Source of the DNA: Streptomyces tsukubensis
GTDB taxonomy: Bacteria > Actinomycetota > Actinomycetes > Streptomycetales > Streptomycetaceae
Direction of reading: 5' to 3'
Length of the DNA stretch: 64,000 bases
Assembly (NCBI RefSeq): GCF_003932715.1
Contig: NZ_CP020700.1
Coordinates: forward strand, 7,834,501 to 7,898,500
Below the pieces are notes generated by a model. It saw only the letters and a list, made by a program, of their open reading frames with translations. It did not search any database and was not told the origin of the DNA. Shown piece after piece: positions 1 through 64,000 of this stretch. A program made the translations under genes and the position numbers. Position 1 is the first letter of the stretch; each line of letters begins with the position of its first letter.

Positions 1-1002
1 GAGGGCCCACAGCAGCGACGACTTCCCCGAGCCGTTGCGGCCCATCAGCGCCGTCACCTCGCCCGCCCGCAGCTCCAGAGCGACCTCCCGTACGGCGGGT
101 ACGTTCCGGTGCTTCACCGTCACGCCCCGGGCGGCGAGCACCACCGGGCGGTGGGCCGGGGGAGCGGGCCGGACCGGCGGGGGCACGGCGTCGGCGAGCG
201 CGGTCCGCAGCGGGGCCGCCGCCCGGCGTGCGTCACGGATCGACAGCGGCAGCGGCGACCAGCCCGCCACCCGGCCCAGGTCCACCACCGGCGGTGCCAC
301 ACCCGAATCCCGGAACACCTCGGCGGGCGGCCCCGACACCACCCGACCGTCCCCCGGCAGATGCAGCACCCGGTCCGCGTACTGCACCACCCGCTCCAGC
401 CGGTGCTCGGCGACCAGCACCGTCACCCCCAGATCGTGCACCAGCCGGGTGACGGCCGCGAGCACCTCCTCCGCCGCCGTCGGGTCCAGCGCGGACGTCG
501 GCTCGTCGAGGACGAGGACCCGGGGATGGGCCGTCAGCACCGAACCGATCGCCACCCGCTGCTGCTGCCCGCCCGACAGCTCGTACAGCGGCCGGTGGCG
601 CAGCTCCGCCAGACCCAGCAGGTCGAGGGTCTCCTCCACCCGTTTGCGCATGGTCGCGGGCGGCACCGCCAACTGCTCCATCGCATAGGCCAGCTCCTCC
701 TCGACCGTGTCGGTGACGAAGCCGTCCAGCGGATCCTGGCCCACCACCCCCACCACATCGGCCAGCTCCCGCGGCGGATGGTGCGCGGTGTCCCGGCCGT
801 CGACGACGACCCGGCCGTGCAGCGTGCCGCCGGTGAAATGCGGCACCAGCCCGTTCACGGCCCCCAGCAGAGTCGACTTCCCGACCCCCGTATGCCCGGT
901 GACCAGGCACAGCTCGCCCTCCTCCACCGTCGTACAGACATCGCGCAGTACGGGTCCCGGCGCGCCGTCGTAGACGACGGACACCTCGTCGAAAGTGATC
1001 AC
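1..1002 (-). CDS. ECF transporter ATPase with two fused ABC domains (partial, leaves window at left edge)
   Basis: Cytoplasmic ATPase that powers an energy-coupling-factor vitamin importer. The first ABC domain is complete: Walker A GHTGVGKST near residue 40, signature LSGGQQQR near 140, Walker B VLVLDEPTSALD near 165, switch His in VAEHRLE near 197. A second ABC domain starts near residue 290 and its Walker A, GRNGSGKSS, is cut by the window edge, so this is an EcfA-EcfA' fusion. The GTG start overlaps the stop of the membrane subunit by 4 bases (GTGA), so the two are translationally coupled. The family is well known. Cobalamin as substrate is inferred from the riboswitch at the head of the operon. 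A substrate-binding S subunit is not seen in this window and may lie beyond the left edge. Confidence 0.9.
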   Translation of the reverse strand, partial: MITFDEVSVVYDGAPGPVLRDVCTTVEEGELCLVTGHTGVGKSTLLGAVNGLVPHFTGGTLHGRVVVDGRDTAHHPPRELADVVGVVGQDPLDGFVTDTVEEELAYAMEQLAVPPATMRKRVEETLDLLGLAELRHRPLYELSGGQQQRVAIGSVLTAHPRVLVLDEPTSALDPTAAEEVLAAVTRLVHDLGVTVLVAEHRLERVVQYADRVLHLPGDGRVVSGPPAEVFRDSGVAPPVVDLGRVAGWSPLPLSIRDARRAAAPLRTALADAVPPPVRPAPPAHRPVVLAARGVTVKHRNVPAVREVALELRAGEVTALMGRNGSGKSSLLWAL

Positions 1003-2219
1003 AGGGCGGAGTCCTCGGTACGGCGCGCGACGGCGCGCGGGACGGAAACCTCGGCGTCAACCTCGGCGGAAGCACCGGCGGCGGCGCGGGGCGGAGGACC
1101 GGAGGGTACGGCGGTCGGCGGCGGCGACAGGAACCCGGCGGCCCCGGCGAGCAGGATCGCCACGGCCGGGACCGGCGGCAGGGACGGCCAGCCCAGCGGA
1201 TACAGCGACGCGTTCAGCTCCGCCGCATCGAACCCGGCCCCGCTGAACAGCAGGACGGCCGAGAGCACCCCGCACCCGGCGACCGCCCACTCCGGAAGCC
1301 GCCACGGATCGGGCCGGTAGAGCGTCCGCGTCACCCGCCGGCCGCCCAGCCGCAGCCCGGCCAGACAGAGCAGGGCGCCGAAGGCCAGCGCGGGCAGTCC
1401 CAGCGGTCTCGGGGCCGTCGCGTCGAGCAGACCGTACGCCCCCGCACAGAGACCGCACATGCCCAGCAGCATCAGCGCTCCCGTCAGCCGCCGTGAACGG
1501 CGTGTCGCCGAACCCGCCCGGCCGTAGCCCCGCGAGTCCATCGCCGCCGCCAGCCGCAGCGACCGCTCCAGGGCGTCCTCCAGCACCGGCACCACGATGC
1601 CGCGCAGCGCCCGGAGCCCCTTCGTCCGGCCCGCCCGCAGTCTGCGGGCCCGGTGCACCCGCCGGACGCTCTGCACCAGCTGGGGCGCGACGCTGATGGA
1701 TACGGTGACCGCGACCCCCAGCTCGTACAGCGCACCCGGCAGCACCCGCAGGGCCCGCTTCGGATTGGCCAGCGTGTTCGCCGCCCCGATGCAGCACAGC
1801 ATGCACGCGAGCCGCAGGCCTTCCGTGGCCGCCGACAGCAGTGCCTCCAGCGATACCGGACCGCCGATCTGGATGCCCGCGTACCAGTCGGGCGTCGGGA
1901 TCGTCGGCAGCGAGAACAGGAAGTGGTCGTCCGGGGTGATCCCGGTGCCGAAGACGGCCCGGAACACCACCCTGATCGCGATCACGATCAGCGCCAGATA
2001 CAGGTAGTAGTGGAAGCCCCGGGCCCACGGCGCTTCGGTACGGCGCACGGTGACGACGTAGCCGAGGACGGCCAGGACCAGGAGCAGCAGGAGCGGATTG
2101 TTCGTCCGGCTGACCGCGGTGGCCAGCGCCAGCGCCCAGATCCACCAGGCGACGGGGTGCAGGGTCCTGGGCAGCCTCCGGCCGCCCGGGTCCGGCGCGG
2201 GGCCAGCGGTACGCAACAC
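999..2219 (-). CDS. ECF transporter transmembrane (T) subunit, CbiQ/EcfT family
   Basis: Membrane coupling subunit that links the ATPases to a substrate-binding S subunit. The 406 residues hold several hydrophobic segments (about 25-56, 70-92, 130-150, 165-183) and the two cytoplasmic coupling regions: the basic stretch RVHRARRLRAGR at 187-198 and AAMDSRGYG at 225-233, which matches the EcfT Ala-Arg-Gly-type motif. After the core, extra membrane segments at about 247-265, 277-292 and 310-330 and a Pro/Ala-rich tail make it longer than a minimal EcfT. It starts at GTG 14 bases after the 309-aa surface protein and overlaps the ATPase gene by 4 bases. Substrate is inferred from operon context. 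Confidence 0.9.
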   Translation of the reverse strand: MLRTAGPAPDPGGRRLPRTLHPVAWWIWALALATAVSRTNNPLLLLLVLAVLGYVVTVRRTEAPWARGFHYYLYLALIVIAIRVVFRAVFGTGITPDDHFLFSLPTIPTPDWYAGIQIGGPVSLEALLSAATEGLRLACMLCCIGAANTLANPKRALRVLPGALYELGVAVTVSISVAPQLVQSVRRVHRARRLRAGRTKGLRALRGIVVPVLEDALERSLRLAAAMDSRGYGRAGSATRRSRRLTGALMLLGMCGLCAGAYGLLDATAPRPLGLPALAFGALLCLAGLRLGGRRVTRTLYRPDPWRLPEWAVAGCGVLSAVLLFSGAGFDAAELNASLYPLGWPSLPPVPAVAILLAGAAGFLSPPPTAVPSGPPPRAAAGASAEVDAEVSVPRAVARRTEDSAL

Positions 2220-2233
2220 GCGGGCGGCTCCGT

Positions 2234-3163
2234 CTAATCCGTACGACGGCGGCGGCGCACCGTGACCACGGCCGCCCCGCCGAGGACCACGACCAGCCCC
2301 ACCGTCGCGATGACCGGCAGCGCCGACCCCGAATCGTGGTGGACGTCGGTGGCCGGGGCCGCGTCCACGACCTTCGGCGCCCCGCTCGCCGCGGCCACCG
2401 CCCCCGGCACCGAGGCGGCGGGCGACGGAGCAGCGGTGGACGGCGACGGCGACGGGGCGGCGCTCGTCGGCGCGCTACCGGACGGTGCGGACGGCGCGGT
2501 GGACGGTGTGGTGGCAGGGGAGGGGGCCGCGGGCGCAGTGGTACGCACCGGTGCCGGGCCGGTGTCCGTGCCCGGCGGTACCGAGGGGGCCTTCCCGCTG
2601 GGCGCGGGCGCGCCGCCCACCGGCCGGGTGTTGTGCGCCCGCAGCTGATCGGGGGTGACCTTCGGCCGTCCCTTGGTGCCGCCGATGTCCGTCCCGCCGA
2701 AGATCCACAGGTCGACGCTGCCGGGCTTCGGCTTGTAGAGCATGGCGCCGAGGGTGCTGTACTCCCAGGTGTTCTCGCCCGGATCGGCGTGCCAGTACGA
2801 CCAGTAGGCGGAGGCCGGGGGAGTGAGGACGCAGTCCTCCTGGTCCGGCGGCGGGAACATCTTCCCGCCCCGGTGCCCGCTGTAGCCGATGCGGCAGATG
2901 AACGCCGGGCCGTCGTGGCCCGTACCGGCGGTCCGCCAGCCGCCCTGGTTCAACAGCTCGTAGCCGGTGGTCGGAGTCGTACCGCACGAGCGGTAGACCG
3001 GCCCGCCCCAGCGGCTGAAGTCGACCGCGAGCACCGCACCGGACGAGGTGGTGCAGCGGCCCATCGGCTGCGGATCGGCCGCGGCCGGGGACACCGAGGC
3101 CCCCAGCGCGGCGGCCGTCAGCCCGAGCGCGGCGGCCGCGCGGGCGAACCGTGCCAGGGTCAT
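2234..3163 (-). CDS. Secreted, membrane-anchored DUF4430-like surface protein of the putative cobalamin uptake operon
   Basis: 309 residues: signal peptide ending near the AAAD at about 28-31, a beta-rich domain to about 175, an Ala/Pro/Ser/Thr-rich stalk (about 180-270), then one hydrophobic helix (about 281-300) and a basic tail RRRRR, consistent with an extracellular protein tethered to the membrane. The domain contains GYELLNQGG, GPAFICRIG and YWSYWHADPGENTWEYS followed by KPKPGSVDLWIF. The same block occurs in the 928-aa neighbour, so they are paralogous there. It resembles the small beta domain of transcobalamin-type proteins (DUF4430). Its ATG overlaps the neighbour's TGA by one base. 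A role in capturing cobalamin for the ECF importer is inference from context. Confidence 0.75.
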   Translation of the reverse strand: MTLARFARAAAALGLTAAALGASVSPAAADPQPMGRCTTSSGAVLAVDFSRWGGPVYRSCGTTPTTGYELLNQGGWRTAGTGHDGPAFICRIGYSGHRGGKMFPPPDQEDCVLTPPASAYWSYWHADPGENTWEYSTLGAMLYKPKPGSVDLWIFGGTDIGGTKGRPKVTPDQLRAHNTRPVGGAPAPSGKAPSVPPGTDTGPAPVRTTAPAAPSPATTPSTAPSAPSGSAPTSAAPSPSPSTAAPSPAASVPGAVAAASGAPKVVDAAPATDVHHDSGSALPVIATVGLVVVLGGAAVVTVRRRRRTD

Positions 3164-5949
3164 CAGCGGCTCCCCGCGGACGTCCGGCGGCGGGCGGCGA
3201 CGACCGCGGCCGCACCGACTGCCAGCAGGGCGGCCGCGAGACCGGCCAACGGCATGGCGTCCGTACCGGTCGACGCCAGCCGGCCCCCGCCGGAACCTCC
3301 GGAGCCCGTGGTGCCTCCGGAGCTGTCTCCCCCTCCGGAGCTCTCACCCGGGGTGACGATCTGCGGCGGGGCGCCGCCGTCCGGATCGTGGCCCGGTCCG
3401 GGATCCGGCTGCGGGGAGGTGCCCGCCAGGCTCCGCTTCAGCACCGCGAACGACACGGTGGTCGAACCGCCGACCGCCTGCGCCGACGCCCTGACGTCCG
3501 AACCGGGCTCCTCCACGGCGACGTCGAACCCGCCGTCGGTGTTCTGCCGGCCCGCCAGGAACACCTGCGCACGGGCGATCCGGTCGCGGTACTCCGGCTC
3601 GTCGAGCGCGAGCCCCTGAATCGCCAGCGCCGCCGAGTTGACCGAGTTCCCGGACGCGCCCGGGAAGCCGCCGTCGGCGAGCTGCCTGCCCGCAAGCCAC
3701 TTCAGGGCGCGCGCCACGGCGGCGTCGGCCTTCTCGCCGCCCACCAGGTGAAGCGCCATGGCGGCCATCGCCGTGGAGTCCACTTCCTGGTCCGAGGAGT
3801 TCCTCACCGGGATCACGCTCGGGAAGGCGCCGGACGGCCACTGGAGGGAGAGGAGATAGTCCACCGGGGCGGCGGCCGCTTCCCGCTCACCCGCCCGCAC
3901 CTGCGCGATGATCCCCAGCGACTGGCCGAACACCGACCTGGCGTTGCGGTAGTTGCCCTTCGCATCGCAGCCCTGACCGGCTGCGGCGCAGGTCTCCTTC
4001 GCCAGCGCGGCGATCAGATCAAGGCCGCCGAAGTCCCGGGGGTCGCGGCCGACCGTCTGCGCGAGGAGCGCCGCCTTCCCGATGGAACCGCCCGAGGCGT
4101 GTTTGGTGCCCGTCAGGGTCCAGCTGTGGAGGGTGCGGCCCTCGCCGTCCTTGCCGCCCTGGTCGAGGAAGTCCACGATCCCGCGGAGCTTGGCGTTGTC
4201 GTGCCCGGTGGCGGCGAGCGCGAAGGCACCGTCGATGGTCAGTCCGAAGTCGGCCCGCTGTGTGCCCGGTACGGGGTAGTAGCGGCCGCGGACCAGCTGC
4301 TTCGGGGCGGTGAGATAGGCCACGCCCTTCTTCAGGTCGGGGCCCTTGCCGGGACCGGGACCGGGACCGCCGGGGTCCGGGCCGCCCGGCTCGGCCGGGT
4401 TCTCCGGATCCGCCGGGATCACCTTGGCGACCAGGTTCAGCAGATCGGTGCCGGCGCCCGCCAGCGCGGCCGGTTCGGTGGGGTAGAGATGCGGTTCCAG
4501 GGCGAGTTCGTCGGAGCTGAAACCACCCAGCGGGAACTGCCGCCCGGCCAGCCAGGCCACGCCCTTGTCCGCGCGTGCCTTGTCGCCCGTCGCCCGCAGC
4601 ACCTGCGCGGCGAGGGCCGTGGTGGTGACATCGGCGGCATTGGTGCTGTCGGTGTAGCCGGGGAGGGAACCGTCCGCCCGCTGCTGCCCCTTGAGCTCCT
4701 CCAGGGTCTCGGCCAGGGCCCCGTCGAAGCCGCCCGCCGCATGCAGCGCCAGGGCGATCCACGCGGTCGCGGCCGGTTCGCCGTCGCAGTACTGGCCGGG
4801 CGGGTTCAGCATGCTGCCGTGACCGCCGCCGGGGCAGTCCAGCCGGGTCAGCCGGGCGACCGCCGACTCCGGCGGCTCCACACCCGCACGGACCAGGGCC
4901 AGCACCGCCATCGCCTGTGCCTCGGTGGTCCCGGCCCCGCGGAAGTCGCCCGCGGCCGAACAGCCCTCCTGCGGCGCTCCGGGCGCGGGCTCGGGGCAGA
5001 CCGCCGCCAGCAGACCGCCGATCAGATCGTGGCCGCCGAAGTCCCGCGGATCCTTCCCGACGATCTTCGCCAGGAGTGCGAGCCGGGCCGCGGCCTCCGT
5101 GTTCGGCGGCTGGTCGGCGCCTTGCGGATAGGCATAGGCGGTGGTACGGCCCCGGAGGTACGCCGAGACCCGGTCCAGGACCGCGCTCCTGCCCACCGAA
5201 GCCGCCAGGGCATAGGCCGCCTTGACGGTCAGCAGGTCACTGGGCTCGCCCGGGGAGGTCTCCACCCGCTCGCCCCCGGTCAGCCGCTGCTGCACCCAGC
5301 CGCCCGCCGCCCGGGTGCGGATCTCCGCCGGGCCGGCACCCGCCCGGATCTGGTCCGGGCTGAACGACGGCTTCGCGCCACCGCCGCCCCCGACCTCCGT
5401 GGCACCGAACACCCAGGCGTCCACATCGCCCGGCCTCAGCTTCCGGGACATCGCCCCCAGACTGCTGTAGCGCCAGTCCTTGGTGCCCTTCGCCGCCACC
5501 CAGTACGACCAGTAGGCGTCCGCGCCCGGGGTGTCCTTGCACTTCTCCCGGTCCGGCGTCGGATACTGCTTGCCGTCCGGGGCCGCGGGGTGACCGATCC
5601 GGCAGATGAACGCGGGACCGTCGTGCTCGGTGCCCGTCGTGCTGAACCCGCCGGTCTTCAGCAGTTCGTACCCCGTCGTCGGAGTCGGGTCGCAGCCGCG
5701 GACCACGGACCCGTCGAACGCGCCGAAGTCGACCGCGACGATCGCGCCCTTCGACGGAGTGCACTTCTCCGGCGCGTCGGCGGCCGCGGGCGGAGCGGCG
5801 GCGTACAGCCCGCCCGAGCAGAGCACCAGCAGCGCCACCGCCCCGGCCGCCCAGGAGCCCGGGCTCCACCACCGGCCGCCGCGCCCGTCTGTCCCTCGGG
5901 TCCCTCGGTTCGTCCCCACCCCGGCCCCTCGTGTCGTCCGCGCGGGCAC
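3163..5949 (-). CDS. Large cell-wall protein: DUF4430-like domain plus two squalene-cyclase-type alpha/alpha-barrel halves, LAxTG sorting signal
   Basis: 928 residues: N-terminal hydrophobic signal (about 30-52), DUF4430-like beta domain (about 58-190) sharing the GYELL, FICRIG and YWSYW blocks with the 309-aa protein, then two prenyltransferase/squalene-oxidase repeat regions (about 200-530 and 560-850) joined by a Pro/Gly-rich linker. The halves are duplicated: each carries a version of KIVGKDPRDFGGHDLI / QTVGRDPRDFGGLDLI. The C terminus has LASTG, a hydrophobic helix and Arg residues, the LAxTG signal used by class E sortases of Streptomyces. This barrel-plus-beta-domain make-up is that of intrinsic factor and transcobalamin. 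It is the first gene after the leftward B12 riboswitch. GTG start; a second GTG 10 codons in is possible. Ligand binding is inferred. Confidence 0.8.
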   Translation of the reverse strand: MPARTTRGAGVGTNRGTRGTDGRGGRWWSPGSWAAGAVALLVLCSGGLYAAAPPAAADAPEKCTPSKGAIVAVDFGAFDGSVVRGCDPTPTTGYELLKTGGFSTTGTEHDGPAFICRIGHPAAPDGKQYPTPDREKCKDTPGADAYWSYWVAAKGTKDWRYSSLGAMSRKLRPGDVDAWVFGATEVGGGGGAKPSFSPDQIRAGAGPAEIRTRAAGGWVQQRLTGGERVETSPGEPSDLLTVKAAYALAASVGRSAVLDRVSAYLRGRTTAYAYPQGADQPPNTEAAARLALLAKIVGKDPRDFGGHDLIGGLLAAVCPEPAPGAPQEGCSAAGDFRGAGTTEAQAMAVLALVRAGVEPPESAVARLTRLDCPGGGHGSMLNPPGQYCDGEPAATAWIALALHAAGGFDGALAETLEELKGQQRADGSLPGYTDSTNAADVTTTALAAQVLRATGDKARADKGVAWLAGRQFPLGGFSSDELALEPHLYPTEPAALAGAGTDLLNLVAKVIPADPENPAEPGGPDPGGPGPGPGKGPDLKKGVAYLTAPKQLVRGRYYPVPGTQRADFGLTIDGAFALAATGHDNAKLRGIVDFLDQGGKDGEGRTLHSWTLTGTKHASGGSIGKAALLAQTVGRDPRDFGGLDLIAALAKETCAAAGQGCDAKGNYRNARSVFGQSLGIIAQVRAGEREAAAAPVDYLLSLQWPSGAFPSVIPVRNSSDQEVDSTAMAAMALHLVGGEKADAAVARALKWLAGRQLADGGFPGASGNSVNSAALAIQGLALDEPEYRDRIARAQVFLAGRQNTDGGFDVAVEEPGSDVRASAQAVGGSTTVSFAVLKRSLAGTSPQPDPGPGHDPDGGAPPQIVTPGESSGGGDSSGGTTGSGGSGGGRLASTGTDAMPLAGLAAALLAVGAAAVVAARRRTSAGSR

Positions 5950-6049
5950 GGCACGTGGCGGGACGGCCCCGCACGGCCGGAATGAGTCACTCCGCCGGAG
6001 GCCGGTCGACCACGCCGTAGTCCGCGACGGCGTTTCTCGCTGAATCGAG

Positions 6050-6185
6050 CACCCATCCCAGGCAGTCCGGCTCGTCCGCCGCCCGGCGGACTCACGGTTG
6101 CGGGTCAGCGCCGGATTTCCACCGGCTTCCCCTGGTCATGAGCATGTATCAGCCGGATTGGAACATGTGGCCGAAGGGGGCGTCA
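6050..6185 (-). promoter_or_regulatory. Cobalamin (B12) riboswitch, leftward
   Basis: Read on the minus strand this region contains the hallmark core GGGGAAGCCGGTGGAAATCC followed by GGCGCTGACCCGCAACCGTG, then a GC-rich arm and a B12-box-like GAGCCGGACTGCCTGG (complement of about 6058-6073). This is the conserved AdoCbl riboswitch pattern. It lies about 100 bases before the start of the 928-aa surface protein, so B12 is expected to repress that gene and the ECF genes behind it. The outer limits are approximate because the P1 and peripheral helices were not folded computationally. Confidence 0.88.
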
Positions 6186-6224
6186 AGGTGACCTGAATCC
6201 CACCGCCCGGCCGTGCCGCCCGGT

Positions 6225-6385
6225 GAATCCGGCACGGTGGCGCGGCAGTTGCACCTCCGGTACCGTCCAGGGCTGTCACATGGGGGAATCCGGTGCGAAT
6301 CCGGAACTGACGCGCAACGGTGTGGGACGGCGGAAGCCGTGCCGAGTCCGAATGCCCATGCGGCGAGCACCACCCAGGAAGCCGT
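6225..6385 (+). promoter_or_regulatory. Cobalamin (B12) riboswitch, rightward
   Basis: The plus strand shows GGGGAATCCGGTGCGAATCC, GGAACTGACGCGCAACGGTG and a 3' box AGTCCGAATGCCCATGCGG at about 6343-6362, the same ordered core as the leftward element. It precedes the secreted barrel protein that starts at 6492. A GC-rich stem (CCGGGC at 6436-6441 with GCCCGG at 6456-6461) lies between the aptamer and the ribosome-binding site (AGGAG at 6479-6483) and could be part of the expression platform. Boundaries are approximate. Confidence 0.88.
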
Positions 6386-6491
6386 TACCTCGCGTTCGGA
6401 CGGCGGCCCAGCGGCCCCCACGGCCCCGGTGAGCCCCGGGCCCGGCGGACGGTGCGCCCGGCCGGTGTCCCCCATCACAGGAGCAGGCCAC

Positions 6492-7922
6492 ATGCCCCGT
6501 AGCGCAACCACCGCACCGATGCCCCGCGCCGCACTGCGCGCACTGGTCGCCACCACTGCCGCGGCCGCCGCACTCGCCGCCGCGACACTCCCCGCCACGG
6601 CGACCTCCACCCCCGCCCAGATAGCCACCTCCAAGACCAACGGCGTCGCCTATCTGAAGACCCTCCAGGCCGCCGACGGCTCCTACGCGGGCTCCGGGCT
6701 CTCCAGCGAGTGGGCGTTCAGCGCCTTCGCCGCCGCCGGTACGGCCGTCGTGGACGTCGCACCGGGCGGCGACGCCACCAAGAACGCCCGGACCGTCTAC
6801 CGCAACCTCCTCTCCACCGCCGCCTGGCCGTCCGCGACCCCCGTCGTCACCGACTATGAACGCGGCACCCTCAACGCCTACGCCGCCGGAATCGACCCGG
6901 CCCGGGTCTCCGCCTCCCGCAACCTCATCGCCGACGTCTACGGCTACTGGCAGACCGCCGAGGCCGGATACTTCGGCAACAGCGCCAACTACAACGGCAC
7001 CGTCTTCGCGGGCCTGGCGCTCGCCGGTGCCAGAACCCAGACCGGCGGACAGCGCGTACCGCAGGCCCTGCTCGACGCGATCGTCACCCGGATCCGCGCC
7101 AACCAGCACACCGACGGCGGCTGGGACTACCAGAAGGCCGAAGGCGACCCCGTCCGGCTGGCCGCCCCCGGCGACGTCGACATGACCGGCGCCTCGATGG
7201 CCGCGCTCTGCGCCGCCGGGGTGCCCGCCACCGACCCCGATATCGTCCAGGCCCGTACCTTCCTGAAGACCAAGCTGGTCAACGCCTCCGGCGCCTTCAC
7301 CGCCATGTACGGCATCAACTCCAGCTCCAACGGCTGGGCCGTCTCCGGCCTCAACGCCTGCGGCATCAACCCCCAGACCGGCGACTTCCTCACCCCCGCC
7401 GGAAAGACCCCCGTCGACTTCCTCATCGCCCAGCAGTTCAACCCCGGCGGCGGCTTCCGCTACAAGCCCTCCGACGGCAGCCCCTCCGCCTACTCCTCCA
7501 CCGACGCCCTGAGGGCCGTCGCGGGCGGCGGCTTCACCGCCGCCCCGCCGCTCCCCACCGGCGGCGCCTCCCGCTGGGTCGCCCAGAGCACCTTCACCTC
7601 CGGGACCGCCACCGAACTCGCCCTCACCGTCGACGACGGTACGGGAGCGCTCAAGGTCTGCTCGGTCGCCTTCACACCCACCGGCACCACGACCACCCTC
7701 GGGGCCGTCCTGGACGCGGCAGCCGGCGCCGCGACCCCGGCGGGCTGCGTCACCTCGGTGACCCCGTCCTCCGGCACCGGCACCATCACCGCCGTCAACG
7801 GCACGGCCAACAGCGGAAGCAGCACCTGGAAGGCGAGCGTCGACGGATCCGCCTTCACCGCGGCCGCCCGCGACCGGGTCATCGGCATCGGCGACACGAT
7901 CGCCCTGCGCTACGGCTCCTGA
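6492..7922 (+). CDS. Secreted transcobalamin/intrinsic-factor-like protein (alpha/alpha barrel plus DUF4430-like beta domain)
   Basis: 476 residues beginning MPRSATTAP, with a secretion signal ending at ATLPATATS near residue 38. Residues about 45-340 form squalene-cyclase/prenyltransferase-type repeats (for example NGVAYLKTLQAADGSYAGSG, HTDGGWDY, NPGGGFRY). Residues about 355-476 form a beta domain ending in TWKASVDGSAFTAAARDRVI and GIGDTIALRYGS, matching the DUF4430 pattern with the closing GDxI. Barrel followed by this beta domain is the layout of animal intrinsic factor and transcobalamin. No membrane anchor is visible, so it may be released or held by the anchored neighbours. The start at 6492 follows AGGAG and the riboswitch leader; longer readings would run through the aptamer. 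Cobalamin binding is inferred from architecture plus riboswitch. Confidence 0.82.
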   Translation: MPRSATTAPMPRAALRALVATTAAAAALAAATLPATATSTPAQIATSKTNGVAYLKTLQAADGSYAGSGLSSEWAFSAFAAAGTAVVDVAPGGDATKNARTVYRNLLSTAAWPSATPVVTDYERGTLNAYAAGIDPARVSASRNLIADVYGYWQTAEAGYFGNSANYNGTVFAGLALAGARTQTGGQRVPQALLDAIVTRIRANQHTDGGWDYQKAEGDPVRLAAPGDVDMTGASMAALCAAGVPATDPDIVQARTFLKTKLVNASGAFTAMYGINSSSNGWAVSGLNACGINPQTGDFLTPAGKTPVDFLIAQQFNPGGGFRYKPSDGSPSAYSSTDALRAVAGGGFTAAPPLPTGGASRWVAQSTFTSGTATELALTVDDGTGALKVCSVAFTPTGTTTTLGAVLDAAAGAATPAGCVTSVTPSSGTGTITAVNGTANSGSSTWKASVDGSAFTAAARDRVIGIGDTIALRYGS

Positions 7923-7930
7923 TCCGGAGC

Positions 7931-7968
7931 GGGTACGGGACGGGGCCGGCCGGCCCCGTCCCGTACCC
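7931..7968 (+). terminator. Perfect 19-bp inverted repeat after the barrel-protein gene
   Basis: GGGTACGGGACGGGGCCGG (7931-7949) is followed directly by its exact reverse complement (7950-7968), 8 bases after the stop codon at 7922. The stem lacks a T-run, which is usual for Streptomyces terminators. It separates the riboswitch-controlled gene from the kinase gene downstream. Confidence 0.85.
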
Positions 7969-8104
7969 CCCGATCTCCGTACCCCTGCCGCTCCACCGCC
8001 CCTTCCCGGACACGGCACGCCCACCGGCCCGTACACACCGTCGGGCCACCCCGCCATACTGGACCTCCGGGGAGCGGAAAGACCGACGGGGGCGACGGAA
8101 GGCA

Positions 8105-10312
8105 ATGGCGGAGTCCAGGCTGATTCACGACCGGTACCGGCTGGAGGAGGTGATCGGGCGCGGCGGCATGGGCGAGGTGTGGCGCGCCGTCGACGAGTCC
8201 CTGGGACGCAGCGTCGCGGTCAAATGCCTCAAGCCCGTCGGCCCCCACCACGACGCCTCCTTCTCCACCGTCCTGCGCGAACGCTTCCGCCGCGAGGCCC
8301 GGGTCGCCGCCGCGCTCCAGCACCGCGGAGTGACCGTCGTCCATGACTTCGGCGAGTACGAAGGCGTGCTGTTCCTGGTCATGGAGCTCCTCGACGGACG
8401 CAACCTCAGCCAGCTGCTGGAGGAGAACGCCCACGAGCCGCTGCCCGTCGACGACGTCGTCGAGATCGCCGTCCAGGTCGCGGACGCCCTCGCGTACACC
8501 CATGAACGCGGCATCGTCCACCGCGACCTGAAACCCGCCAACATCGTCCGCCTCACCGACGGCACGGTGAAGATCTGCGACTTCGGCATAGCGCGCCTCG
8601 GCGAGAACATCGGCACCTCGTCCCGGCTGACCGGCACCGGCATCGCCATGGGCACCCCCCACTACATGTCGCCCGAACAGATCGGCGGCGGACACATAGA
8701 CCACCGCAGCGACCTCTACTCCCTGGGCTGCGTCCTCTACGAGATCGCCACCGGCGTCCCGCCGTTCGACGATGAGGACGCCTGGGCCGTCCTCATCGGC
8801 CACCGCGACACCGTCCCGCAGCCACTCCGCGTCCACCGGCCCGAAATCCCCGAACACGTCCAGCAGACCGTGCTCGACCTGCTCGCCAAGACCCCGGACG
8901 GCCGGCCCGCCGACGCCCGCGATCTGCGTCTGCGGATGACGGGCCCCCGGGGCCTGCCCGCGGCACCCGCCCCGAGCGCCGCCCGCCCCGCGGCCCCGGC
9001 GCCCCTGCCCGCCTGGGGCCGGCGGCTGACCGGCGGCCACCACGCGACGGCCACCGCACTCCGGCCCGTCCTCCCCGACCACACCGCCGGGCTGACCGGT
9101 GAATGGACCACCGGAACCGCCGTCCGCCCCGCGCTCGCCGGGCAGACGGTACGGCGCGAGCGCCCCACCCCGTCACCGGAAGCCCTGGCCGTCCTCGCCG
9201 GCCGCCACAGCGCCGGGCTCAGCCTCGGCCGGCTCGGGCGCTGGGAGGAGGCCGGCGAGGTCCACCGCGCGGTCGCCGCCGAACGCGAACACGCCCTCGG
9301 CGCCGACCACCCCGACACCCTCGCCAGCCGCTACGAGGTCGCCTTCACCCTCAGCCGCACCGGCCGTGCGGAGGACGCGCTCGACGGCTTCCGCCGCGTG
9401 GCCGACGGCCGCGAACGCGCCCTCGGCGCCGACCACCCCGACACCCTGGCCGCCCGCCAGGAGACCGCGTACGTCCTCGGTCTCCTCGGCCGCCATCTGG
9501 AGGCACACGACCGCTACACGGAGGTGCTCACCGCCAGGGAACGCATCGTGGGCCCCGACCACCCCGACACCCTGCGCTGCCGCCACAACCTCGCGTTCAA
9601 CCTGAGCAGGCTCGGCCGTCTCGAAGACTCCTTCCGCATGGTCTGCGACGTCGCCGAGGCCCGCGCCCGGATCCTGGGCGCCGACCACCCCGACACCCTG
9701 GTCACCCGGTACGAGGTGGCCTACGCCCTCGGTCAGCTCGGCCGCTGGACCGAGGCCCTGACCGCGTACCGCGAGGTCGCCGCCGCCCGGACCCGCGCCC
9801 TCGGCGCCGACCACCCCGACACCCTGGCCGCGCGCTACGAGGTCGGCATCAGCCTCGGCCGCCTCGGCCGCGCCGCCGAAGCCGTCGACCTCTACACCGC
9901 CCTGATCGCGGACCGCACCCGGCTTTCGGGCCCCGACGACCCCGAAACCCTCCGCGCGCGCCACGGCCTCGGCGTCAACCTCGGCCGTACGGGCCGCTGG
10001 CCGGAAGCCCTGGAGCAGGCCCGCGACATCAGCACCCGCCGCGCCCGGACCCTGGGCCCCGACCACCCCGACACCCTGGTCAGCCACCGCGAGGTCGCCG
10101 TCGCCCTGGGCTGGCTGGCCCGCTGGCCCGAGGCCCTGACCGTCTACACCTCGGTCGCCGGCACCCGCGACCGCGTCCTGGGCCCGGACCACCCGGACGC
10201 CCTGGCGAGCCGCAACGACGAAGCACACTGCCTGGAACAGCTCGGGCGCCACGAGGAGGCGGTGGAGCTGTACCGGAGGGTGGCGGCCCTGCGGGACCGG
10301 CGGGCGCATTAG
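8105..10312 (+). CDS. Soluble Hanks-type serine/threonine kinase with C-terminal TPR array
   Basis: 735 residues. Kinase domain about 11-275 with glycine loop IGRGGMGEV, lysine in AVKCLKP, catalytic loop HRDLKPANIV, DFGIARLG and GTPHYMSPEQ, so all catalytic motifs are present. A Pro/Ala-rich linker (about 280-370) has no membrane helix, unlike PknB-type sensors. About eight tetratricopeptide-like repeats follow (about 375-735), each with a version of LGADHPDTLxxRxExA and LGRxxEA. TPR arrays usually bind proteins, so this is likely a cytoplasmic kinase with its own docking scaffold. It has its own ATG after GGAAGG, and a strong terminator upstream isolates it from the cobalamin locus. Targets are unknown. 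Confidence 0.92.
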   Translation: MAESRLIHDRYRLEEVIGRGGMGEVWRAVDESLGRSVAVKCLKPVGPHHDASFSTVLRERFRREARVAAALQHRGVTVVHDFGEYEGVLFLVMELLDGRNLSQLLEENAHEPLPVDDVVEIAVQVADALAYTHERGIVHRDLKPANIVRLTDGTVKICDFGIARLGENIGTSSRLTGTGIAMGTPHYMSPEQIGGGHIDHRSDLYSLGCVLYEIATGVPPFDDEDAWAVLIGHRDTVPQPLRVHRPEIPEHVQQTVLDLLAKTPDGRPADARDLRLRMTGPRGLPAAPAPSAARPAAPAPLPAWGRRLTGGHHATATALRPVLPDHTAGLTGEWTTGTAVRPALAGQTVRRERPTPSPEALAVLAGRHSAGLSLGRLGRWEEAGEVHRAVAAEREHALGADHPDTLASRYEVAFTLSRTGRAEDALDGFRRVADGRERALGADHPDTLAARQETAYVLGLLGRHLEAHDRYTEVLTARERIVGPDHPDTLRCRHNLAFNLSRLGRLEDSFRMVCDVAEARARILGADHPDTLVTRYEVAYALGQLGRWTEALTAYREVAAARTRALGADHPDTLAARYEVGISLGRLGRAAEAVDLYTALIADRTRLSGPDDPETLRARHGLGVNLGRTGRWPEALEQARDISTRRARTLGPDHPDTLVSHREVAVALGWLARWPEALTVYTSVAGTRDRVLGPDHPDALASRNDEAHCLEQLGRHEEAVELYRRVAALRDRRAH

Positions 10313-10457
10313 CACCCCCTGCCCCCGGGTGCCCGGACGCACGAAACCCGTCCAGGGTTGTACACAACCGGGGTGATTGCCCGTCCCGGACGCGGTGCGG
10401 TTGCATCGCGGAAACGCCTCGGCAGGGGGCCGGGGCCGTGACTGTCCTGGAGGACAT

Positions 10458-11702
10458 ATGAGACGGATCTTACGCGCGGTGACGGCTGCGGCGGGGGCCT
10501 GTCTGCTGGCAGCGCTGTTGCCGATGGGGACGGCGACGGCCACCCCCGGGGGCGGTGGGGTGACGGAGCGGATCAGTGTGGCCGCGGACGGGACGCAGGG
10601 CGACGGGCCGTCGTTCGTCTCGGTGATCAGCAGGAACGGCCGCTATGTCGCCTTCATGTCGCAGGCGCGGAACCTGCTGCCCGGTCCGGTCGCGCCTGTG
10701 GGCTGGCACGGGACGTACCTGCGCGACCGGCATACGGGAACAGTGGAGCTGGTGACCTCCCAGGGCCACCCGGCCGATGTGCACGACTTCAGCGCCTCGG
10801 GAAACCTGATGGTGATCACGGCACACGGCGGACTGCATGTGCGCAACCTGTCCACGGGCCACACCCAGCGGGTGGACGTCGACCTCGGTGAGTTCACCGG
10901 CGGCAGCCCGCTGTTCCCCCGGATCAGCGGCTCCGGACGCTACGTCGTGTTCGTAACGTACCGCCCGCAGGGGTCGACGGCGGCGGAGGCCGCAAGGGTG
11001 TACGTGCGGGATCTGCAGACCGGTACGACGCAGTGGGTGAGCCATCCCAACACCTCGACCGCCACCTACTACGCGGGCGCCCCCGCCATCAGCGACGACG
11101 GGCAGCGCATCGCGTACACCTCCTTCAGATACCTGCCCGAGGGCACATCCCGGGGCAATGTCCACCTCCTCGACCGGAACACCGGAGAGCGGCAGACGGT
11201 GGACGTCTCGGAGAACGGGCCGACGCCCGAACGACGGCTGGGCGGGCTGTCGTTGAGTGCGGACGGCAACCTGGTGCTCTTCAACCTCTTCGACGGCAGT
11301 CCGGTGACGGCGGACGACCAGTACTCCAGGAGTTTCATCCGCGATCTGACGACGGGTACCACCCGGCCGATCCCGGCCAGCGGACCCCAGACCGGGGCCA
11401 GCGACGGCTCGCTGAGCGCCGACGGCCGTTTCGCCCTCTACATGGTGGGCTTCCCCGGCTCGCCGGGGCCATGGCAGCTCCACATCCGGAATCTGGAGAC
11501 CGGTGAGGTGCAGAACGTGAGCACCGCGATGGACGGCGGTCCGGCCTCTGCGCATGCCTCTCCCGGGCGGGTGTCCATGACCGGCGACGGCCGCACGGTC
11601 GCCTTCGTCACGGGCGCCGCCAATCTCGTCCCCGGCGACACCAACGCCACCACGGACGTCTTCGTACGGACCCTTCCGCCCGCACCCCTCAACCCCCGGT
11701 GA
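10458..11702 (+). CDS. Secreted PD40/TolB-like beta-propeller protein
   Basis: 414 residues with a signal peptide MRRILRAVTAAAGACLLAAL ending near ATATP (about 35-39). The body has repeated propeller blades of the form ISxxGRYVAFxS, LRDRHTGTVELV, VRDLQTGTTQWV, AISDDGQRIAYTS, FIRDLTTGTTR and MTGDGRTVAFVT, typical of PD40/WD40-like TolB repeats. It is extracellular with an unknown ligand. The ATG at 10458 follows GGAGG at 10449-10453. Codon 5 is TTA (10470-10472), the rare leucine codon read by the bldA tRNA, so translation may be limited to late growth. It stands alone between the kinase gene and a small membrane protein. Confidence 0.85.
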   Translation: MRRILRAVTAAAGACLLAALLPMGTATATPGGGGVTERISVAADGTQGDGPSFVSVISRNGRYVAFMSQARNLLPGPVAPVGWHGTYLRDRHTGTVELVTSQGHPADVHDFSASGNLMVITAHGGLHVRNLSTGHTQRVDVDLGEFTGGSPLFPRISGSGRYVVFVTYRPQGSTAAEAARVYVRDLQTGTTQWVSHPNTSTATYYAGAPAISDDGQRIAYTSFRYLPEGTSRGNVHLLDRNTGERQTVDVSENGPTPERRLGGLSLSADGNLVLFNLFDGSPVTADDQYSRSFIRDLTTGTTRPIPASGPQTGASDGSLSADGRFALYMVGFPGSPGPWQLHIRNLETGEVQNVSTAMDGGPASAHASPGRVSMTGDGRTVAFVTGAANLVPGDTNATTDVFVRTLPPAPLNPR

Positions 11703-11743
11703 CCATCCGAAAGTTCTGCCCCATGCCTTAGGCTGCCGTGCCC

Positions 11744-12061
11744 ATGAACGCTGTACTGAGGTTCCGGCGACGCATACGCCGGGCGGACCGGCGGACCGCC
11801 GTCGCTGTCGCGATCGGGAACGTCGTACTGCTCACGATGCTGCTGCTGATGACGATCGGCGCACTGCCGGGCTTCGAGGCGCACACCCCGGAGCGGGAAT
11901 CCGCCGTCCAGGGAACGGCAGCCCGGATCTTCGGCTGTTGGCTCGCGGGCGGTCTGCTCCTCTTCGCCACGCTGGGCACGACCCGGGCCCTCTTCGCCCA
12001 CCTGGCCACGATGCTGGCACCGCCCGCACTGCTGATCCTGATCCTGGCGGCCGGGATGTGA
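11744..12061 (+). CDS. Small two-helix membrane protein, unknown function
   Basis: About 105 residues. A basic N terminus (RFRRRIRRADRR) precedes a hydrophobic helix (about 20-40), a short polar loop (EAHTPERESAVQ), then two close hydrophobic stretches (about 57-73 and 80-104). It would sit in the membrane with the N terminus inside. I recognise no family. The start could be ATG 11744 or GTG 11738; no strong ribosome-binding site is visible for either. The reading frame has Streptomyces-like codon use, but function cannot be inferred from its neighbours. Confidence 0.6.
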   Translation: MNAVLRFRRRIRRADRRTAVAVAIGNVVLLTMLLLMTIGALPGFEAHTPERESAVQGTAARIFGCWLAGGLLLFATLGTTRALFAHLATMLAPPALLILILAAGM

Positions 12062-12149
12062 CAGGCGGGGACCGGTAGGTGACATGCGATCATATGTTCG
12101 GTGATCTTGGTGGGGGCTGTGAAGCCGCGGACGGTGTGAGAGGCAGCAG

Positions 12150-13259
12150 GTGAACAACAACGGGGGACGGGGCGGGTCATCCGTGCCCGACGAGGAGTGG
12201 GAGCGCTTCCTCAGGGAATCGGTGGACGGGACACCGGACGCGCCGCGGGAGCCCTCGGCGCGGGCCCGGGTCGTGGCACGGCGGCTGCGCGAGAGCCCCG
12301 GGCAGCCCGAGGCCTGGCGCTCGTACACACCGGCCCGGCCGCGGCGGAAGAAGGTCTGGTACGCCGTCTTCGCCGGGGTGCTGGTCGTGCTCGCACTGCT
12401 GGCCGTGGCGGTGGCCCCCGACCGGGTGACCGGCTGGTTCGGCGGCGGAGACGGCGGGGCCGACGCTCCGCTCGCCGCCGAGTCGGAACGTCCCACGGCG
12501 GCACCGCCCCGGGACACGGCCCTGCGGCCCACGCCGGAGGACCCGTTCAGGGGCTCACCCGCGGCGCGCTGGGCGAAGGGCACGGCCGGAATCACCCTGC
12601 CCCCGGCCAGGGCGACCGGATGGATGAACACCGCCCAGGTCGAGCAGGCACTCGACCGGACCCGGGACTTCCTCGCCGCGTCCAGCCTCGACCCGGCGGT
12701 GCTGCGCGGGGAACACCCCGGCCGGGCGATCGCCCTGATCAACCCGCGTCAGCGGGACGTCCAGGACTTCCTGTCGACGGCGTTCCGGTCGCCGGACGAG
12801 AAGAACGACCCGCTGATGCTCTTCAGCCGGTACGACGACAAGCGCGTACGCCCGGTCGGCAACGACATCAGGACCCGGGGCCGGATCTCCTTCGCGGAGG
12901 CGAAGGACGGTGCCCTGCGGGTGACCACCGACGTCACCTACGTGTATCCGTTCGTCCCGTCCGAGGGCGGCGAGGAGATCGCGCGCACGATCGTCCGCCG
13001 CGAGGTGGTGCTCGACTGGAACGACCCGGCGAAGGTGATGACCGAGCCCGGAACCTTCTCCCTCGTCTCGTACTCGGTCGACATCACCAACGGCGGCTGC
13101 GGCACCGCCACCGGCAGGCTGTCCCCGGAGTTCGGCGCCGACCGCCCGCCCGGCGCCGGCAACGGACCTGACGTCGACCCGTACGACCGCAGCACCTTGA
13201 TGGCGGACCGGATGCGCAACGCCGACGACAAGAAGTGCGGGACGGCCACGCGCTCCTGA
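12150..13259 (+). CDS. Single-pass membrane protein, unknown function
   Basis: 369 residues. A hydrophilic N terminus (about 1-68, with DEEWERFLRES) precedes one hydrophobic helix (KVWYAVFAGVLVVLALLAVA, about 69-88), a disordered linker, then an outer domain of about 240 residues containing WMNTAQVEQALDRTRDFLAA, NPRQRDVQDFLSTAFRSPDE and CGTATGRLSPEF. The layout resembles Streptomyces membrane proteins with a short cytoplasmic and a large extracellular part, but I recognise no named domain. It starts at GTG 12150 and ends 31 bases from the convergent cas2 gene. Confidence 0.75.
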   Translation: MNNNGGRGGSSVPDEEWERFLRESVDGTPDAPREPSARARVVARRLRESPGQPEAWRSYTPARPRRKKVWYAVFAGVLVVLALLAVAVAPDRVTGWFGGGDGGADAPLAAESERPTAAPPRDTALRPTPEDPFRGSPAARWAKGTAGITLPPARATGWMNTAQVEQALDRTRDFLAASSLDPAVLRGEHPGRAIALINPRQRDVQDFLSTAFRSPDEKNDPLMLFSRYDDKRVRPVGNDIRTRGRISFAEAKDGALRVTTDVTYVYPFVPSEGGEEIARTIVRREVVLDWNDPAKVMTEPGTFSLVSYSVDITNGGCGTATGRLSPEFGADRPPGAGNGPDVDPYDRSTLMADRMRNADDKKCGTATRS

Positions 13260-13290
13260 TGTGCGGGAGAGGGTCTCCCGCCGCGGAGCC

Positions 13291-13641
13291 CTATCTCCTC
13301 CCGAACCGGCGGCGCTTCGACGCATTGCTCCAGCCCGGCTTCTCCGGGGCGGCCCCCGGCGGGGGGCCCGCGCTCGGGCGGTGGATCAGGGTCAGGCCCT
13401 CGTGGTCGATCGGCTGCCACGCATGGTCGTGCGTACGGAACGTGAAGCCCTGCTCGTTGTCCGTCGAGTGGGTCAGCAGGGCGCGGCCCTGGCCCGCGTA
13501 CTGCCGGACCTCATCCCACAGCACGTCCCGCACGCGCGCCGACGGATCGCCCACGAACACGCCCGGTGAGATCTCCAGCAGCCAGCGCGTCAGGAAGCCC
13601 CGCAGGCCCGGTGGGCAGTTCGTCAGCACGATGACCGTCAC
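13291..13641 (-). CDS. cas2: CRISPR-associated Cas2, type I-E
   Basis: 116-residue partner of Cas1 in spacer acquisition. It begins VTVIVLTNCPPGLRGFLTRW and continues with LLEISPGVFVGDPSARVRD, the CasB-like Cas2e pattern rather than the shorter Cas2 of other types. The C-terminal 25 residues are Pro-rich and end in a basic tail (KRRRFGRR). The GTG start overlaps the cas1 stop by 4 bases (GTGA). It is the last gene of the cas operon and ends 31 bases from the convergent gene at 12150-13259, so no array follows it. Confidence 0.95.
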   Translation of the reverse strand: MTVIVLTNCPPGLRGFLTRWLLEISPGVFVGDPSARVRDVLWDEVRQYAGQGRALLTHSTDNEQGFTFRTHDHAWQPIDHEGLTLIHRPSAGPPPGAAPEKPGWSNASKRRRFGRR

Positions 13642-14603
13642 CAGAGCACCGCTTCGTCCGCATCGGCAGCCGCCGACGAACCGTAGTTGACCCCGGACGC
13701 CACCTGTCCGTCCCCGTCGGTCCGGAGGGTCATCCGGTCCTCGTCGGGGATGTCCCCGGCGCCCGGCAGCAGCAGCCGCTGGATATCGCGGACACAACGG
13801 TCCAGGAGCCGGGTCTCGTTGATCCGGTCCCGCAGCGCACGGCGCGTCCGTGCGCCCGTGTCCTCTTCGCTCTCGGCCGCCACGTCGAACGCCAGCGGAA
13901 TGCCGATATCGGTCTTGTACAGGTCCGCGATATCGAGGACGAAGGACAGCTCGTGGCCGGAGTGGACGAAGCCCAGCCCGGGGGCGCAGCCCAGGGAGGC
14001 GACGACCGCGTGGGCGATTCCGTACATGCACTGCGCCGCCGCCGTGATCGCCTGGTTCACCGGATCGCCCGAGCCGAAGTCGCCCGGCGTGTACCTCCTG
14101 CCCTTCCAGGGGACTCCGGTACGCGCCGCCTGGGCGCGGTAGCACTCCTTGACGCGGTCGCCCTCCCGGCCCAGCAGCTGCTGACGGGTCAGAGCCGCCG
14201 GGTCCTCGTCGGGGAACCGCAGCCGGTACATGGCCCGGGCGACACCGAGGCGGCTGCGCTGGTTGGCCCACTGCACCGCCTGGGCCTCCACCAGCGCCGC
14301 GGACCGGCTCAGCGCGCGGCCGCCCGCGTAGTAGCGGACACCGTGCTCGCCGACCCAGGCGACCGCCGCGCCCGTCTCGCCGAGGACGCTCATCGCCTGG
14401 TGGGTGATGCGGGTGCCCGGCCCCAGCAGCAGGGTGCCGATGGTCGCGGACGGGATGTGCGTCGTACCGTCGGCGTCCTCCGCGGTGATCGCGTTGGAGT
14501 CCCGGTGGACCGTACAGCGCTCCAGATAGACGAAGGACACCCGCTCGGCGGTGCGGGTGAGCTGACGGGGGGACAGCGCGGCGCGCCTGCCGACGGTCGT
14601 CAC
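13638..14603 (-). CDS. cas1: CRISPR-associated Cas1, type I-E
   Basis: 321-residue integrase of spacer acquisition. The metal-binding residues of the family are present: Glu147 in GREGDRVKE, His214 in GFVHSGHELS, and Asp224/Asp227 in FVLDIADLYK, which aligns with the Cas1e block of E. coli. Start chosen at GTG 14603 because it overlaps the cas6e stop by 4 bases (GTGA), as elsewhere in this operon; a longer frame upstream would lie inside cas6e. A C-terminal tail of about 40 residues after the catalytic core is acidic and probably flexible. Confidence 0.95.
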   Translation of the reverse strand: MTTVGRRAALSPRQLTRTAERVSFVYLERCTVHRDSNAITAEDADGTTHIPSATIGTLLLGPGTRITHQAMSVLGETGAAVAWVGEHGVRYYAGGRALSRSAALVEAQAVQWANQRSRLGVARAMYRLRFPDEDPAALTRQQLLGREGDRVKECYRAQAARTGVPWKGRRYTPGDFGSGDPVNQAITAAAQCMYGIAHAVVASLGCAPGLGFVHSGHELSFVLDIADLYKTDIGIPLAFDVAAESEEDTGARTRRALRDRINETRLLDRCVRDIQRLLLPGAGDIPDEDRMTLRTDGDGQVASGVNYGSSAAADADEAVLW

Positions 14604-15385
14604 GGCCCCGCCTCCGCGGCGACGGGCACGAGGGTCATCAGCCCGCACCCGTACGCCCGCGCCTTGCCGATGCCCCGGGTGAGGGTACGGCGCAGGGCGA
14701 CCGGATCCGTGACCGTCAGCCGGCCGTCGTACGTCACCGTGACGATCTTCACCCGGTGCACCGGCGATCCCCGGCCGGCCGCGGACTTGGCGAAGGACAG
14801 CTCCCGCTGGTCCCGGACGACCGCCTCGTAGGCGTCCCCGTGGTGCGGGCGCCCCTGGAGAGTCCTGCCGCCCGGCAGCAGCCGCTTCTCCGCGGGCTTC
14901 TCCAGCACCCGGTAGCCGGAGCGCTTCTGACGCTCGTCGTCCAGCAGCCAGCCCAACTGGTGGTGGGGGGTGATGTGCGCCGTGCGCTTCGTCGGTTCAC
15001 CCTCCTTGCGGCGGATGTAGTGGACCGGATTGGCCGTCAGCCGGAAGCTCCACACACCACCCGTCTCCAGCCGGTCGAGAAAGGGGCCGTAGGGCCGCGT
15101 CTCCCATCCCGGGGTGGCGGGGTCGGCGGCGGCCACCGGCCATCCCGCCTGTTCGACGAGGTGGGTGAGGTCCGGCCGGTCGGGGCCGACGACATGGAGG
15201 AAGACCTCGGCGCGGGCGTTGTGGTCCAGGCGCCACAGCACCCGGGGCCCCTCCGCGTCGTCGCCGTCGCCGGGCAGCAGCCCGGGGAAGGACGCCAGCA
15301 CCGCGGCGTGCAGTGCCTGGGGGGCCGAGAGGAGTCGCCGCGCACCGGGCCGGGCGGTGTTGACGCGGAAGCGGGTCAGGTACAT
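14600..15385 (-). CDS. cas6e: CRISPR RNA endonuclease Cas6e (CasE/Cse3)
   Basis: 261 residues, normal for Cas6e. It cuts pre-crRNA at the 3' base of each repeat hairpin and stays bound as a Cascade subunit. Tandem ferredoxin-like folds are expected; the start MYLTRFRVNT, His26 in QALHAAV (position of the family catalytic histidine), and the C-terminal Gly-rich loop GIGKARAYGCGLMTL are visible. It begins 14 bases after cas5e and overlaps cas1. Its substrate is the array at 22887-23517, whose repeats keep the same 6-bp stem although their loops vary. Confidence 0.95.
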   Translation of the reverse strand: MYLTRFRVNTARPGARRLLSAPQALHAAVLASFPGLLPGDGDDAEGPRVLWRLDHNARAEVFLHVVGPDRPDLTHLVEQAGWPVAAADPATPGWETRPYGPFLDRLETGGVWSFRLTANPVHYIRRKEGEPTKRTAHITPHHQLGWLLDDERQKRSGYRVLEKPAEKRLLPGGRTLQGRPHHGDAYEAVVRDQRELSFAKSAAGRGSPVHRVKIVTVTYDGRLTVTDPVALRRTLTRGIGKARAYGCGLMTLVPVAAEAGP

Positions 15386-15399
15386 CGGGGGTGCCGTCC

Positions 15400-16128
15400 T
15401 TACAGGGCGCCGAGCGGATCGTGCGGGGGTACGGGAGCCGGGGCCGCGGGCTGCCGGGCGTACGGATTGGGGGCGTCCACGGTCGTGCTGACCACGGCCC
15501 GCAGTGCGTGCCGCCGGTGCTCGGCGGAGAAGCTCAGGGGCTGATCGCGCAGGACGTCCCCCCGCTCCCCCCGCTCTTCGTCCCCGCCGGGCTCCCGCAG
15601 CACGGTCAGGGACACCGTCCGGTCCCGGGATCTCCGCCGCCCGTACCAGGGCGCGGCCCGCCAGGGTTCGCCGCTCAGTGCCGCGTCGAGCGGGACGTCG
15701 TGGACACCGAGGACGATCCCCGGATCGGGAGGACAGGAGCGGCGGCCGAGGAACAGGGCGTAGACGGGCGTCCGCAGGGCGCCCGCCAGCTCGTCGAGGA
15801 ACGCGCGGTCCCCCTCAAGACCGGCGGTGAAGACCGCGTCCGCGAGGTAGAACCGCTCCGACAGCGGCATCGACTTGCCGGTGGCCGCGTGATGGGCGGT
15901 CTGGAAGTCCCGTACGTGAACCCCCGGCTGGTCGATGCGGACCCCGAACCGGAGCGCCGCCAGCCGTGCCAGGCCCTCGTCGTCGCCGCGGTCGATGCCC
16001 CGCGCCGCCGCCAGCAAGCCGATGACACCGCTCTTGGTGGGGGCGGACTGCGTCGTACGGCGTACGAAGCGGGCCGAGGCGCCCCAGGCCTGGAGGGGCC
16101 CCGCGAGCCGCAGCAGCAGCACGCTCAT
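15400..16128 (-). CDS. cas5e: Cascade subunit Cas5e (CasD)
   Basis: 242 residues. This RAMP subunit caps the 5' handle of crRNA in Cascade. The N terminus MSVLLLRLAGPLQAWGASAR and the following PTKSGVIGLLAAARG are diagnostic of Cas5e. VHVRDFQTAHHAATGKSMPLS and RFYLADAVF complete the core. The ATG overlaps the cas7e stop by 4 bases. The last 20 or so residues are Pro/Ala-rich and probably disordered. Confidence 0.95.
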   Translation of the reverse strand: MSVLLLRLAGPLQAWGASARFVRRTTQSAPTKSGVIGLLAAARGIDRGDDEGLARLAALRFGVRIDQPGVHVRDFQTAHHAATGKSMPLSERFYLADAVFTAGLEGDRAFLDELAGALRTPVYALFLGRRSCPPDPGIVLGVHDVPLDAALSGEPWRAAPWYGRRRSRDRTVSLTVLREPGGDEERGERGDVLRDQPLSFSAEHRRHALRAVVSTTVDAPNPYARQPAAPAPVPPHDPLGAL

Positions 16129-17318
16129 GCGGGCTTGTCCAGGCGTTCCGCGACGGCCTGCCCGACGGACCTGACCAGGTCCTCGATGCGGTCCTGCTCG
16201 GTGCCGAGGCCGCTCAGCTTCTCCGTGGCGGGGCCCACCCGCAGCACCCAGGAGACGGTGGTCCCCTCGTCGCCGTACTTCTGCTCCACGTCCGGTACGT
16301 ACTCGGCGAGCCGGCCGACGGCCTCGCGCAAGTATCCGCCCGTGCCGGTGACGGCCTCCTCGAACGCCGCGACGTAGCTCATCGGCCGGGTGGTCCGCAG
16401 CTTGACGATCACGGCGTCCGGCACGGTGTGGTGACCGAAGGTGTTGATCTTTCCGGTGGGGAGGGATTCCAGGAAGCTCTGCACGAACGCCTCGACCGCG
16501 CGCCGCACCGGCGTGCTCCGGGCCTCGTCGTCGCGCAGGCCTCCGCCGAGGTTTCCGGCGAGCTGGTGGACGTTGAGAGCCGCGTAGCGGTAGAGGGTGG
16601 CGGAGTTGAAGTCGACCGTGCCGATCATCCCGGCCCCGGTCTCTTCGACGCTGTTCTTGTCGTCGACCGCCGTGTAGTAGTCCGATTCGGTGTCGACCCG
16701 GTGCACGCTGATGGCGTGGGCGACCTGGACCGCGGCGTCCACGTTGAAGTCCGCCGAGTCCGCCACCATCCGGCCGAACAGCGCGATGTCGACGGAGTGC
16801 CGGGTGTTGGCGATCTCCTTCGCCCTGGCCTTGTTGGCCTTGTCCTGGAGGTACGCCTTGATGTCGGCCGCGCCGTCGACGGCGAGCGCGGCGAGGCCGT
16901 CGAGCTGCCGGGAGCTGAGGAACATCAGGTACTTCGACTCCGGCGCCGGCCCGTCGTCGCCGTCCTTCGCCGCATCGGCCTTCCGCTTCGGCGGTTCGAT
17001 CTTGGAACCGGTGGCGGTCTGGATCACGGTGGCCGCGAGCAGGAGGGCCGCCGCCTCGTCGAGCGCCGGATCGACGGCGGTGATCCGGGCGGCGAGCACC
17101 TCGGCGACCTTCTTCGTCCGTACCCCCAGCTCACCGGGGTCGAGCAGGTCCTGCTTCTCGAAGTACGACCGGGTGGCCCGCTTCCAGGCCTGGCTGGACA
17201 CCCGGGAACGCGGCACCCCGCCGTAGACGGCGGACTTCGGGGCGCCGGTGTCGTCGCGGTTGAGATTGCTGGGCGGCACCGTCTGCAGCGCGTGCACATC
17301 GAGGAAGAGGCGGTTCAC
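16125..17318 (-). CDS. cas7e: Cascade backbone subunit Cas7e (CasC/Cse4)
   Basis: 397 residues; forms the crRNA-binding backbone of Cascade, normally in six copies. Typical family blocks are seen: FLDVHALQTVPPSNLNRDDT at the start, GGVPRSRVSSQAWKRATR, SVDIALFGRMVADSADFNVD, QVAHAISVHRVDTESDYYTA, VEETGAGMIGTVDFNSATLY, and GKINTFGHHTVPDAVIVKL. An acidic insert near 116-125 (ADAAKDGDDGPAPE) separates two conserved blocks and is likely a surface loop. ATG overlaps the cse2 stop by 4 bases. Confidence 0.96.
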   Translation of the reverse strand: MNRLFLDVHALQTVPPSNLNRDDTGAPKSAVYGGVPRSRVSSQAWKRATRSYFEKQDLLDPGELGVRTKKVAEVLAARITAVDPALDEAAALLLAATVIQTATGSKIEPPKRKADAAKDGDDGPAPESKYLMFLSSRQLDGLAALAVDGAADIKAYLQDKANKARAKEIANTRHSVDIALFGRMVADSADFNVDAAVQVAHAISVHRVDTESDYYTAVDDKNSVEETGAGMIGTVDFNSATLYRYAALNVHQLAGNLGGGLRDDEARSTPVRRAVEAFVQSFLESLPTGKINTFGHHTVPDAVIVKLRTTRPMSYVAAFEEAVTGTGGYLREAVGRLAEYVPDVEQKYGDEGTTVSWVLRVGPATEKLSGLGTEQDRIEDLVRSVGQAVAERLDKPA

Positions 17319-18031
17319 GAGGCGTCCTTGTCAGGCGTGTCGGTGGAGTCGTCCGGGGCGGCAGAGCCGCTGCCGGTGGTGTCGTCGCCGGTGGCACCGG
17401 CGGGCCGGTAGGAGTGGAAGGATCTGCCCCAGGCGCGCCGTACGGTCTCCTGCCCCCCGGGCGACTGCCAGAGATAGAGCTGCTCGGCCAGCAGCCCGTA
17501 GTCCAGGGGGATGTCGGCGCCGCGCAGCAGCAGCACGATCTCCCGCAGCCGCTGGGCCAGTACGGACAGGGTGGGGGCCGTTCCGGCGCGGACGAAGCGT
17601 TTGCGTACGGGCTCGTCGATATCGCCGGGCCGCATCAGCGCACGCGCGGCCGTACCGAGGCCGCGGGGCTCGGTACGGGACCCGAGCCGGTGCATGGCCG
17701 TGCCCCGCGACTGCTGGTGCAGCGCCCACAGGGTCACCGCCACGTGCACGGCGTCCTCGGCGCGGGTGAGTTCGGCCTCGGTGGGCCGTCGGCGGCCCTC
17801 GGGCACCTCGGCCAGCGGCCCGGTGTCGACCAACCCCCACAGGTCCGGCACCTGCGCGATCTGCTTGCCCGCGCCGCGCCGCAGCCTGGCCAGCGCGGCC
17901 ACGGCGGAGGGCCGGTCGGCCAGGAAGCCCCGCTGCTTCTCGGAGATGAGGGCGCGGGTGAGGTTCCGGACGCGCTCCTCGGTCCGTTCTCCGGTCCCGG
18001 TCTCTGCCGCTGACGAGGTGGGAGTGGTCAT
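17315..18031 (-). CDS. cse2: Cascade small subunit Cse2 (CasB)
   Basis: 238 residues; helical subunit that stabilises the R-loop in Cascade. The family pattern is seen in REKQ-like EKQRGFLADRPSAVAALARL and RRGAGKQIAQVPDLWGLVDT near the start, DAVHVAVTLWALHQQSRGTA in the middle, and RLREIVLLLRGADIPLDYGL with YLWQSPGGQETVRRAWGRSF toward the end. The terminal 35 residues are acidic and low complexity. It overlaps both neighbours by 4 bases. Confidence 0.93.
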   Translation of the reverse strand: MTTPTSSAAETGTGERTEERVRNLTRALISEKQRGFLADRPSAVAALARLRRGAGKQIAQVPDLWGLVDTGPLAEVPEGRRRPTEAELTRAEDAVHVAVTLWALHQQSRGTAMHRLGSRTEPRGLGTAARALMRPGDIDEPVRKRFVRAGTAPTLSVLAQRLREIVLLLRGADIPLDYGLLAEQLYLWQSPGGQETVRRAWGRSFHSYRPAGATGDDTTGSGSAAPDDSTDTPDKDAS

Positions 18032-19731
18032 CGTGGTGCCTTCGGAGTGGGTTCGGAATCGGTGTTCGGTGAGCCGTCGTCACCGGTGCTGAACGGGTGG
18101 CTGAGCGCCTTGGCGAGCCGGATGCGGAACCATCTCTCCGCACTGCCCGAGTGCAGCCACTCCTTGCCCTTCCTGCCGTCGACGACCCGGCCCGCCCAGG
18201 CCTTGTCGCCGGACTCGTGGACGAGCTGCCGGCCGAGGCGCTCCAGACGGCGGTGCGCCTCCTGCTGCCAGCGGACACGGTGCTCGAAGGGGTCTTCGTC
18301 GGGGGTCAGCTGCCGCAGCCAGGCGCGGTACGGATCGTCGAGCTCCGCGAATCCACGGGCGCGGGCGGCGGCGCGTGGCCCCTCGGGTTGGCCGCCGGAC
18401 GCCCTGGCGAGGTCGGTCGCGAGATCGCCCAGGGCTGTGACGGCCTGCTCGGCGTCGGCCACCGCGTCCTTGGCCTGCTGGGCGTGCGGCCGGCTCCGCT
18501 CGTGCAGCAGAACGACGGACATCGCCAGCCGGTCGTCGACGACCTCGTCGACGACGGACTGCTGGGTGCCGTAGACCACGCCGACCGTCCGGGTCCGGAC
18601 GAGGAGCCCGCGGGGCAGTTCGCCTTCCGTCACCAGCCGGGCCACCCATTCGAGGACACCCGGCCGCAAGGAGCTCGGCGGCTCCGCCCCGCCGCCGGAG
18701 GGCCCGGACCGGGGCGTGATCAGGGCCTCCAGGCCCCGCCACACCGACCGCGCCGGATCGTGCTCCCGCGGCAGATAGACGGGCGACTCGCCCCGTTTCT
18801 TCTCCTGGGCGGGACTTCTGCGCCAGGCGGTCATGGGCTCGGCGCCCTGCTTGTTGTGCGGCGCGAGCGGGTCACCGTACCCGAGGACCACCCCGTGCAC
18901 GCCCTGCGCGTCGAAGTGGAGCCGCAGCCGCCGGGTCTGCCAGGTGTACAGCTCCCGCGGCCCCTTCGGCCCCGGGCGGTCGGCCGGGCCGGGTCCGTAC
19001 GGCTTCTGCCGCCAGGCGGGCAGATCACCGGGAGCCCACCGCATTCCGCCACCGTCGGTCGCGATCAGGTTCAGCAGGAGCGTCTCGCGCAGCGAGGCCC
19101 CTTCGACGAGGACCCCGCCGAGCGTTCCCGCCCAGCCGACGCCCAGCGGATACACCTTGCCGCTGCGGACCCGCGGGTCGCCGTCGATTCCGGTCTTGAT
19201 GCCCGAGGTGTCATAGGCATGGGCATGGACGACCCAGCGCGCGGCCTCGGCGAACTCCAGTCGGCCGACGTCGGGCATCCGGGAGCTGAAGAACGGCTCG
19301 CCGTTGGGCACATCGGCGACGATCCGGTTCAGCGAGAACACCTCGCCGTGGGCCGTACGTAACCCGGCAGCCTGCAGGAACGGCAGCCGGGGATGGAGCA
19401 GGTCGAACCGTTCGGCATGCTCGTCGAGATACTCGGCCAGCGGTGCGAAACAGCCCCGGTCGGCCCAGAGCTCCCCCCAGTGTTCGGTATCGCGGGGGCC
19501 GTCGAGTGCGTCGTGGGCCAGGGCGAGCAGCAGACGCGTCAGCGCGAAGTCGAGCGTGGGCAGTTCGCCCGCGACACAGTGCACGTCGTCGGCCCGGGCG
19601 AAGACCTCGCGCAGCGACAGTTCGCTCTGTGTCCCGTCCCGCCACAGCACCGGTATCCAGGGCCGGGCGGTCAGGTCGAACGACAGGGTCCCGGGCGGGG
19701 TGGTCGTCGCGTCGAAGTCGGTGTCAGTCAC
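18028..19731 (-). CDS. cas8e: Cascade large subunit Cas8e (CasA/Cse1)
   Basis: 567 residues; recognises the PAM and recruits Cas3. The N terminus has LSFDLTARPWIPVLWRDG followed by LSLREVFARADDVHCVAGEL, the standard Cse1 opening, and the C-terminal four-helix region contains RLERLGRQLVHESGDKAWAG. Codon 124 is TTA (19360-19362, in AAGLRTA), the only TTA noticed in the cas operon; efficient translation would need the bldA tRNA. Its end overlaps cse2 by 4 bases and its start overlaps cas3 by 8. Confidence 0.95.
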   Translation of the reverse strand: MTDTDFDATTTPPGTLSFDLTARPWIPVLWRDGTQSELSLREVFARADDVHCVAGELPTLDFALTRLLLALAHDALDGPRDTEHWGELWADRGCFAPLAEYLDEHAERFDLLHPRLPFLQAAGLRTAHGEVFSLNRIVADVPNGEPFFSSRMPDVGRLEFAEAARWVVHAHAYDTSGIKTGIDGDPRVRSGKVYPLGVGWAGTLGGVLVEGASLRETLLLNLIATDGGGMRWAPGDLPAWRQKPYGPGPADRPGPKGPRELYTWQTRRLRLHFDAQGVHGVVLGYGDPLAPHNKQGAEPMTAWRRSPAQEKKRGESPVYLPREHDPARSVWRGLEALITPRSGPSGGGAEPPSSLRPGVLEWVARLVTEGELPRGLLVRTRTVGVVYGTQQSVVDEVVDDRLAMSVVLLHERSRPHAQQAKDAVADAEQAVTALGDLATDLARASGGQPEGPRAAARARGFAELDDPYRAWLRQLTPDEDPFEHRVRWQQEAHRRLERLGRQLVHESGDKAWAGRVVDGRKGKEWLHSGSAERWFRIRLAKALSHPFSTGDDGSPNTDSEPTPKAPR

Positions 19732-22630
19732 GGGTCACCTCCAGGCCGTCGGTGCGGCTGTAGCGGAGTGAGAAGCCTGCCAGACGGGTCTGACAATCCT
19801 CGTCGAGCGCCAGGATCAGCTGCCCCGCCAGCCAGGGGCTCTCCTTCGACTGCCAGGCGGGTACGTAGAGTTCCTCCAGTTCGGTGATGGCCCGGTCCAT
19901 CACCTCGGCGGGCGAGAACGCCATCGGCAACCGCAGCCCGCACCCGGCGGCCGCCCGCGCGGCGCGGGGCACCGGCACCCGGTCGCGGGGGAGTTCCAGA
20001 CCGCCCCGGCCGCCGGCGAGCCACGGCAGTGTCACCAGCTTCCCGTCCGCCCGCCGTTGGACCACGACGACCTCCAGGCTCTCCCTGCTGTCGCGCACCT
20101 GGGCCCGGCCCGCGCGGGTGTCGTCGGCGTCGCCCGCTCCGGCCGCGACCCAGCCGACGAGGGAACGGCCCGGACGTTCCGCCGCGCCGAGGCGGAACAC
20201 GGACGCCCGCTCGGACTGATCGGCGCGGTGCTTCTCGTACCGCTCCCGCGCGGACTCCAGCGCCTCCGCCCACCCCTCGGGGAGCGCGCCGGTCTCGTCC
20301 CCGTAGGCGCCCTGGACCAGCGGGCTGATGTCCTGGGGGAGGCGCACCGGCCGCCGGGGTTCCCGGAGGTGCGGCAGCAGGACGGCGGCGGAGCGCAGCA
20401 GCGCGTACTCCCCGTACACGGCCACCGAACCCCGTACCGGCGCCGGTACCTGTGCGGTCCAGTCGGCGCCGGTCACGAGGCACCGGGCCGTCCGGAGCCG
20501 CCGCGGGCGCTCCGACTGGCCCTCGCCACGGTGGTGCCGGTGGAGGCGCCCCATCCGCTGGAGCATCAGGTCGACCGGGCACAAGTCCGTCACCAGCAGA
20601 TCGAAGTCGACGTCGAGCGACTGCTCCGCGACCTGGCTGGCGACCACGATGTGCGCGCCACGGGGCCGCCTCCCGGCCGCCGTCTCCGGCGGGCCGAACC
20701 GGTCCAGCAGATCGGCGTCCTTGGCGGCGCGGTCGAGGTCGACGAAACAGGAATGGGCCACCGTCACGGCGTCCGCACCGAAGCGTTCCCGCAGGGCGTG
20801 CGCGGTCTCCACGACCCGCCGCACTGTGTTGCGCACGACGAGCACACAGCCGCCGTCGTTGTCGTTCTTGTCGTTGTTGTCCAGGCCGAGTTCGGCGGTG
20901 AGACGGTCCGCGAGGGCGGGGAGTTCGTCGTCGATCGGCTCCAGGACGACATGGCCGCCCCGCGAGGACGCCGGAGGGCGTCCGACGATCGGGGCCCCGC
21001 CCGGGGCGACGGCCGTGAGCAGGGGGTACGCCGTGGCCGCCGCCACCTCCTCGTAGGAGTCCTCCGCGGTGCCCCCGTAGGCGGCCGCCAACTGCCGTCG
21101 CCGCCCGGCGGGCAGCGTCGCGGAGAGCACGACGACCGGCACCCGGTAGGCACCGAGCCACGACAGCACCCGGTCGAGATACACGCTCATGTACGTGTCA
21201 TAGGCATGCGCCTCGTCGATGACGACGACCTTGCCCGCGACCGCGAGATGGCGCAGCACGAGATGGCGGCTCTTGAGCCCGGCGAACAGCAACTGGTCGA
21301 CCGTCCCCGCGACGAAGGACGACAGCATCGCCTTCTTCCGGCCGCGCAGCCAGGCATGGGCGACCAGCTCGGCGGGGGCGTGGCGGCGCTTGTCCGAGGG
21401 GCGCCAGTCCGTCTCGTCGGCATCCATGTCGACGGCGGCGATCCGCTGCTGCCGGCCGTCGCGGAGCAGTTCGGCGTAGGTGTCGTTGAGCGCGGATTTA
21501 GCATGCGCGAGCAGGACGGAGCGCGGGACTCCGGTCGGGTGGGGGAGCCGGTCCAGCCAGCGCAGCAGACGGGGGAACATGGCGTTGCCGGTCGCCATTG
21601 TGGGCAGCGCGAAGAACAGCCCGCCCGCACCCGAACGGGCCCCGAAAATCTCGGCCACGGCCAGCGCCGCCTCGGTCTTGCCCTCGCCCATCGGCGCCTC
21701 GACGATCATCAGCCCGGGCACGGGCATCTCCCGCGCCAGCCGTACCGCGGCCTCCTGCACCGGCCGCACGGCGGCCCCCGGCGGCAGATCGAAACGGGCG
21801 GCGAACAGCTCCTGGGCCTCGTGCTCCGGCTCCTTGGCCCGCCAGGGCGGCGGCAGCCGGAGCCCCCGCCAGGCGGCGGCGATCCGCTCCTCGCCGCTCC
21901 GGGTCTCCTCCGGGAAGTACGGGAAGAGGTCGGGGTTGCTGGCGATCCAGTCCGCGACGATCACCACGGAGCCGAGCAGCACCTGCACGGGCTGGGGAAG
22001 GGCGACGGACCGCCAGGCGTCGAGCCGCTCCCGTACGCCGTACTCGTCGGCACAGGCGTCGAGCAGCTCGTCCTGTACGCGCCCCCAGAGCCCGGCGCTC
22101 GGCCCCGGGGTACGGAGCAGATGCGGGCGGTCGTAGAGGTCGGTGAGCTGACCGTGCTGGGGCGGAGTCCCGTGATGCCCCCCGACGACTACCCCGAACT
22201 GTCCGCACCGTTTGGCGGGCCAGCCCTGCCGTTCTTCGAGCCACTCCTCCAGCAGGACCTGTCCCGCGAGCCCGTGCGGGGCGAGCAGACGGTCGTTGCG
22301 CAGCTGGGCACGGGTCTTCATGGTGAGCCCGTGCTGCCCCATGGTGGCGGCGAGTCCTTCCACCTGGCAGGCGAAGGCGGGTGTGGCCTTGCCGATGTCG
22401 TGTACGGCGGCCAGCCAGACGGTCAGCAGCCGGGCGTCGTCCGCGCCGCCGGGCAGGGCGTCACCGACCAGTTTCCGGACGTTGGCGGGCAGCCAGTGGT
22501 CCCAGAGCAGCCCGGCGACGGCGGCGCTGTCGGCCATGTGCCGCCAGAGCGGCAGCCAGCCTTCGGTGTCCCGATCGTGCTTCGCCCATACGGACCGCAC
22601 CGGTCCGGTAAGGCGCTCCCCAAGACCCAT
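19724..22630 (-). CDS. cas3: CRISPR nuclease-helicase Cas3, type I-E
   Basis: 968 residues. N-terminal HD nuclease domain with LWRHMADSAAVAG (His31) and AAVHDIGKATPAF (His77-Asp78), then an SF2 helicase with Walker A APMGEGKTEAAL near residue 315, the DEAH box VVVIDEAHAYDTYM near 472, VVLSATLPAGRRRQ near 505, and motif VI QRMGRLHRHHRGE near 690. All catalytic elements look intact. It degrades DNA after recruitment by Cascade. It is the first gene of the operon; promoter sequences must lie in 22631-22886, shared with the array leader. The ATG follows GGGAAAG. Confidence 0.95.
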   Translation of the reverse strand: MGLGERLTGPVRSVWAKHDRDTEGWLPLWRHMADSAAVAGLLWDHWLPANVRKLVGDALPGGADDARLLTVWLAAVHDIGKATPAFACQVEGLAATMGQHGLTMKTRAQLRNDRLLAPHGLAGQVLLEEWLEERQGWPAKRCGQFGVVVGGHHGTPPQHGQLTDLYDRPHLLRTPGPSAGLWGRVQDELLDACADEYGVRERLDAWRSVALPQPVQVLLGSVVIVADWIASNPDLFPYFPEETRSGEERIAAAWRGLRLPPPWRAKEPEHEAQELFAARFDLPPGAAVRPVQEAAVRLAREMPVPGLMIVEAPMGEGKTEAALAVAEIFGARSGAGGLFFALPTMATGNAMFPRLLRWLDRLPHPTGVPRSVLLAHAKSALNDTYAELLRDGRQQRIAAVDMDADETDWRPSDKRRHAPAELVAHAWLRGRKKAMLSSFVAGTVDQLLFAGLKSRHLVLRHLAVAGKVVVIDEAHAYDTYMSVYLDRVLSWLGAYRVPVVVLSATLPAGRRRQLAAAYGGTAEDSYEEVAAATAYPLLTAVAPGGAPIVGRPPASSRGGHVVLEPIDDELPALADRLTAELGLDNNDKNDNDGGCVLVVRNTVRRVVETAHALRERFGADAVTVAHSCFVDLDRAAKDADLLDRFGPPETAAGRRPRGAHIVVASQVAEQSLDVDFDLLVTDLCPVDLMLQRMGRLHRHHRGEGQSERPRRLRTARCLVTGADWTAQVPAPVRGSVAVYGEYALLRSAAVLLPHLREPRRPVRLPQDISPLVQGAYGDETGALPEGWAEALESARERYEKHRADQSERASVFRLGAAERPGRSLVGWVAAGAGDADDTRAGRAQVRDSRESLEVVVVQRRADGKLVTLPWLAGGRGGLELPRDRVPVPRAARAAAGCGLRLPMAFSPAEVMDRAITELEELYVPAWQSKESPWLAGQLILALDEDCQTRLAGFSLRYSRTDGLEVTRD

Positions 22631-22886
22631 GCGTGTCTTTCCCGTTGAGTGCTGTGCGAGTGCTCAGGGAGATACCTACCGTCAAAGCGGTGGCCATGGC
22701 AGCAGATCGGAAAAGATGAGCGCGTTTGTGGCTGATCCGCTGGAATCGGGGAATGGAGACGCGCGCCACGTCTAGGATGCGAGCCCGCGCTGCCGGGTGG
22801 GTGGGGGTGTCTGGGTGGAGATGTCGGGTGCGGTGAAGTTGATGGGAAGTGGGTGGGGCGGGGGGTAAGGGCGCAGGTCAGGGAGT
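22631..22886. promoter_or_regulatory. Divergent intergenic region: cas operon promoter and CRISPR leader
   Basis: This 256-base stretch separates cas3 (leftward) from the first repeat (rightward). It is less GC-rich than its surroundings near 22700-22730 (ATCGGAAAAGATGAGCGCG) and becomes G/T-rich just before the array (22795-22886). Because the repeats nearest here are the most uniform and the distal ones are decayed, this is the leader side. A TTGACG on the minus strand (complement near 22682-22687) is a possible -35 for the cas operon, but no convincing -10 was identified. Confidence 0.7.
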
Positions 22887-23517
22887 GTGCTCCCCGCGGG
22901 CGCGGGGATGGTCCCGCCGGACGTGCGTCTCGTACTTGGCGTACGTCGTGCTCCCCGCGGGCGCGGGGATGGTCCCATGACCATCGACCCCGACACCATC
23001 CCCGCCACGTGCTCCCCGCGCGCGGGGATGGTCCCGTCCGGACCTCGTCGAGGTCCCAAGGGTTCCGGTGCTCCCCGCGCGCGGGGATGGTCCCTTCGAC
23101 GGCAAGGCCGCCCGGGACGGGATGCTGTGCTCCCCGCGGACGCGGGGATGGTCCCGACGTCCGGAAGGAGCTCGTGGACGTCGCCGTGTGCTGCCCGCGG
23201 GCGCGGGGATGGTCCCGGGCGGTGTCTCACCGGGCGCCGATGCCGCGGGTGCTCGCCGCCCCCGCGGGGCTGGCCCCTGGATGCCGCTCCTGGTCGGGAC
23301 GCCCGCCCATTGCTCCCCGCCCCCGCGGGGATGGTCCCGACATTGCGGCACTCCGGGGCGCACGGCTCGTGTGTTCCCCGCGCCGCGGGGATGGTCCCCG
23401 CGCACCTCTGCCGTTCGGTCACGGGGCTTGGTGCTCCCCGCCCCGCGGGGCTGGCCCGCTCGGGACGATCGGCGCCGGCACCCGGCGTCACCGCTCCCCG
23501 CCCCCCGCGGGGCTCCC
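22887..23517 (+). CRISPR. Type I-E CRISPR array, 11 repeats and 10 spacers
   Basis: Repeats start at 22887, 22948, 23009, 23068, 23127, 23188, 23249, 23310, 23371, 23431 and about 23490. Consensus is GTGCTCCCCGCG, a loop, then CGCGGGGATGGTCCC (29 nt). Every spacer is exactly 32 nt. Repeats 1 and 2 are identical; repeats 3 and 4 are 27 nt with a shorter loop; repeat 5 has one loop substitution; repeat 6 one stem substitution; repeats 7, 8 and 10 have C-rich loops; repeat 9 is 28 nt; repeat 11 is strongly degenerate. Stem CCCCGC/GCGGGG is kept in nearly all. Transcription is rightward, away from cas3. Spacer targets cannot be judged here. Confidence 0.97.
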
Positions 23518-23554
23518 GCCCCGGAGGCGGTCGATCAGGGGTGAACTCCCCCTC

Positions 23555-23572
23555 CCCGTACGGCCGTACGGG
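23555..23572. repeat. 18-bp perfect palindrome between the CRISPR array and the LysR gene
   Basis: CCCGTACGGCCGTACGGG is a complete palindrome lying about 40 bases past the last decayed repeat and 74 bases before the LysR-type gene. It could act as an operator or as a terminator of the array transcript. CGTACG-rich palindromes are common in Streptomyces, so specificity is uncertain. Confidence 0.4.
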
Positions 23573-23645
23573 CTCCGCCCGGCTCCTCCTGCGCCACGGA
23601 CCCCGATTCGTGCGCCGACGGCTTCGGGGGCCTAAGCTCTGCCGT

Positions 23646-24623
23646 GTGCTCGACGTGAGGCGTATGTGGGTGCTCTGCGCTGTGGTCGCAGGAGGATCGG
23701 TCACCGCGGCGGCCGCCCGGCTGGGGTACACGCCGTCCGCCGTCAGCCAGCAGGTGGCGGCGCTGGAGCGGCAGACCGGGACGGCCCTGCTGGAGCGGGT
23801 CGGACGTGGGGTGCGGCCCACCGCCGCCGGGCGGTTGCTCGCCGAGCACGCCGTGCTCATCGGGCGGCAGATCGCCGAGGCGGAGACCGCGCTCGCAGAT
23901 CTGTGCGCCGGACGGACCGGACGGCTCGTCGTGCGGTACGCGCCCGGTTCCGGCGCCGGACTCGTCGCGCCCGCCGTGGCGCTGCTGCGGGCCGGGCATC
24001 CCGACGTACGCATCGACCTCGGGCCCGCCGACGACGACTCCGCGCTCGCCGACGTCGCCCGCGGGCTGGTCGACCTCGCCGTCGTCACCCGTCTGCCGGG
24101 CCCGCCCGACGGTGTACCGGACGGGGTGCGGCTGGAGCATCTGATGGACGACGCCTACCGGGCCGTCCTGCCCGCCGGACACCCCCTCGCCGCCCGCCGC
24201 GTGGTCGACCTCGACGAACTCGCCCGCGAACCGTGGATCAGCTCCGGCGACCCCGGCCCGGACGGGCTGCGCCACGCCAGGGCCGCCGTCGCCGCCGGAC
24301 CCGAGATCGTGGTGACCGGCGAGGACCAGGCCGCCGTGCAGAGCCTGGTCGCCGCGGGCCTCGGTATCGCACTCGTCCCGCAGCTGGGCCTCGGCACCCG
24401 GCATCCCGGGGTCGTCGTCCGCCGGGTGCGCAACCCCGGCCCCGTCCGGCCGGTCCACGCCGCGCTGCGGGCCGCGCCCGGCGGGCATCCGGCCGTACCG
24501 TTCCTGCTCGACGCCCTGCGCGACGCCGCACCCCGCAGCACCGACCGGCGTACTCCGCGGCGCCCCGTCGAAGCGCCCCGTACGGACGGGCCGAGGGTCC
24601 CGCGTCCGGCCCCGGCGGGTTAG
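23646..24623 (+). CDS. LysR-family transcriptional regulator
   Basis: 325 residues. N-terminal winged helix-turn-helix (about 1-60) with RMWVLCAVVAGGSVTAAAAR, LGYTPSAVSQQVAALERQTG and RGVRPTAAG, then a linker helix and a LysR substrate-binding domain (about 90-295) with VVRYAPGSGAGLVAPAVALL and VAAGLGIALVPQLGL. The last 30 residues are Arg/Pro-rich and poorly conserved in character. Start chosen at GTG 23646, the first start that fits the helix-turn-helix; longer readings run back through the CRISPR array. Only 9 bases separate it from the FAD oxidoreductase, so the two probably form an operon. Effector unknown. Confidence 0.93.
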   Translation: MLDVRRMWVLCAVVAGGSVTAAAARLGYTPSAVSQQVAALERQTGTALLERVGRGVRPTAAGRLLAEHAVLIGRQIAEAETALADLCAGRTGRLVVRYAPGSGAGLVAPAVALLRAGHPDVRIDLGPADDDSALADVARGLVDLAVVTRLPGPPDGVPDGVRLEHLMDDAYRAVLPAGHPLAARRVVDLDELAREPWISSGDPGPDGLRHARAAVAAGPEIVVTGEDQAAVQSLVAAGLGIALVPQLGLGTRHPGVVVRRVRNPGPVRPVHAALRAAPGGHPAVPFLLDALRDAAPRSTDRRTPRRPVEAPRTDGPRVPRPAPAG

Positions 24624-24632
24624 GGTCCGGGC

Positions 24633-26168
24633 ATGCCCGCACAGACCTCGTACGACGCCGTGATCGTCGGTGGCGGCCACAACGGCCTGGTCGCCGCCGC
24701 CTACCTGGCCCGCGCGGGCCGCTCCGTACTCCTCCTCGAACGGGCCCCCGTCACCGGCGGCGCGGCCGTCTCCACCCGGCCCTTCGCCGGGGTCGACGCC
24801 CGGCTCTCGCGCTACTCGTACCTGGTGTCCCTGCTGCCCGACACGATCGTGCGCGACCTCGGCCTCGCCTTCGCCGTACGGAAGCGGACGGTCTCCTCCT
24901 ACACCCCGTACGGCACCGGCGGACTGCTCGTCGCGGCGGGCCGGACCCGGGACTCCTTCGCCGCGCTGACCGGCGGAGACCGCGAGTACGAGGCATGGAA
25001 CGCCTTCTACGGAATGACGGGACGGGTCGCCGCGCGGGTGTTCCCCACCCTGACCGAACCGCTCCCGACCCGTGAGGAACTCCGGGCGCGCATCGACGAC
25101 GACACGGCCTGGCGCACGCTCTTCGAAGAGCCCGTCGGAGTCGCGGTGGAGGAGCGGTTCCGGCACGACCTCGTCCGGGGCGTGGTGCTGACCGACGCCC
25201 TGATCGGCACCTTCGCGGACGCCCACGACCCCGGTCTCGTACAGAACCGCTGCTTCCTCTACCACGTCATCGGCGGCGGGACCGGCGACTGGGACGTCCC
25301 GGTCGGCGGTATGGGCGCCCTCACCGACGCCCTCGCCGCGGCCGCCCGTTCCGCGGGCGCCGAGCTGCTCACCGGCCACGAGGTCACCCGGATCGACACC
25401 GACGGCACCACCGCCGGGATCGGCTGGACCGCGGACGGCCGGGACGGTACGGTCGCCGCCCGCCACGTCCTGGTGAACGCCGCCCCGCGCGAACTCGCCC
25501 GGCTGCTCGGTGAAGAGCCGCCCGGCCCGGCTCCCGAGGGCGCACAGTTCAAGGTGAACATGCTGCTGCGCAGGCTGCCCGCGCTGAAGGACGCGTCGGT
25601 CGACCCGCGCCGGGCCTTCGCGGGCACGTTCCATATCTCCGAGGGATACGAGCAGCTCGCGACCGCCTACCGGGAGGCGTCGGCCGGGCGGCTGCCGAGC
25701 GCGCCCCCGTCGGAGATCTACTGCCACTCGCTGACCGACCCCTCCATCCTCGGGCCCGGTCTCGCCGCCGACGGGCACCACACACTCACCCTGTTCGGCC
25801 TGCACACGCCCGCCCGCCTGTTCGCCGGGGACAACGACCGCACCCGTACGGAACTCCTCGCCCGGACCCTCACCGAGCTGGACTCCCATCTCGCCGAACC
25901 CCTCGCGGACTGTCTCGCCGTCGACGCCGACGGAGCGCCGTGCATCGAGGCGAAGACCCCGCTGGACGTGGAACGGGAGGTCGGCATGCCGGGCGGGCAC
26001 ATCTTCCACCGCGACCTCGCCTTCCCGTACGCCACGGAGGAGACCGGCCGCTGGGGAGTGGAGACCGGGCACGCCAACGTCCTGCTGTGCGGGGCGGGCG
26101 CGGTACGCGGCGGCGGCGTCAGCGGGATCCCCGGACACAACGCGGCCATGGCGGCCCTCGGCCGCTGA
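24633..26168 (+). CDS. FAD-dependent oxidoreductase of the phytoene-dehydrogenase-like family
   Basis: 511 residues. N-terminal dinucleotide-binding fold DAVIVGGGHNGLVAAAYLAR (GxGxxG at about 12-17) with the acidic end of beta2 in LLLERAPVTGGAA. C-terminal FAD segment NVLLCGAGAVRGGGVSGIPG around 480-500. Between them lie substrate-domain stretches such as GGMGALTDALAAAARSAGAE, typical of the phytoene desaturase/protoporphyrinogen oxidase superfamily. No carotenoid genes are nearby, so it is better called an NAD(P)/FAD-dependent amine-oxidase-like enzyme of unknown substrate. ATG 24633 is 9 bases after the LysR gene; co-transcription is likely. Confidence 0.88.
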   Translation: MPAQTSYDAVIVGGGHNGLVAAAYLARAGRSVLLLERAPVTGGAAVSTRPFAGVDARLSRYSYLVSLLPDTIVRDLGLAFAVRKRTVSSYTPYGTGGLLVAAGRTRDSFAALTGGDREYEAWNAFYGMTGRVAARVFPTLTEPLPTREELRARIDDDTAWRTLFEEPVGVAVEERFRHDLVRGVVLTDALIGTFADAHDPGLVQNRCFLYHVIGGGTGDWDVPVGGMGALTDALAAAARSAGAELLTGHEVTRIDTDGTTAGIGWTADGRDGTVAARHVLVNAAPRELARLLGEEPPGPAPEGAQFKVNMLLRRLPALKDASVDPRRAFAGTFHISEGYEQLATAYREASAGRLPSAPPSEIYCHSLTDPSILGPGLAADGHHTLTLFGLHTPARLFAGDNDRTRTELLARTLTELDSHLAEPLADCLAVDADGAPCIEAKTPLDVEREVGMPGGHIFHRDLAFPYATEETGRWGVETGHANVLLCGAGAVRGGGVSGIPGHNAAMAALGR

Positions 26169-26358
26169 TCCGAGGGGGGACGGAAAGAAGCACGCCGGGT
26201 ACAGGGAAGAAGTACGCCGGGTGCAGCCAAATTCAGCCGTCCTGCCCCGTTCCCGGTCGGTACCGAGGCGACGCCCCCTACCGTGATGATCATGGTCGTG
26301 TCCGTGGCGAAGGGCGCGCGGACGATCGGACCGGTCGGACGAGGTACGGGAGCGGGAC

Positions 26359-27135
26359 ATGGGCACTGAGTGGCGTGAGCGGTCCGTGGTCGTCACGGGC
26401 GCGACCCGTGGGATCGGACGGGGTATCGCGGAGTTGTTCGCCTCCCGGGGGGCGGCCGTGGCCGTCACCGGCCGGGACGCGGCGACCGCCGGGAAGGCCG
26501 CCGACGAGCTGGCCGCCGCCACGGGCGGCCGGGTCATCGGGCTGGGGCTCGACCTGCGGGATCCGGACGCCGCCGAGGCGTTGGCCGAGGAGGTCGAGCG
26601 GCGCCACGGGCATGTGGACGTCGTCTGCGCGAACGCCGGGGTCTTCCCGGAGAAGCCGCTGCGGGAGATGACGGCCGCCGATATCGACGAGGTCCTCGCC
26701 GTGAATCTGCGCGGGTCGATCCTGGTGACGAAGGCGTTCCTGCCCGCCATGGAGCGCGCCGGGCACGGCAGGGTCGTCCTGACGTCCTCCATCACCGGCC
26801 CCGTCACCGGCTACAAAGGCTGGTCCCACTACGGGGCGAGCAAAGCCGGTCAGCTCGGCTTCCTGCGGAGCGCGGCACTGGAGCTCGCCCCGGCCGGGAT
26901 CACCGTCAACGCCGTCCTGCCCGGCAATGTACGCACCGAGGGCCTGGCCGAGCTGGGCGATGACTATCTGCGGCGGATGACCGCGTCGATTCCCGCCGGC
27001 CGGCTCGGCGAGACCGCCGACATCGCGCATGCGGTGCTGTTCCTCGCCTCCGACGAGGCGTCGTTCATCACCGGCCAGACCCTCACCGTCGACGGGGGCC
27101 AGACGCTTCCCGAATCCCTCGACGCCCTCGCCTGA
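26359..27135 (+). CDS. Short-chain dehydrogenase/reductase, FabG-like
   Basis: 258 residues, classical SDR. Cofactor motif VVTGATRGIGRGIAE (TGxxxGIG) at about 9-23, NAG in CANAGV near 92, catalytic Ser in LTSSITGP near 140, YxxxK in HYGASKAGQ near 157, and the C-terminal ITGQTLTVDGG typical of 3-oxoacyl-ACP reductase-like enzymes. All catalytic residues are present. It is preceded by a 190-base gap without a clear partner and faces the serine hydrolase gene tail to tail. Substrate is unknown; FabG-type sequences are often assigned too specifically. Confidence 0.93.
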   Translation: MGTEWRERSVVVTGATRGIGRGIAELFASRGAAVAVTGRDAATAGKAADELAAATGGRVIGLGLDLRDPDAAEALAEEVERRHGHVDVVCANAGVFPEKPLREMTAADIDEVLAVNLRGSILVTKAFLPAMERAGHGRVVLTSSITGPVTGYKGWSHYGASKAGQLGFLRSAALELAPAGITVNAVLPGNVRTEGLAELGDDYLRRMTASIPAGRLGETADIAHAVLFLASDEASFITGQTLTVDGGQTLPESLDALA

Positions 27136-27216
27136 ACGACCGAGGGACACCGGCGGGCCCGGGCCGGATACGCTCACCGCGGCCCGGCCCGGCCGCCTGC
27201 TGGACGCCCGGTCGGC

Positions 27217-29031
27217 TCAGTCCTCCGAAGGCGTCCAGCCGTTCGCTTCGATCCGGGCGGCATCCGCCGACCGCGCCTCGTCGAAGACCGTCCGGTGTCC
27301 GTCCTCGACCCGTATCCCGTCCACGTACACGCCCCGCCCCACGTACCGCAGGTCGGTGGTGTACCGCCAGCGCAGCCGCAGGCCGCCGGTGCCGCTCCAG
27401 GGGGACAGGTCGGCCGTCATCCGGTGCCAGCACCGGCCGGAGAAACCGGTCGCCGTGCCCGCCGGGTGTTCCCGGTCCGGGGCCCCGGCACGGGCCGTGC
27501 GGAACGGAACGGGCGCCCAGGTGGTGCCGCCGTCCGGGGAGGCCTCCAGGAAGAGTGTGTCCGCCGACGGCTCGGTGTCCCACCACAGGGAGCAGCGCAG
27601 CCGCGAGGCGCTCGTGGTGAGGGCGGGCAGCGCGAGGGTGGCGGTGGTGCCGGAGGCCATACCGGAGAACCAGGCGGTACGGCCGTGGGCCGGACGGACC
27701 GGAACCGCCCGCGCCAGCCGGTCGGCCGCAGCGACCCGGGGCGCGCTGCCGGAGCGCCAGGTGCGCACCGGGTGCACGGAGTTGCCGAGGACGATCAGGA
27801 AGGAGTCCGTCGTCGGGTCCAGGACGAGGCTCGTACCGGTGAAACCGGTGTGTCCGGCGGTCCGGGGCGTGGCCATCGCGCCCATGTACCAGTGCTGGTT
27901 CAGCTCGAAGCCGAGGCCGTGCTCGTCCCCGGGGAAGGCGGTGTTGAAGTCGGTGAACATCAGCTCGACGGAGTCGGGGCGCAGGATCCGGGCCCGGCCG
28001 TAGGAGCCGCCGTTGAGGAGCGTACGGGCCAGAACGGCGAGGTCCCAGGCGCAGGAGAAGACACCCGCGTGGCCCGCGACCCCGCCGAAGGAGTACGCGT
28101 TCTCGTCGTGGACCTCGCCCCACACCATGCCCCGGTCCAGCCCCGACCACGGCGGCCGGGAGTCCTCGGTGGCCGCGATCCCCGGGCGCCAGGAGAGCGG
28201 CGGGTTGAAGCGGGTACGGCGCATCCCGAGCGGAGCGGTGATCTCGTCGTGCAGCAGGACGTCCAGCGGGCGGCCCGTGAGCTTCTCCAGGATCAGCTGG
28301 AGGGAGATCAGATTGAGGTCGGAGTAGAGGTACGCCGAACCGGGCACGGACGCCGGACGCTCGGCCCACAGCATCCGCAGCTTCCCCTCCCGGGTCGGCT
28401 CCCGGTACAGCGGGATCCACGACCGGAATCCCGAGGTGTGGGTCAGCAACTGCCGTACGGTAACGGCCTCCTTGCCCGCCGCCCCGAACTCCGGCAGATA
28501 CGCGGCCACCTTCTCGTCCAGCTCCAGTGCCTCCCGCTCGACGAGCTGCACCGCGAGAATCGACGTGAACAGCTTGGAGACCGAGGCGAGGTCGAAGACG
28601 GTGTCCTCGGTCATCGGGATCTGCTCGTGCGGCGGCAGCTCCACCGCGGTGTCGGTCTTCTCGTCGTACGCGGCGTAGCGCCGGGCCAGTCCGATCGGCC
28701 GGTGCAGCGCGACCGTGCCGCCGCGCCCGGCGAGCAGCACGGCGCCCGCGTACCAGGGGCGGGGGCGGGTGGGGGAGGGGCGGAGGTAGGACTCGGCGTC
28801 GGTGACGAGGTCGTCGAGCCGGGCGGCGATCAGCCCGGCCCGGGCGGGGCTGCCGCGCCGCAGGGTGGGCCGGGCGCGGCGGCCGTCTGCCGTGCTCGTA
28901 CCGGAGGGTGCCGGGGCCGCCCGGGCGAACGGTACGGGTGCGAGCGCCAGGGCGCCGCCCAGTGCCAGTACCCCGCCGCCCAGCCTCCGCCGGCTGATCC
29001 CGCTGCCGTCCGCCGCCGCGTCCTTCGTCAC
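27217..29031 (-). CDS. Tat-exported class C beta-lactamase-like serine hydrolase with C-terminal beta-sandwich domain
   Basis: 604 residues. N terminus has a twin-arginine signal SRRRLGGGVLALGGALALAP. The serine beta-lactamase/esterase domain (about 50-410) carries the nucleophile tetrad SVSK (in DLASVSKLF), YSDLN as the Tyr motif, and HTGFTGTS as the C-terminal KTG-equivalent. Residues about 420-590 form an extra domain with LFLEASPDGGTTWAPVPF and LRLRWRYTTDLRYVGRGVYV, like carbohydrate-binding or immune-inhibitor-type beta-sandwich modules. Likely acts on peptidoglycan-derived or ester substrates outside the cell; it need not confer beta-lactam resistance. Two GAAAG/TTTC palindromes lie 49-94 bases upstream. 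Confidence 0.88.
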   Translation of the reverse strand: MTKDAAADGSGISRRRLGGGVLALGGALALAPVPFARAAPAPSGTSTADGRRARPTLRRGSPARAGLIAARLDDLVTDAESYLRPSPTRPRPWYAGAVLLAGRGGTVALHRPIGLARRYAAYDEKTDTAVELPPHEQIPMTEDTVFDLASVSKLFTSILAVQLVEREALELDEKVAAYLPEFGAAGKEAVTVRQLLTHTSGFRSWIPLYREPTREGKLRMLWAERPASVPGSAYLYSDLNLISLQLILEKLTGRPLDVLLHDEITAPLGMRRTRFNPPLSWRPGIAATEDSRPPWSGLDRGMVWGEVHDENAYSFGGVAGHAGVFSCAWDLAVLARTLLNGGSYGRARILRPDSVELMFTDFNTAFPGDEHGLGFELNQHWYMGAMATPRTAGHTGFTGTSLVLDPTTDSFLIVLGNSVHPVRTWRSGSAPRVAAADRLARAVPVRPAHGRTAWFSGMASGTTATLALPALTTSASRLRCSLWWDTEPSADTLFLEASPDGGTTWAPVPFRTARAGAPDREHPAGTATGFSGRCWHRMTADLSPWSGTGGLRLRWRYTTDLRYVGRGVYVDGIRVEDGHRTVFDEARSADAARIEANGWTPSED

Positions 29032-29079
29032 CCGTGCGCCCCGTCTCTGCGTCTCCGCGTCGCTGAAAACCTCTGTCGC

Positions 29080-29125
29080 CGAAAGTATCTTTCGACGTGC
29101 CGAGCGGCAGTGAAACGTTCTTTCA
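29080..29125 (-). promoter_or_regulatory. Two operator-like palindromes upstream of the serine hydrolase
   Basis: CGAAAGTATCTTTCG at 29080-29094 and TGAAACGTTCTTTCA at 29111-29125 are both 15-bp imperfect palindromes of the form GAAAN(5)TTTC on the plus strand. Their centres are 31 bp apart, about three helical turns. They sit in the 191-base gap between the serine hydrolase start (29031) and the SMI1/KNR4 gene (29223). The arrangement suggests cooperative binding by a dimeric repressor not encoded in this window. Confidence 0.55.
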
Positions 29126-29222
29126 GTGAGTTACCGCTGTCAACAGGGCGGACCGTGAGACCGGGCGGTGTGGTGGTCGATCCTCCCCATGGCCGTTCCG
29201 GCCTCCGGTATATCTTGCCGCC

Positions 29223-29999
29223 ATGACAAGGGAGTTCGACCTGGCTCCGTCCCTTGCCCGGGGTGTTGCGGACCGGGCGGGCGCATGGGAGTTCATCCGG
29301 GGGTTCGCCGCGCACTGGGCCCGCCCCCTGTCGCGTGGGGACGGTCGGCCGGAGGCCGAGCTGGCCCGGGCCGAGGAGCGGCTCGGGCTCCGGCTGCCGG
29401 CCGCCCTCCGGGAGGCGTATCTGCTCCTGGGGCGGCGCCCCGATCTCACCGGAAGCGTTGACGCCCTGCTCGCTCCGGCCGAGCTCTACGTGGACGGTGC
29501 CGGTGAGGCGCTGGTTTTCCGGCGCTCGGACGAGGGGGACGCGTCCTGGGGCATACCGCTGGACCGGCTGGCCGAGAGCGATCCTCCCGTCGGCATCCGG
29601 GCCCATCTGCCGGATGACACCGCCGAGCGGTGGGAGGGCTGGCTGGAGCGGCTGTCGCTCTGTTTCGTGGAGCTGGTGCTCTCCGAGTCACTGCGCACCC
29701 CGGGCCGTCCACGTGCCTTCCTGGACCCGGACGACACGCATATCGAGCTGTTGGAGGAACATGCCGTCCGGCTGCCCTTCCCGCCCTATCCGGTCGGTCG
29801 GGAGGAGGGCGGGGGACGCTGGTTCCTGGCCGGAGATGTCCTCCTGTATGACGGCGGCGGTATGTCGCTCTACGCCCGGGGACGTTCGGCGGCGGGGCTC
29901 GAACGCGTCAGGGAACTGATCCCCGGGGAGTGGCTCGACGAGGGAGTCGGCCCCGTGGAATCCTTGGAGACCGGGCCACGGCAGGGCGGCCACGCCTGA
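29223..29999 (+). CDS. SMI1/KNR4 family protein
   Basis: 258 residues. A conserved SMI1/KNR4-like core runs from about 38 to 120, with RAEERLGLRLPAALREAYLL, GRRPDLTGSVDALLAPAELY and ALVFRRSDEGDASWGIPLD. Such proteins are often immunity proteins for polymorphic toxins, but many in Streptomyces stand alone. No toxin gene is adjacent. The start ATG at 29223 fits the small upstream gap. The gene ends 53 bases before a two-repeat CRISPR remnant. Role in this organism is unknown. Confidence 0.8.
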   Translation: MTREFDLAPSLARGVADRAGAWEFIRGFAAHWARPLSRGDGRPEAELARAEERLGLRLPAALREAYLLLGRRPDLTGSVDALLAPAELYVDGAGEALVFRRSDEGDASWGIPLDRLAESDPPVGIRAHLPDDTAERWEGWLERLSLCFVELVLSESLRTPGRPRAFLDPDDTHIELLEEHAVRLPFPPYPVGREEGGGRWFLAGDVLLYDGGGMSLYARGRSAAGLERVRELIPGEWLDEGVGPVESLETGPRQGGHA

Positions 30000-30052
30000 A
30001 GCAACTGAATGAAAGCGGCCGTGATCACGAACAAAACCGCTGGTGAAGAAGC

Positions 30053-30142
30053 CTCGTCCCCGCGCACGCGGGGATGCTCCCCCAGAGGACAAGGGGGTCG
30101 ACGCCGAGGATGCCTCGTCCCCGCACACGCGGGGATGCTCCC
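30053..30142 (+). CRISPR. Two-repeat mini CRISPR with a distinct I-E-type repeat
   Basis: Two 29-nt repeats at 30053-30081 and 30114-30142 differ at one base and share CTCGTCCCCGC, CACGCGGGGATGCTCCC. They flank one 32-nt spacer, giving the same 61-bp period as the main array. A broken third copy (CTGTCCCGCGCACAC near 30178-30192) appears after another spacer-length stretch. The repeat differs from the main-array repeat at about six positions. No cas genes are adjacent. Orientation is assigned by alignment with the main repeat. Confidence 0.85.
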
Positions 30143-30254
30143 GGCCAGGTCGGTCCTGCGATGAATTCGGCATCTGCCTGTCCCGCGCACACAGTCTGAC
30201 GCATCATCAGGGAAACATCTTCCCGTCTCCGCGCCGCTACGGCATCCTGCGCCC

Positions 30255-31376
30255 ATGGAGACGGAGCTGAGCACAGCCCTCGGCGTCGAACACGCCATCT
30301 TCGGCTTCACGCCGTTCCCCGCGGTGGCCGCCGCACTGACCCGCGCCGGCGGTTTCGGCGTCCTCGGTGCCGTCCGCTACACCGCGCCCGACGACCTCCG
30401 GCGCGATCTGGACTGGATGGAGAAGCACACCGGCGGGAAGCCGTACGGGCTGGACGTCGTGATGCCCGCGAAACCCGCCGAGGTACCCGGCGACCGGAGC
30501 CTCACCGAAGCCGATGCCGAGGCGATGATCCCCGACGGACACCGGCGCTTCGTCGACGGGATACTCGCCCGCCACGACGTTCCGGGACTGCCCGACGGCG
30601 AGGCCTCCGGCTGGCGGATCACCGGCTGGATGGAGCAGGTCGCCCGCAGACAGCTCGACGTCGCCTTCGACTATCCGATCCGGCTGCTCGCCAACGCGCT
30701 GGGCTCGCCGCCCGCCGATGTCGTGGACCGGGCGCACGAGCGGGGCGTACGGGTCGCCGCGCTCGCCGGCAGTGCCCGCCACGCCCGCCACCACGCCGAC
30801 GCCGGGATCGACGTCGTCGTCGCCCAGGGGTACGAGGCGGGCGGCCACACCGGGGAGATCGCGACCATGGTGCTCACCCCCGAGGTCGTCGACGCCGTCG
30901 CCCCGCTGCCCGTCCTGGCCGCCGGGGGCATCGGCAGCGGACGGCAGATCGCCGCCGCCCTCGCGCTCGGTGCCCAGGGGGTGTGGCTCGGGTCGCTCTG
31001 GCTCACCGCAACCGAGGCCGACCTCCACTCCCGGGCCCTCACCGCGAAGCTCCTCGCCGCCGGTTCCGGCGACACCGTCCGCTCCCGGGCGCTGACCGGC
31101 AAACCGGCCCGGCAACTGCGGACCGCGTGGACCGATGCCTGGGACGATCCGGCCGGGCCCGGGCCGCTGCCCATGCCGCTCCAGGGACTGCTGGTCGCCG
31201 AGGCCGTGTCCCGGATCCAGCGGCACGAGGTCGCCCCGCTGCTCGGCACCCCGGTCGGGCAGATCGTCGGCCGGATGACCTCCGAACGGTCCGTACGGCA
31301 ACTGGTCGACGAGCTGACCCGGGAGTTCGAGACCGCCGTGGACCGCGTCAACCGCATCGCGGGGAGGGACCGCTGA
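30255..31376 (+). CDS. Nitronate monooxygenase/2-nitropropane dioxygenase-family flavoprotein
   Basis: 373 residues, FMN-binding TIM barrel. Features include TPFPAVAAALTRAGGFGVLG near the N terminus, QGYEAGGHTGEIATMVLTPE around 192-211 (GG and HTG phosphate/FMN region), LPVLAAGGIGSGRQIAAALA and LGAQGVWLGSLWLTATEAD (GGI, GxxxGT-like). True nitronate oxidation is not proven by sequence; in mycobacteria a close family member, IpdC, acts in steroid ring breakdown. The stop overlaps the acyl-CoA synthetase ATG by one base (TGATG), so the enzymes are co-expressed, favouring a CoA-thioester or lipid pathway over detoxification. Confidence 0.85.
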   Translation: METELSTALGVEHAIFGFTPFPAVAAALTRAGGFGVLGAVRYTAPDDLRRDLDWMEKHTGGKPYGLDVVMPAKPAEVPGDRSLTEADAEAMIPDGHRRFVDGILARHDVPGLPDGEASGWRITGWMEQVARRQLDVAFDYPIRLLANALGSPPADVVDRAHERGVRVAALAGSARHARHHADAGIDVVVAQGYEAGGHTGEIATMVLTPEVVDAVAPLPVLAAGGIGSGRQIAAALALGAQGVWLGSLWLTATEADLHSRALTAKLLAAGSGDTVRSRALTGKPARQLRTAWTDAWDDPAGPGPLPMPLQGLLVAEAVSRIQRHEVAPLLGTPVGQIVGRMTSERSVRQLVDELTREFETAVDRVNRIAGRDR

Positions 31377-33064
31377 TGCCCCGTACCCCGGTCGGACCGC
31401 CCGAACCGCCGGAACCGCCCGCCGCACCGGGCCCGTTCGGCCGGAGCCCGGCCGGTGAGAGTCCGGCCGGTCGGAGCCCGGCCGGTCAGGACCCACCGGT
31501 CCGGCACCCGGAGGCCCCCGCGCCGCCCAACGGCTTCTGGGCCCAGGCCGCCGCCGACCCCGGCCGGACCGTCCTCGTCGCCCCCGACGGCGAGACCTGG
31601 ACGGCCGGACGGCTCCACTCCGCCGCCAACCGGCTCGTCCACGGACTGCGCGCCGCCGGGCTGACCCACGGCGACGCCTTCGCCACCGTCCTCCCCAACG
31701 GGGCCGAACTGCTGACCGCCCATCTCGCCGCCACCCAGGCCGGGATGTACCTCGTCCCCGTCAACCACCACCTCGTCGCCCCCGAGATCGCACACATCCT
31801 CACCGACTCCGGCGCCCGGGTCCTCATCGCCCACGAACGGTTCGCCGGACCGGTCGCCGAGGCCGCCGATCTGACGGGCCTGCCGCCTGCCGCCCGCCAC
31901 GCCGTCGGCGCGATCGACGGCTTCGGCCCGTACCCTCGGCTCCTCGAAGGGCAACCGGACACCCCACCCGCCGACCGCCGTCTCGGCTGGGTGATGAACT
32001 ACACCTCCGGAACCACCGGACGGCCCCGAGGCATCCGTCGCCCCCTGAGCGGCAGGCCCCCCGAGGAGGCCCATCTCGGCGGATTCCTCCGCTTCTTCGG
32101 CATCCGGCCCTTCGACGGACACGTCCATCTGGTCTGCTCACCGCTCTATCACACCGCCGTGCTCCAGTTCGCGGCCGCGTCCCTGCACATCGGGCACCCC
32201 CTGGTCCTGATGGACGGATGGACCCCCGAGGAGATGCTGCGGCTGATCGCGGAGCACCGCTGCACGCACACCCATATGGTGCCCACGCAGTTCCACCGGC
32301 TCCTCGCCCTGCCCGACGAGGTCAGAAGCCGGTACGACGTCTCCTCGCTGCGCCACGCCGTCCACGGCGCCGCCCCCTGCCCCGAGCAGGTCAAACGCGC
32401 GATGATCGACTGGTGGGGCCACTGCGTCGAGGAGTACTACGCCGCGAGCGAGGGCGGCGGTACGTTCGCCGGCGCCGAGGACTGGCTGAAGAAACCCGGC
32501 ACCGTCGGCAGGGCCTGGCCCATCAGCGAGATCGCGATCTTCGACGACGACGGGAACCCGCTGCCGCCCGGCACCGTCGGAACCGTCTACATGACCATGC
32601 GGACGGGTGGCTTCCGCTACCACCGGGACGACGAGAAGACCGAGAAGAACCGCATCGGGGACTGGTTCACCGTCGGCGACCTCGGACTGCTCGACGACGA
32701 CGGGTTCCTCTTCCTCCGCGACCGCAAGATCGACATGATCATCTCCGGTGGGGTCAATATCTACCCCGCGGAGATCGAAGCCGCGCTGCTCGCGCATCCG
32801 GCGGTGGCGGACGCCGCCGTCTTCGGGGTGCCGCACCCCGACCGGGGCGAGGAGGTCAAGGCCGTCGTCGAGCCCGCCGCGGACGCGGAGCCCGGCGAGG
32901 CGCTGGCAGGGGAGCTGCTCGCGCACTGCGCCGGGCTGCTGGCCTCGTACAAACGCCCCCGCAGCATCGACTTCACGGCGGCCCTGCCCCGCGACCCCAA
33001 CGGCAAGCTGTACAAGCGCAGGCTGCGGGACCCGTACTGGGAGGGGCACGAGCGGCCCCTCTGA
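31376..33064 (+). CDS. Acyl-CoA synthetase (AMP-forming)
   Basis: 562 residues. After a Pro-rich N-terminal stretch of about 40 residues, the ANL-family signature appears: phosphate-binding loop YTSGTTGRPRG near 205, YYAASEGGG near 362, GDWFTVGDLGLLDDDGFLFL (hinge region) near 430-448, RDRKIDMIISGGVNIYPAEI, and the C-terminal catalytic lysine in PRDPNGKLYKRRLRDPYW. Converts a carboxylic acid, ATP and CoA to acyl-CoA. It is translationally coupled to the nitronate-monooxygenase-like gene. FadD3-like steroid use is only a suggestion from the pairing. Confidence 0.92.
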   Translation: MPRTPVGPPEPPEPPAAPGPFGRSPAGESPAGRSPAGQDPPVRHPEAPAPPNGFWAQAAADPGRTVLVAPDGETWTAGRLHSAANRLVHGLRAAGLTHGDAFATVLPNGAELLTAHLAATQAGMYLVPVNHHLVAPEIAHILTDSGARVLIAHERFAGPVAEAADLTGLPPAARHAVGAIDGFGPYPRLLEGQPDTPPADRRLGWVMNYTSGTTGRPRGIRRPLSGRPPEEAHLGGFLRFFGIRPFDGHVHLVCSPLYHTAVLQFAAASLHIGHPLVLMDGWTPEEMLRLIAEHRCTHTHMVPTQFHRLLALPDEVRSRYDVSSLRHAVHGAAPCPEQVKRAMIDWWGHCVEEYYAASEGGGTFAGAEDWLKKPGTVGRAWPISEIAIFDDDGNPLPPGTVGTVYMTMRTGGFRYHRDDEKTEKNRIGDWFTVGDLGLLDDDGFLFLRDRKIDMIISGGVNIYPAEIEAALLAHPAVADAAVFGVPHPDRGEEVKAVVEPAADAEPGEALAGELLAHCAGLLASYKRPRSIDFTAALPRDPNGKLYKRRLRDPYWEGHERPL

Positions 33065-33162
33065 CCGGGCAGCCGCCCGGACCGGCCCGACCCCGCAAAG
33101 CCCGCGCCACTGTTGGCGCAACCCCGCGCGCGCCCCCGTCCCCGCGGTGGCAGCGTGGTCTC

Positions 33163-34263
33163 ATGAAATCGGGCACACCAGCGCTTCTGTCGCAGTGGAC
33201 CACCCTGGCGCCGGTGCTCGCGGTGATCGCCCTCGCCGCTGCCTGGGGACGGGAGCTGCCCGGATTCGTGGTGGCGCTCCTGACGATCTGCCTGTTCGCT
33301 GCCGTGCTCGCCGCGGTCCATCACGCGGAGGTCGTCGCCCACCGCCTCGGTGAACCCTTCGGGTCGATCGTGCTGGCCGTCGCGGTGACCGTCATCGAGG
33401 TCGGACTGATCGTCATGCTGATGATCGGCGGCGGCGACAAGGCCTCCACCTACGCCCGGGACACCGTCTTCGCCGCCGTCATGATCACCTGCAACGGGAT
33501 CGTCGGCATCTCCCTGCTCGTCGCCACCCTGCGCAACCGGGTCGCCTTCTTCAACGCCGAGGGCTCCGGCGGCGCCGTGGCCACCGGCTGTGCGCTGGCC
33601 ACACTGACGCTCGTGGTGCCGACCTTCACCACCGGCAAACCGGGACCCGAGTTCACCGGCGGTCAGCTCGCCTTCGCCGCGGTGGCCTCACTGCTGCTGT
33701 ACGGGCTCTTCATCGGTGTCCAGACGGTACGCCACCGCGACTACTTCCTGCCGGTACGGTCCGACGGCTCCCCGTGCGGACCCGACGAACACGCCGAGCC
33801 GCCGACCGTCCGGGAGACCCTGACCAGTCTGATCCTGCTGGTCGTGGCGCTGGTGGGGGTCGTCGGCAACGCCAAACTGATCTCGCCCTCCATCGAACGG
33901 GGCGTCGACTCGGCCGGACTGCCCACCGCCTCCGTCGGGGTCGTCATCGCCCTGATGGTGCTGCTGCCGGAGACCCTCGCGGCGGTCCGGGCCGCCCGCA
34001 GCGGCCGGATGCAGACCAGCCTCAACCTCGCCTACGGCTCCTCCATGGCCAGCATCGGACTCACCATCCCGGTCATCGCCATGGCGAGCATCTGGCTGCC
34101 CGGCCCCCTGGTCCTCGGTGAGGGGCCGACCAATATGGTGCTGCTGGCCCTGACCGCGGTGGTGAGCGCACTGACCGTGGTGCCCGGCCGGGCCACCCTC
34201 CTCCAGGGCGGCGTACATCTGGTGATCTTCGCGGCCTTCGTCTTCCTCTCCTTCAGCCCCTGA
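33163..34263 (+). CDS. chaA: Calcium/cation:proton antiporter, ChaA-like
   Basis: 366 residues, about ten to eleven membrane helices. The two internal repeats of the CaCA superfamily show acidic motifs: AVTVIEVGLIVMLMIGG in the first half and VIALMVLLPETLAAVRAARS followed by NLAYGSSMASIGLTIPVIA in the second. Length and pattern match bacterial ChaA Ca2+(Na+)/H+ antiporters. The start ATG 33163 is 98 bases after the acyl-CoA synthetase and the gene is probably a separate unit. An 11-bp tandem repeat begins 10 bases after its stop. Confidence 0.9.
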   Translation: MKSGTPALLSQWTTLAPVLAVIALAAAWGRELPGFVVALLTICLFAAVLAAVHHAEVVAHRLGEPFGSIVLAVAVTVIEVGLIVMLMIGGGDKASTYARDTVFAAVMITCNGIVGISLLVATLRNRVAFFNAEGSGGAVATGCALATLTLVVPTFTTGKPGPEFTGGQLAFAAVASLLLYGLFIGVQTVRHRDYFLPVRSDGSPCGPDEHAEPPTVRETLTSLILLVVALVGVVGNAKLISPSIERGVDSAGLPTASVGVVIALMVLLPETLAAVRAARSGRMQTSLNLAYGSSMASIGLTIPVIAMASIWLPGPLVLGEGPTNMVLLALTAVVSALTVVPGRATLLQGGVHLVIFAAFVFLSFSP

Positions 34264-34671
34264 CAGAGCCCCTGAGGAGCCGCCGAGGAGCCGCTGAGGA
34301 GCCCTTGAGGCCCGAGGCCCCCGACCGCGAGGCCCGAGCCCCCTCCAGAAGGCCGGAAGCCCATCGGCCCCGCGCCCGCCGGGTTCCTTCTCCCCACCCC
34401 CGGCCCATGACCTCGTCGAATCCCGCTGCCCGGCCCCTCCCGTACCTCCGCCCCGACCGAAAGCGGAGGCCCCGTGGAGCGCGCGTGTGCAACGCACACA
34501 CCGCAGTTGTGAACGGCGCATGAACGAGACATGACATCAGGGACTGTCCCGTTCCGCCGCCCGGATGGAAATCTCTGTCACGCCACGGAGCCCCCGGCGA
34601 ACGGCCGGCCCCCGCGGCGGACCCCCGGGCGGGCAGCCCGTACCGCACCGACGATCCGCGAAGGAGGCCAG
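34264..34671. promoter_or_regulatory. Intergenic region upstream of the lanthipeptide synthetase
   Basis: 408 bases without a convincing gene. It starts with an imperfect 11-bp tandem repeat (TGAGGAGCCGC type, 34273-34316). An inverted repeat GTGTGCAACGCACAC lies at 34485-34499, and the segment 34500-34545 is the least GC-rich part and a plausible promoter zone. A strong ribosome-binding site AAGGAGG sits at 34661-34667, 4 bases before the GTG start at 34672. By analogy with ramC/amfT the cluster regulator should bind here; the inverted repeat is a candidate site. Confidence 0.5.
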
Positions 34672-37287
34672 GTGAATCCGGAGTACGGCGTGTACTGCCA
34701 GACGGACGGTGACTTCTACGACGCACCGCACCGCGCCGACGGCACCGCGACCCCGGACGCCTCCCTCTTCGAGCCCGCCCGCGACCCCGCCCCCGAGGGC
34801 TGGGAGACCCACCGCAGCGGCGACTGGCTGAGCTTCCACCCCGCCGGCGTGGAACTGCCCGCCCAGGGCTGGAAGATCCACGTCTCGGCCGCGGCCGACA
34901 ACGCCGCCTCCGTCCTCCGCCGGGTCCACGGCCACTGTCTGGCCCACCGGATCCCGCACAAGTTCGTCCCCGCCCCCCGCCTGCTCCACTTACGAAACGC
35001 CAAGTACGCGGACCGCGCGGGCAGCGGCAAGTTCATCACCGTCTATCCCCCCGCCGAGGACTCCTTCCAGGAGATCTGCGAGGCGCTGACCGGACTCCTC
35101 GACGGCGAGCACGGGCCGTACGTCCTGAGCGACCTGCGGCTCGGCGAAGGCCCGGTCTACGTGCGGTACGGAGCCTTCGCCGCCCGCTACTGCCTCGGCC
35201 CCGACGGCCGCCCCGTGCCCGCCGTCGCAAACCCCGAGGGGACCCTCGTCCCCGATCCGCGCGGCCCCTTCCTGCGGATACCCGGCTGGGTCGACCCGCC
35301 CGCCTTCCTCCGCCCGCACCTCGACGCCCGCGAGGCCCTCGGCACCACCGGGACACCGTACGAAATCGAAGCCGCCCTGCACTTCTCCAACGGCGGCGGC
35401 GTCTACCGGGCCCGCGACAGCCGCACCGGGGAGACCGTCGTCCTCAAGGAGGCCCGGCCCCATGCCGGACTCGCCGCCGACGGCGCCGACGCCGTCGCCC
35501 GGCTGGAGTCCGAACGCACGGCGCTGGAGCAGCTCGCCGGATTCGACTGCGTACCCGCCGTCCGTGAGGCCTTCGACCTCGGCGGCCACCGCTTCCTGGC
35601 TCTGGAGCACATCGAGGGCAACACCCTCAACACCCTCCTCGCCCGGCGCTATCCGCTCTCCGCGCCCGACCCCGCGCCCGAAGCCCTCGCCGAACACGCC
35701 GCCTGGGTCGAGCGCATCCACGGACTCGTCGAGGACGCCGTACGCCGGATCCACGCCCGCGGCCTCGTCTTCAGCGATCTGCACATGAACAACATCATGG
35801 TCAGCGAGGACGAGTCCCGTGTCGTCCTCCTCGACTTCGAGGCCGCGTTCCCGGCCACGGACGAGGACCGCCGGCAGATCGTCGCCAACCCGGCCTTCGT
35901 CGCCCCCGCCGACCGCACCGGCACCGGCATCGACCGGTACGCCCTCGCCTGTCTGCGCATCGCCCTGCTCGCGCCCCTGACCACCCTCTTCTTCATCGAC
36001 CGCGGCCTAGCCCCCCGGATGGCCCGTGACACGGCGCGCCTCTTCGGCACCGGCGAAGCCGCCCTCGTCCCCGCCGTCCGCGAGATCGTCCGCGGCAGGC
36101 CCGGCGAACACGCGCCCGAACCCGCCGTCCCCGAACCGGACGACTGGCCCTGGAGCCGGGACTCCATGGCCCGCGCGATCGCCGCCTCCTTCACCCCCGA
36201 ACGCGAGGACCGCTGCTTCCCCGGCGACATCACCCAGTTCGCCACCCCGGTGGGCGGCCAGTGCTTCGGCACCGGCGCCGCCGGAGTCCTCCACGCCCTG
36301 CACGAGACCGGCGCGCCGCCCTGCCCGGAAGCCGTCGAATGGCTGCTGACCCGGACCAAGACCGTCGCCCCCGGCACCCCGCCCGGCTTCCACGACGGAC
36401 TCGCGGGCATCGCCTGGACCCTCAACCGCCTCGGCCACCGCGACCGGGCCGCCGAACTCGCCCACCTCGTGGCCGAACAGCCCCTCGACCGGCTCACCCC
36501 CGATCTCCACAGCGGGCAGGCCGGAATCGCCCTCGCCTTCGACGAACTGGCCCGGGACGCCTCCGGCTCCGACGCCACCGCCTTCGCCGCGGCGGCCGAC
36601 CGCTGCGCCGCCTACGCCGCCGGATCCCTGACCGAAGGGCGCCCCTCGCCCCGCACCGGGCTGCTGCACGGCGCCACCGGCCTCGCCCTCCTCTTCGTAC
36701 GGAGGTACGAGTCCACCGGCGATCCGGCCCTGCTCGACCTGGCCCGGACCGCACTCGCCCGCGACCTGGACCGCTGCAAACCCGGCAAGTCCGGAGAGCT
36801 GATGGTCGTCGAGGGCAAACGGCTGATGCCCTACCTCGGGGCCGGCAGCGCCGGAATCGCCGTCGTCCTCGACGAGTATCTGGCCCACCGCCCCGACGAG
36901 CGGTTCGAAGCCGCCCGGGAGACGATCGCGCCCGCCCTGCGCGCCGCCTTCTACGTCCAGCCCGGGCTCTACCGGGGCGTCGCCGGACTCGTCCTCCACC
37001 TCGCCCGCACCCCCGCGGGTGACCCCGCCGAACGGCGCAGCGCCGTCGAGCGCCACACCCGGCTCCTCGGCCTCCAGGCCACCCCCTACCGGGGCGACCT
37101 CGCCTTCCCCGGAGAGCAGATGATGCGCCGGTCCATGGACCTGGCCACCGGCACCGCCGGGGTACTGCTCGCCCTCGGCAGCGCGTACGGGGACACCCCG
37201 GCCGCCCTGCCGTTCCTCCCGCCGCCACCGCGGCCCACAGACCGGCCCCATCCAGGGGTCGCGCACCACCAACCGTCCCCACGATGA
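34672..37287 (+). CDS. ramC: Class III lanthipeptide synthetase LanKC (RamC/AmfT-like)
   Basis: 871 residues. N-terminal lyase region (about 1-220), kinase domain (about 230-500) and LanC-like cyclase region (about 520-860). The kinase has GGGVYRARDS, VVLKEARPHAG near 259, FSDLHMNNIMV near 367 and VVLLDFEAAF near 385. The cyclase region has repeated GxAG motifs but no Cys-His-Gly zinc ligands, which marks class III rather than class IV. It dehydrates Ser in the precursor and forms labionin or lanthionine. GTG start chosen because AAGGAGG precedes it at 34661-34667. Codon 107 is TTA (34990-34992), pointing to bldA dependence. Its stop lies 12 bases before the precursor gene. Confidence 0.94.
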   Translation: MNPEYGVYCQTDGDFYDAPHRADGTATPDASLFEPARDPAPEGWETHRSGDWLSFHPAGVELPAQGWKIHVSAAADNAASVLRRVHGHCLAHRIPHKFVPAPRLLHLRNAKYADRAGSGKFITVYPPAEDSFQEICEALTGLLDGEHGPYVLSDLRLGEGPVYVRYGAFAARYCLGPDGRPVPAVANPEGTLVPDPRGPFLRIPGWVDPPAFLRPHLDAREALGTTGTPYEIEAALHFSNGGGVYRARDSRTGETVVLKEARPHAGLAADGADAVARLESERTALEQLAGFDCVPAVREAFDLGGHRFLALEHIEGNTLNTLLARRYPLSAPDPAPEALAEHAAWVERIHGLVEDAVRRIHARGLVFSDLHMNNIMVSEDESRVVLLDFEAAFPATDEDRRQIVANPAFVAPADRTGTGIDRYALACLRIALLAPLTTLFFIDRGLAPRMARDTARLFGTGEAALVPAVREIVRGRPGEHAPEPAVPEPDDWPWSRDSMARAIAASFTPEREDRCFPGDITQFATPVGGQCFGTGAAGVLHALHETGAPPCPEAVEWLLTRTKTVAPGTPPGFHDGLAGIAWTLNRLGHRDRAAELAHLVAEQPLDRLTPDLHSGQAGIALAFDELARDASGSDATAFAAAADRCAAYAAGSLTEGRPSPRTGLLHGATGLALLFVRRYESTGDPALLDLARTALARDLDRCKPGKSGELMVVEGKRLMPYLGAGSAGIAVVLDEYLAHRPDERFEAARETIAPALRAAFYVQPGLYRGVAGLVLHLARTPAGDPAERRSAVERHTRLLGLQATPYRGDLAFPGEQMMRRSMDLATGTAGVLLALGSAYGDTPAALPFLPPPPRPTDRPHPGVAHHQPSPR

Positions 37288-37298
37288 AGGAGTTTGTC

Positions 37299-37427
37299 AT
37301 GGCGCTTCTCGACCTCCAGGCCCTTGAGATCACCGAGGACGAGGCTTTCGGCGACGTCGAGACGGGCAGCAACCTCAGCCTGACGTCCTGTGGTCACAAC
37401 AGCCACCTGAGCCTGCTGGCCTGCTGA
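37299..37427 (+). CDS. ramS: Class III lanthipeptide precursor, SapB/AmfS-like
   Basis: 42 residues: leader MALLDLQALEITEDEAFGDV plus E, and core starting TGSNLSLTSC, then GHNSHLSLLAC. The leader has the class III LLDLQ recognition helix. The core has two S-x2-S-x3-C motifs (core positions 3/6/10 and 14/17/21), each able to form one labionin or lanthionine ring, as in the aerial-mycelium surfactant SapB. The linker between rings is one residue longer than in SapB and nothing follows the last Cys. ATG 37299 is favoured over the in-frame ATG 37284 because GAAGGAG lies at 37286-37292. It sits between the synthetase and exporters. Confidence 0.92.
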   Translation: MALLDLQALEITEDEAFGDVETGSNLSLTSCGHNSHLSLLAC

Positions 37428-37443
37428 CGCCCCCTCGGCGTAC

Positions 37444-37479
37444 GGACCGGTTCCGGGGCTGTCGCCCCGGGGCCGGTCC
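37444..37479 (+). terminator. Strong hairpin just after the lanthipeptide precursor gene
   Basis: GGACCGG-TT-CCGGGGC, loop TGTC, GCCCCGG-GG-CCGGTCC: two 7-bp arms joined by two G-U pairs give a 16-bp stem 16 bases after the precursor stop. It separates the highly needed precursor from the exporter genes and probably acts as a partial terminator or mRNA-stabilising element that raises precursor over exporter expression. Confidence 0.8.
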
Positions 37480-37627
37480 CGTCCGTCCGGCCGCCCTCCC
37501 CGGCCGGACCGGCACACCGGAAGGACCCGCACACCGGAAGGACCGTCCGCATGACGACCGGCCGCACCCGGCTCCCGGCCCCCGGGAACCCGGCCCGCAC
37601 GGGCCCGTACCGGATCCGGCCCCTCTC

Positions 37628-39526
37628 ATGAGCGACGCCCGCACCACCGCTCCGCCGCACCCGTCCCCGTCCCCGTCCCCGTCTTCACGGAGGTCCGGCC
37701 GCTCCGGCCGGGCCGATCGGGCCCTGATCGCCGTCCTCGTCCTCTGCACCACCGCGGGCGCCCTCGCCGCCGTCGCGCTCCCCGCCGTACTCGGCCGGAC
37801 CCTGGACCGGGTGGTCACCGGGGGCGAAGTCCCCTGGGCCGGACTGGCGCTCTGCGCCGCACTGACCGCCGCCGACGCGGGGCTCGACGCACTCGTCGCC
37901 CTCCTCGGCGGCACCAGCACCGCCGCCCGCACCGCCCGGCTCCGCACCGAAGTCCTCGACCGGCTGCTGCGCGCGGCCCCGAGGGACGCCGGTGCCCTGC
38001 CGCCCGGGGACCTCACCACCAGGGTCACCGCCAACGCGGCCGACGCCGCGTCCGTCCCCGTCACGGCCGCGGCCGCCGTCCCCGGCGCGCTGCTGCCCCT
38101 CGGCGCCGCCGTCGCCCTGCTCCTCATCGACCCGTGGACCGGCCTCGCCCTCATCGCCGGACTCCCCGCCGCCGTCCTCCTGCTCCGTGTCCTGCTGCGG
38201 CGCAGCGCCGACGCCGCCGCCGACTACCAGCGCGAACAGGCCCTCGTCGCCACCCGGCTGACGGAGGCGCTCGACGGCATCGCCACCGTCCGCGCCGCCG
38301 GTACGGCGGCCCGCGAGCACAGCAGGATCACCGAACCACTCGGCCGCCTCGCCGCCCACGGCCGCCGCACCTGGCGCATCCAGGGCACCGCCACCGGCCA
38401 GGCCGCCGTCCTGATGCCCCTGCTGACCGTGGTCGTCCTCGCCGTCGCGGGCACCCGGCTCGCCGCGGGCGCGATCACGGTCGGCGATCTCCTCGCCGTC
38501 TCGCGGTACGCGGTACTCGCCCTCGGCCTCGGCGCCCTCACCGGCACCCTCGGCGCCCTCGCCCGGGGCCGCGCCGCCGCCGCCCGGCTGGACCCGCTGC
38601 TCGCCCTCGCACCCGTACCGCACCGCTCCCTCGTCCTGCCGCCCGGCGGCCCCGGCACCCTCGAACTCCGGGACGTCGGCGTCGTCCGCGACGGCCGGAC
38701 CCTGCTGGAGGGCATCACGCTCACCGTGCCCGGCGGCACGTCCGCGGCCGTCGTCGGCCGCTCCGGCGCCGGGAAATCGCTGCTCGCCGCCGTCGCCGGA
38801 CGGCTCACCGACCCCGACACCGGGACCGTCGCCGTCGACGGCGTCCCCCTGGACGGCGCCGACCCGATCCGGCTCCGGCACGACATCGGCTACGCCTTCG
38901 CCCGCCCCGCCCTCCTCGGCACCACGGTCGAGGACGCCGTCGCACTCGGCCCCGACCGGCCCGGACCCGGAGCCGTCGACACCGCGCTCCGCGACGCCAG
39001 CGCCGACGGATTCGTCGCCCTGCTGCCCGCCGGAGCCCGGACCCCGCTCGCCGGAGCGCCCCTCTCCGGCGGCGAGTACCAGCGCCTCGGACTCGCCCGG
39101 GCCTTCGTCCGCGACGCCCGCCTCCTCGTCCTCGACGATGCCACCTCCAGCCTCGACACCGTCACCGAGGCCCGTATCCAGCACGCCCTCGCCCGCCGGG
39201 CCGGGACCTGCACCCGGCTGCTGGTCGCCCACCGCGCGGCCACCGCGGCCGCCGCCGACCAGGTGGTCTGGCTGGACGGCGGGAGGCTGCGCGCGACCGG
39301 GCGCCACACCGACCTGTGGCGCGATCCGGAGTACCGGGCGGTCTTCAGCACACCCGACCCCGCAGAGGCCCCCGACCCCGCAGAGGCGCCCGACTCCGCA
39401 GAGGCGCCCGAAGCCCCCGAGCTGCTCGAACCACCGGAACCGCCCGGTCCCTCCGGCGCCCGAGACGACTCCCACTCCCTCCCCGCGCCCTCCCACGCCC
39501 TCACCGCGGCCGAGGAGCCGTCATGA
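37628..39526 (+). CDS. ABC exporter half-transporter 1 of the lanthipeptide cluster
   Basis: 632 residues: membrane domain with about six helices (about 30-320), then an ATPase domain. Walker A GRSGAGKSLL near 376, signature LSGGEYQRLGLARAF near 478, Walker B LLVLDDATSSLD near 500. The Walker B carboxylate is followed by Asp rather than the usual catalytic Glu, so this site may be the degenerate one of a heterodimer. The last 60 residues contain repeats of (A/P)EAPDxAEAP and are likely disordered. ATG 37628 lies 200 bases after the precursor stop. Equivalent to RamA/RamB or AmfB/AmfA; which one is not clear. Confidence 0.9.
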   Translation: MSDARTTAPPHPSPSPSPSSRRSGRSGRADRALIAVLVLCTTAGALAAVALPAVLGRTLDRVVTGGEVPWAGLALCAALTAADAGLDALVALLGGTSTAARTARLRTEVLDRLLRAAPRDAGALPPGDLTTRVTANAADAASVPVTAAAAVPGALLPLGAAVALLLIDPWTGLALIAGLPAAVLLLRVLLRRSADAAADYQREQALVATRLTEALDGIATVRAAGTAAREHSRITEPLGRLAAHGRRTWRIQGTATGQAAVLMPLLTVVVLAVAGTRLAAGAITVGDLLAVSRYAVLALGLGALTGTLGALARGRAAAARLDPLLALAPVPHRSLVLPPGGPGTLELRDVGVVRDGRTLLEGITLTVPGGTSAAVVGRSGAGKSLLAAVAGRLTDPDTGTVAVDGVPLDGADPIRLRHDIGYAFARPALLGTTVEDAVALGPDRPGPGAVDTALRDASADGFVALLPAGARTPLAGAPLSGGEYQRLGLARAFVRDARLLVLDDATSSLDTVTEARIQHALARRAGTCTRLLVAHRAATAAAADQVVWLDGGRLRATGRHTDLWRDPEYRAVFSTPDPAEAPDPAEAPDSAEAPEAPELLEPPEPPGPSGARDDSHSLPAPSHALTAAEEPS

Positions 39527-41412
39527 CCGGTGCACCCGACGACGTATCCGGCGCCCACGGAAGCAACGACTCCCGCGGAAGCAGCCACTCCGGCTCCGGA
39601 CGCCGGGCCGAACAGCGCGCCCTGCGCCGCGTCGCCGCCGAAGGCCTGCCCTTCCTCCGGGCCCGCACCCGGGTGCTCCGCGGACTGCTCGGCTGGTCCC
39701 TGCTGGAGTTCGCGCAGACCTTCGCGGGCGGATACGCCGTCGCCCGCGCCCTCGACGACGGCTTCCTCGCCGGAGAACCCCGTACCGGAACGCTCTGGCT
39801 GGCGCTCGCCGCCGTCGCCGTCGTCCCCGCCTTCCTCGCCCAGCGCGGCGTCTTCGCCGGCCTCGCCGACCTCGTCGAACCCCTGCGGGACGGTCTGGTA
39901 CGGAGGGCCACCGCCAGGGCCCTGACCACGGAAGGGGGCAACCCCACCACGGGCACCGGAGCAGTCTCCCGGGTCACCCACCAGAGCGAAATCGCCCGCG
40001 ACGGCTGGGCCGGACTGGTCCTCGCGCTCCGGGGATTCGTCTTCACCTCCGCCGGGGCGCTCGCCGGACTCGCGACCCTCTCCCCGCTGCTGCTCGTCGT
40101 CGTCCTGCCGCCGCTGCTGCTCGGCACCGGACTCTTCCTCGCCACCCTGATCCCGATGGGCGCCCGGCAGCGGGACTACTTGGACGCCGACGAGGCCTTC
40201 GCCGCGCACACCGGCCGGACCACCGCCGCCCTCCGCGATATCGCAGCCACCGGGGCGGCCGACCCGATCGCCGGGCGCAGCCGGGAGCTCGCCGAAGCCC
40301 AGACCGCCGCCGCCCGCTCCCTCGCCCGCTGGTCCGCCCTGCGGATCATCGCGCTCGCCGTCGGCGAACGGCTGCCCCCAGTCCTGCTCCTGGCCGCCGC
40401 CCCCTGGCTGATGGACCACGGACTGACCACCGGCGGACTCATCGGCGCCTTCACCTATCTGACGACGTCCCTCGCGCCCGCGCTCAACGCCCTGCTGGCC
40501 GCCCTCGGCACGGCAGGCGGACGGCTCCTCGTCGTCCTGGACCGGTTCACCGGACGGGCCGAACTGCCCCCCGACCCGGCCGCGGCACCCGACGGCCGGG
40601 GCGCCGTGCACCGTACCGTCCCGCGCACCGCTGCCGTCGTCCCGGTGCCCCGCGCCGAACTGCGGCAGGTGTCCTTCGCGTACGGCCCCCGGGCCCGGCC
40701 GGTTCTCGACCGGCTCGACCTGCGCCTGCTCCCGGGCGACCACCTCGCCGTCGTCGGCCCCAGCGGCAGCGGCAAGTCCACGCTCGCCGCCGTACTCGCC
40801 GGAGTGGCGCGGCCGACCGCCGGTGAAGTGCGCTGGCTGGGCCGCCCGGCCGCCGGTCAGGAGCCGACCGCGGTCCGTACCCTGCTGCCCCAGCAGCCGT
40901 ACGTCTTCACCGGCACGCTCCGCGACAACCTCCGCTATCTGCGGCCCGGCGCGCCCGACGGCGACCTCGCGGCCGCCGTCACCGCCATCGGCCTCGACGC
41001 CCTCGCGGCACGCCTCGGCGGACTGGACGCGCCCCTCGACCCCCGCCGGCTCTCCCAGGGGGAGCGGCAGCTCGTCGCCCTGGGCCGGGCCCATGTGGCG
41101 ACCGCGCCGCTGCTCGTCCTCGACGAGGCGACCAGCCATCTCGACCCGGCGGCCGAGGCCCGCGCGGAGACCGCGCTCGCGGCCCGCGCCGACACGCTCG
41201 TCGTGGTGGCGCACCGGCTGTCGTCCGCCCGGCGCGCCGCACGCGTTCTCGTGATGGACGGCACCCGCACCGAGGAAGGCACCCCGGACGAACTGCTCAC
41301 GCGCTCCGCACTCTTCCGCGAACTGACCGGCCGCTGGGCTCCGCCGCAGGCCCCGGAGGCCCCTCCCGGCCAGGCGGACCAGGCGGACCAGGCGGTCCGT
41401 TCGTCCCGGTAG
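39523..41412 (+). CDS. ABC exporter half-transporter 2 of the lanthipeptide cluster
   Basis: 629 residues: polar N terminus rich in Ser/Gly/His (about 1-35), membrane domain (about 50-340), ATPase with Walker A GPSGSGKSTL near 411, signature LSQGERQLVALGRAHV near 510 and Walker B LLVLDEATSHLD near 531 with the catalytic Glu present. Its canonical site complements the Glu-less partner encoded upstream, as expected for a heterodimeric exporter of the modified peptide. The ATG overlaps the partner's TGA (ATGA), indicating coupled translation. It ends 21 bases from the convergent response-regulator gene. Confidence 0.9.
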   Translation: MTGAPDDVSGAHGSNDSRGSSHSGSGRRAEQRALRRVAAEGLPFLRARTRVLRGLLGWSLLEFAQTFAGGYAVARALDDGFLAGEPRTGTLWLALAAVAVVPAFLAQRGVFAGLADLVEPLRDGLVRRATARALTTEGGNPTTGTGAVSRVTHQSEIARDGWAGLVLALRGFVFTSAGALAGLATLSPLLLVVVLPPLLLGTGLFLATLIPMGARQRDYLDADEAFAAHTGRTTAALRDIAATGAADPIAGRSRELAEAQTAAARSLARWSALRIIALAVGERLPPVLLLAAAPWLMDHGLTTGGLIGAFTYLTTSLAPALNALLAALGTAGGRLLVVLDRFTGRAELPPDPAAAPDGRGAVHRTVPRTAAVVPVPRAELRQVSFAYGPRARPVLDRLDLRLLPGDHLAVVGPSGSGKSTLAAVLAGVARPTAGEVRWLGRPAAGQEPTAVRTLLPQQPYVFTGTLRDNLRYLRPGAPDGDLAAAVTAIGLDALAARLGGLDAPLDPRRLSQGERQLVALGRAHVATAPLLVLDEATSHLDPAAEARAETALAARADTLVVVAHRLSSARRAARVLVMDGTRTEEGTPDELLTRSALFRELTGRWAPPQAPEAPPGQADQADQAVRSSR

Positions 41413-41433
41413 CCGTGGTGCCCGCGGCGGCCG

Positions 41434-42039
41434 TCACAGCCAGCCGAAGTCCCGGGACAGCCGTATCGCGTCCAGCCGGTTCCGGCCGCCCGTCTTCCGT
41501 ATCGCCGCGGCCAGATAGTTGCGCACCGTCCCGCTCGCCAGATGCAGCGCACTGGCGATCGACGTCACCGACTCTCCCTCGGCGGCCAGCTCCAGCACCC
41601 GTAACTCTCTGGGGGACAATGGCACCTCGGAGGCGTTGAGCAGACCGAAGGCGAGCGACTCGTCGATATGCCGCCCGCCCGCCGCCACCTTCCCGACCGC
41701 ATCGCCGAGGCTGTCCACGGGGCCGAGCTTGTCGACGTACCCCATGGCCCCGGCGTCTCCGGCGCGGCGCAGATCACCCGCCCGGTCGGCCCGCGCCAGG
41801 ACCACCAGCCCAGGACCCGACTCCTCGGCACCGCGTAAGGACTCCATGAAGGTGAGCACCTCCATGGAGTGCGGACACTCAAGATCCGTGACGATCACGT
41901 CCGGTGGACACTCCTGTACGGCGGTCCTCACGCCGCCCTTGTCGGTGGCGTGTACGTCGAGGTTCTCGTCCTTGCTCAGCAGACAGGCCAGCGAGGCCCT
42001 CCACAGAGATACCGCATGGACCAGCAGAACCGTCGTCAT
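41434..42039 (-). CDS. ramR: LuxR-type response regulator, RamR/AmfR-like, with atypical receiver
   Basis: 201 residues. Receiver domain (about 1-115) and LuxR helix-turn-helix (about 135-195: LSPRELRVLELAAEGESVTS followed by GTVRNYLAAAIRKTGGRNR). Asp52 (IVTDLE) can accept phosphate, but the acidic pair after strand 1 is His8-Ala9 and the usual Thr/Ser is Ala, so metal-dependent phosphorylation is doubtful. ATG 42039 is preceded by AAGGAG. Codons 68 and 146 are TTA (41836-41838 and 41602-41604), an unusual pair that implies bldA control. It converges on the exporter genes and is the likely activator of the synthetase promoter. Confidence 0.87.
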   Translation of the reverse strand: MTTVLLVHAVSLWRASLACLLSKDENLDVHATDKGGVRTAVQECPPDVIVTDLECPHSMEVLTFMESLRGAEESGPGLVVLARADRAGDLRRAGDAGAMGYVDKLGPVDSLGDAVGKVAAGGRHIDESLAFGLLNASEVPLSPRELRVLELAAEGESVTSIASALHLASGTVRNYLAAAIRKTGGRNRLDAIRLSRDFGWL

Positions 42040-42454
42040 GTGATGCTCCTTTGCTCGTGGCCGCGTATCCACAGCGCAGTTGCACGACGCGCTGTGCGCC
42101 ACTGTTCACCAGTTCAGCACGGTTGAAACGCGCACCACTGACGAAATGACTAATACGGCCCGGTGGCGGGGGAGCGGTGGCCGGAATACAGGGCCGGAAT
42201 ATGACCCGCCGGTAGGAAACGGGAAACGGGAGGCGGGAGAGGCCTCCGGGAGGCCGGTGAAAGGCGGTACAACTCAGCCTGCTGATACGGGAGTTGGGAG
42301 TTCTCCCGAGGAGTGTGATGCGGGAGCGGCGGCGCGTTTCTCGTGGTGCCGAAACGCCCGCGGCCGGGCCGCGCCACGGTGCGGCGGCGGGTCCGGTGGA
42401 CGGGGAAGTGCCCGGAGGCGGGGTGTGCGGACCCCGCCCGGGCGGCGTGAATTC
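42040..42454. promoter_or_regulatory. Intergenic region between the MatC-like carrier and the response regulator
   Basis: 415 bases without a supported gene. Reading leftward it holds a probable terminator for the carrier gene: GGCGGGGT (42417-42424) and ACCCCGCC (42431-42438), an 8-bp perfect stem with a 6-base loop. Toward the regulator, the segment 42095-42160 is relatively AT-rich (CGTATTAGTCATTTCGTCAG on the minus strand) and probably carries the response-regulator promoter. The ribosome-binding site AAGGAG lies just before 42039. Confidence 0.55.
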
Positions 42455-43816
42455 TCAGAGCCACCCGGGGGCGACGAACAGCAGCCAGGTCACCGGCGGT
42501 GCCACGACCGCCATGCTGAATCCCCAGACCATCAGCCGGCGGAACACGGTCTCCCGCTCCGTCTCCGGCACGCTCGCCGTCACCAGGGCTCCGCTGGTGG
42601 AGACGGGTGAGGAGTCCACCACCGACGAGGAGATCGCCAGCGCGATCACCAGGCCGACCGCGCCCACCTCGCCGGCCAGCAGGAACGGCACCGCGAGCGG
42701 GATCAGCGCCCCGAGGATGCCGGTCGTGGAGGCGAACGCGGAGACCACGGCCCCGATGGCGCAGATCAGCAGGGCGCCCAGCAGCGGTGCCCCGATCCCG
42801 GCGACCTCGGTGCCCAGATACGAGATGGTGCCGATCCGCTCCATCATCGCCACGAAGGTCACGATGCCGCAGACCAGCAGCACCGTCGACCAGGCGCAGC
42901 GGTCCACGGCCCCCTTCGAGGACTCCGGGGCGACCAGGGACAGCACCACGGTGACGGTCAGCGCGAGCAGTCCGACGTGCAGATCGAAGACGAGCGCCCC
43001 GAGGACCAGGCTGAGCAGACCCAGCAGGGTCAGGGCGCGTACCCGGTCGAGCCGCAGCTCCGGTTCCACCGCGGTTACGGCGGGGGCGGGAGCCAGGGCG
43101 ACCCCACCGCCCGTGCCGGGTGCCCCGCCCGGGGCACCCGGGGGCCTCGGGGCGGGGGCGGAGCCCGTACCCGGGGGTGCCGCGGCCGTGCCCTCTTCGC
43201 CCACCCGGCGCCCCAGCAGCCCGCGCCCGCCGAAGAGCGCGAAGACCACGAGACAGAGCAGGACGTTGAAGACGAAGGAGGCGGCGAAGAGCAGCGCGGG
43301 GTTGCCCGGGATCCCGTTGCGGGAGACGACGCCGTTGGTGATGCTGCCGAAGACGCTGATGGGCGAGAATCCGCCCGCGCTGGCCCCGTTGATGATGAAC
43401 AGACCCATCAGTACGGGGTTGATCCGGTAGCGGGTGGCGAATCCGGCCCCGATGGGGGCGACGATCGCCACAGCGGCGGGCACCACGGCGCCCACGGCTG
43501 TGAGGGTGGCCGTGACCAGGAACAGGACCCAGGGGATCAGGGCGATCCGGCCGCGTACGGCCCGGGTCGAGGCCTGTACCAGCCAGTCCACGGTGCCGTT
43601 GTTGCGGGCGATCGCGAACAGGAACGTGACGCCGACCAGGACGACGAAGAGATCGCCGGGGAAACCCCCGAAGAGATCGTCCGCCGACTGGCCGAAGAAG
43701 AGGGATCCGGTGACGAAGGCGGCCACGATGGCGAGGGCGCCCATATGTACAGAGGTGATGGTGGCGACGGTGAAAACGACGGCTAGTGCGGCAATGGCCA
43801 GGACGTGATCGGACAC
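42455..43816 (-). CDS. SLC13/MatC-like dicarboxylate carrier
   Basis: 453 residues, about 11 membrane helices. N-terminal half resembles the MatC dicarboxylate-carrier domain: HMGALAIVAAFVTGSLFFGQ, GGFPGDLFVVLVGVTFLFAI, ARNNGTVDWLV and INGASAGGFSPISVFGSITN. A long Gly/Pro/Ala-rich cytoplasmic loop (about 215-265) separates the halves; the second half has CGIVTFVAMMERIGT and SSVVDSSPVSTSGAL, typical of ion-transporter superfamily hairpins. Start chosen at GTG 43816, preceded by GAGGAAG; an ATG further upstream would add a non-hydrophobic extension. Substrate probably a C3-C4 dicarboxylate, inferred from family. Confidence 0.85.
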   Translation of the reverse strand: MSDHVLAIAALAVVFTVATITSVHMGALAIVAAFVTGSLFFGQSADDLFGGFPGDLFVVLVGVTFLFAIARNNGTVDWLVQASTRAVRGRIALIPWVLFLVTATLTAVGAVVPAAVAIVAPIGAGFATRYRINPVLMGLFIINGASAGGFSPISVFGSITNGVVSRNGIPGNPALLFAASFVFNVLLCLVVFALFGGRGLLGRRVGEEGTAAAPPGTGSAPAPRPPGAPGGAPGTGGGVALAPAPAVTAVEPELRLDRVRALTLLGLLSLVLGALVFDLHVGLLALTVTVVLSLVAPESSKGAVDRCAWSTVLLVCGIVTFVAMMERIGTISYLGTEVAGIGAPLLGALLICAIGAVVSAFASTTGILGALIPLAVPFLLAGEVGAVGLVIALAISSSVVDSSPVSTSGALVTASVPETERETVFRRLMVWGFSMAVVAPPVTWLLFVAPGWL

Positions 43817-44084
43817 GAGGCTTCCTCGCCTTCGGTCGATGGTCACTACGGGGCGGCGGCACCACCGGGCGTGCGGGTACGCCGAGGGGGAGGGCGGTGC
43901 CGGAAGGGGGCGGGCCTTGATGCGTTGTCCCCACGCATCAACGAATTCCGCCATTTGGAACGCAAGTTCCGCGATGGGGAGTATGGAAGGCCCCCGCTCC
44001 TGGCCGAGTCAAGAGGTCGGACAGAGATTCCCCGAGCCGTCCGATCTGCCGCGCCACGTCACCGGGCCGTCTCGGCGGGCCCTC

Positions 44085-44837
44085 TCAGCGGGCCGGGGGC
44101 CGCCCCAGTGCCTCGCCCACCGACCGGGCCGCATCTCGCACCGCCGCGCCCAGGGCGGCCCGGGAGCCGTCCGTCATCCGGCTGCTCGGAACATTGACGC
44201 TGATGCTTGCGACCGGAGTGCCCGAGGCGTCGACCACGGCCGCCGCCACCGCCGACACATCGGTCCGCCACTCGCCGCCGTTGGTCGCGTAACCCCGCGC
44301 GCGGATCGCCGCCAGCTCGGCGCGGAGCGCGGCCGGATCGGTGATCGACGCGTCGGTGAACCGCTCCAGACCGTCCGCGATCAGCCGCTCCACGGCCTCC
44401 GCAGGGCCCGCCGCCAGGAGGGCCTTGCCGTTCGCCGAGGCGTGCGGCGACAGCACATGGCCGAGCGGGAGCACGATCCGTACCGGCTTGCTGGTCTCCA
44501 GCCGCTCGACCAGCACCACCTTTCCGCCCTCCGGCACCGCCAGATGCACGGTCTCGTCGGTGAGCCGGCGCAGCTCCTCCATCACCGGGACCGCGATATC
44601 GCGCAGGTCCAGCTCGCCCGTCGCGCGCCGGCCCACGTGCAGTGCCTTGGTGGTGACGGTCCATCGCGTGGGGGTTCCGGCGGCCGGCCGGATCCACCCC
44701 GCCTCGTGCAGCGTGACCAGCGCCCGCTGCACGGAACTCTTCGGCAGGCCGAGGGCCCGCGCCAGCTCGGCGACCCCCGCGGGCTGCCGCTCCGCGACCT
44801 CTTCGAGGGTGCGCAGGGCATTGAGAACGTTCTGCAT
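44085..44837 (-). CDS. IclR-family transcriptional regulator
   Basis: 250 residues. N-terminal winged helix-turn-helix (about 1-65) with GVAELARALGLPKSSVQRAL, and C-terminal effector domain (about 80-245) with HVLSPHASANGKALLA, GYATNGGEWRTDVSAVAAAV and ASISVNVPSSR, the regular IclR pattern. It is divergent from the aminotransferase gene across 97 bases that contain several GTGCC/GGCAC half-sites, so it probably regulates both itself and the aminotransferase-oxidoreductase pair. Effector likely a small hydroxy- or keto-acid such as glyoxylate, by analogy with other IclR members. Confidence 0.92.
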   Translation of the reverse strand: MQNVLNALRTLEEVAERQPAGVAELARALGLPKSSVQRALVTLHEAGWIRPAAGTPTRWTVTTKALHVGRRATGELDLRDIAVPVMEELRRLTDETVHLAVPEGGKVVLVERLETSKPVRIVLPLGHVLSPHASANGKALLAAGPAEAVERLIADGLERFTDASITDPAALRAELAAIRARGYATNGGEWRTDVSAVAAAVVDASGTPVASISVNVPSSRMTDGSRAALGAAVRDAARSVGEALGRPPAR

Positions 44838-44857
44838 CTATTGACTCCCGGGTAGGG

Positions 44858-44910
44858 CCGTGCCATTCTCCCCGTGCCATCCCACGGTACAGCGTGCCGC
44901 TACACGGCAC
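44858..44910. promoter_or_regulatory. Cluster of IclR-type half-sites in the divergent promoter
   Basis: CCGTGCCAT occurs at 44858-44866 and 44872-44880, followed by ACGGTAC at 44884-44890, then GTGCCG (44894-44899), 5-base spacer and CGGCAC (44905-44910). The last two form a perfect inverted repeat. The cluster lies between the IclR gene and the aminotransferase, the usual position for its operator. The ribosome-binding site of the aminotransferase (GGAGGAG) follows. Confidence 0.6.
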
Positions 44911-44934
44911 AAGAGTTTTGGAGGAGTCCCTCCC

Positions 44935-46101
44935 ATGACGGTTCGCACCGGCCGGCACTTCCTGCAGATCCCCGGCCCCACCAACGTCCCCGACCAGGTG
45001 CTCCGGGCCATGTCCGCCCCCACCTGCGACCACCGCGGCCCCGAGTTCGCCGCCCTGACCACCCGTCTGCTCGATGTGATCAAGCCGGTCTTCGGCACCT
45101 CGGGCCCCGTCGTGATCTACCCGTCCTCCGGCACCGGAGCCTGGGAAGCCGCCCTGGTCAACACCCTCGACCCGGGTGACCGGGTGCTCTGTTTCGAGAC
45201 CGGCCACTTCTCGACCCTCTGGGAGGAGATGGCCCGCTCCCTGGGCCTGCGGACCGAGATCGTCCCCGGCGACTGGCGGCACGGCGCCGACCCCGAGGAG
45301 CTGGCGCGCCGGCTCGCCGCCGACACCGACCACTCCGTCAAGGCGGTCTGTGTGGTCCACAACGAGACGTCGACCGGTGTCACCAGCCGGATCGCGGACA
45401 TCCGCCGCGCCATCGACGAGGCCGGCCACCCCGCCCTGCTGCTGGTCGACACCATCTCCTCCCTCGGGTCGATCGACTACCGCCACGACGAATGGGGCGT
45501 CGACGTCACCGTCTCCTGCTCCCAGAAGGGCCTGATGCTCCCGCCCGGACTGGGGTTCAACGCCGTCAGCGCCAAGGCGCTCGCCGCCCGCGAGCAGGCC
45601 GGACTGCCGCGCTCGTACTGGGACTGGGGGCCGATCCTGGAGGCCAACCGCCGCGGCATGTACCCCTACACCCCGGCCACCAACCTGCTCTACGGACTGG
45701 TCGAGGCCGTGGAGATGCTCAACGCCGAGGGGCTGCCCGAGGTGTACGCCCGGCACGCCCGGCACGCGGAGGCGACCCGCGCCGCCGTCCGCGGCTGGGG
45801 CCTCGAAGTCCTCTGCGCCGACGAGCGCGAGCACTCCGGGTCGCTCACCGCCGTCCTCCTGCCCGAGGGCCACGACGCCGACAAGGTCCGCAGGATCGTC
45901 CTGGAACGGTTCGACATGTCCCTCGGCGCCGGGCTCGGGAAGCTCGCCGGGAAGGTCTTCCGGATCGGGCACCTCGGCCACTTCAACGACCTCACCCTCG
46001 CCGGAACCCTCGCCGGGGTGCAGATGGGACTCCACCTCGCGGGAGTCCCCGCCGACCCGGCCGGGCTCCCCGCCGCGCTGGAGGTGCTCAGCACCCCGTG
46101 A
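44935..46101 (+). CDS. Class V PLP aminotransferase, serine/alanine-glyoxylate type
   Basis: 388 residues. Signature blocks: FLQIPGPTNVPDQVLRAMSA, YPSSGTGAWEAALVN (cofactor phosphate contacts), VVHNETSTGVTSRI, LLVDTISSLGSIDY (Asp binding the PLP pyridine), and VSCSQKGLMLPPGLGF with the Schiff-base lysine. Matches the serine-glyoxylate/alanine-glyoxylate/ureidoglycine-glyoxylate group, which transfers amino groups to glyoxylate. ATG 44935 follows GGAGGAG. It is followed 40 bases later by a GlcD/GlcF-like oxidoreductase that would make glyoxylate or a similar keto-acid, so the two form a plausible pathway under the IclR regulator. Confidence 0.92.
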   Translation: MTVRTGRHFLQIPGPTNVPDQVLRAMSAPTCDHRGPEFAALTTRLLDVIKPVFGTSGPVVIYPSSGTGAWEAALVNTLDPGDRVLCFETGHFSTLWEEMARSLGLRTEIVPGDWRHGADPEELARRLAADTDHSVKAVCVVHNETSTGVTSRIADIRRAIDEAGHPALLLVDTISSLGSIDYRHDEWGVDVTVSCSQKGLMLPPGLGFNAVSAKALAAREQAGLPRSYWDWGPILEANRRGMYPYTPATNLLYGLVEAVEMLNAEGLPEVYARHARHAEATRAAVRGWGLEVLCADEREHSGSLTAVLLPEGHDADKVRRIVLERFDMSLGAGLGKLAGKVFRIGHLGHFNDLTLAGTLAGVQMGLHLAGVPADPAGLPAALEVLSTP

Positions 46102-46141
46102 CGCCCCACCGCCCGACCGCATCCTTCCGGGAGCACCGCCC

Positions 46142-49100
46142 ATGACCTCCGTCCACGAAAGCCCCGGAGCCGTGCCCCCGGCCCCGGCCGCAGACCGAAC
46201 CACCGCCGACCGCGATCTCGAACACCGCCTGCGCCGCGAACTGGACGGCGAGGTCGCCTTCGACGACTACACCCGCAGGCTGTTCTCGCGCGATGCCAGC
46301 ATGTACGCCATCACACCCCGCGGCGTCGTCTTCCCCCGACACGAGGACGACGTCCGGGCGGCCGTCGCCGCGGCCGCCGAACACGGCCTTCCGGTACTGC
46401 CCCGGGGCGCCGGCACCAGCCTCGCCGGGCAGACCGTCGGCCCCGGGCTCGTCCTCGACCTGTCCCGCCATATGAACAAGATCATCGAGCTCGACCCCGG
46501 CAGCCGTACCGCCCTGGTGGAGACCGGCGTCGTCCAGGACCAGCTCAACCGGGCCGCCGCCCCCCACGGGCTGATGTTCGGCCCCGACACCTCCACCAGC
46601 AACCGCGCCACCCTCGGCGGAATGATCGGCAACAACTCCGCGGGCAGCGGCTCGCTGCGCCACGGAATGACCATCGACCACGTCCGCGCCCTCGACGTCG
46701 TCCTCTCCGACGCCACCACGGCCCGCTTCGAACCCGTCGACGAGGCCGAACGCGCCCGCCGCGCCGGACGCGCCACCCTCGAAGGCCGGATCTACCGCGA
46801 ACTCCCGGAGATCATCCGGGCCGACGCGGCGGCCATCGCCGACGGCTTCCCCCGCTTCTGGCGGCGCGCCTGCGGCTACCGCCTCGACCGGCTCGCCCGC
46901 GACGACATCCCCTTCGACCTGGCGAAGTTCGTCGTCGGTTCCGAAGGCACCCTGGTGATCGCCACCCGGGCCCTGGTCGATCTGGTGCCCAAACCCCGGC
47001 ACACCGTCTTCGCCGTCGGCCACTTCACCTCCGTCGCCGGAGCCATCGGCGCCACCGAATCCGCCCTCTCCCTCAACCCGTCGGCCGTGGAGCTGATGGA
47101 CCGCACGATCCTGGACCTGTCCCGCCGCAGGATCGAATACGCGTCCCTCGGCTCCCTCCTCGAAGGCGACCCCGAAGCACTCCTGTTCACCGCCTTCACC
47201 GGCGACGACGAGGCCGAACTGAAGGACCGGCTGGCCAAGCTGACCGAGCTGTGGCGGGCCGAGGGCCACGGCTACCACACCCTCCAGGCCGTCACCCCGG
47301 CCGAACAGACGGCCCTGCTGAAGGTCCGCAAGGCCGGACTCGGACTGCTGATGGCGGCGGGCGAGGGCACCCGGCGTCCGCTGGCCTTCGTCGAGGACAC
47401 CGCCGTCGACCCCGTCCACCTCGCCGAGTACACCGCCCGCTTCAAGGACATCCTCGACGCCCATGGACTGACCGCCGGGTTCTACGGCCACTGCTCCGTC
47501 GGCTGCCTCCACATCCGGCCCTTCCTCGACCTCACCGACCCCGACCAGATCACCACCATGCGGACCGTCGCCGAGGAGATCAAAGACCTGGTCACCGAGT
47601 ACGGCGGGGTCAACTCCAGCGAACACGGCGACGGACTCGCCCGCAGCGAGTTCAACCGGGAGATCTTCGGCGACGACCTGTACGAGGCGATGCGCCGGGT
47701 GAAGCGGGTCTTCGACCCCGACAACCGGATGAACCCCGGCAAGATCGTCGACGCCCCGTCGATGACCGACCATCTGCGCGATCCCGCCCTGCCGCCCGCC
47801 CCCGAACTCCGCACCCGCCTCGACTTCGAGGTGCTCGGCGGAATGCGCGGCGCCGCCGACCGCTGTATGAACATCGGACTCTGCCGCAAGAGCGGCACCG
47901 GCACCATGTGCCCCTCCTACATGGCCACCCGCAACGAGGAGGACTCCACCCGCGGCCGGGCGGGCGCCCTGGTCAAGGCGCTCTCCGAACCCGACCCCCG
48001 CAAGGCGCTCGGCGACGAACGCCTCCACGAGGTCCTCGACCTCTGCCTGATGTGCAAGGCCTGCAAGAGCGAATGCCCCCTCGGCGTCGATATGGCCACC
48101 CTCAAGGCCGAGGCCCTCTCCCACCACCACGACCTCCACGGCACCCCGCTGCGCTCCCGGATCTTCGGTTCGATCCGCTTCCTCAACAGACTGGGCTCCG
48201 CCACCGCGCCCCTGTCGAACCTGCCGGGCCGGATCGGCCCCGTACGGAAGCTGATGGACCGCCTGCTCGGCATCGCCCCCGCCCGGCCGCTGCCCCGCTT
48301 CGCCCGCCGCAACCTCGTCCGCTGGTTCCGCCGCCACCGGCGGACCGCGGCCGCCCCCGGCAGCCAGGGCGTCCTCACCTATCTCGCCGACTCCTTCACC
48401 ACCTACACCGAACCGGAGATCGGCCGGGCCGCCATCGAAGTCCTGGAACGCGCGGGCTGGGACGTCCGGCTGGAGAGCGGGGGCTGCTGCGGCCGCTCCA
48501 GCCTCTCCAAGGGGCTGGTCGAGGACGCCGCGAACAAGGCGTTCGCCCTGGTGCACCTGCTCGCCGAGTCCACTCCACCGGGCTCACCCGTCGTCGGCTG
48601 CGAACCCTCCTGCCTGATGACCCTGCGCGACGAACACCGCGCCCTGCTCCCCGGTGACTCCGCCGTCGAGGACATCGCCGGCCGGGTCCAGCAGGTCGAA
48701 GAACTGGTCACAGCCGCCATCGACGACGGCAGGCTGACGCTCGGCGCCGACACCTGGCCCGCCGGACGGCGCCTCCTCTACCACGGCCACTGCCACCAGA
48801 AGGCGGAGGTCGGCACCGCCGCCACCGTCGAAATGCTGCGCCGCATCCCGGGCGCCGAGGTGGTCGAGGTCGACGCCGGCTGCTGCGGAATGGCAGGCTC
48901 CTTCGGTTTCGAGTCGGAGCACTACGACGTCTCCCTGACCGTCGGTGAGGACCGGCTCTTCCCGGCGGTACGGGCCGAGGGCGACGACACGGTCATCGTC
49001 GCCACCGGGGTCTCCTGCCGCCAGCAGATCTTCCACGGCACCGAGCGCACCGCCTGGCACCCCGTCCAGCTGATCCGCGCCGCCCTGGCCGAAGGCCCCG

Positions 49101-49156
49101 GGGACCCCGCTCACCCCGCGGCGGCCTCCGACGCCACCGACCGAGCCCAGCGGTAG
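46142..49156 (+). CDS. Fused FAD-binding and Fe-S oxidoreductase (GlcD-GlcF-like, glycolate or D-lactate dehydrogenase type)
   Basis: 1004 residues. FAD-linked oxidase domain (about 55-500) with LPVLPRGAGTSLAGQTVGPG and SNRATLGGMIGNNSAGSGSL; a linker; then two 4Fe-4S motifs around 575-655 (CRKSGTGTMCP and CLMCKACKSECP); finally two CCG-type cysteine-rich domains (GGCCGRS near 785 and GCCGMAG near 915). It oxidises a 2-hydroxyacid and passes electrons to quinone; glycolate is favoured by the aminotransferase next door, D-lactate or 2-hydroxyglutarate remain possible. The gene's last 46 bases overlap the 3' end of the convergent acyl-CoA synthetase gene. Confidence 0.92.
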   Translation: MTSVHESPGAVPPAPAADRTTADRDLEHRLRRELDGEVAFDDYTRRLFSRDASMYAITPRGVVFPRHEDDVRAAVAAAAEHGLPVLPRGAGTSLAGQTVGPGLVLDLSRHMNKIIELDPGSRTALVETGVVQDQLNRAAAPHGLMFGPDTSTSNRATLGGMIGNNSAGSGSLRHGMTIDHVRALDVVLSDATTARFEPVDEAERARRAGRATLEGRIYRELPEIIRADAAAIADGFPRFWRRACGYRLDRLARDDIPFDLAKFVVGSEGTLVIATRALVDLVPKPRHTVFAVGHFTSVAGAIGATESALSLNPSAVELMDRTILDLSRRRIEYASLGSLLEGDPEALLFTAFTGDDEAELKDRLAKLTELWRAEGHGYHTLQAVTPAEQTALLKVRKAGLGLLMAAGEGTRRPLAFVEDTAVDPVHLAEYTARFKDILDAHGLTAGFYGHCSVGCLHIRPFLDLTDPDQITTMRTVAEEIKDLVTEYGGVNSSEHGDGLARSEFNREIFGDDLYEAMRRVKRVFDPDNRMNPGKIVDAPSMTDHLRDPALPPAPELRTRLDFEVLGGMRGAADRCMNIGLCRKSGTGTMCPSYMATRNEEDSTRGRAGALVKALSEPDPRKALGDERLHEVLDLCLMCKACKSECPLGVDMATLKAEALSHHHDLHGTPLRSRIFGSIRFLNRLGSATAPLSNLPGRIGPVRKLMDRLLGIAPARPLPRFARRNLVRWFRRHRRTAAAPGSQGVLTYLADSFTTYTEPEIGRAAIEVLERAGWDVRLESGGCCGRSSLSKGLVEDAANKAFALVHLLAESTPPGSPVVGCEPSCLMTLRDEHRALLPGDSAVEDIAGRVQQVEELVTAAIDDGRLTLGADTWPAGRRLLYHGHCHQKAEVGTAATVEMLRRIPGAEVVEVDAGCCGMAGSFGFESEHYDVSLTVGEDRLFPAVRAEGDDTVIVATGVSCRQQIFHGTERTAWHPVQLIRAALAEGPGDPAHPAAASDATDRAQR

Positions 49157-50736
49157 TCCGCCTTTCCGCTGGGGGAGCGCCGGATCTCCCCCGCCACCAC
49201 CAGTTGACGGGGGAGCTTGTACCCGGCCAGCCGGTCCCGGCAGTGGTTCCTGATCTCGTCCAGCGTGGGCGGCACCACCCCGTCGCGCACCTGGACGACG
49301 GCCGCGACCCGATGCCCCCACCGGGCGTCGGGTACCCCGGCGACCAGGGCGTCGTAAACACCCGGATGGGCCTTCAGGGCCTGCTCGACCTCCTCCGGAT
49401 ACACCTTCTCGCCACCGGTGTTGATGCACTGCGAACCCCGGCCCAGGACGGTGACCACCCCGTCTTCGTCCACCGTCGCCATGTCCCCGAGCAGCACCCA
49501 CCGCTCGCCGCCCCGCCGGAAGAAGGTCTCCGCGGTCTTGGCCGGATCGTTGTAGTAGCCCAGCGGCACATGGCCGCGCTGCGCGATCCGGCCGGGTTCG
49601 CCCACCGCGACCGGTTCATACGTCACGGGGTCGACCACCGCCGTCCGCGCGTTGACCCGGAGCCGGAAACCCTTCTCCGGCCCCGAGTCCTCCGTGGCCG
49701 TCCCGTTGAAACCCGACTCCGACGAACCGAAGTTGTTCAGCAGCACGACGTGCGGCGCCAGCGCCGCGAACTCCGCCCGTACCGAATCCGACATGATCGC
49801 CCCCGACGACGAGACGCTGAACAGCGACGACAGATCCGTGCCCGCCATCGGCCCGGACAGCGCGTCGATGAGCGGCCGGAGCATCGCGTCGCCGACCAGC
49901 GACACCGTGCTCACCCGCTCCTTCTCCACCGTACGGAGCACGTCATCGGCCGTGAACCGGCGGTGCAGCACCACCCGCTGGCCGAAGTGGAAAGCGATGA
50001 ACGCGGTCAGGGTGGACGTGCCGTGCATCAGCGGGGGAGCGGGGAAGAAAGTGAGCCCGTCACCGCCCGCGGCCACCCGCTCGGCCAGCTCCTCCGGCCG
50101 CCCCACCGGCACCCCCGTCGGCGCGCCGCCACCGAGCCCCGAGAAGAACAGGTCCTCCTGGCGCCACATCACCCCCTTCGGCATTCCGGTCGTACCGCCC
50201 GTGTAGACGATGAACAGATCGTCCGCCGACCGGGCGGGAAAACCGCGCTCCGGGGACGCCGCGGCCGTCGCTGCGGCGAAGTCCACCGCGCCCGGTACAC
50301 CGCCCGCACCCGTGCCCGGCCCACCGACCCGCAGCAGATGCCGCAGCTTCTCCGTCCGCGGCAGCGCGCCCGCCACCCGCCCGCCGAACTCCGCGTCGAA
50401 GACCAGCGCCGCGAGATCCGCGTCCCGGTAGAGATAGACCAGCTCCTCCTCCACGTACCGGTAGTTGACGTTCACCGGCACGATCCGGGCCTTCAGGGCG
50501 CCCAGGAGCGTCTGCACATACTCCACGCCGTTGTACAGATGGAGCCCGAGGTGCTCGCCGGGCCGGATCCCCGCCGCGGTCAGATGGTGCGCGACCCGGT
50601 TGGCGGCCGCGTCCAGTTCCGCGTACGTCAGCCTGCGCTCCGCCCCCGTCCCGGGACGGTCGGCATAGACCAGCGCCTCCCGGTCCGGCACCGCGTCGAC
50701 GACGGACTCGAACAGGTCGGCAAGGTTGTACTCCAC
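49111..50736 (-). CDS. Acyl-CoA synthetase (AMP-forming), FadD-like
   Basis: 541 residues. ANL-family motifs: IVYTGGTTGMPKGVMW near 180-195, NNFGSSESGF near 330, WVLLGDMATVDEDGVVTVLG near 415-434, and the C-terminal SPSGKADYRWAR with the catalytic lysine. Start at GTG 50736 with AGGAGG 4 bases upstream; a much longer frame upstream has no supporting start and would run through the divergent promoter. Divergent from the enoyl-CoA hydratase operon and probably part of the same lipid or steroid pathway. Its 3' end overlaps the convergent oxidoreductase gene by 46 bases. Confidence 0.92.
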   Translation of the reverse strand: MEYNLADLFESVVDAVPDREALVYADRPGTGAERRLTYAELDAAANRVAHHLTAAGIRPGEHLGLHLYNGVEYVQTLLGALKARIVPVNVNYRYVEEELVYLYRDADLAALVFDAEFGGRVAGALPRTEKLRHLLRVGGPGTGAGGVPGAVDFAAATAAASPERGFPARSADDLFIVYTGGTTGMPKGVMWRQEDLFFSGLGGGAPTGVPVGRPEELAERVAAGGDGLTFFPAPPLMHGTSTLTAFIAFHFGQRVVLHRRFTADDVLRTVEKERVSTVSLVGDAMLRPLIDALSGPMAGTDLSSLFSVSSSGAIMSDSVRAEFAALAPHVVLLNNFGSSESGFNGTATEDSGPEKGFRLRVNARTAVVDPVTYEPVAVGEPGRIAQRGHVPLGYYNDPAKTAETFFRRGGERWVLLGDMATVDEDGVVTVLGRGSQCINTGGEKVYPEEVEQALKAHPGVYDALVAGVPDARWGHRVAAVVQVRDGVVPPTLDEIRNHCRDRLAGYKLPRQLVVAGEIRRSPSGKADYRWARSVASEAAAG

Positions 50737-51070
50737 CGTTCCTCCTGACCCTGGGCGCGTCCCGCGCGGCGCGGCGGACTCGGTCCGAGCCGCCCGCCGG
50801 AGTCCGGGTGCGCGTCCCGGCGTCCGGGACAGACGCCGGGACGCGCACCGGACGGTCGTCGGCCCGGACCGTCGGGCCGCGGGGCCCGGCCTTCGGGGCG
50901 GCCGGTCCGGGCGAACGCCCGGCGAGGCGCTCAGGCGGTCATTAGAGCGCCCGCCGCGGGAACTGGGAAGAGGCGCCGCACAAATTATCTGACTAACTGT
51001 CAGGAAACTATTGAACCGGCCGCCGGGCTCCTGCACCCTGTTCCCCGGTCCACGACGGGAGGCCCCGCGG
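50737..51070. promoter_or_regulatory. Divergent promoter region with operator-like palindrome
   Basis: 334 bases between the acyl-CoA synthetase and enoyl-CoA hydratase genes, with no gene seen. The part 50980-51015 is strikingly AT-rich for this genome. CTGAC-TAACT-GTCAG at 50989-51003 is a perfect 5-bp-arm inverted repeat, next to GATAAT on the minus strand (complement of 50983-50988), a good -10 for the synthetase. A TetR-type repressor bound here would control both directions; no such gene is in the window. GGGAGG near 51057-51062 serves the hydratase. Confidence 0.6.
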
Positions 51071-51991
51071 ATGGCACGGAACGGCGAGACACCGCAGCAC
51101 CGGACCGGCAAGGAACACCAGGATTCCGGCACCGGAACCACGGAATACCAGGATTCCGGCGCCGGAGGGAACGGCGGGCAGGGGGCCGGCGGCCTCGGTA
51201 CCGAGCATCTGACCGTCACCCGCGAGGGCGCCACCCTGATCCTCACCCTTGACCGCCCCGAGGCCAGAAACGCCCTCTCCCTGCCCATGCTCGTCGGCCT
51301 GTACGACGGCTGGCTGGCCGCCGACGCCGACGACTCCGTCCGCTCCGTCGTCCTCACCGGCGCGGGCGGAGCCTTCTGCGCCGGAATGGACCTCAAGGCG
51401 CTCGCCGGAGGCGGAACCGCCGGATCCGGGTACCGCGACCGGATGAAGGCCGACCCCGATCTGCACTGGAAGGCGATGCTCCGCCACCACCGCCCCCGCA
51501 AACCGGTGATCGCCGCCGTCGAGGGCCCCTGCGTCGCGGGCGGCACCGAGATCCTCCAGGGCACCGATATCCGGGTCGCCGGCGAGAGCGCCGTCTTCGG
51601 CCTCTTCGAAGTCCGCCGCGGCCTCTTCCCCATCGGCGGCTCGACCGTACGCCTGCCGCGCCAGATCCCCCGCACCCATGCCCTGGAGATGCTCCTCACC
51701 GGCCGCCCCTACACCGCCGCCGAGGCCCGGGACATCGGACTGATCGGCCGGGTCGTCCCCGATGGAACCGCCCTCGCCGCGGCCCTGGAACTCGCCGCCG
51801 CCGTCAACGCCTGCGGACCGCTCGCCGTCGAAGCCGTCAAGGCCTGCGTCTACGAGACCGCCGGACTGCCCGAAGCCGACGGCCTCGCCGCCGAACTGGC
51901 CCGCGGCCGACCCGTCTTCGACACCGAGGACGCCGCGGAGGGGGCCCGTGCCTTCACCGAGAAACGCGCCCCCGTCTACCACCGCCGCTGA
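51071..51991 (+). CDS. Enoyl-CoA hydratase/isomerase (crotonase family)
   Basis: 306 residues. The first 45 residues are polar and repetitive (QDSGTGTTEYQDSGAG) and probably disordered. The crotonase core has LTLDRPEARNALSLPMLVGL, AGGAFCAGMDLKALAGGG (first oxyanion-hole loop near 112-118) and VAAVEGPCVAGGTEILQG (second loop), with GLFEVRRGLFPIGGS and TGRPYTAAEARDIGLI after it. The acid at the usual second catalytic Glu is at E in GLFEVRRGL. ATG 51071 chosen with GGGAGG upstream; an ATG at 51011 lies without a clear ribosome-binding site. First gene of a four-gene operon. Confidence 0.9.
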   Translation: MARNGETPQHRTGKEHQDSGTGTTEYQDSGAGGNGGQGAGGLGTEHLTVTREGATLILTLDRPEARNALSLPMLVGLYDGWLAADADDSVRSVVLTGAGGAFCAGMDLKALAGGGTAGSGYRDRMKADPDLHWKAMLRHHRPRKPVIAAVEGPCVAGGTEILQGTDIRVAGESAVFGLFEVRRGLFPIGGSTVRLPRQIPRTHALEMLLTGRPYTAAEARDIGLIGRVVPDGTALAAALELAAAVNACGPLAVEAVKACVYETAGLPEADGLAAELARGRPVFDTEDAAEGARAFTEKRAPVYHRR

Positions 51992-52018
51992 CCACCCACG
52001 ACCCCTCACGGAGCCCGT

Positions 52019-53002
52019 ATGACCAGCGCACCCGGGCCGCCCGGAACGAACCCCCTCACCGCCCCGCTGACCGTGGAGTTCCCCTTCACCCGCTCCCTCG
52101 GCCCCGTCCAGAGCGCCTTCCTCACCGGACTCCGCGAACGCGTCGTCCTCGGCATCCGCAGCAGCGCCGGAATCCTCGTCCCACCCGTCGAATACGACCC
52201 CGCCACCGCCGCCGAACTCCGCGAACTCGTCCAGGTCGGCACCAGCGGCACCGTCACCACCTGGGCCTGGAACCCCCGCCCCCGCCCCCGCCAGCCGCTC
52301 GCCCACCCCTTCGCCTGGGTACTGGTCAGGCTCGACGGCGCCGACACCGCCCTGCTGCACGTCCTCGACACCCCCGGACCCGAAGCCGTCCGCACCGGCA
52401 TGCGGGTCAGGATCCGCTGGGCCGCGACCCGCAGCGGCGCGATCACCGACATCGCCTGCTTCGAACCCGACGACACCCCACCCGACGACACCCCACCCGC
52501 CCCCCGGCCCGTCCGCCCCCACGACGGCACCTTCGACTCCCCGGTCACCGGCATCACCACCCCCGCCCGCCTCGACTACACCCACACCCCCGGCCGCGCC
52601 CAGACCCGCTATCTCCAGGCCCTCGGCGGACGGAGGATCACCGGCGAACGCTGCCCCTCCTGCCACAAGGTGTACGTGCCGCCCCGCGGCGCCTGCCCCA
52701 CCTGCGGTGTTGCCACCACCGGACAGGTCGAGGTCGGCCCCCGCGGCACCGTCACCACCTTCTGCATCGTCAACATCAAGGCCCGCAACCTCGATATCGA
52801 CGTGCCGTACGTCTACGCCCATATCGCCCTCGACGGCGCCGACCTCGCCCTCCACGGACGCATCGGCGGCATCCCCTACGACGAGGTGCGGATGGGACTG
52901 CGGGTGGAACCCGTCTGGACCGACGGCGCCCGGCACCCCGACCACTACCGCCCCACCGGCGAACCCGACGCCCCTGACGACACCTACCGGGAGCTGCTGT
53001 GA
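52019..53002 (+). CDS. DUF35/OB-fold zinc-ribbon protein (ChsH2-like), with extra N-terminal OB domain
   Basis: 327 residues. The C-terminal half (about 190-325) has a rubredoxin-like zinc ribbon CPSCHKVYVPPRGACPTCGV and an OB fold with GTVTTFCIVNIKARNLDIDV and ALDGADLALHGRIGG. The N-terminal half (about 15-150) is a second OB-like region (VGTSGTVTTWAWNPRPR, FAWVLVRLDGADTALLHVLD). DUF35 proteins dock onto thiolase-like partners; in mycobacteria ChsH2 pairs with the aldolase Ltp2. Here two thiolase-like genes follow directly, the next one overlapping by 4 bases (GTGA), which supports such a complex. A Pro/Asp repeat (DDTPPDDTPP) links the halves. Confidence 0.88.
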   Translation: MTSAPGPPGTNPLTAPLTVEFPFTRSLGPVQSAFLTGLRERVVLGIRSSAGILVPPVEYDPATAAELRELVQVGTSGTVTTWAWNPRPRPRQPLAHPFAWVLVRLDGADTALLHVLDTPGPEAVRTGMRVRIRWAATRSGAITDIACFEPDDTPPDDTPPAPRPVRPHDGTFDSPVTGITTPARLDYTHTPGRAQTRYLQALGGRRITGERCPSCHKVYVPPRGACPTCGVATTGQVEVGPRGTVTTFCIVNIKARNLDIDVPYVYAHIALDGADLALHGRIGGIPYDEVRMGLRVEPVWTDGARHPDHYRPTGEPDAPDDTYRELL

Positions 53003-54060
53003 CACCCCCCGCGGACACGGCACCCGTCGCGGTCGTCGCCTTCGCCCAGACCGTCCACCGGCGGCGCACCGACGAACTGTCCGAAACCGAGATGCTGATG
53101 CCCGTCCTCCACGAGGTGCTCGCCGCCACCGGACTGCGCACCGCCGACATCGGCTTCACCTGCTCCGGCTCCTCCGACTACCTCGCCGGCCGGGCCTTCT
53201 CCTTCACCCTCGCCCTCGACGGTGTCGGCGCCTGGCCCCCGATCTCCGAATCCCATGTGGAGACCGACGGAGCCTGGGCCTTCTACGAGGCCTGGGTGAA
53301 ACTGCTCACCGGCGAGACCGACACCGCCCTGGTCTATGCCTACGGAACCTCCTCCGCCGGAGACCTCAGGGACGTCCTCAGCCGCCAGCTCGACCCCTAC
53401 TACACCGCCCCCCTCTGGCCCGACTCCATCGCCCTGGCCGCCCTCCAGGCCCGTGCCCTCATCGACGCCGGACACACCACAGGGCCGGCCCTCGCCGCGA
53501 TCGCCGCCCGCAGCCGCGCCGACGCCGCCGCCAACCCGTACGCACAACTGCGCGGTGCCGTCACCCACGGCGACCCGCTCGTCCACCCCCTGCACACCGG
53601 AGACTGCCCGCCCGTCGGCGACGGCGCCGCCGCCCTGGTACTCGCCGCCGGGGACCGGGCCCGGGAGCTGTGCGCCCGCCCCGCGTGGATCACCGGCGCC
53701 GACCACCGCACCGAGGCCCATGCCCTCGGCGTCCGCGATCTCACCGACTCGCCCTCCACCCGGCACGCCGCCCGGCGTGCCGGGGCCTTCGACCGCCCCC
53801 TCGACCTCGCCGAACTCCACGCCCCCTTCACCTCCCAGGAAGTGGTGCTGCGCCGCGCCCTCGACCTCGACGAGAGGGTGAGGGTCAACCCGTCCGGCGG
53901 AGCCCTGGCCGCCAACCCCGTGATGGCCGCGGGCCTCGTCCGCATCGGTGAGGCCGCCGCCGCGATCCACCGCGGCGAGGCCGACCGCGCCCTGGCCCAC
54001 GCCACCTCGGGCCCCTGCCTCCAGCAGAACCTGGTCACCGTCCTGGAAGGGGAGGCCTGA
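52999..54060 (+). CDS. Thiolase-fold lipid-transfer-type protein 1
   Basis: 353 residues, shorter than true thiolases. Starts VAVVAFAQTVHRRRTDELSE, the opening of SCP-x/lipid-transfer thiolase-like proteins, and ends with NPSGGALAANPVMAAGLVRI. A typical nucleophilic Cys position is replaced by Ser-Gly-Ser in FTCSGSSDYLAG (the nearby Cys is one residue off the usual alignment), so condensation/thiolysis activity is uncertain and an aldolase or structural role like Ltp2/ChsE partners is possible. GTG start overlaps the DUF35 gene (GTGA); the stop overlaps the next thiolase gene by one base (TGATG). Confidence 0.82.
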   Translation: MTPPADTAPVAVVAFAQTVHRRRTDELSETEMLMPVLHEVLAATGLRTADIGFTCSGSSDYLAGRAFSFTLALDGVGAWPPISESHVETDGAWAFYEAWVKLLTGETDTALVYAYGTSSAGDLRDVLSRQLDPYYTAPLWPDSIALAALQARALIDAGHTTGPALAAIAARSRADAAANPYAQLRGAVTHGDPLVHPLHTGDCPPVGDGAAALVLAAGDRARELCARPAWITGADHRTEAHALGVRDLTDSPSTRHAARRAGAFDRPLDLAELHAPFTSQEVVLRRALDLDERVRVNPSGGALAANPVMAAGLVRIGEAAAAIHRGEADRALAHATSGPCLQQNLVTVLEGEA

Positions 54061-55235
54061 TGCCCCGGGTGTCCAAGGAACCCGTCGCCGTCGTCGGCGT
54101 CGGCCAGACCGTCCACACCGCCGCCCGCCGCGACGTCTCCATTGCCGGACTGGTCCGCGAGGCCGCCCTGCGCGCCCTTGCGGACGCCGAACTGACCTGG
54201 GCGGACATCGACGCCGTCGTCATCGGCAAGGCCCCCGACTTCTTCGAGGGGGTGATGATGCCGGAGCTGTATCTCGCCGACGCCCTCGGCGCGGTCGGCA
54301 AACCGTTGATGCGCGTCCACACCGCGGGCTCCGTCGGCGGCTCCACCGCCCTGGTCGCCGCCCAGCTCGTGGCCGCCCGGATCCACCCCACCGTGCTGAC
54401 GCTCGCCTTCGAGAAGCAGTCCGAGTCCAACGCCATGTGGGGCCTCTCCCTGCCCGTGCCCTTCCAGCAGCCGCTGCTCGCGGGCGCCGGCGGCTTCTTC
54501 GCCCCCCATGTCCGCGCCTACATCCGGCGCAGCGGAGCCCCCGCCACCACCGGCACCCTCGTCGCCTACAAGGACCGGCTCAACGCCCTCAAGAACCCGT
54601 ACGCCCATCTCCACGAACACGGCCTCACCCTGGAGAAGGTCCGCTCGTCGCCCATGCTGTGGGACCCGGTCCGCTACTCCGAGACCTGCCCCTCCTCCGA
54701 CGGCGCCTGCGCCATGGTGCTGACCGGCCGCGCCGGGGCCGCCCGGGCCCCCCGCCCGCCGGCCTGGCTGCACGGCGGCGCCATGCGCAGCGAGCCCACC
54801 CTCTTCGCGGGCAAGGACTTCGTCTCCCCCCGGGCCGGACGGGACTGTGCAGCCGACGTCTACCGGCAGGCCGGGATCACCGACCCCCGCCGCGAGATCG
54901 ACGCCGCCGAGCTGTACGTCCCCTTCTCCTGGTACGAGCCGATGTGGCTGGAGAACCTCGGCTTCGCCGCCGAGGGGGAGGGCTGGAAACTGACCGAATC
55001 CGGCGCCACCGCCCTCGACGGCGAGCTGCCGGTCAACCCCTCGGGCGGGGTGCTCTCCACCAATCCCATCGGCGCCTCCGGCATGATCCGCTTCGCCGAG
55101 GCCGCCCAGCAGGTCCGCGGCGCGGCCGGGGAGCACCAGATCGACGGGGCCCGCCGGGCCCTCGGACACGCCTACGGCGGCGGCTCCCAGTTCTTCGCGA
55201 TGTGGGTCGTCGGCACCGAACCCCCGGCCCGGTGA
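54060..55235 (+). CDS. Thiolase-fold lipid-transfer-type protein 2 (Ltp2-like)
   Basis: 391 residues. Begins VSKEPVAVVGVGQTVHTAAR and has MRVHTAGSVGGSTALVAAQL where thiolases carry their nucleophilic Cys; here the position reads HTAGSVGG without Cys, as in Ltp2-type retro-aldolases and related proteins. Later blocks ETCPSSDGACAMVLTGRAG, LPVNPSGGVLSTNPIGASGM and ALGHAYGGGSQFFAMWV match the SCP2-thiolase family. Last gene of the operon with the DUF35 protein; a two-thiolase-plus-DUF35 complex is expected. Steroid or branched lipid side-chain cleavage is inferred. Confidence 0.86.
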   Translation: MPRVSKEPVAVVGVGQTVHTAARRDVSIAGLVREAALRALADAELTWADIDAVVIGKAPDFFEGVMMPELYLADALGAVGKPLMRVHTAGSVGGSTALVAAQLVAARIHPTVLTLAFEKQSESNAMWGLSLPVPFQQPLLAGAGGFFAPHVRAYIRRSGAPATTGTLVAYKDRLNALKNPYAHLHEHGLTLEKVRSSPMLWDPVRYSETCPSSDGACAMVLTGRAGAARAPRPPAWLHGGAMRSEPTLFAGKDFVSPRAGRDCAADVYRQAGITDPRREIDAAELYVPFSWYEPMWLENLGFAAEGEGWKLTESGATALDGELPVNPSGGVLSTNPIGASGMIRFAEAAQQVRGAAGEHQIDGARRALGHAYGGGSQFFAMWVVGTEPPAR

Positions 55236-55285
55236 GCGGGCCGCCCGGCGTCCGGACCGTGCGTCCGGACACGTACCATGGCCGT

Positions 55286-55786
55286 ATGTCCTTCCTCCGC
55301 CGCCGCAGCGCCGCCACACCCGCGGGCCCGGACTTCGACGTCCTGGCCATGGACCCGGGTGACTGGCCCGGAAACCTCGGTGCCGGGCTGCTGCCCGCCC
55401 CCGACGGCACCTGCCAGGGCGTCTTCCTCCGGTACGACCTGTTCGGCGGCCGCGGCCCCGCGATGATCATCGGCAATCTGCCCGAGGGCTCCCCGGCGCG
55501 GGAGCTGGAGGAGGGCCAGATCCCCTTCGAGGTCGCCCAGCTGCTCCTGGCCCTGGAGAACGACGAGCCCGTCGAGGTCACCGGCTCGGAGGACGTCCCC
55601 GTGATGCAGGGCGACAATCTGCTGATCGTCCGGCGGCTGAAGCTCACCGAGAGCCGGATCTCCTGCGTCCAGTTCGACCGCAGCGACAACGTCCTGGTCA
55701 CCATCGCCAGCTGGGACCGCCCCATCACGGACGATCTGTACGCCCTGCTCAAGCCGCTGCCCGCGGAGCTGTTCCAGCAGGGCTGA
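55286..55786 (+). CDS. Conserved hypothetical protein next to geosmin synthase
   Basis: 166 residues, soluble, acidic in the middle. It begins MSFLRRRSAATPAGPDFDVL and contains GVFLRYDLFGGRGPAMIIGN and EVTGSEDVPVMQGDNLLIVR. I recognise no domain; I recall similar proteins in streptomycetes beside geosmin synthase genes, but cannot confirm that here. It starts at ATG 55286 51 bases after the lipid-transfer operon, so may be part of that transcript or separate. It is convergent with geoA and shares a strong bidirectional terminator with it. Confidence 0.72.
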   Translation: MSFLRRRSAATPAGPDFDVLAMDPGDWPGNLGAGLLPAPDGTCQGVFLRYDLFGGRGPAMIIGNLPEGSPARELEEGQIPFEVAQLLLALENDEPVEVTGSEDVPVMQGDNLLIVRRLKLTESRISCVQFDRSDNVLVTIASWDRPITDDLYALLKPLPAELFQQG

Positions 55787-55803
55787 GCCCGCCTCCGTAC
55801 CTC

Positions 55804-55843
55804 CGGCGCGCCGCGTGACCACGGTGGATCACGCGGCGCGCCG
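55804..55843. terminator. Bidirectional terminator between convergent genes
   Basis: CGGCGCGCCGCGTGA (55804-55818) and TCACGCGGCGCGCCG (55829-55843) form a perfect 15-bp stem with a 10-base loop CCACGGTGGA that is itself nearly self-complementary. It lies 18 bases after the 166-aa gene and 30 bases after the geosmin synthase stop. Confidence 0.88.
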
Positions 55844-55872
55844 CCGTATCCGGGAGCGGGCGGCGGTACGGC

Positions 55873-59087
<3,215 letters not shown>

Positions 59088-59153
59088 CCCGCCACCCGCG
59101 CCGCGCCCTGACGACCGCAGCGGCGAACGGGCCGTAACGACCGCGCCGCGGCC

Positions 59154-59171
59154 CCGGTGCCCCCGCACCGG
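59154..59171. terminator. Hairpin between convergent genes
   Basis: CCGGTGC (59154-59160), loop CCCC, GCACCGG (59165-59171) is a perfect 7-bp stem in the 112-base gap between the membrane-protein gene and the phosphotransferase-fold gene, consistent with a bidirectional terminator. Confidence 0.65.
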
Positions 59172-59199
59172 AACCACGGCCACAGCAGTACCTTTCGGC

Positions 59200-60318
59200 T
59201 CAGCGCGTACCCACCGCCGCCCGCACGGCCCGCCGCGCCATCGCGCAGTCGTCGTGCAGCCGCCGCAGCAGCAGCCGCTGCTGCTCACCGGTCGAAGGGC
59301 CGCCCGTGGCACCGCTCACCGGCGGCGCCTCCCGCATGGTCCGCTGGACGGCCGTCTCATAGGTACGGATCTCCCGGGTCAGCACCAGCATCAGATTCAC
59401 CAGGAACGCGTCCCGGGCCGCGGGCCCCTTCCGGGTCGCGAGCTGGCTGATCCGCCGCCGCTCGGCGGGGGCGTCCCCGAGCACCGCCCAGAGCGTCGCC
59501 AGATCGTAGCCGGGCAGGTACCAGCCCGCGTGCTCCCAGTCGACCAGCACCGGACCGGCCGGGGACAGCAGCATGTTCGACAGCAGCGCGTCGCCGTGGC
59601 AGAACTCCCGGACCGCACCGCGCCCGCCCGCGGACCCCGGGCCCCGCAGCAACTGCCGCAGATCGCCGAGATCGCGGTCGGTGAACATCCCGAGCTCGTG
59701 GTAGCGGGAGATCCGGGACGCGTAGTCCAGCGGAGCCTCGAACAGCCCGGCGGGCGGCCGCCAGTCGTTCAGCCGGGTCACCGCGCCCACCGCCGCCCGT
59801 ACGTCCGCCCGCGGCGGGGCCTCCACGGGGTGCCGGGCCAGCGCCGCAGCCCTCCCCGGCATCCGTTCGATCACCAGGGTGCAGTTCTCCGGATCCGCGG
59901 CCACCAGCCGGGGTACCCGGACGTCCTGGGGACGGTGCCGGACGAAGGTGCGGTAGACAGCTATTTCGTGCCGGAACCTTTCCTTCCAGACGGGGGAGTG
60001 GTCGAGCAGGCATTTGGCGACGGCCGTGGTGCGCCCGGTGGTGCCCACGATCAGCACGGAACGGCCGCTGCGGCGCAGCACCTGCACCGGATGGAACTCC
60101 GGGCAGATCCGGTGCACCGAAGCCACGGCCATCCGCAACTGGGTGCCCTGAGGGCCCGACAGGTCGATCCTGCCGCTGAGCGGCTGGCCCGCCACCGGCA
60201 CGGCCGGCCGCCGCAGCCGGTTCGCGGGCTTGGGATCGAGATACGGCCCCGAACCGGCCGGCACGGCGGGACGCTGCGGCCGGGGCGGGGCGGACACGGA
60301 GGACGATGCTGCGTACAT
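59200..60318 (-). CDS. Aminoglycoside-phosphotransferase-fold (APH/choline kinase-like) protein
   Basis: 372 residues. After a Pro-rich N terminus, the kinase-like fold shows [19 protein letters not shown] (ATP-binding strand with Lys), a catalytic segment [13 protein letters not shown] near 240 (HGDxxxxN) and [20 protein letters not shown] (DWE/D metal site). All key residues of the APH family are present. The substrate is unknown; small-metabolite phosphorylation is as likely as drug modification. Start chosen at ATG 60318 with GAAGGGA upstream. It is divergent from the NsdA-like regulator, with direct repeats in the shared promoter. Confidence 0.87.
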
Positions 60319-60459
60319 GGGGGTGACAGATCCCTTCGTGCGCCGACGGAAAGCGTGCGCCGCCCCGGCCTCACGGCCCCGCACCCTGGGGAGTGCGACC
60401 GCCCGCCGGGCCGGGGTGGCGCGTTCCTACGTCACACCAGCGCACGGGTGGCACACCAT

Positions 60460-60496
60460 CTGGCGGACCCTGGCGAACCCTGGCGAATAGTCGCCA
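60460..60496 (+). repeat. Three tandem 10-bp repeats and an inverted repeat upstream of the NsdA-like gene
   Basis: CTGGCGGACC, CTGGCGAACC and CTGGCGAATA follow one another exactly (60460-60489), a 10-bp period equal to one helical turn. The last unit is also the left arm of TGGCGAATAGTCGCCA (60481-60496), a perfect 6-bp-arm inverted repeat. Another CCTGGCG lies near 60500. They are 50-90 bases before the GTG at 60549, in promoter range. Confidence 0.65.
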
Positions 60497-60548
60497 CCCC
60501 CCTGGCGCGGGGCTACTGTCAACTCAGCCGAGAACCTGGGGGCTTTAC

Positions 60549-62045
60549 GTGACCGGAGGACCCAACACCCGCCTGAGTGACCTGTTCGGCATGGCCGGCT
60601 GGTCCAAGGGTGAACTGGCGAGACTCGTGAACCGGCAGGCGGCGGCCATGGGCCATCCGCAGCTGGCGACCGACACCTCGCGGGTGCGGAGGTGGATCGA
60701 CATGGGGGAGACCCCGCGCGACCCCGTTCCGCGGGTGCTGGCCGCCCTCTTCACCGAGCGGCTCGGCCGTGTCGTGACCACCGAGGACCTGGGCTTCGTC
60801 CGGAGCGGGAGAGCGGGCAGGCGCAAGGGCGCACGGGCCGCGGAACACGCGGCGAACCCCGAAGGCCTTCCCTGGGCCCCCGACCGGACGGCGTCGGTCC
60901 TCACTGAATTCACGGGAATGGACCTCATGCTCAACCGACGCGGGCTGGTGGGCGCGGGCGCGGCGCTCGCCGCAGGCTCCGCCCTCACCGGCGCCATGCA
61001 CGACTGGCTGCACAGCGAACCCGCACTCGTGACCGACCCCCACCCCTTCACCTCCCACGCCGACACCGCCGGGTACGACCGCTATGAGGCCGCGCCCATC
61101 GGATCGCAGGAGATCGCCGCGCTGGAGCGCTCCGTCGAGGTCTTCCGGGCCTGGGACGCCTCCCGCGGCGGCGGACTCCAGCGCAAGGCCGTCGTCGGCC
61201 AGCTGAACGAGGTGGGCGGAATGCTCGCCTACCGCCATCCCGACCACCTCCAGCGGCGGCTGTGGGGCGTGGCCGCCAATCTCGCCGTACTCGCCGGGTG
61301 GATGTCCCACGACGTCGGCCTGGAGCCCACCGCCCAGAAGTACTTCGTCATCGCCGCCCATGCGGCGCGCGAGGGCGGCGACCGGCCCAGGGCGGGCGAG
61401 GCGCTGTCCCGTGCCGCCCGCCAGATGGTCCATCTGGGCCGCCCCGACGAAGCCCTCGACCTGATGAAGCTGGCCCAGTCCGGATCCGGCGACGAGACGC
61501 TGCCGAGGACCCGGGCGATGCTCTGCACCATCGAGGCCTGGGCCCAGGCGTCCCTGGGGCAGGGGCAGGCGATGCGGCGGAAACTGGGGGAGGCGGAGGA
61601 GCTGTTCGTCTCCGACCGGGGCGATGTGCCGCCGCCTAGCTGGATGCAGATGTTCGACGAGGCGGATCTGCACGGGATGGAGGCGCTGGCGTACCGTACC
61701 CTCGCCGAGCACGAACCGGCGGCGGCCACGATCGCCAGGGGCCATGCGAGAAAGGCCCTCCAGCTCCGTGAGGGCGGCCGGCAGCGGTCCAAGATCTTCG
61801 ACTACATCTCGATGGCGTCGGCCTGCTTCATCGCCGACGACCCCGAGGAGGCCGACCGCTATGCCCGGCTGGCGCTGGTGTCGATGGGGGAGACCTCGTC
61901 GCACCGGACCTGGGACCGGCTTCGCGAGATGTACCGGCTGACCGGCCGCTTCGCCGGCCACAGCACGATCGGGGGGCTCAGGGAAGAACTGGAACGGGTG
62001 CTGCCGCACAGCCCGTCCGGGCGGGGCGGGAGCCTGCCGGTCTGA
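60549..62045 (+). CDS. nsdA: NsdA-like regulator of differentiation and secondary metabolism (TPR-type)
   Basis: 498 residues. N terminus VTGGPNTRLSDLFGMAGWSK followed by GELARLVNRQAAAMGHPQLA and RRWIDMGETPRDPVPRVLAA is the conserved opening of NsdA proteins and resembles a helix-turn-helix. Residues about 230-470 contain tetratricopeptide-like helices (for example KYFVIAAHAAREGGDRPRAG, RAARQMVHLGRPDEALDLMK). In S. coelicolor NsdA represses antibiotic production and sporulation; the same is assumed here. GTG start at 60549 is the first fitting the conserved N terminus. Its promoter carries tandem repeats. Convergent with the phosphatase gene. Confidence 0.85.
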   Translation: MTGGPNTRLSDLFGMAGWSKGELARLVNRQAAAMGHPQLATDTSRVRRWIDMGETPRDPVPRVLAALFTERLGRVVTTEDLGFVRSGRAGRRKGARAAEHAANPEGLPWAPDRTASVLTEFTGMDLMLNRRGLVGAGAALAAGSALTGAMHDWLHSEPALVTDPHPFTSHADTAGYDRYEAAPIGSQEIAALERSVEVFRAWDASRGGGLQRKAVVGQLNEVGGMLAYRHPDHLQRRLWGVAANLAVLAGWMSHDVGLEPTAQKYFVIAAHAAREGGDRPRAGEALSRAARQMVHLGRPDEALDLMKLAQSGSGDETLPRTRAMLCTIEAWAQASLGQGQAMRRKLGEAEELFVSDRGDVPPPSWMQMFDEADLHGMEALAYRTLAEHEPAAATIARGHARKALQLREGGRQRSKIFDYISMASACFIADDPEEADRYARLALVSMGETSSHRTWDRLREMYRLTGRFAGHSTIGGLREELERVLPHSPSGRGGSLPV

Positions 62046-62093
62046 CCGCCGTGTCCCGTGCTGCCGCCCGATGACGGTGCCTTCGGCGGTGCG

Positions 62094-63602
62094 TCAGGCG
62101 CTGATCCGTGCCACCAGTACGCAGGCGTCGTCCTTGCGTCCCGTACCGAAGGCCTCGGCGACCATCCGTACGCCGTCCTGGGCGTCCCGCGCGTCCGATA
62201 ACCGGGGGGCGAGCGCGAGCAGGCCGGTGACCGCGGACTCCTCCGCCGCGCCCGTGCGGGTCAGCCCGTCCGTGTGCAGCACCAGGAGGTCGCCGGGGTG
62301 CAGTTCGACCTCGTTCTGTTCGTAGCGCGGGGTCGAGGTCGCCCCGAGCAGTACCCCGTCCGGCGGGGTCAGGGGGCGCCCCGTCCCGCCGCGGAACAGC
62401 AGCGGGGCGGGGTGGCCCGCCTGGGCCCAGGTCAGGGTGCGCCGCGCCGGGTCGATCCGGCAGCACACCGCGCTCCCGAGAGTCGGCTGTACGGCGGACT
62501 CCAGCAGATGGTTGAGATGCCCCATCACCGCCTCGGGCGCGATTCCGGCGACCGCCATCCCGCGCAGCGCGCCCAGCAGCATCGCCATCGACGAGGTCGC
62601 CGCCACCCCGTGGCCGGTGAGGTCGCCGACGCTCAGGACACAGGCGCCCGTGGGGAGTTCCAGCGCGTCGTACCAGTCGCCGCCGATCAGATCGGAGTTG
62701 TCGGCGGGGAAGTAGCGGGCGGCGACGTCGAGTTCGGTCGGGCCGCCGAGGGGGAAGGCGAGGGAGCCGCGCCACGGCGGCAGGACGGCCTCCTGCATCT
62801 CCACGGCCATCCGGCGCTCGGTCCGCTCCCGGTGCCGGCGCTGCCGGAGCGTCTCCCGGCTGTCGCGGACCGCCTCCTCACTGCGGCGTAAGGCGCTGAC
62901 GTCCCGGAACACCGCCCACATGGAGGCCGTCGAACCGTCGGCGTCGAGGACCGGTTCGGCCATCATATGGACGGTACGGACCTGACGGTCGGGCCGGACG
63001 ATCCGGAACTCCGCGTCGATGGGGCGGCCGTCGACCAGACAGCCCGTGACCAGGGCGGTGAGGAGCGACTGGTCGTCGGGGTGGACGACCGACGGCAGCT
63101 CGTCCAGGGTCATGGCGCCGCTGCCGGGACGGCGGCCCAGGATCGTGAACAGTTCGTCGGACCAGTTGACCGCATCGGTCAGCAGATTCCACTCGGCGCT
63201 GCCCACCCGGTTGAGGAGCGTCCCCGAACTCTGGGCGTGGTCGGCCTCGTACGCCGCGAGACCGGGCGTACGGGCGAAGGGGTCGGGCCCGCCGAGGTCA
63301 CCGGTCCCGGACCACACCGGCACCGGAGGCCACGCGGCACCCGGGTCCCCGGGCAGCCCCTGGCGCAACTGCCCCAGATGAGTGCCGATGTCGTCGAGCT
63401 GATGGACGGCCAGATCGCACAGGGCCCGCTGCCACCGCCCCTGCGGATGGTCGTCGTCCGCCACCGAGTCCCGGCGGACCGCGTCCACGGCGCCCCGCAG
63501 TCTGCGCGCCCGGCTGATCAGCGCGTCCACGGCGACGGGGCCCGTGTCTGACCCGTCCTCCGGCAGCTCGCCGGGACGGTCCTCGAACACCTGGGAGGGC
63601 AT
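62094..63602 (-). CDS. PAS-domain PP2C/SpoIIE-type serine phosphatase
   Basis: 502 residues. N-terminal region of about 110 residues of unknown fold, PAS domain (about 130-250: DELFTILGRRPGSGAMTLDE, EFRIVRPDRQVRTVHMMAEP), coiled linker, then a SpoIIE phosphatase (about 275-500) with VAARYFPADNSDLIGGDWYD (metal site), LSVGDLTGHGVAATSSMAML and HTDGLTRTGAAEES, plus GRKDDACVLVARI. Such proteins dephosphorylate anti-sigma-factor antagonists. Two in-frame TTA codons (238 at 62889-62891 and 468 at 62199-62201) suggest bldA-dependent translation. No anti-sigma or antagonist gene is adjacent in the window. Confidence 0.9.
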   Translation of the reverse strand: MPSQVFEDRPGELPEDGSDTGPVAVDALISRARRLRGAVDAVRRDSVADDDHPQGRWQRALCDLAVHQLDDIGTHLGQLRQGLPGDPGAAWPPVPVWSGTGDLGGPDPFARTPGLAAYEADHAQSSGTLLNRVGSAEWNLLTDAVNWSDELFTILGRRPGSGAMTLDELPSVVHPDDQSLLTALVTGCLVDGRPIDAEFRIVRPDRQVRTVHMMAEPVLDADGSTASMWAVFRDVSALRRSEEAVRDSRETLRQRRHRERTERRMAVEMQEAVLPPWRGSLAFPLGGPTELDVAARYFPADNSDLIGGDWYDALELPTGACVLSVGDLTGHGVAATSSMAMLLGALRGMAVAGIAPEAVMGHLNHLLESAVQPTLGSAVCCRIDPARRTLTWAQAGHPAPLLFRGGTGRPLTPPDGVLLGATSTPRYEQNEVELHPGDLLVLHTDGLTRTGAAEESAVTGLLALAPRLSDARDAQDGVRMVAEAFGTGRKDDACVLVARISA

Positions 63603-64000
63603 GTCGTACTCCGATGCGGGGCGTGGCCTCGGGCCGGATCCGGGTCGGGTCGGAACAAGGGGTCATGACGACTGTTGCACAGGGAGCGGCGGCTCGTAAG
63701 GCGTTTGGCAACACTCGACCAGCGGGTGCCGATGGCATATGTCGTCGGACGGACGGGCCGGGTGCGGCGGCGGGTGATCAGCACCTGTCTACCCTGCCGG
63801 GCGCGCCGCGTGGAAGAGGCGCAGGCGCAAGACACCCGTGCGATCGACCGCCTCCGCAAGGGTTTTCGGCCTCCGGGTGCCTGTCCGGGAGGAAGTGTCC
63901 GGGGCTGCCCCCGCCGCCGTACGTCCTCCGCCCGGAGGGCCCGGATACCGCGCCCGCCCCCTCCGCGGGCGCGGCATCCGGGGCGGCCCCGGTTCAGCGG
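63603..64000. other. Right-edge intergenic stretch with a strong hairpin
   Basis: 398 bases with no convincing gene. A 17-bp stem with one A-C mismatch is formed by CCCGGATACCGCGCCCGC (63940-63957) and GCGGGCGCGGCATCCGGG (63965-63982), loop CCCCTCC. It may terminate a gene beyond the right edge or be a regulatory hairpin. The part next to 63602 should hold the phosphatase promoter; TTGCACAGGGAGC near 63675 is relatively AT-rich, but no clear -10/-35 pair was found. Confidence 0.55.

Follow-up and report, generated by a model that had tools for sequence, protein, structure and literature searches.

We propose that a locus of Streptomyces tsukubensis probably serves as a B12-repressed system for the capture and import of cobalamin or a close corrinoid. 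This assignment is drawn from the joint occurrence of two B12 riboswitches, an importer, and a surface protein with the build of transcobalamin. The locus was analyzed from a stretch of 64,000 nucleotides, referred to here as the window (GCF_003932715.1, NZ_CP020700.1, positions 7,834,501-7,898,500 of the forward strand). The passage of a molecule as large as cobalamin through the thick Gram-positive wall to a membrane importer has been little tested so far. Since Streptomyces is open to laboratory manipulation, the conserved, riboswitch-marked set of secreted, wall-bound and membrane-bound parts at this locus makes the bacterial transcobalamin-like scavenger predicted in 2007 directly testable.

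Locus layout and riboswitches

Two divergent cobalamin riboswitches lie between a leftward operon, encoding surface proteins of 928 and 309 aa and the T and A subunits of an ECF transporter, and a rightward gene for a 476-aa protein. The riboswitch of the leftward operon (6032..6130, minus strand) scores 35.5 bits against RF00174, and that of the 476-aa gene (6284..6383, plus strand) scores 31.9 bits, just above the gathering score of 31.5; within the 64-kb window these two are the only Rfam matches at gathering score. Both contain the B12-box core pattern with 0 mismatches, while the same pattern, with up to 5 mismatches allowed, had 0 matches in 320,640 bases of shuffled sequence preserving base composition only. 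A helix pairing the start of the 6284-6383 riboswitch with the ribosome site (8 pairs in the window) was considered and dropped as not generally kept, being matched by ≤5% of shuffles in only 7 of 51 loci, window included.

The minus-strand genes are closely packed. Those for the 928-aa protein (3163..5949) and the 309-aa protein (2234..3163) share one base, the gap from the latter to the T gene (999..2219) is 14 bases, and the T gene overlaps the A gene (1..1002, cut by the window edge) by four bases, as does the A gene the S gene that directly follows it to the left of the window (genome positions 7833862-7832972, minus strand). Because of this spacing, transcription of the 928-aa, 309-aa, T, A and S genes on one transcript is likely, which agrees with the co-transcription of surface genes with ECF T and A proposed in the first-pass annotation. 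Its gene set and two B12 riboswitches were likewise recovered; its claim of a barrel in all three surface proteins failed for the 309-aa protein, which has a beta domain only.

The genome contains nine B12 riboswitches over the cut-off. Besides the two at this locus, they precede a paralogous operon (toroid, beta domain, T, A, S), a DUF4430 gene, cobN, cobD/cbiB, metE, a ribonucleotide reductase gene, and a further binding-protein gene.

Surface proteins and their anchoring

The 476-aa protein (6492..7922, plus strand) is predicted to place an N-terminal toroid before a C-terminal beta domain in the transcobalamin fold. Eleven PDB entries matched its model at E ≤ 0.001, and all of them are transcobalamin (some with the receptor CD320) or intrinsic factor, as expected from the barrel-plus-beta build read earlier from the sequence. 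The toroid of the model is weak (mean pLDDT 59.6), and the whole-chain rmsd to most carriers is about 12-15. PDB sequence and profile searches with the protein and its family returned no transcobalamin match, and the kinship to transcobalamin appears to be visible by fold alone. Pfam DUF4430 on the C-terminus scored below its curated cut-off (16.1 vs 23.8 bits); hhalign of the 476-aa family against bacterial DUF4430 gave E 2.4e-5 with a probability of 75%.

The 928-aa protein begins with its beta domain, in contrast to transcobalamin, and two toroids follow. Its alpha/alpha toroids are mostly modeled by AlphaFold2 at pLDDT 90-98, and Pfam SQHop_cyclase_C exceeds its cut-off. PDB sequence and profile searches with this protein found no transcobalamin match. 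Among the matches listed in the fold comparison, the toroids are closer to terpene cyclases and glycosidases than to transcobalamin; terpene cyclases were at the top and transcobalamin at ranks 43, 45 and 50 among the 50 listed, and a transcobalamin-specific assignment of these toroids was rejected. A second fold comparison covered mainly residues 530-832 and so barely included the beta domain. The earlier view that this protein shares the build of transcobalamin is not borne out by the predicted toroids or by the position of the beta domain. It seems highly improbable that the toroid-bearing proteins act as secreted enzymes (terpene cyclases or glycan-active) or as adhesins whose B12 regulation is incidental: none of 50 members of the 476-aa family contains DxDD, the acid motif of class II cyclases, and 5 of 56 members of the 928-aa family do (any position), and the linkage to B12 riboswitches and to the ECF operon is strict.

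The 309-aa protein consists of a beta domain that shares 56-57% identity with the one at the N-terminus of the 928-aa protein, followed by a C-terminal membrane stretch (hydrophobic residues 277-304) and a basic tail; it contains no barrel. SCO2322_fam scored below its cut-off on this protein (23.8 bits vs 85). Comparison of the 309-type beta domain with DUF4430 by hhalign gave E 1.9e-4 and 4.6e-4, with probabilities of 48% and 33%, against E 0.38 and 0.31 in controls with the S subunit, and homology of the two families is suggestive only. By the same method, neither the 309-type domain and the 476-aa family (0.084) nor the SCO2322-type beta domain and DUF4430 (0.35 and 0.58) gave a match. The SCO2322 beta domain is permuted relative to the 309/928 type.

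The C-terminus of the 928-aa protein carries an LAxTG sorting motif, a hydrophobic stretch and a basic tail. The window protein has LASTG, 53 of 56 aligned relatives have LASTG or LAATG, and the genome contains nine sortase matches; the NCBIfam LAETG model stayed below its cut-off (20.1 vs 30). By hydrophobicity, the 476-aa protein and a 164-aa protein have no anchor. These tail features fit a secreted 476-aa, a wall-anchored 928-aa and a membrane-anchored 309-aa protein, in agreement with the secreted, wall-displayed and membrane parts first proposed.

The unanchored proteins, together with a host that probably makes B12 itself (as judged from CobN, CobD/CbiB and CbiC in its genome), would also suit a store of B12 in the soil, shared or competitive, in which the surface proteins chiefly retain or sequester the vitamin of the cell itself or of its neighbours and feed the importer only in part. 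We regard such a store as quite improbable, since in 50 of 51 loci the 476-aa gene is tightly linked to the operon for the transporter, which suggests supply to the importer.

The ECF transporter, its distribution and its probable ligand

The locus encodes a complete ECF transporter, with A, T and S subunits all present. The T subunit (406 aa, CbiQ type; PF02361 46 bits vs 25) has seven hydrophobic stretches. The A subunit, 547 aa at full length (full gene L009:11359-13002), is a double ABC ATPase with two ABC_tran stretches over the cut-off; its best NCBIfam match, ECF_ATPase_1, reached 197.8 bits, under the equivalog cut-off of 315. The S subunit (296 aa), which the first-pass annotation had suggested seeking beyond the left edge, was recognized by its position, its membrane stretches, and close relatives named ECF transporter S component; PF12822 was found in these relatives and not in the S subunit of the locus itself. 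A search by sequence gave FolT alone, weakly (E 0.16), a search by family profile gave no S component, and CbrT was detected by neither. An S subunit for another vitamin would have spoken against a B12 role, and none was assigned: the best NCBIfam family, the folate S family TIGR04518, scored 19.2 vs 60 bits, and folate specificity was rejected because this is far below the cut-off. The alignment of S subunits was built from 18 sequences out of an initial selection of 22.

Gene set, riboswitches and complete ECF transporter are conserved together as one unit. The best 80 of 153 related loci were compared, and flank conservation was counted on the 61 with a full upstream flank; both riboswitch cores are present in 50 of the 51 named loci with a 476-aa gene among those listed. 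Across 61 Streptomyces genomes, DUF4430 (10 genomes) and the window-type S subunit (10) co-occur in 9 (Fisher 5.7e-9, kinship ignored). The distant set comprised 31 of 35 DUF4430 genomes, leaving out three of the genus Streptomyces and G340. Of these 31 distant genomes of the phylum, 20 have a B12 riboswitch over the cut-off, and in 18 of the 20 DUF4430 follows such a riboswitch on the same strand, within 5 kb downstream, against about 0.05 expected among the 31. Such linkage in distantly related actinobacteria argues independently for a B12 role of DUF4430 proteins and is relevant to the origin of animal transcobalamin and intrinsic factor.

Of 246 genomes sampled from the class, 131 match the S profile, and these fall into 59 of 103 genera. 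Two small genomes (about 1.4 Mb) have the S family in riboswitch-beta-T-A-S operons; among the distant S loci scanned, a riboswitch lies just upstream in only 4 of 9. In the SCO2321-type operon, a riboswitch at gathering score precedes only 3 of 19 loci and the core pattern 9 of 19, so that control of this operon is either patchy or exerted through diverged sites. A broader reading, which we offer tentatively and with rather less than even confidence, is that an actinobacterial ECF family may have a standing extracellular beta-grasp partner that is in effect a substrate-binding protein. This arrangement would have been reduced to riboswitch-beta-T-A-S in the two small genomes and elaborated in Streptomyces into a transcobalamin-like relay of free, wall and membrane parts, with the SCO2322 beta domain circularly permuted.

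The CbiQ/CbiO type of the T and A subunits, the occurrence of B12 riboswitches before cobalt-uptake operons as described in PMC2667541, and the de novo B12 genes of the window genome would fit a transporter that imports cobalt or a B12 precursor (cobinamide or a lower-ligand base) and not cobalamin, with surface proteins that bind the precursor. We consider this unlikely: a toroid carrier is unnecessary for cobalt, no Pfam cobalt-uptake family was reported in the S subunit, and cobalamin carriers rank first for the fold of the 476-aa protein. Cobinamide is a possible ligand.

For the capture and import of cobalamin or a close corrinoid, we infer that both riboswitches permit expression when cellular B12 is low. 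The exported 476-aa protein would hold the corrinoid between its toroid and beta domain, as transcobalamin does, and the wall-attached 928-aa protein and the 309-aa protein, membrane-anchored beside the transporter, may pass it inwards via related modules. The S subunit would then bind the ligand, with the T and A subunits powering uptake. Against this reading count the probable B12 synthesis of the host and its additional binding-protein gene behind a riboswitch.

Comparison with known systems

No paper on this locus was found in the open-licence PMC literature, which also yielded no PF14478 paper and nothing relevant by title on SCO2321-SCO2325. The surface capture of B12 in Gram-positive bacteria is less unexplored than the first-pass annotation assumed, since the general idea was published by Burroughs et al. 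in 2007 (PMC1796856). That paper sets out a transcobalamin-like clade of the SLBB beta-grasp superfamily, with toroid fusions and CbiO/CbiQ operons, and predicts B12 scavenging; its passages on the clade list low-GC Gram-positives, planctomycetes and euryarchaea as hosts, with actinobacteria not among them, and the word "riboswitch" is absent from its main text. The window proteins share with this clade secretion or anchoring, fusion of the beta domain to a toroid on either side, and CbiO/CbiQ-like operon genes. The hosts of the clade usually lack key B12 synthesis enzymes, given there as usual and not as defining, whereas S. tsukubensis carries the three synthesis proteins named above. Relative to what that paper describes, new features appear to be control by riboswitches, an actinobacterial form whose host probably makes B12, the dedicated S family, the two-toroid protein and the permuted beta-domain family.

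Like human transcobalamin, intrinsic factor and haptocorrin, the 476-aa protein is predicted to carry its toroid ahead of the beta domain, and its model matches these carriers in fold. It differs from them in having no detectable sequence match, and the animal carriers use receptors and not an ECF importer. ECF-CbrT of Lactobacillus delbrueckii (PMC5997447) is also an ECF-type importer, with the role proposed here for the window transporter. The two S subunits have no detectable kinship, and in that account, where the S component of ECF transporters is described as the substrate binder, CbrT itself binds the substrate and no surface carrier is described.

The ECF operon of the NCBIfam families SCO2321/SCO2322, represented in this genome by the paralogous operon, similarly has a toroid, a beta domain, T, A and S after a B12 riboswitch, but it has a single toroid, the permuted SCO2322 beta domain, and no 476-type gene. 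BtuG of Bacteroides, set beside the window proteins by its description in PMC6143338, likewise captures B12 at the surface for a transporter; it is given there as exclusive to Bacteroidetes and as a partner of the outer-membrane protein BtuB.

Organization of the locus and placement of its surface proteins

The first-pass annotation had placed two B12 riboswitches at this locus, within the window G000:C1:7834501-7898500 (G000 being the 8.0-Mb host genome). Both scored above the cut-off of 31.5 bits, one at 6032-6130 on the minus strand (35.5 bits) and one at 6284-6383 on the plus strand (31.9 bits). The leftward genes encode, in order, the 928-aa and 309-aa proteins and then the T (PF02361, 46 bits) and A (double-ABC) subunits of an ECF transporter, and the 476-aa gene forms the rightward arm; the closest named relatives of the window proteins are from Streptomyces. 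The left edge was extended to find the S subunit that the annotation had left to be sought, and a 296-aa membrane protein was found whose start lies inside the 3' end of the A gene. Among its best 120 matches, most named relatives are called 'ECF transporter S component'. The S-like protein adjoining the A gene, together with the naming of its relatives, therefore indicates that the ECF importer is complete and dedicated. By Pfam, the gene following the locus (8105-10312, plus strand) codes for a serine/threonine kinase of 735 aa that contains TPR repeats, and frames at 13291-14648 on the minus strand resemble CRISPR Cas1 and Cas2 by eye.

Protein placement was judged by a hydrophobicity threshold. 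The 476-aa protein and a 164-aa protein encoded elsewhere in the genome have a single, N-terminal hydrophobic stretch. In the 309-aa protein the stretch is C-terminal, and the N-terminus, though under the threshold, is signal-like by eye. The 928-aa protein has stretches at both termini, with an LASTG motif before the C-terminal one; LASTG or LAATG occurs in 53/56 of its relatives. The LAxTG motif is used by class E sortases, and the host genome has nine sortase matches. The gene set, the regulatory elements, the 476-aa fold and the anchors are shown computationally.

The 309/928-type domain matches DUF4430 collinearly but weakly (E 1.9e-4 and 4.6e-4). Against the SCO2322-type domain, the beta protein of a paralogous ECF operon, it aligned over 51 columns (score 71), and over 92 columns (score 86, E 9.5e-13) when the SCO2322 type was doubled; a deeper profile gave 118 columns (score 80) against the doubled type. 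Longer alignment after doubling is what circular permutation predicts, and the SCO2322-type domains at L050, L203, L204, L209, L211 and L212 seem to be circular permutants of the 309/928 type.

Conservation and riboswitch linkage

Of 153 confirmed relatives found by searching with the S subunit, 80 organism-named loci were kept, and flanks were counted in the 61 whose upstream flank was complete. T was present in 59/61 and A in 60/61, accompanied by the 309-type (57/61), 928-type (56/61) and 476-type (51/61) genes and, in 20/61, by a standalone DUF4430 gene. Two divergent riboswitch cores (≤3 mismatches) were found in 50 of the 51 loci with a 476-type gene, the exception being L192; a core lies upstream of the 928-type gene in 51/56 loci, and within 500 bases of the standalone DUF4430 gene in 8/20. 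B12 riboswitches or core patterns also occur downstream of S genes (L207:7173-7313, L170, L172), pointing to further regulon members.

Among 61 Streptomyces genomes, 57 have the S family but only 6 the 476-aa protein; the locus in the window is therefore an optional second copy alongside the common one, the SCO2321-type operon. DUF4430 and the window-type S each occur in 10 of these genomes, 9 in common (Fisher 5.7e-9, uncorrected for kinship). The SCO2321-type operon has a riboswitch at gathering score in 3/19 loci and the core pattern in 9/19. Of eight sampled genomes also having the window-type S, own genome included, six lack the core pattern at this operon (L104, L105, L106, L113, L114 and L116). 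Riboswitch control may shift between operon copies.

Across the phylum, DUF4430 exceeded its cut-off in 35/198 sampled genomes. A B12 riboswitch scan covered 31 distant DUF4430 genomes, plus two of the window's genus. A riboswitch above cut-off is present in 20 of the 31, and 18 of those 20 have a DUF4430 gene at most 5 kb downstream of it on the same strand (~0.05 expected); four further distant genomes have a sub-threshold riboswitch in that position. By eye, frames adjoining or overlapping DUF4430 matches in distant actinobacterial genomes resemble ECF T or A (L075, L093 and L098), including where the genome gave no B12 riboswitch match.

Nine distant S-family loci were also scanned: a riboswitch directly precedes the operon in L203, L204, L208 and L211, L207 has one only after the S gene, and none reached gathering score in L205, L206, L209 and L210. 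In L203 and L204 (genomes G161 and G223, 1.36 and 1.46 Mb), an AdoCbl-II or AdoCbl riboswitch is followed by beta protein, T, A and S, a minimal form of the unit. A beta-type gene is present in 9 of 10 distant S loci (weak in L205 and L210) and was not detectable in L206.

B12 economy of the host and comparison with known systems

Genome-wide, nine B12 riboswitches exceed the cut-off, the window pair included. The others precede cobN, cobD/cbiB, metE, ribonucleotide reductase alpha, a binding-protein gene matching Pfam Peripla_BP_2 (NCBIfam matches all under cut-off), the 164-aa protein (DUF4430, 30.3 bits, cut-off 23.8) and a paralogous operon that encodes a toroid protein (SCO2321 family, 553 bits, cut-off 300), beta protein, T, A and S. 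The 164-aa gene and its riboswitch lie ~200 kb from the window, beside the metE riboswitch, which scores 81.3 bits (L010:8237-8987 and 11605-11828; genome C1:7634236-7637827). The genome also encodes CbiC and a B12-dependent methionine synthase domain; the host therefore probably makes and uses B12.

Most likely, the gene set would be made when B12 is scarce, and corrinoid would be captured outside the cell by the surface proteins and passed to the ECF importer; here we infer the sign of control, the ligand and the order of hand-off. The host's own predicted B12 synthesis suggests a role in recapture or thrift rather than a strict need.

A transcobalamin-like clade was named by Burroughs et al. 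2007 (PMC1796856). Its members were described as toroid fusion proteins, either secreted or anchored to the wall, whose operons also hold genes resembling CbiO and CbiQ; the authors proposed that the clade scavenges B12 and was transferred to animals. Bacterial transcobalamin-like B12 scavenging is therefore already known as a prediction. Relative to the clade as described in the relevant parts of that paper, the present system adds B12 riboswitches, actinobacteria as carriers of the clade, hosts that probably make B12, the S family, a two-toroid wall protein and the putatively permuted domain.
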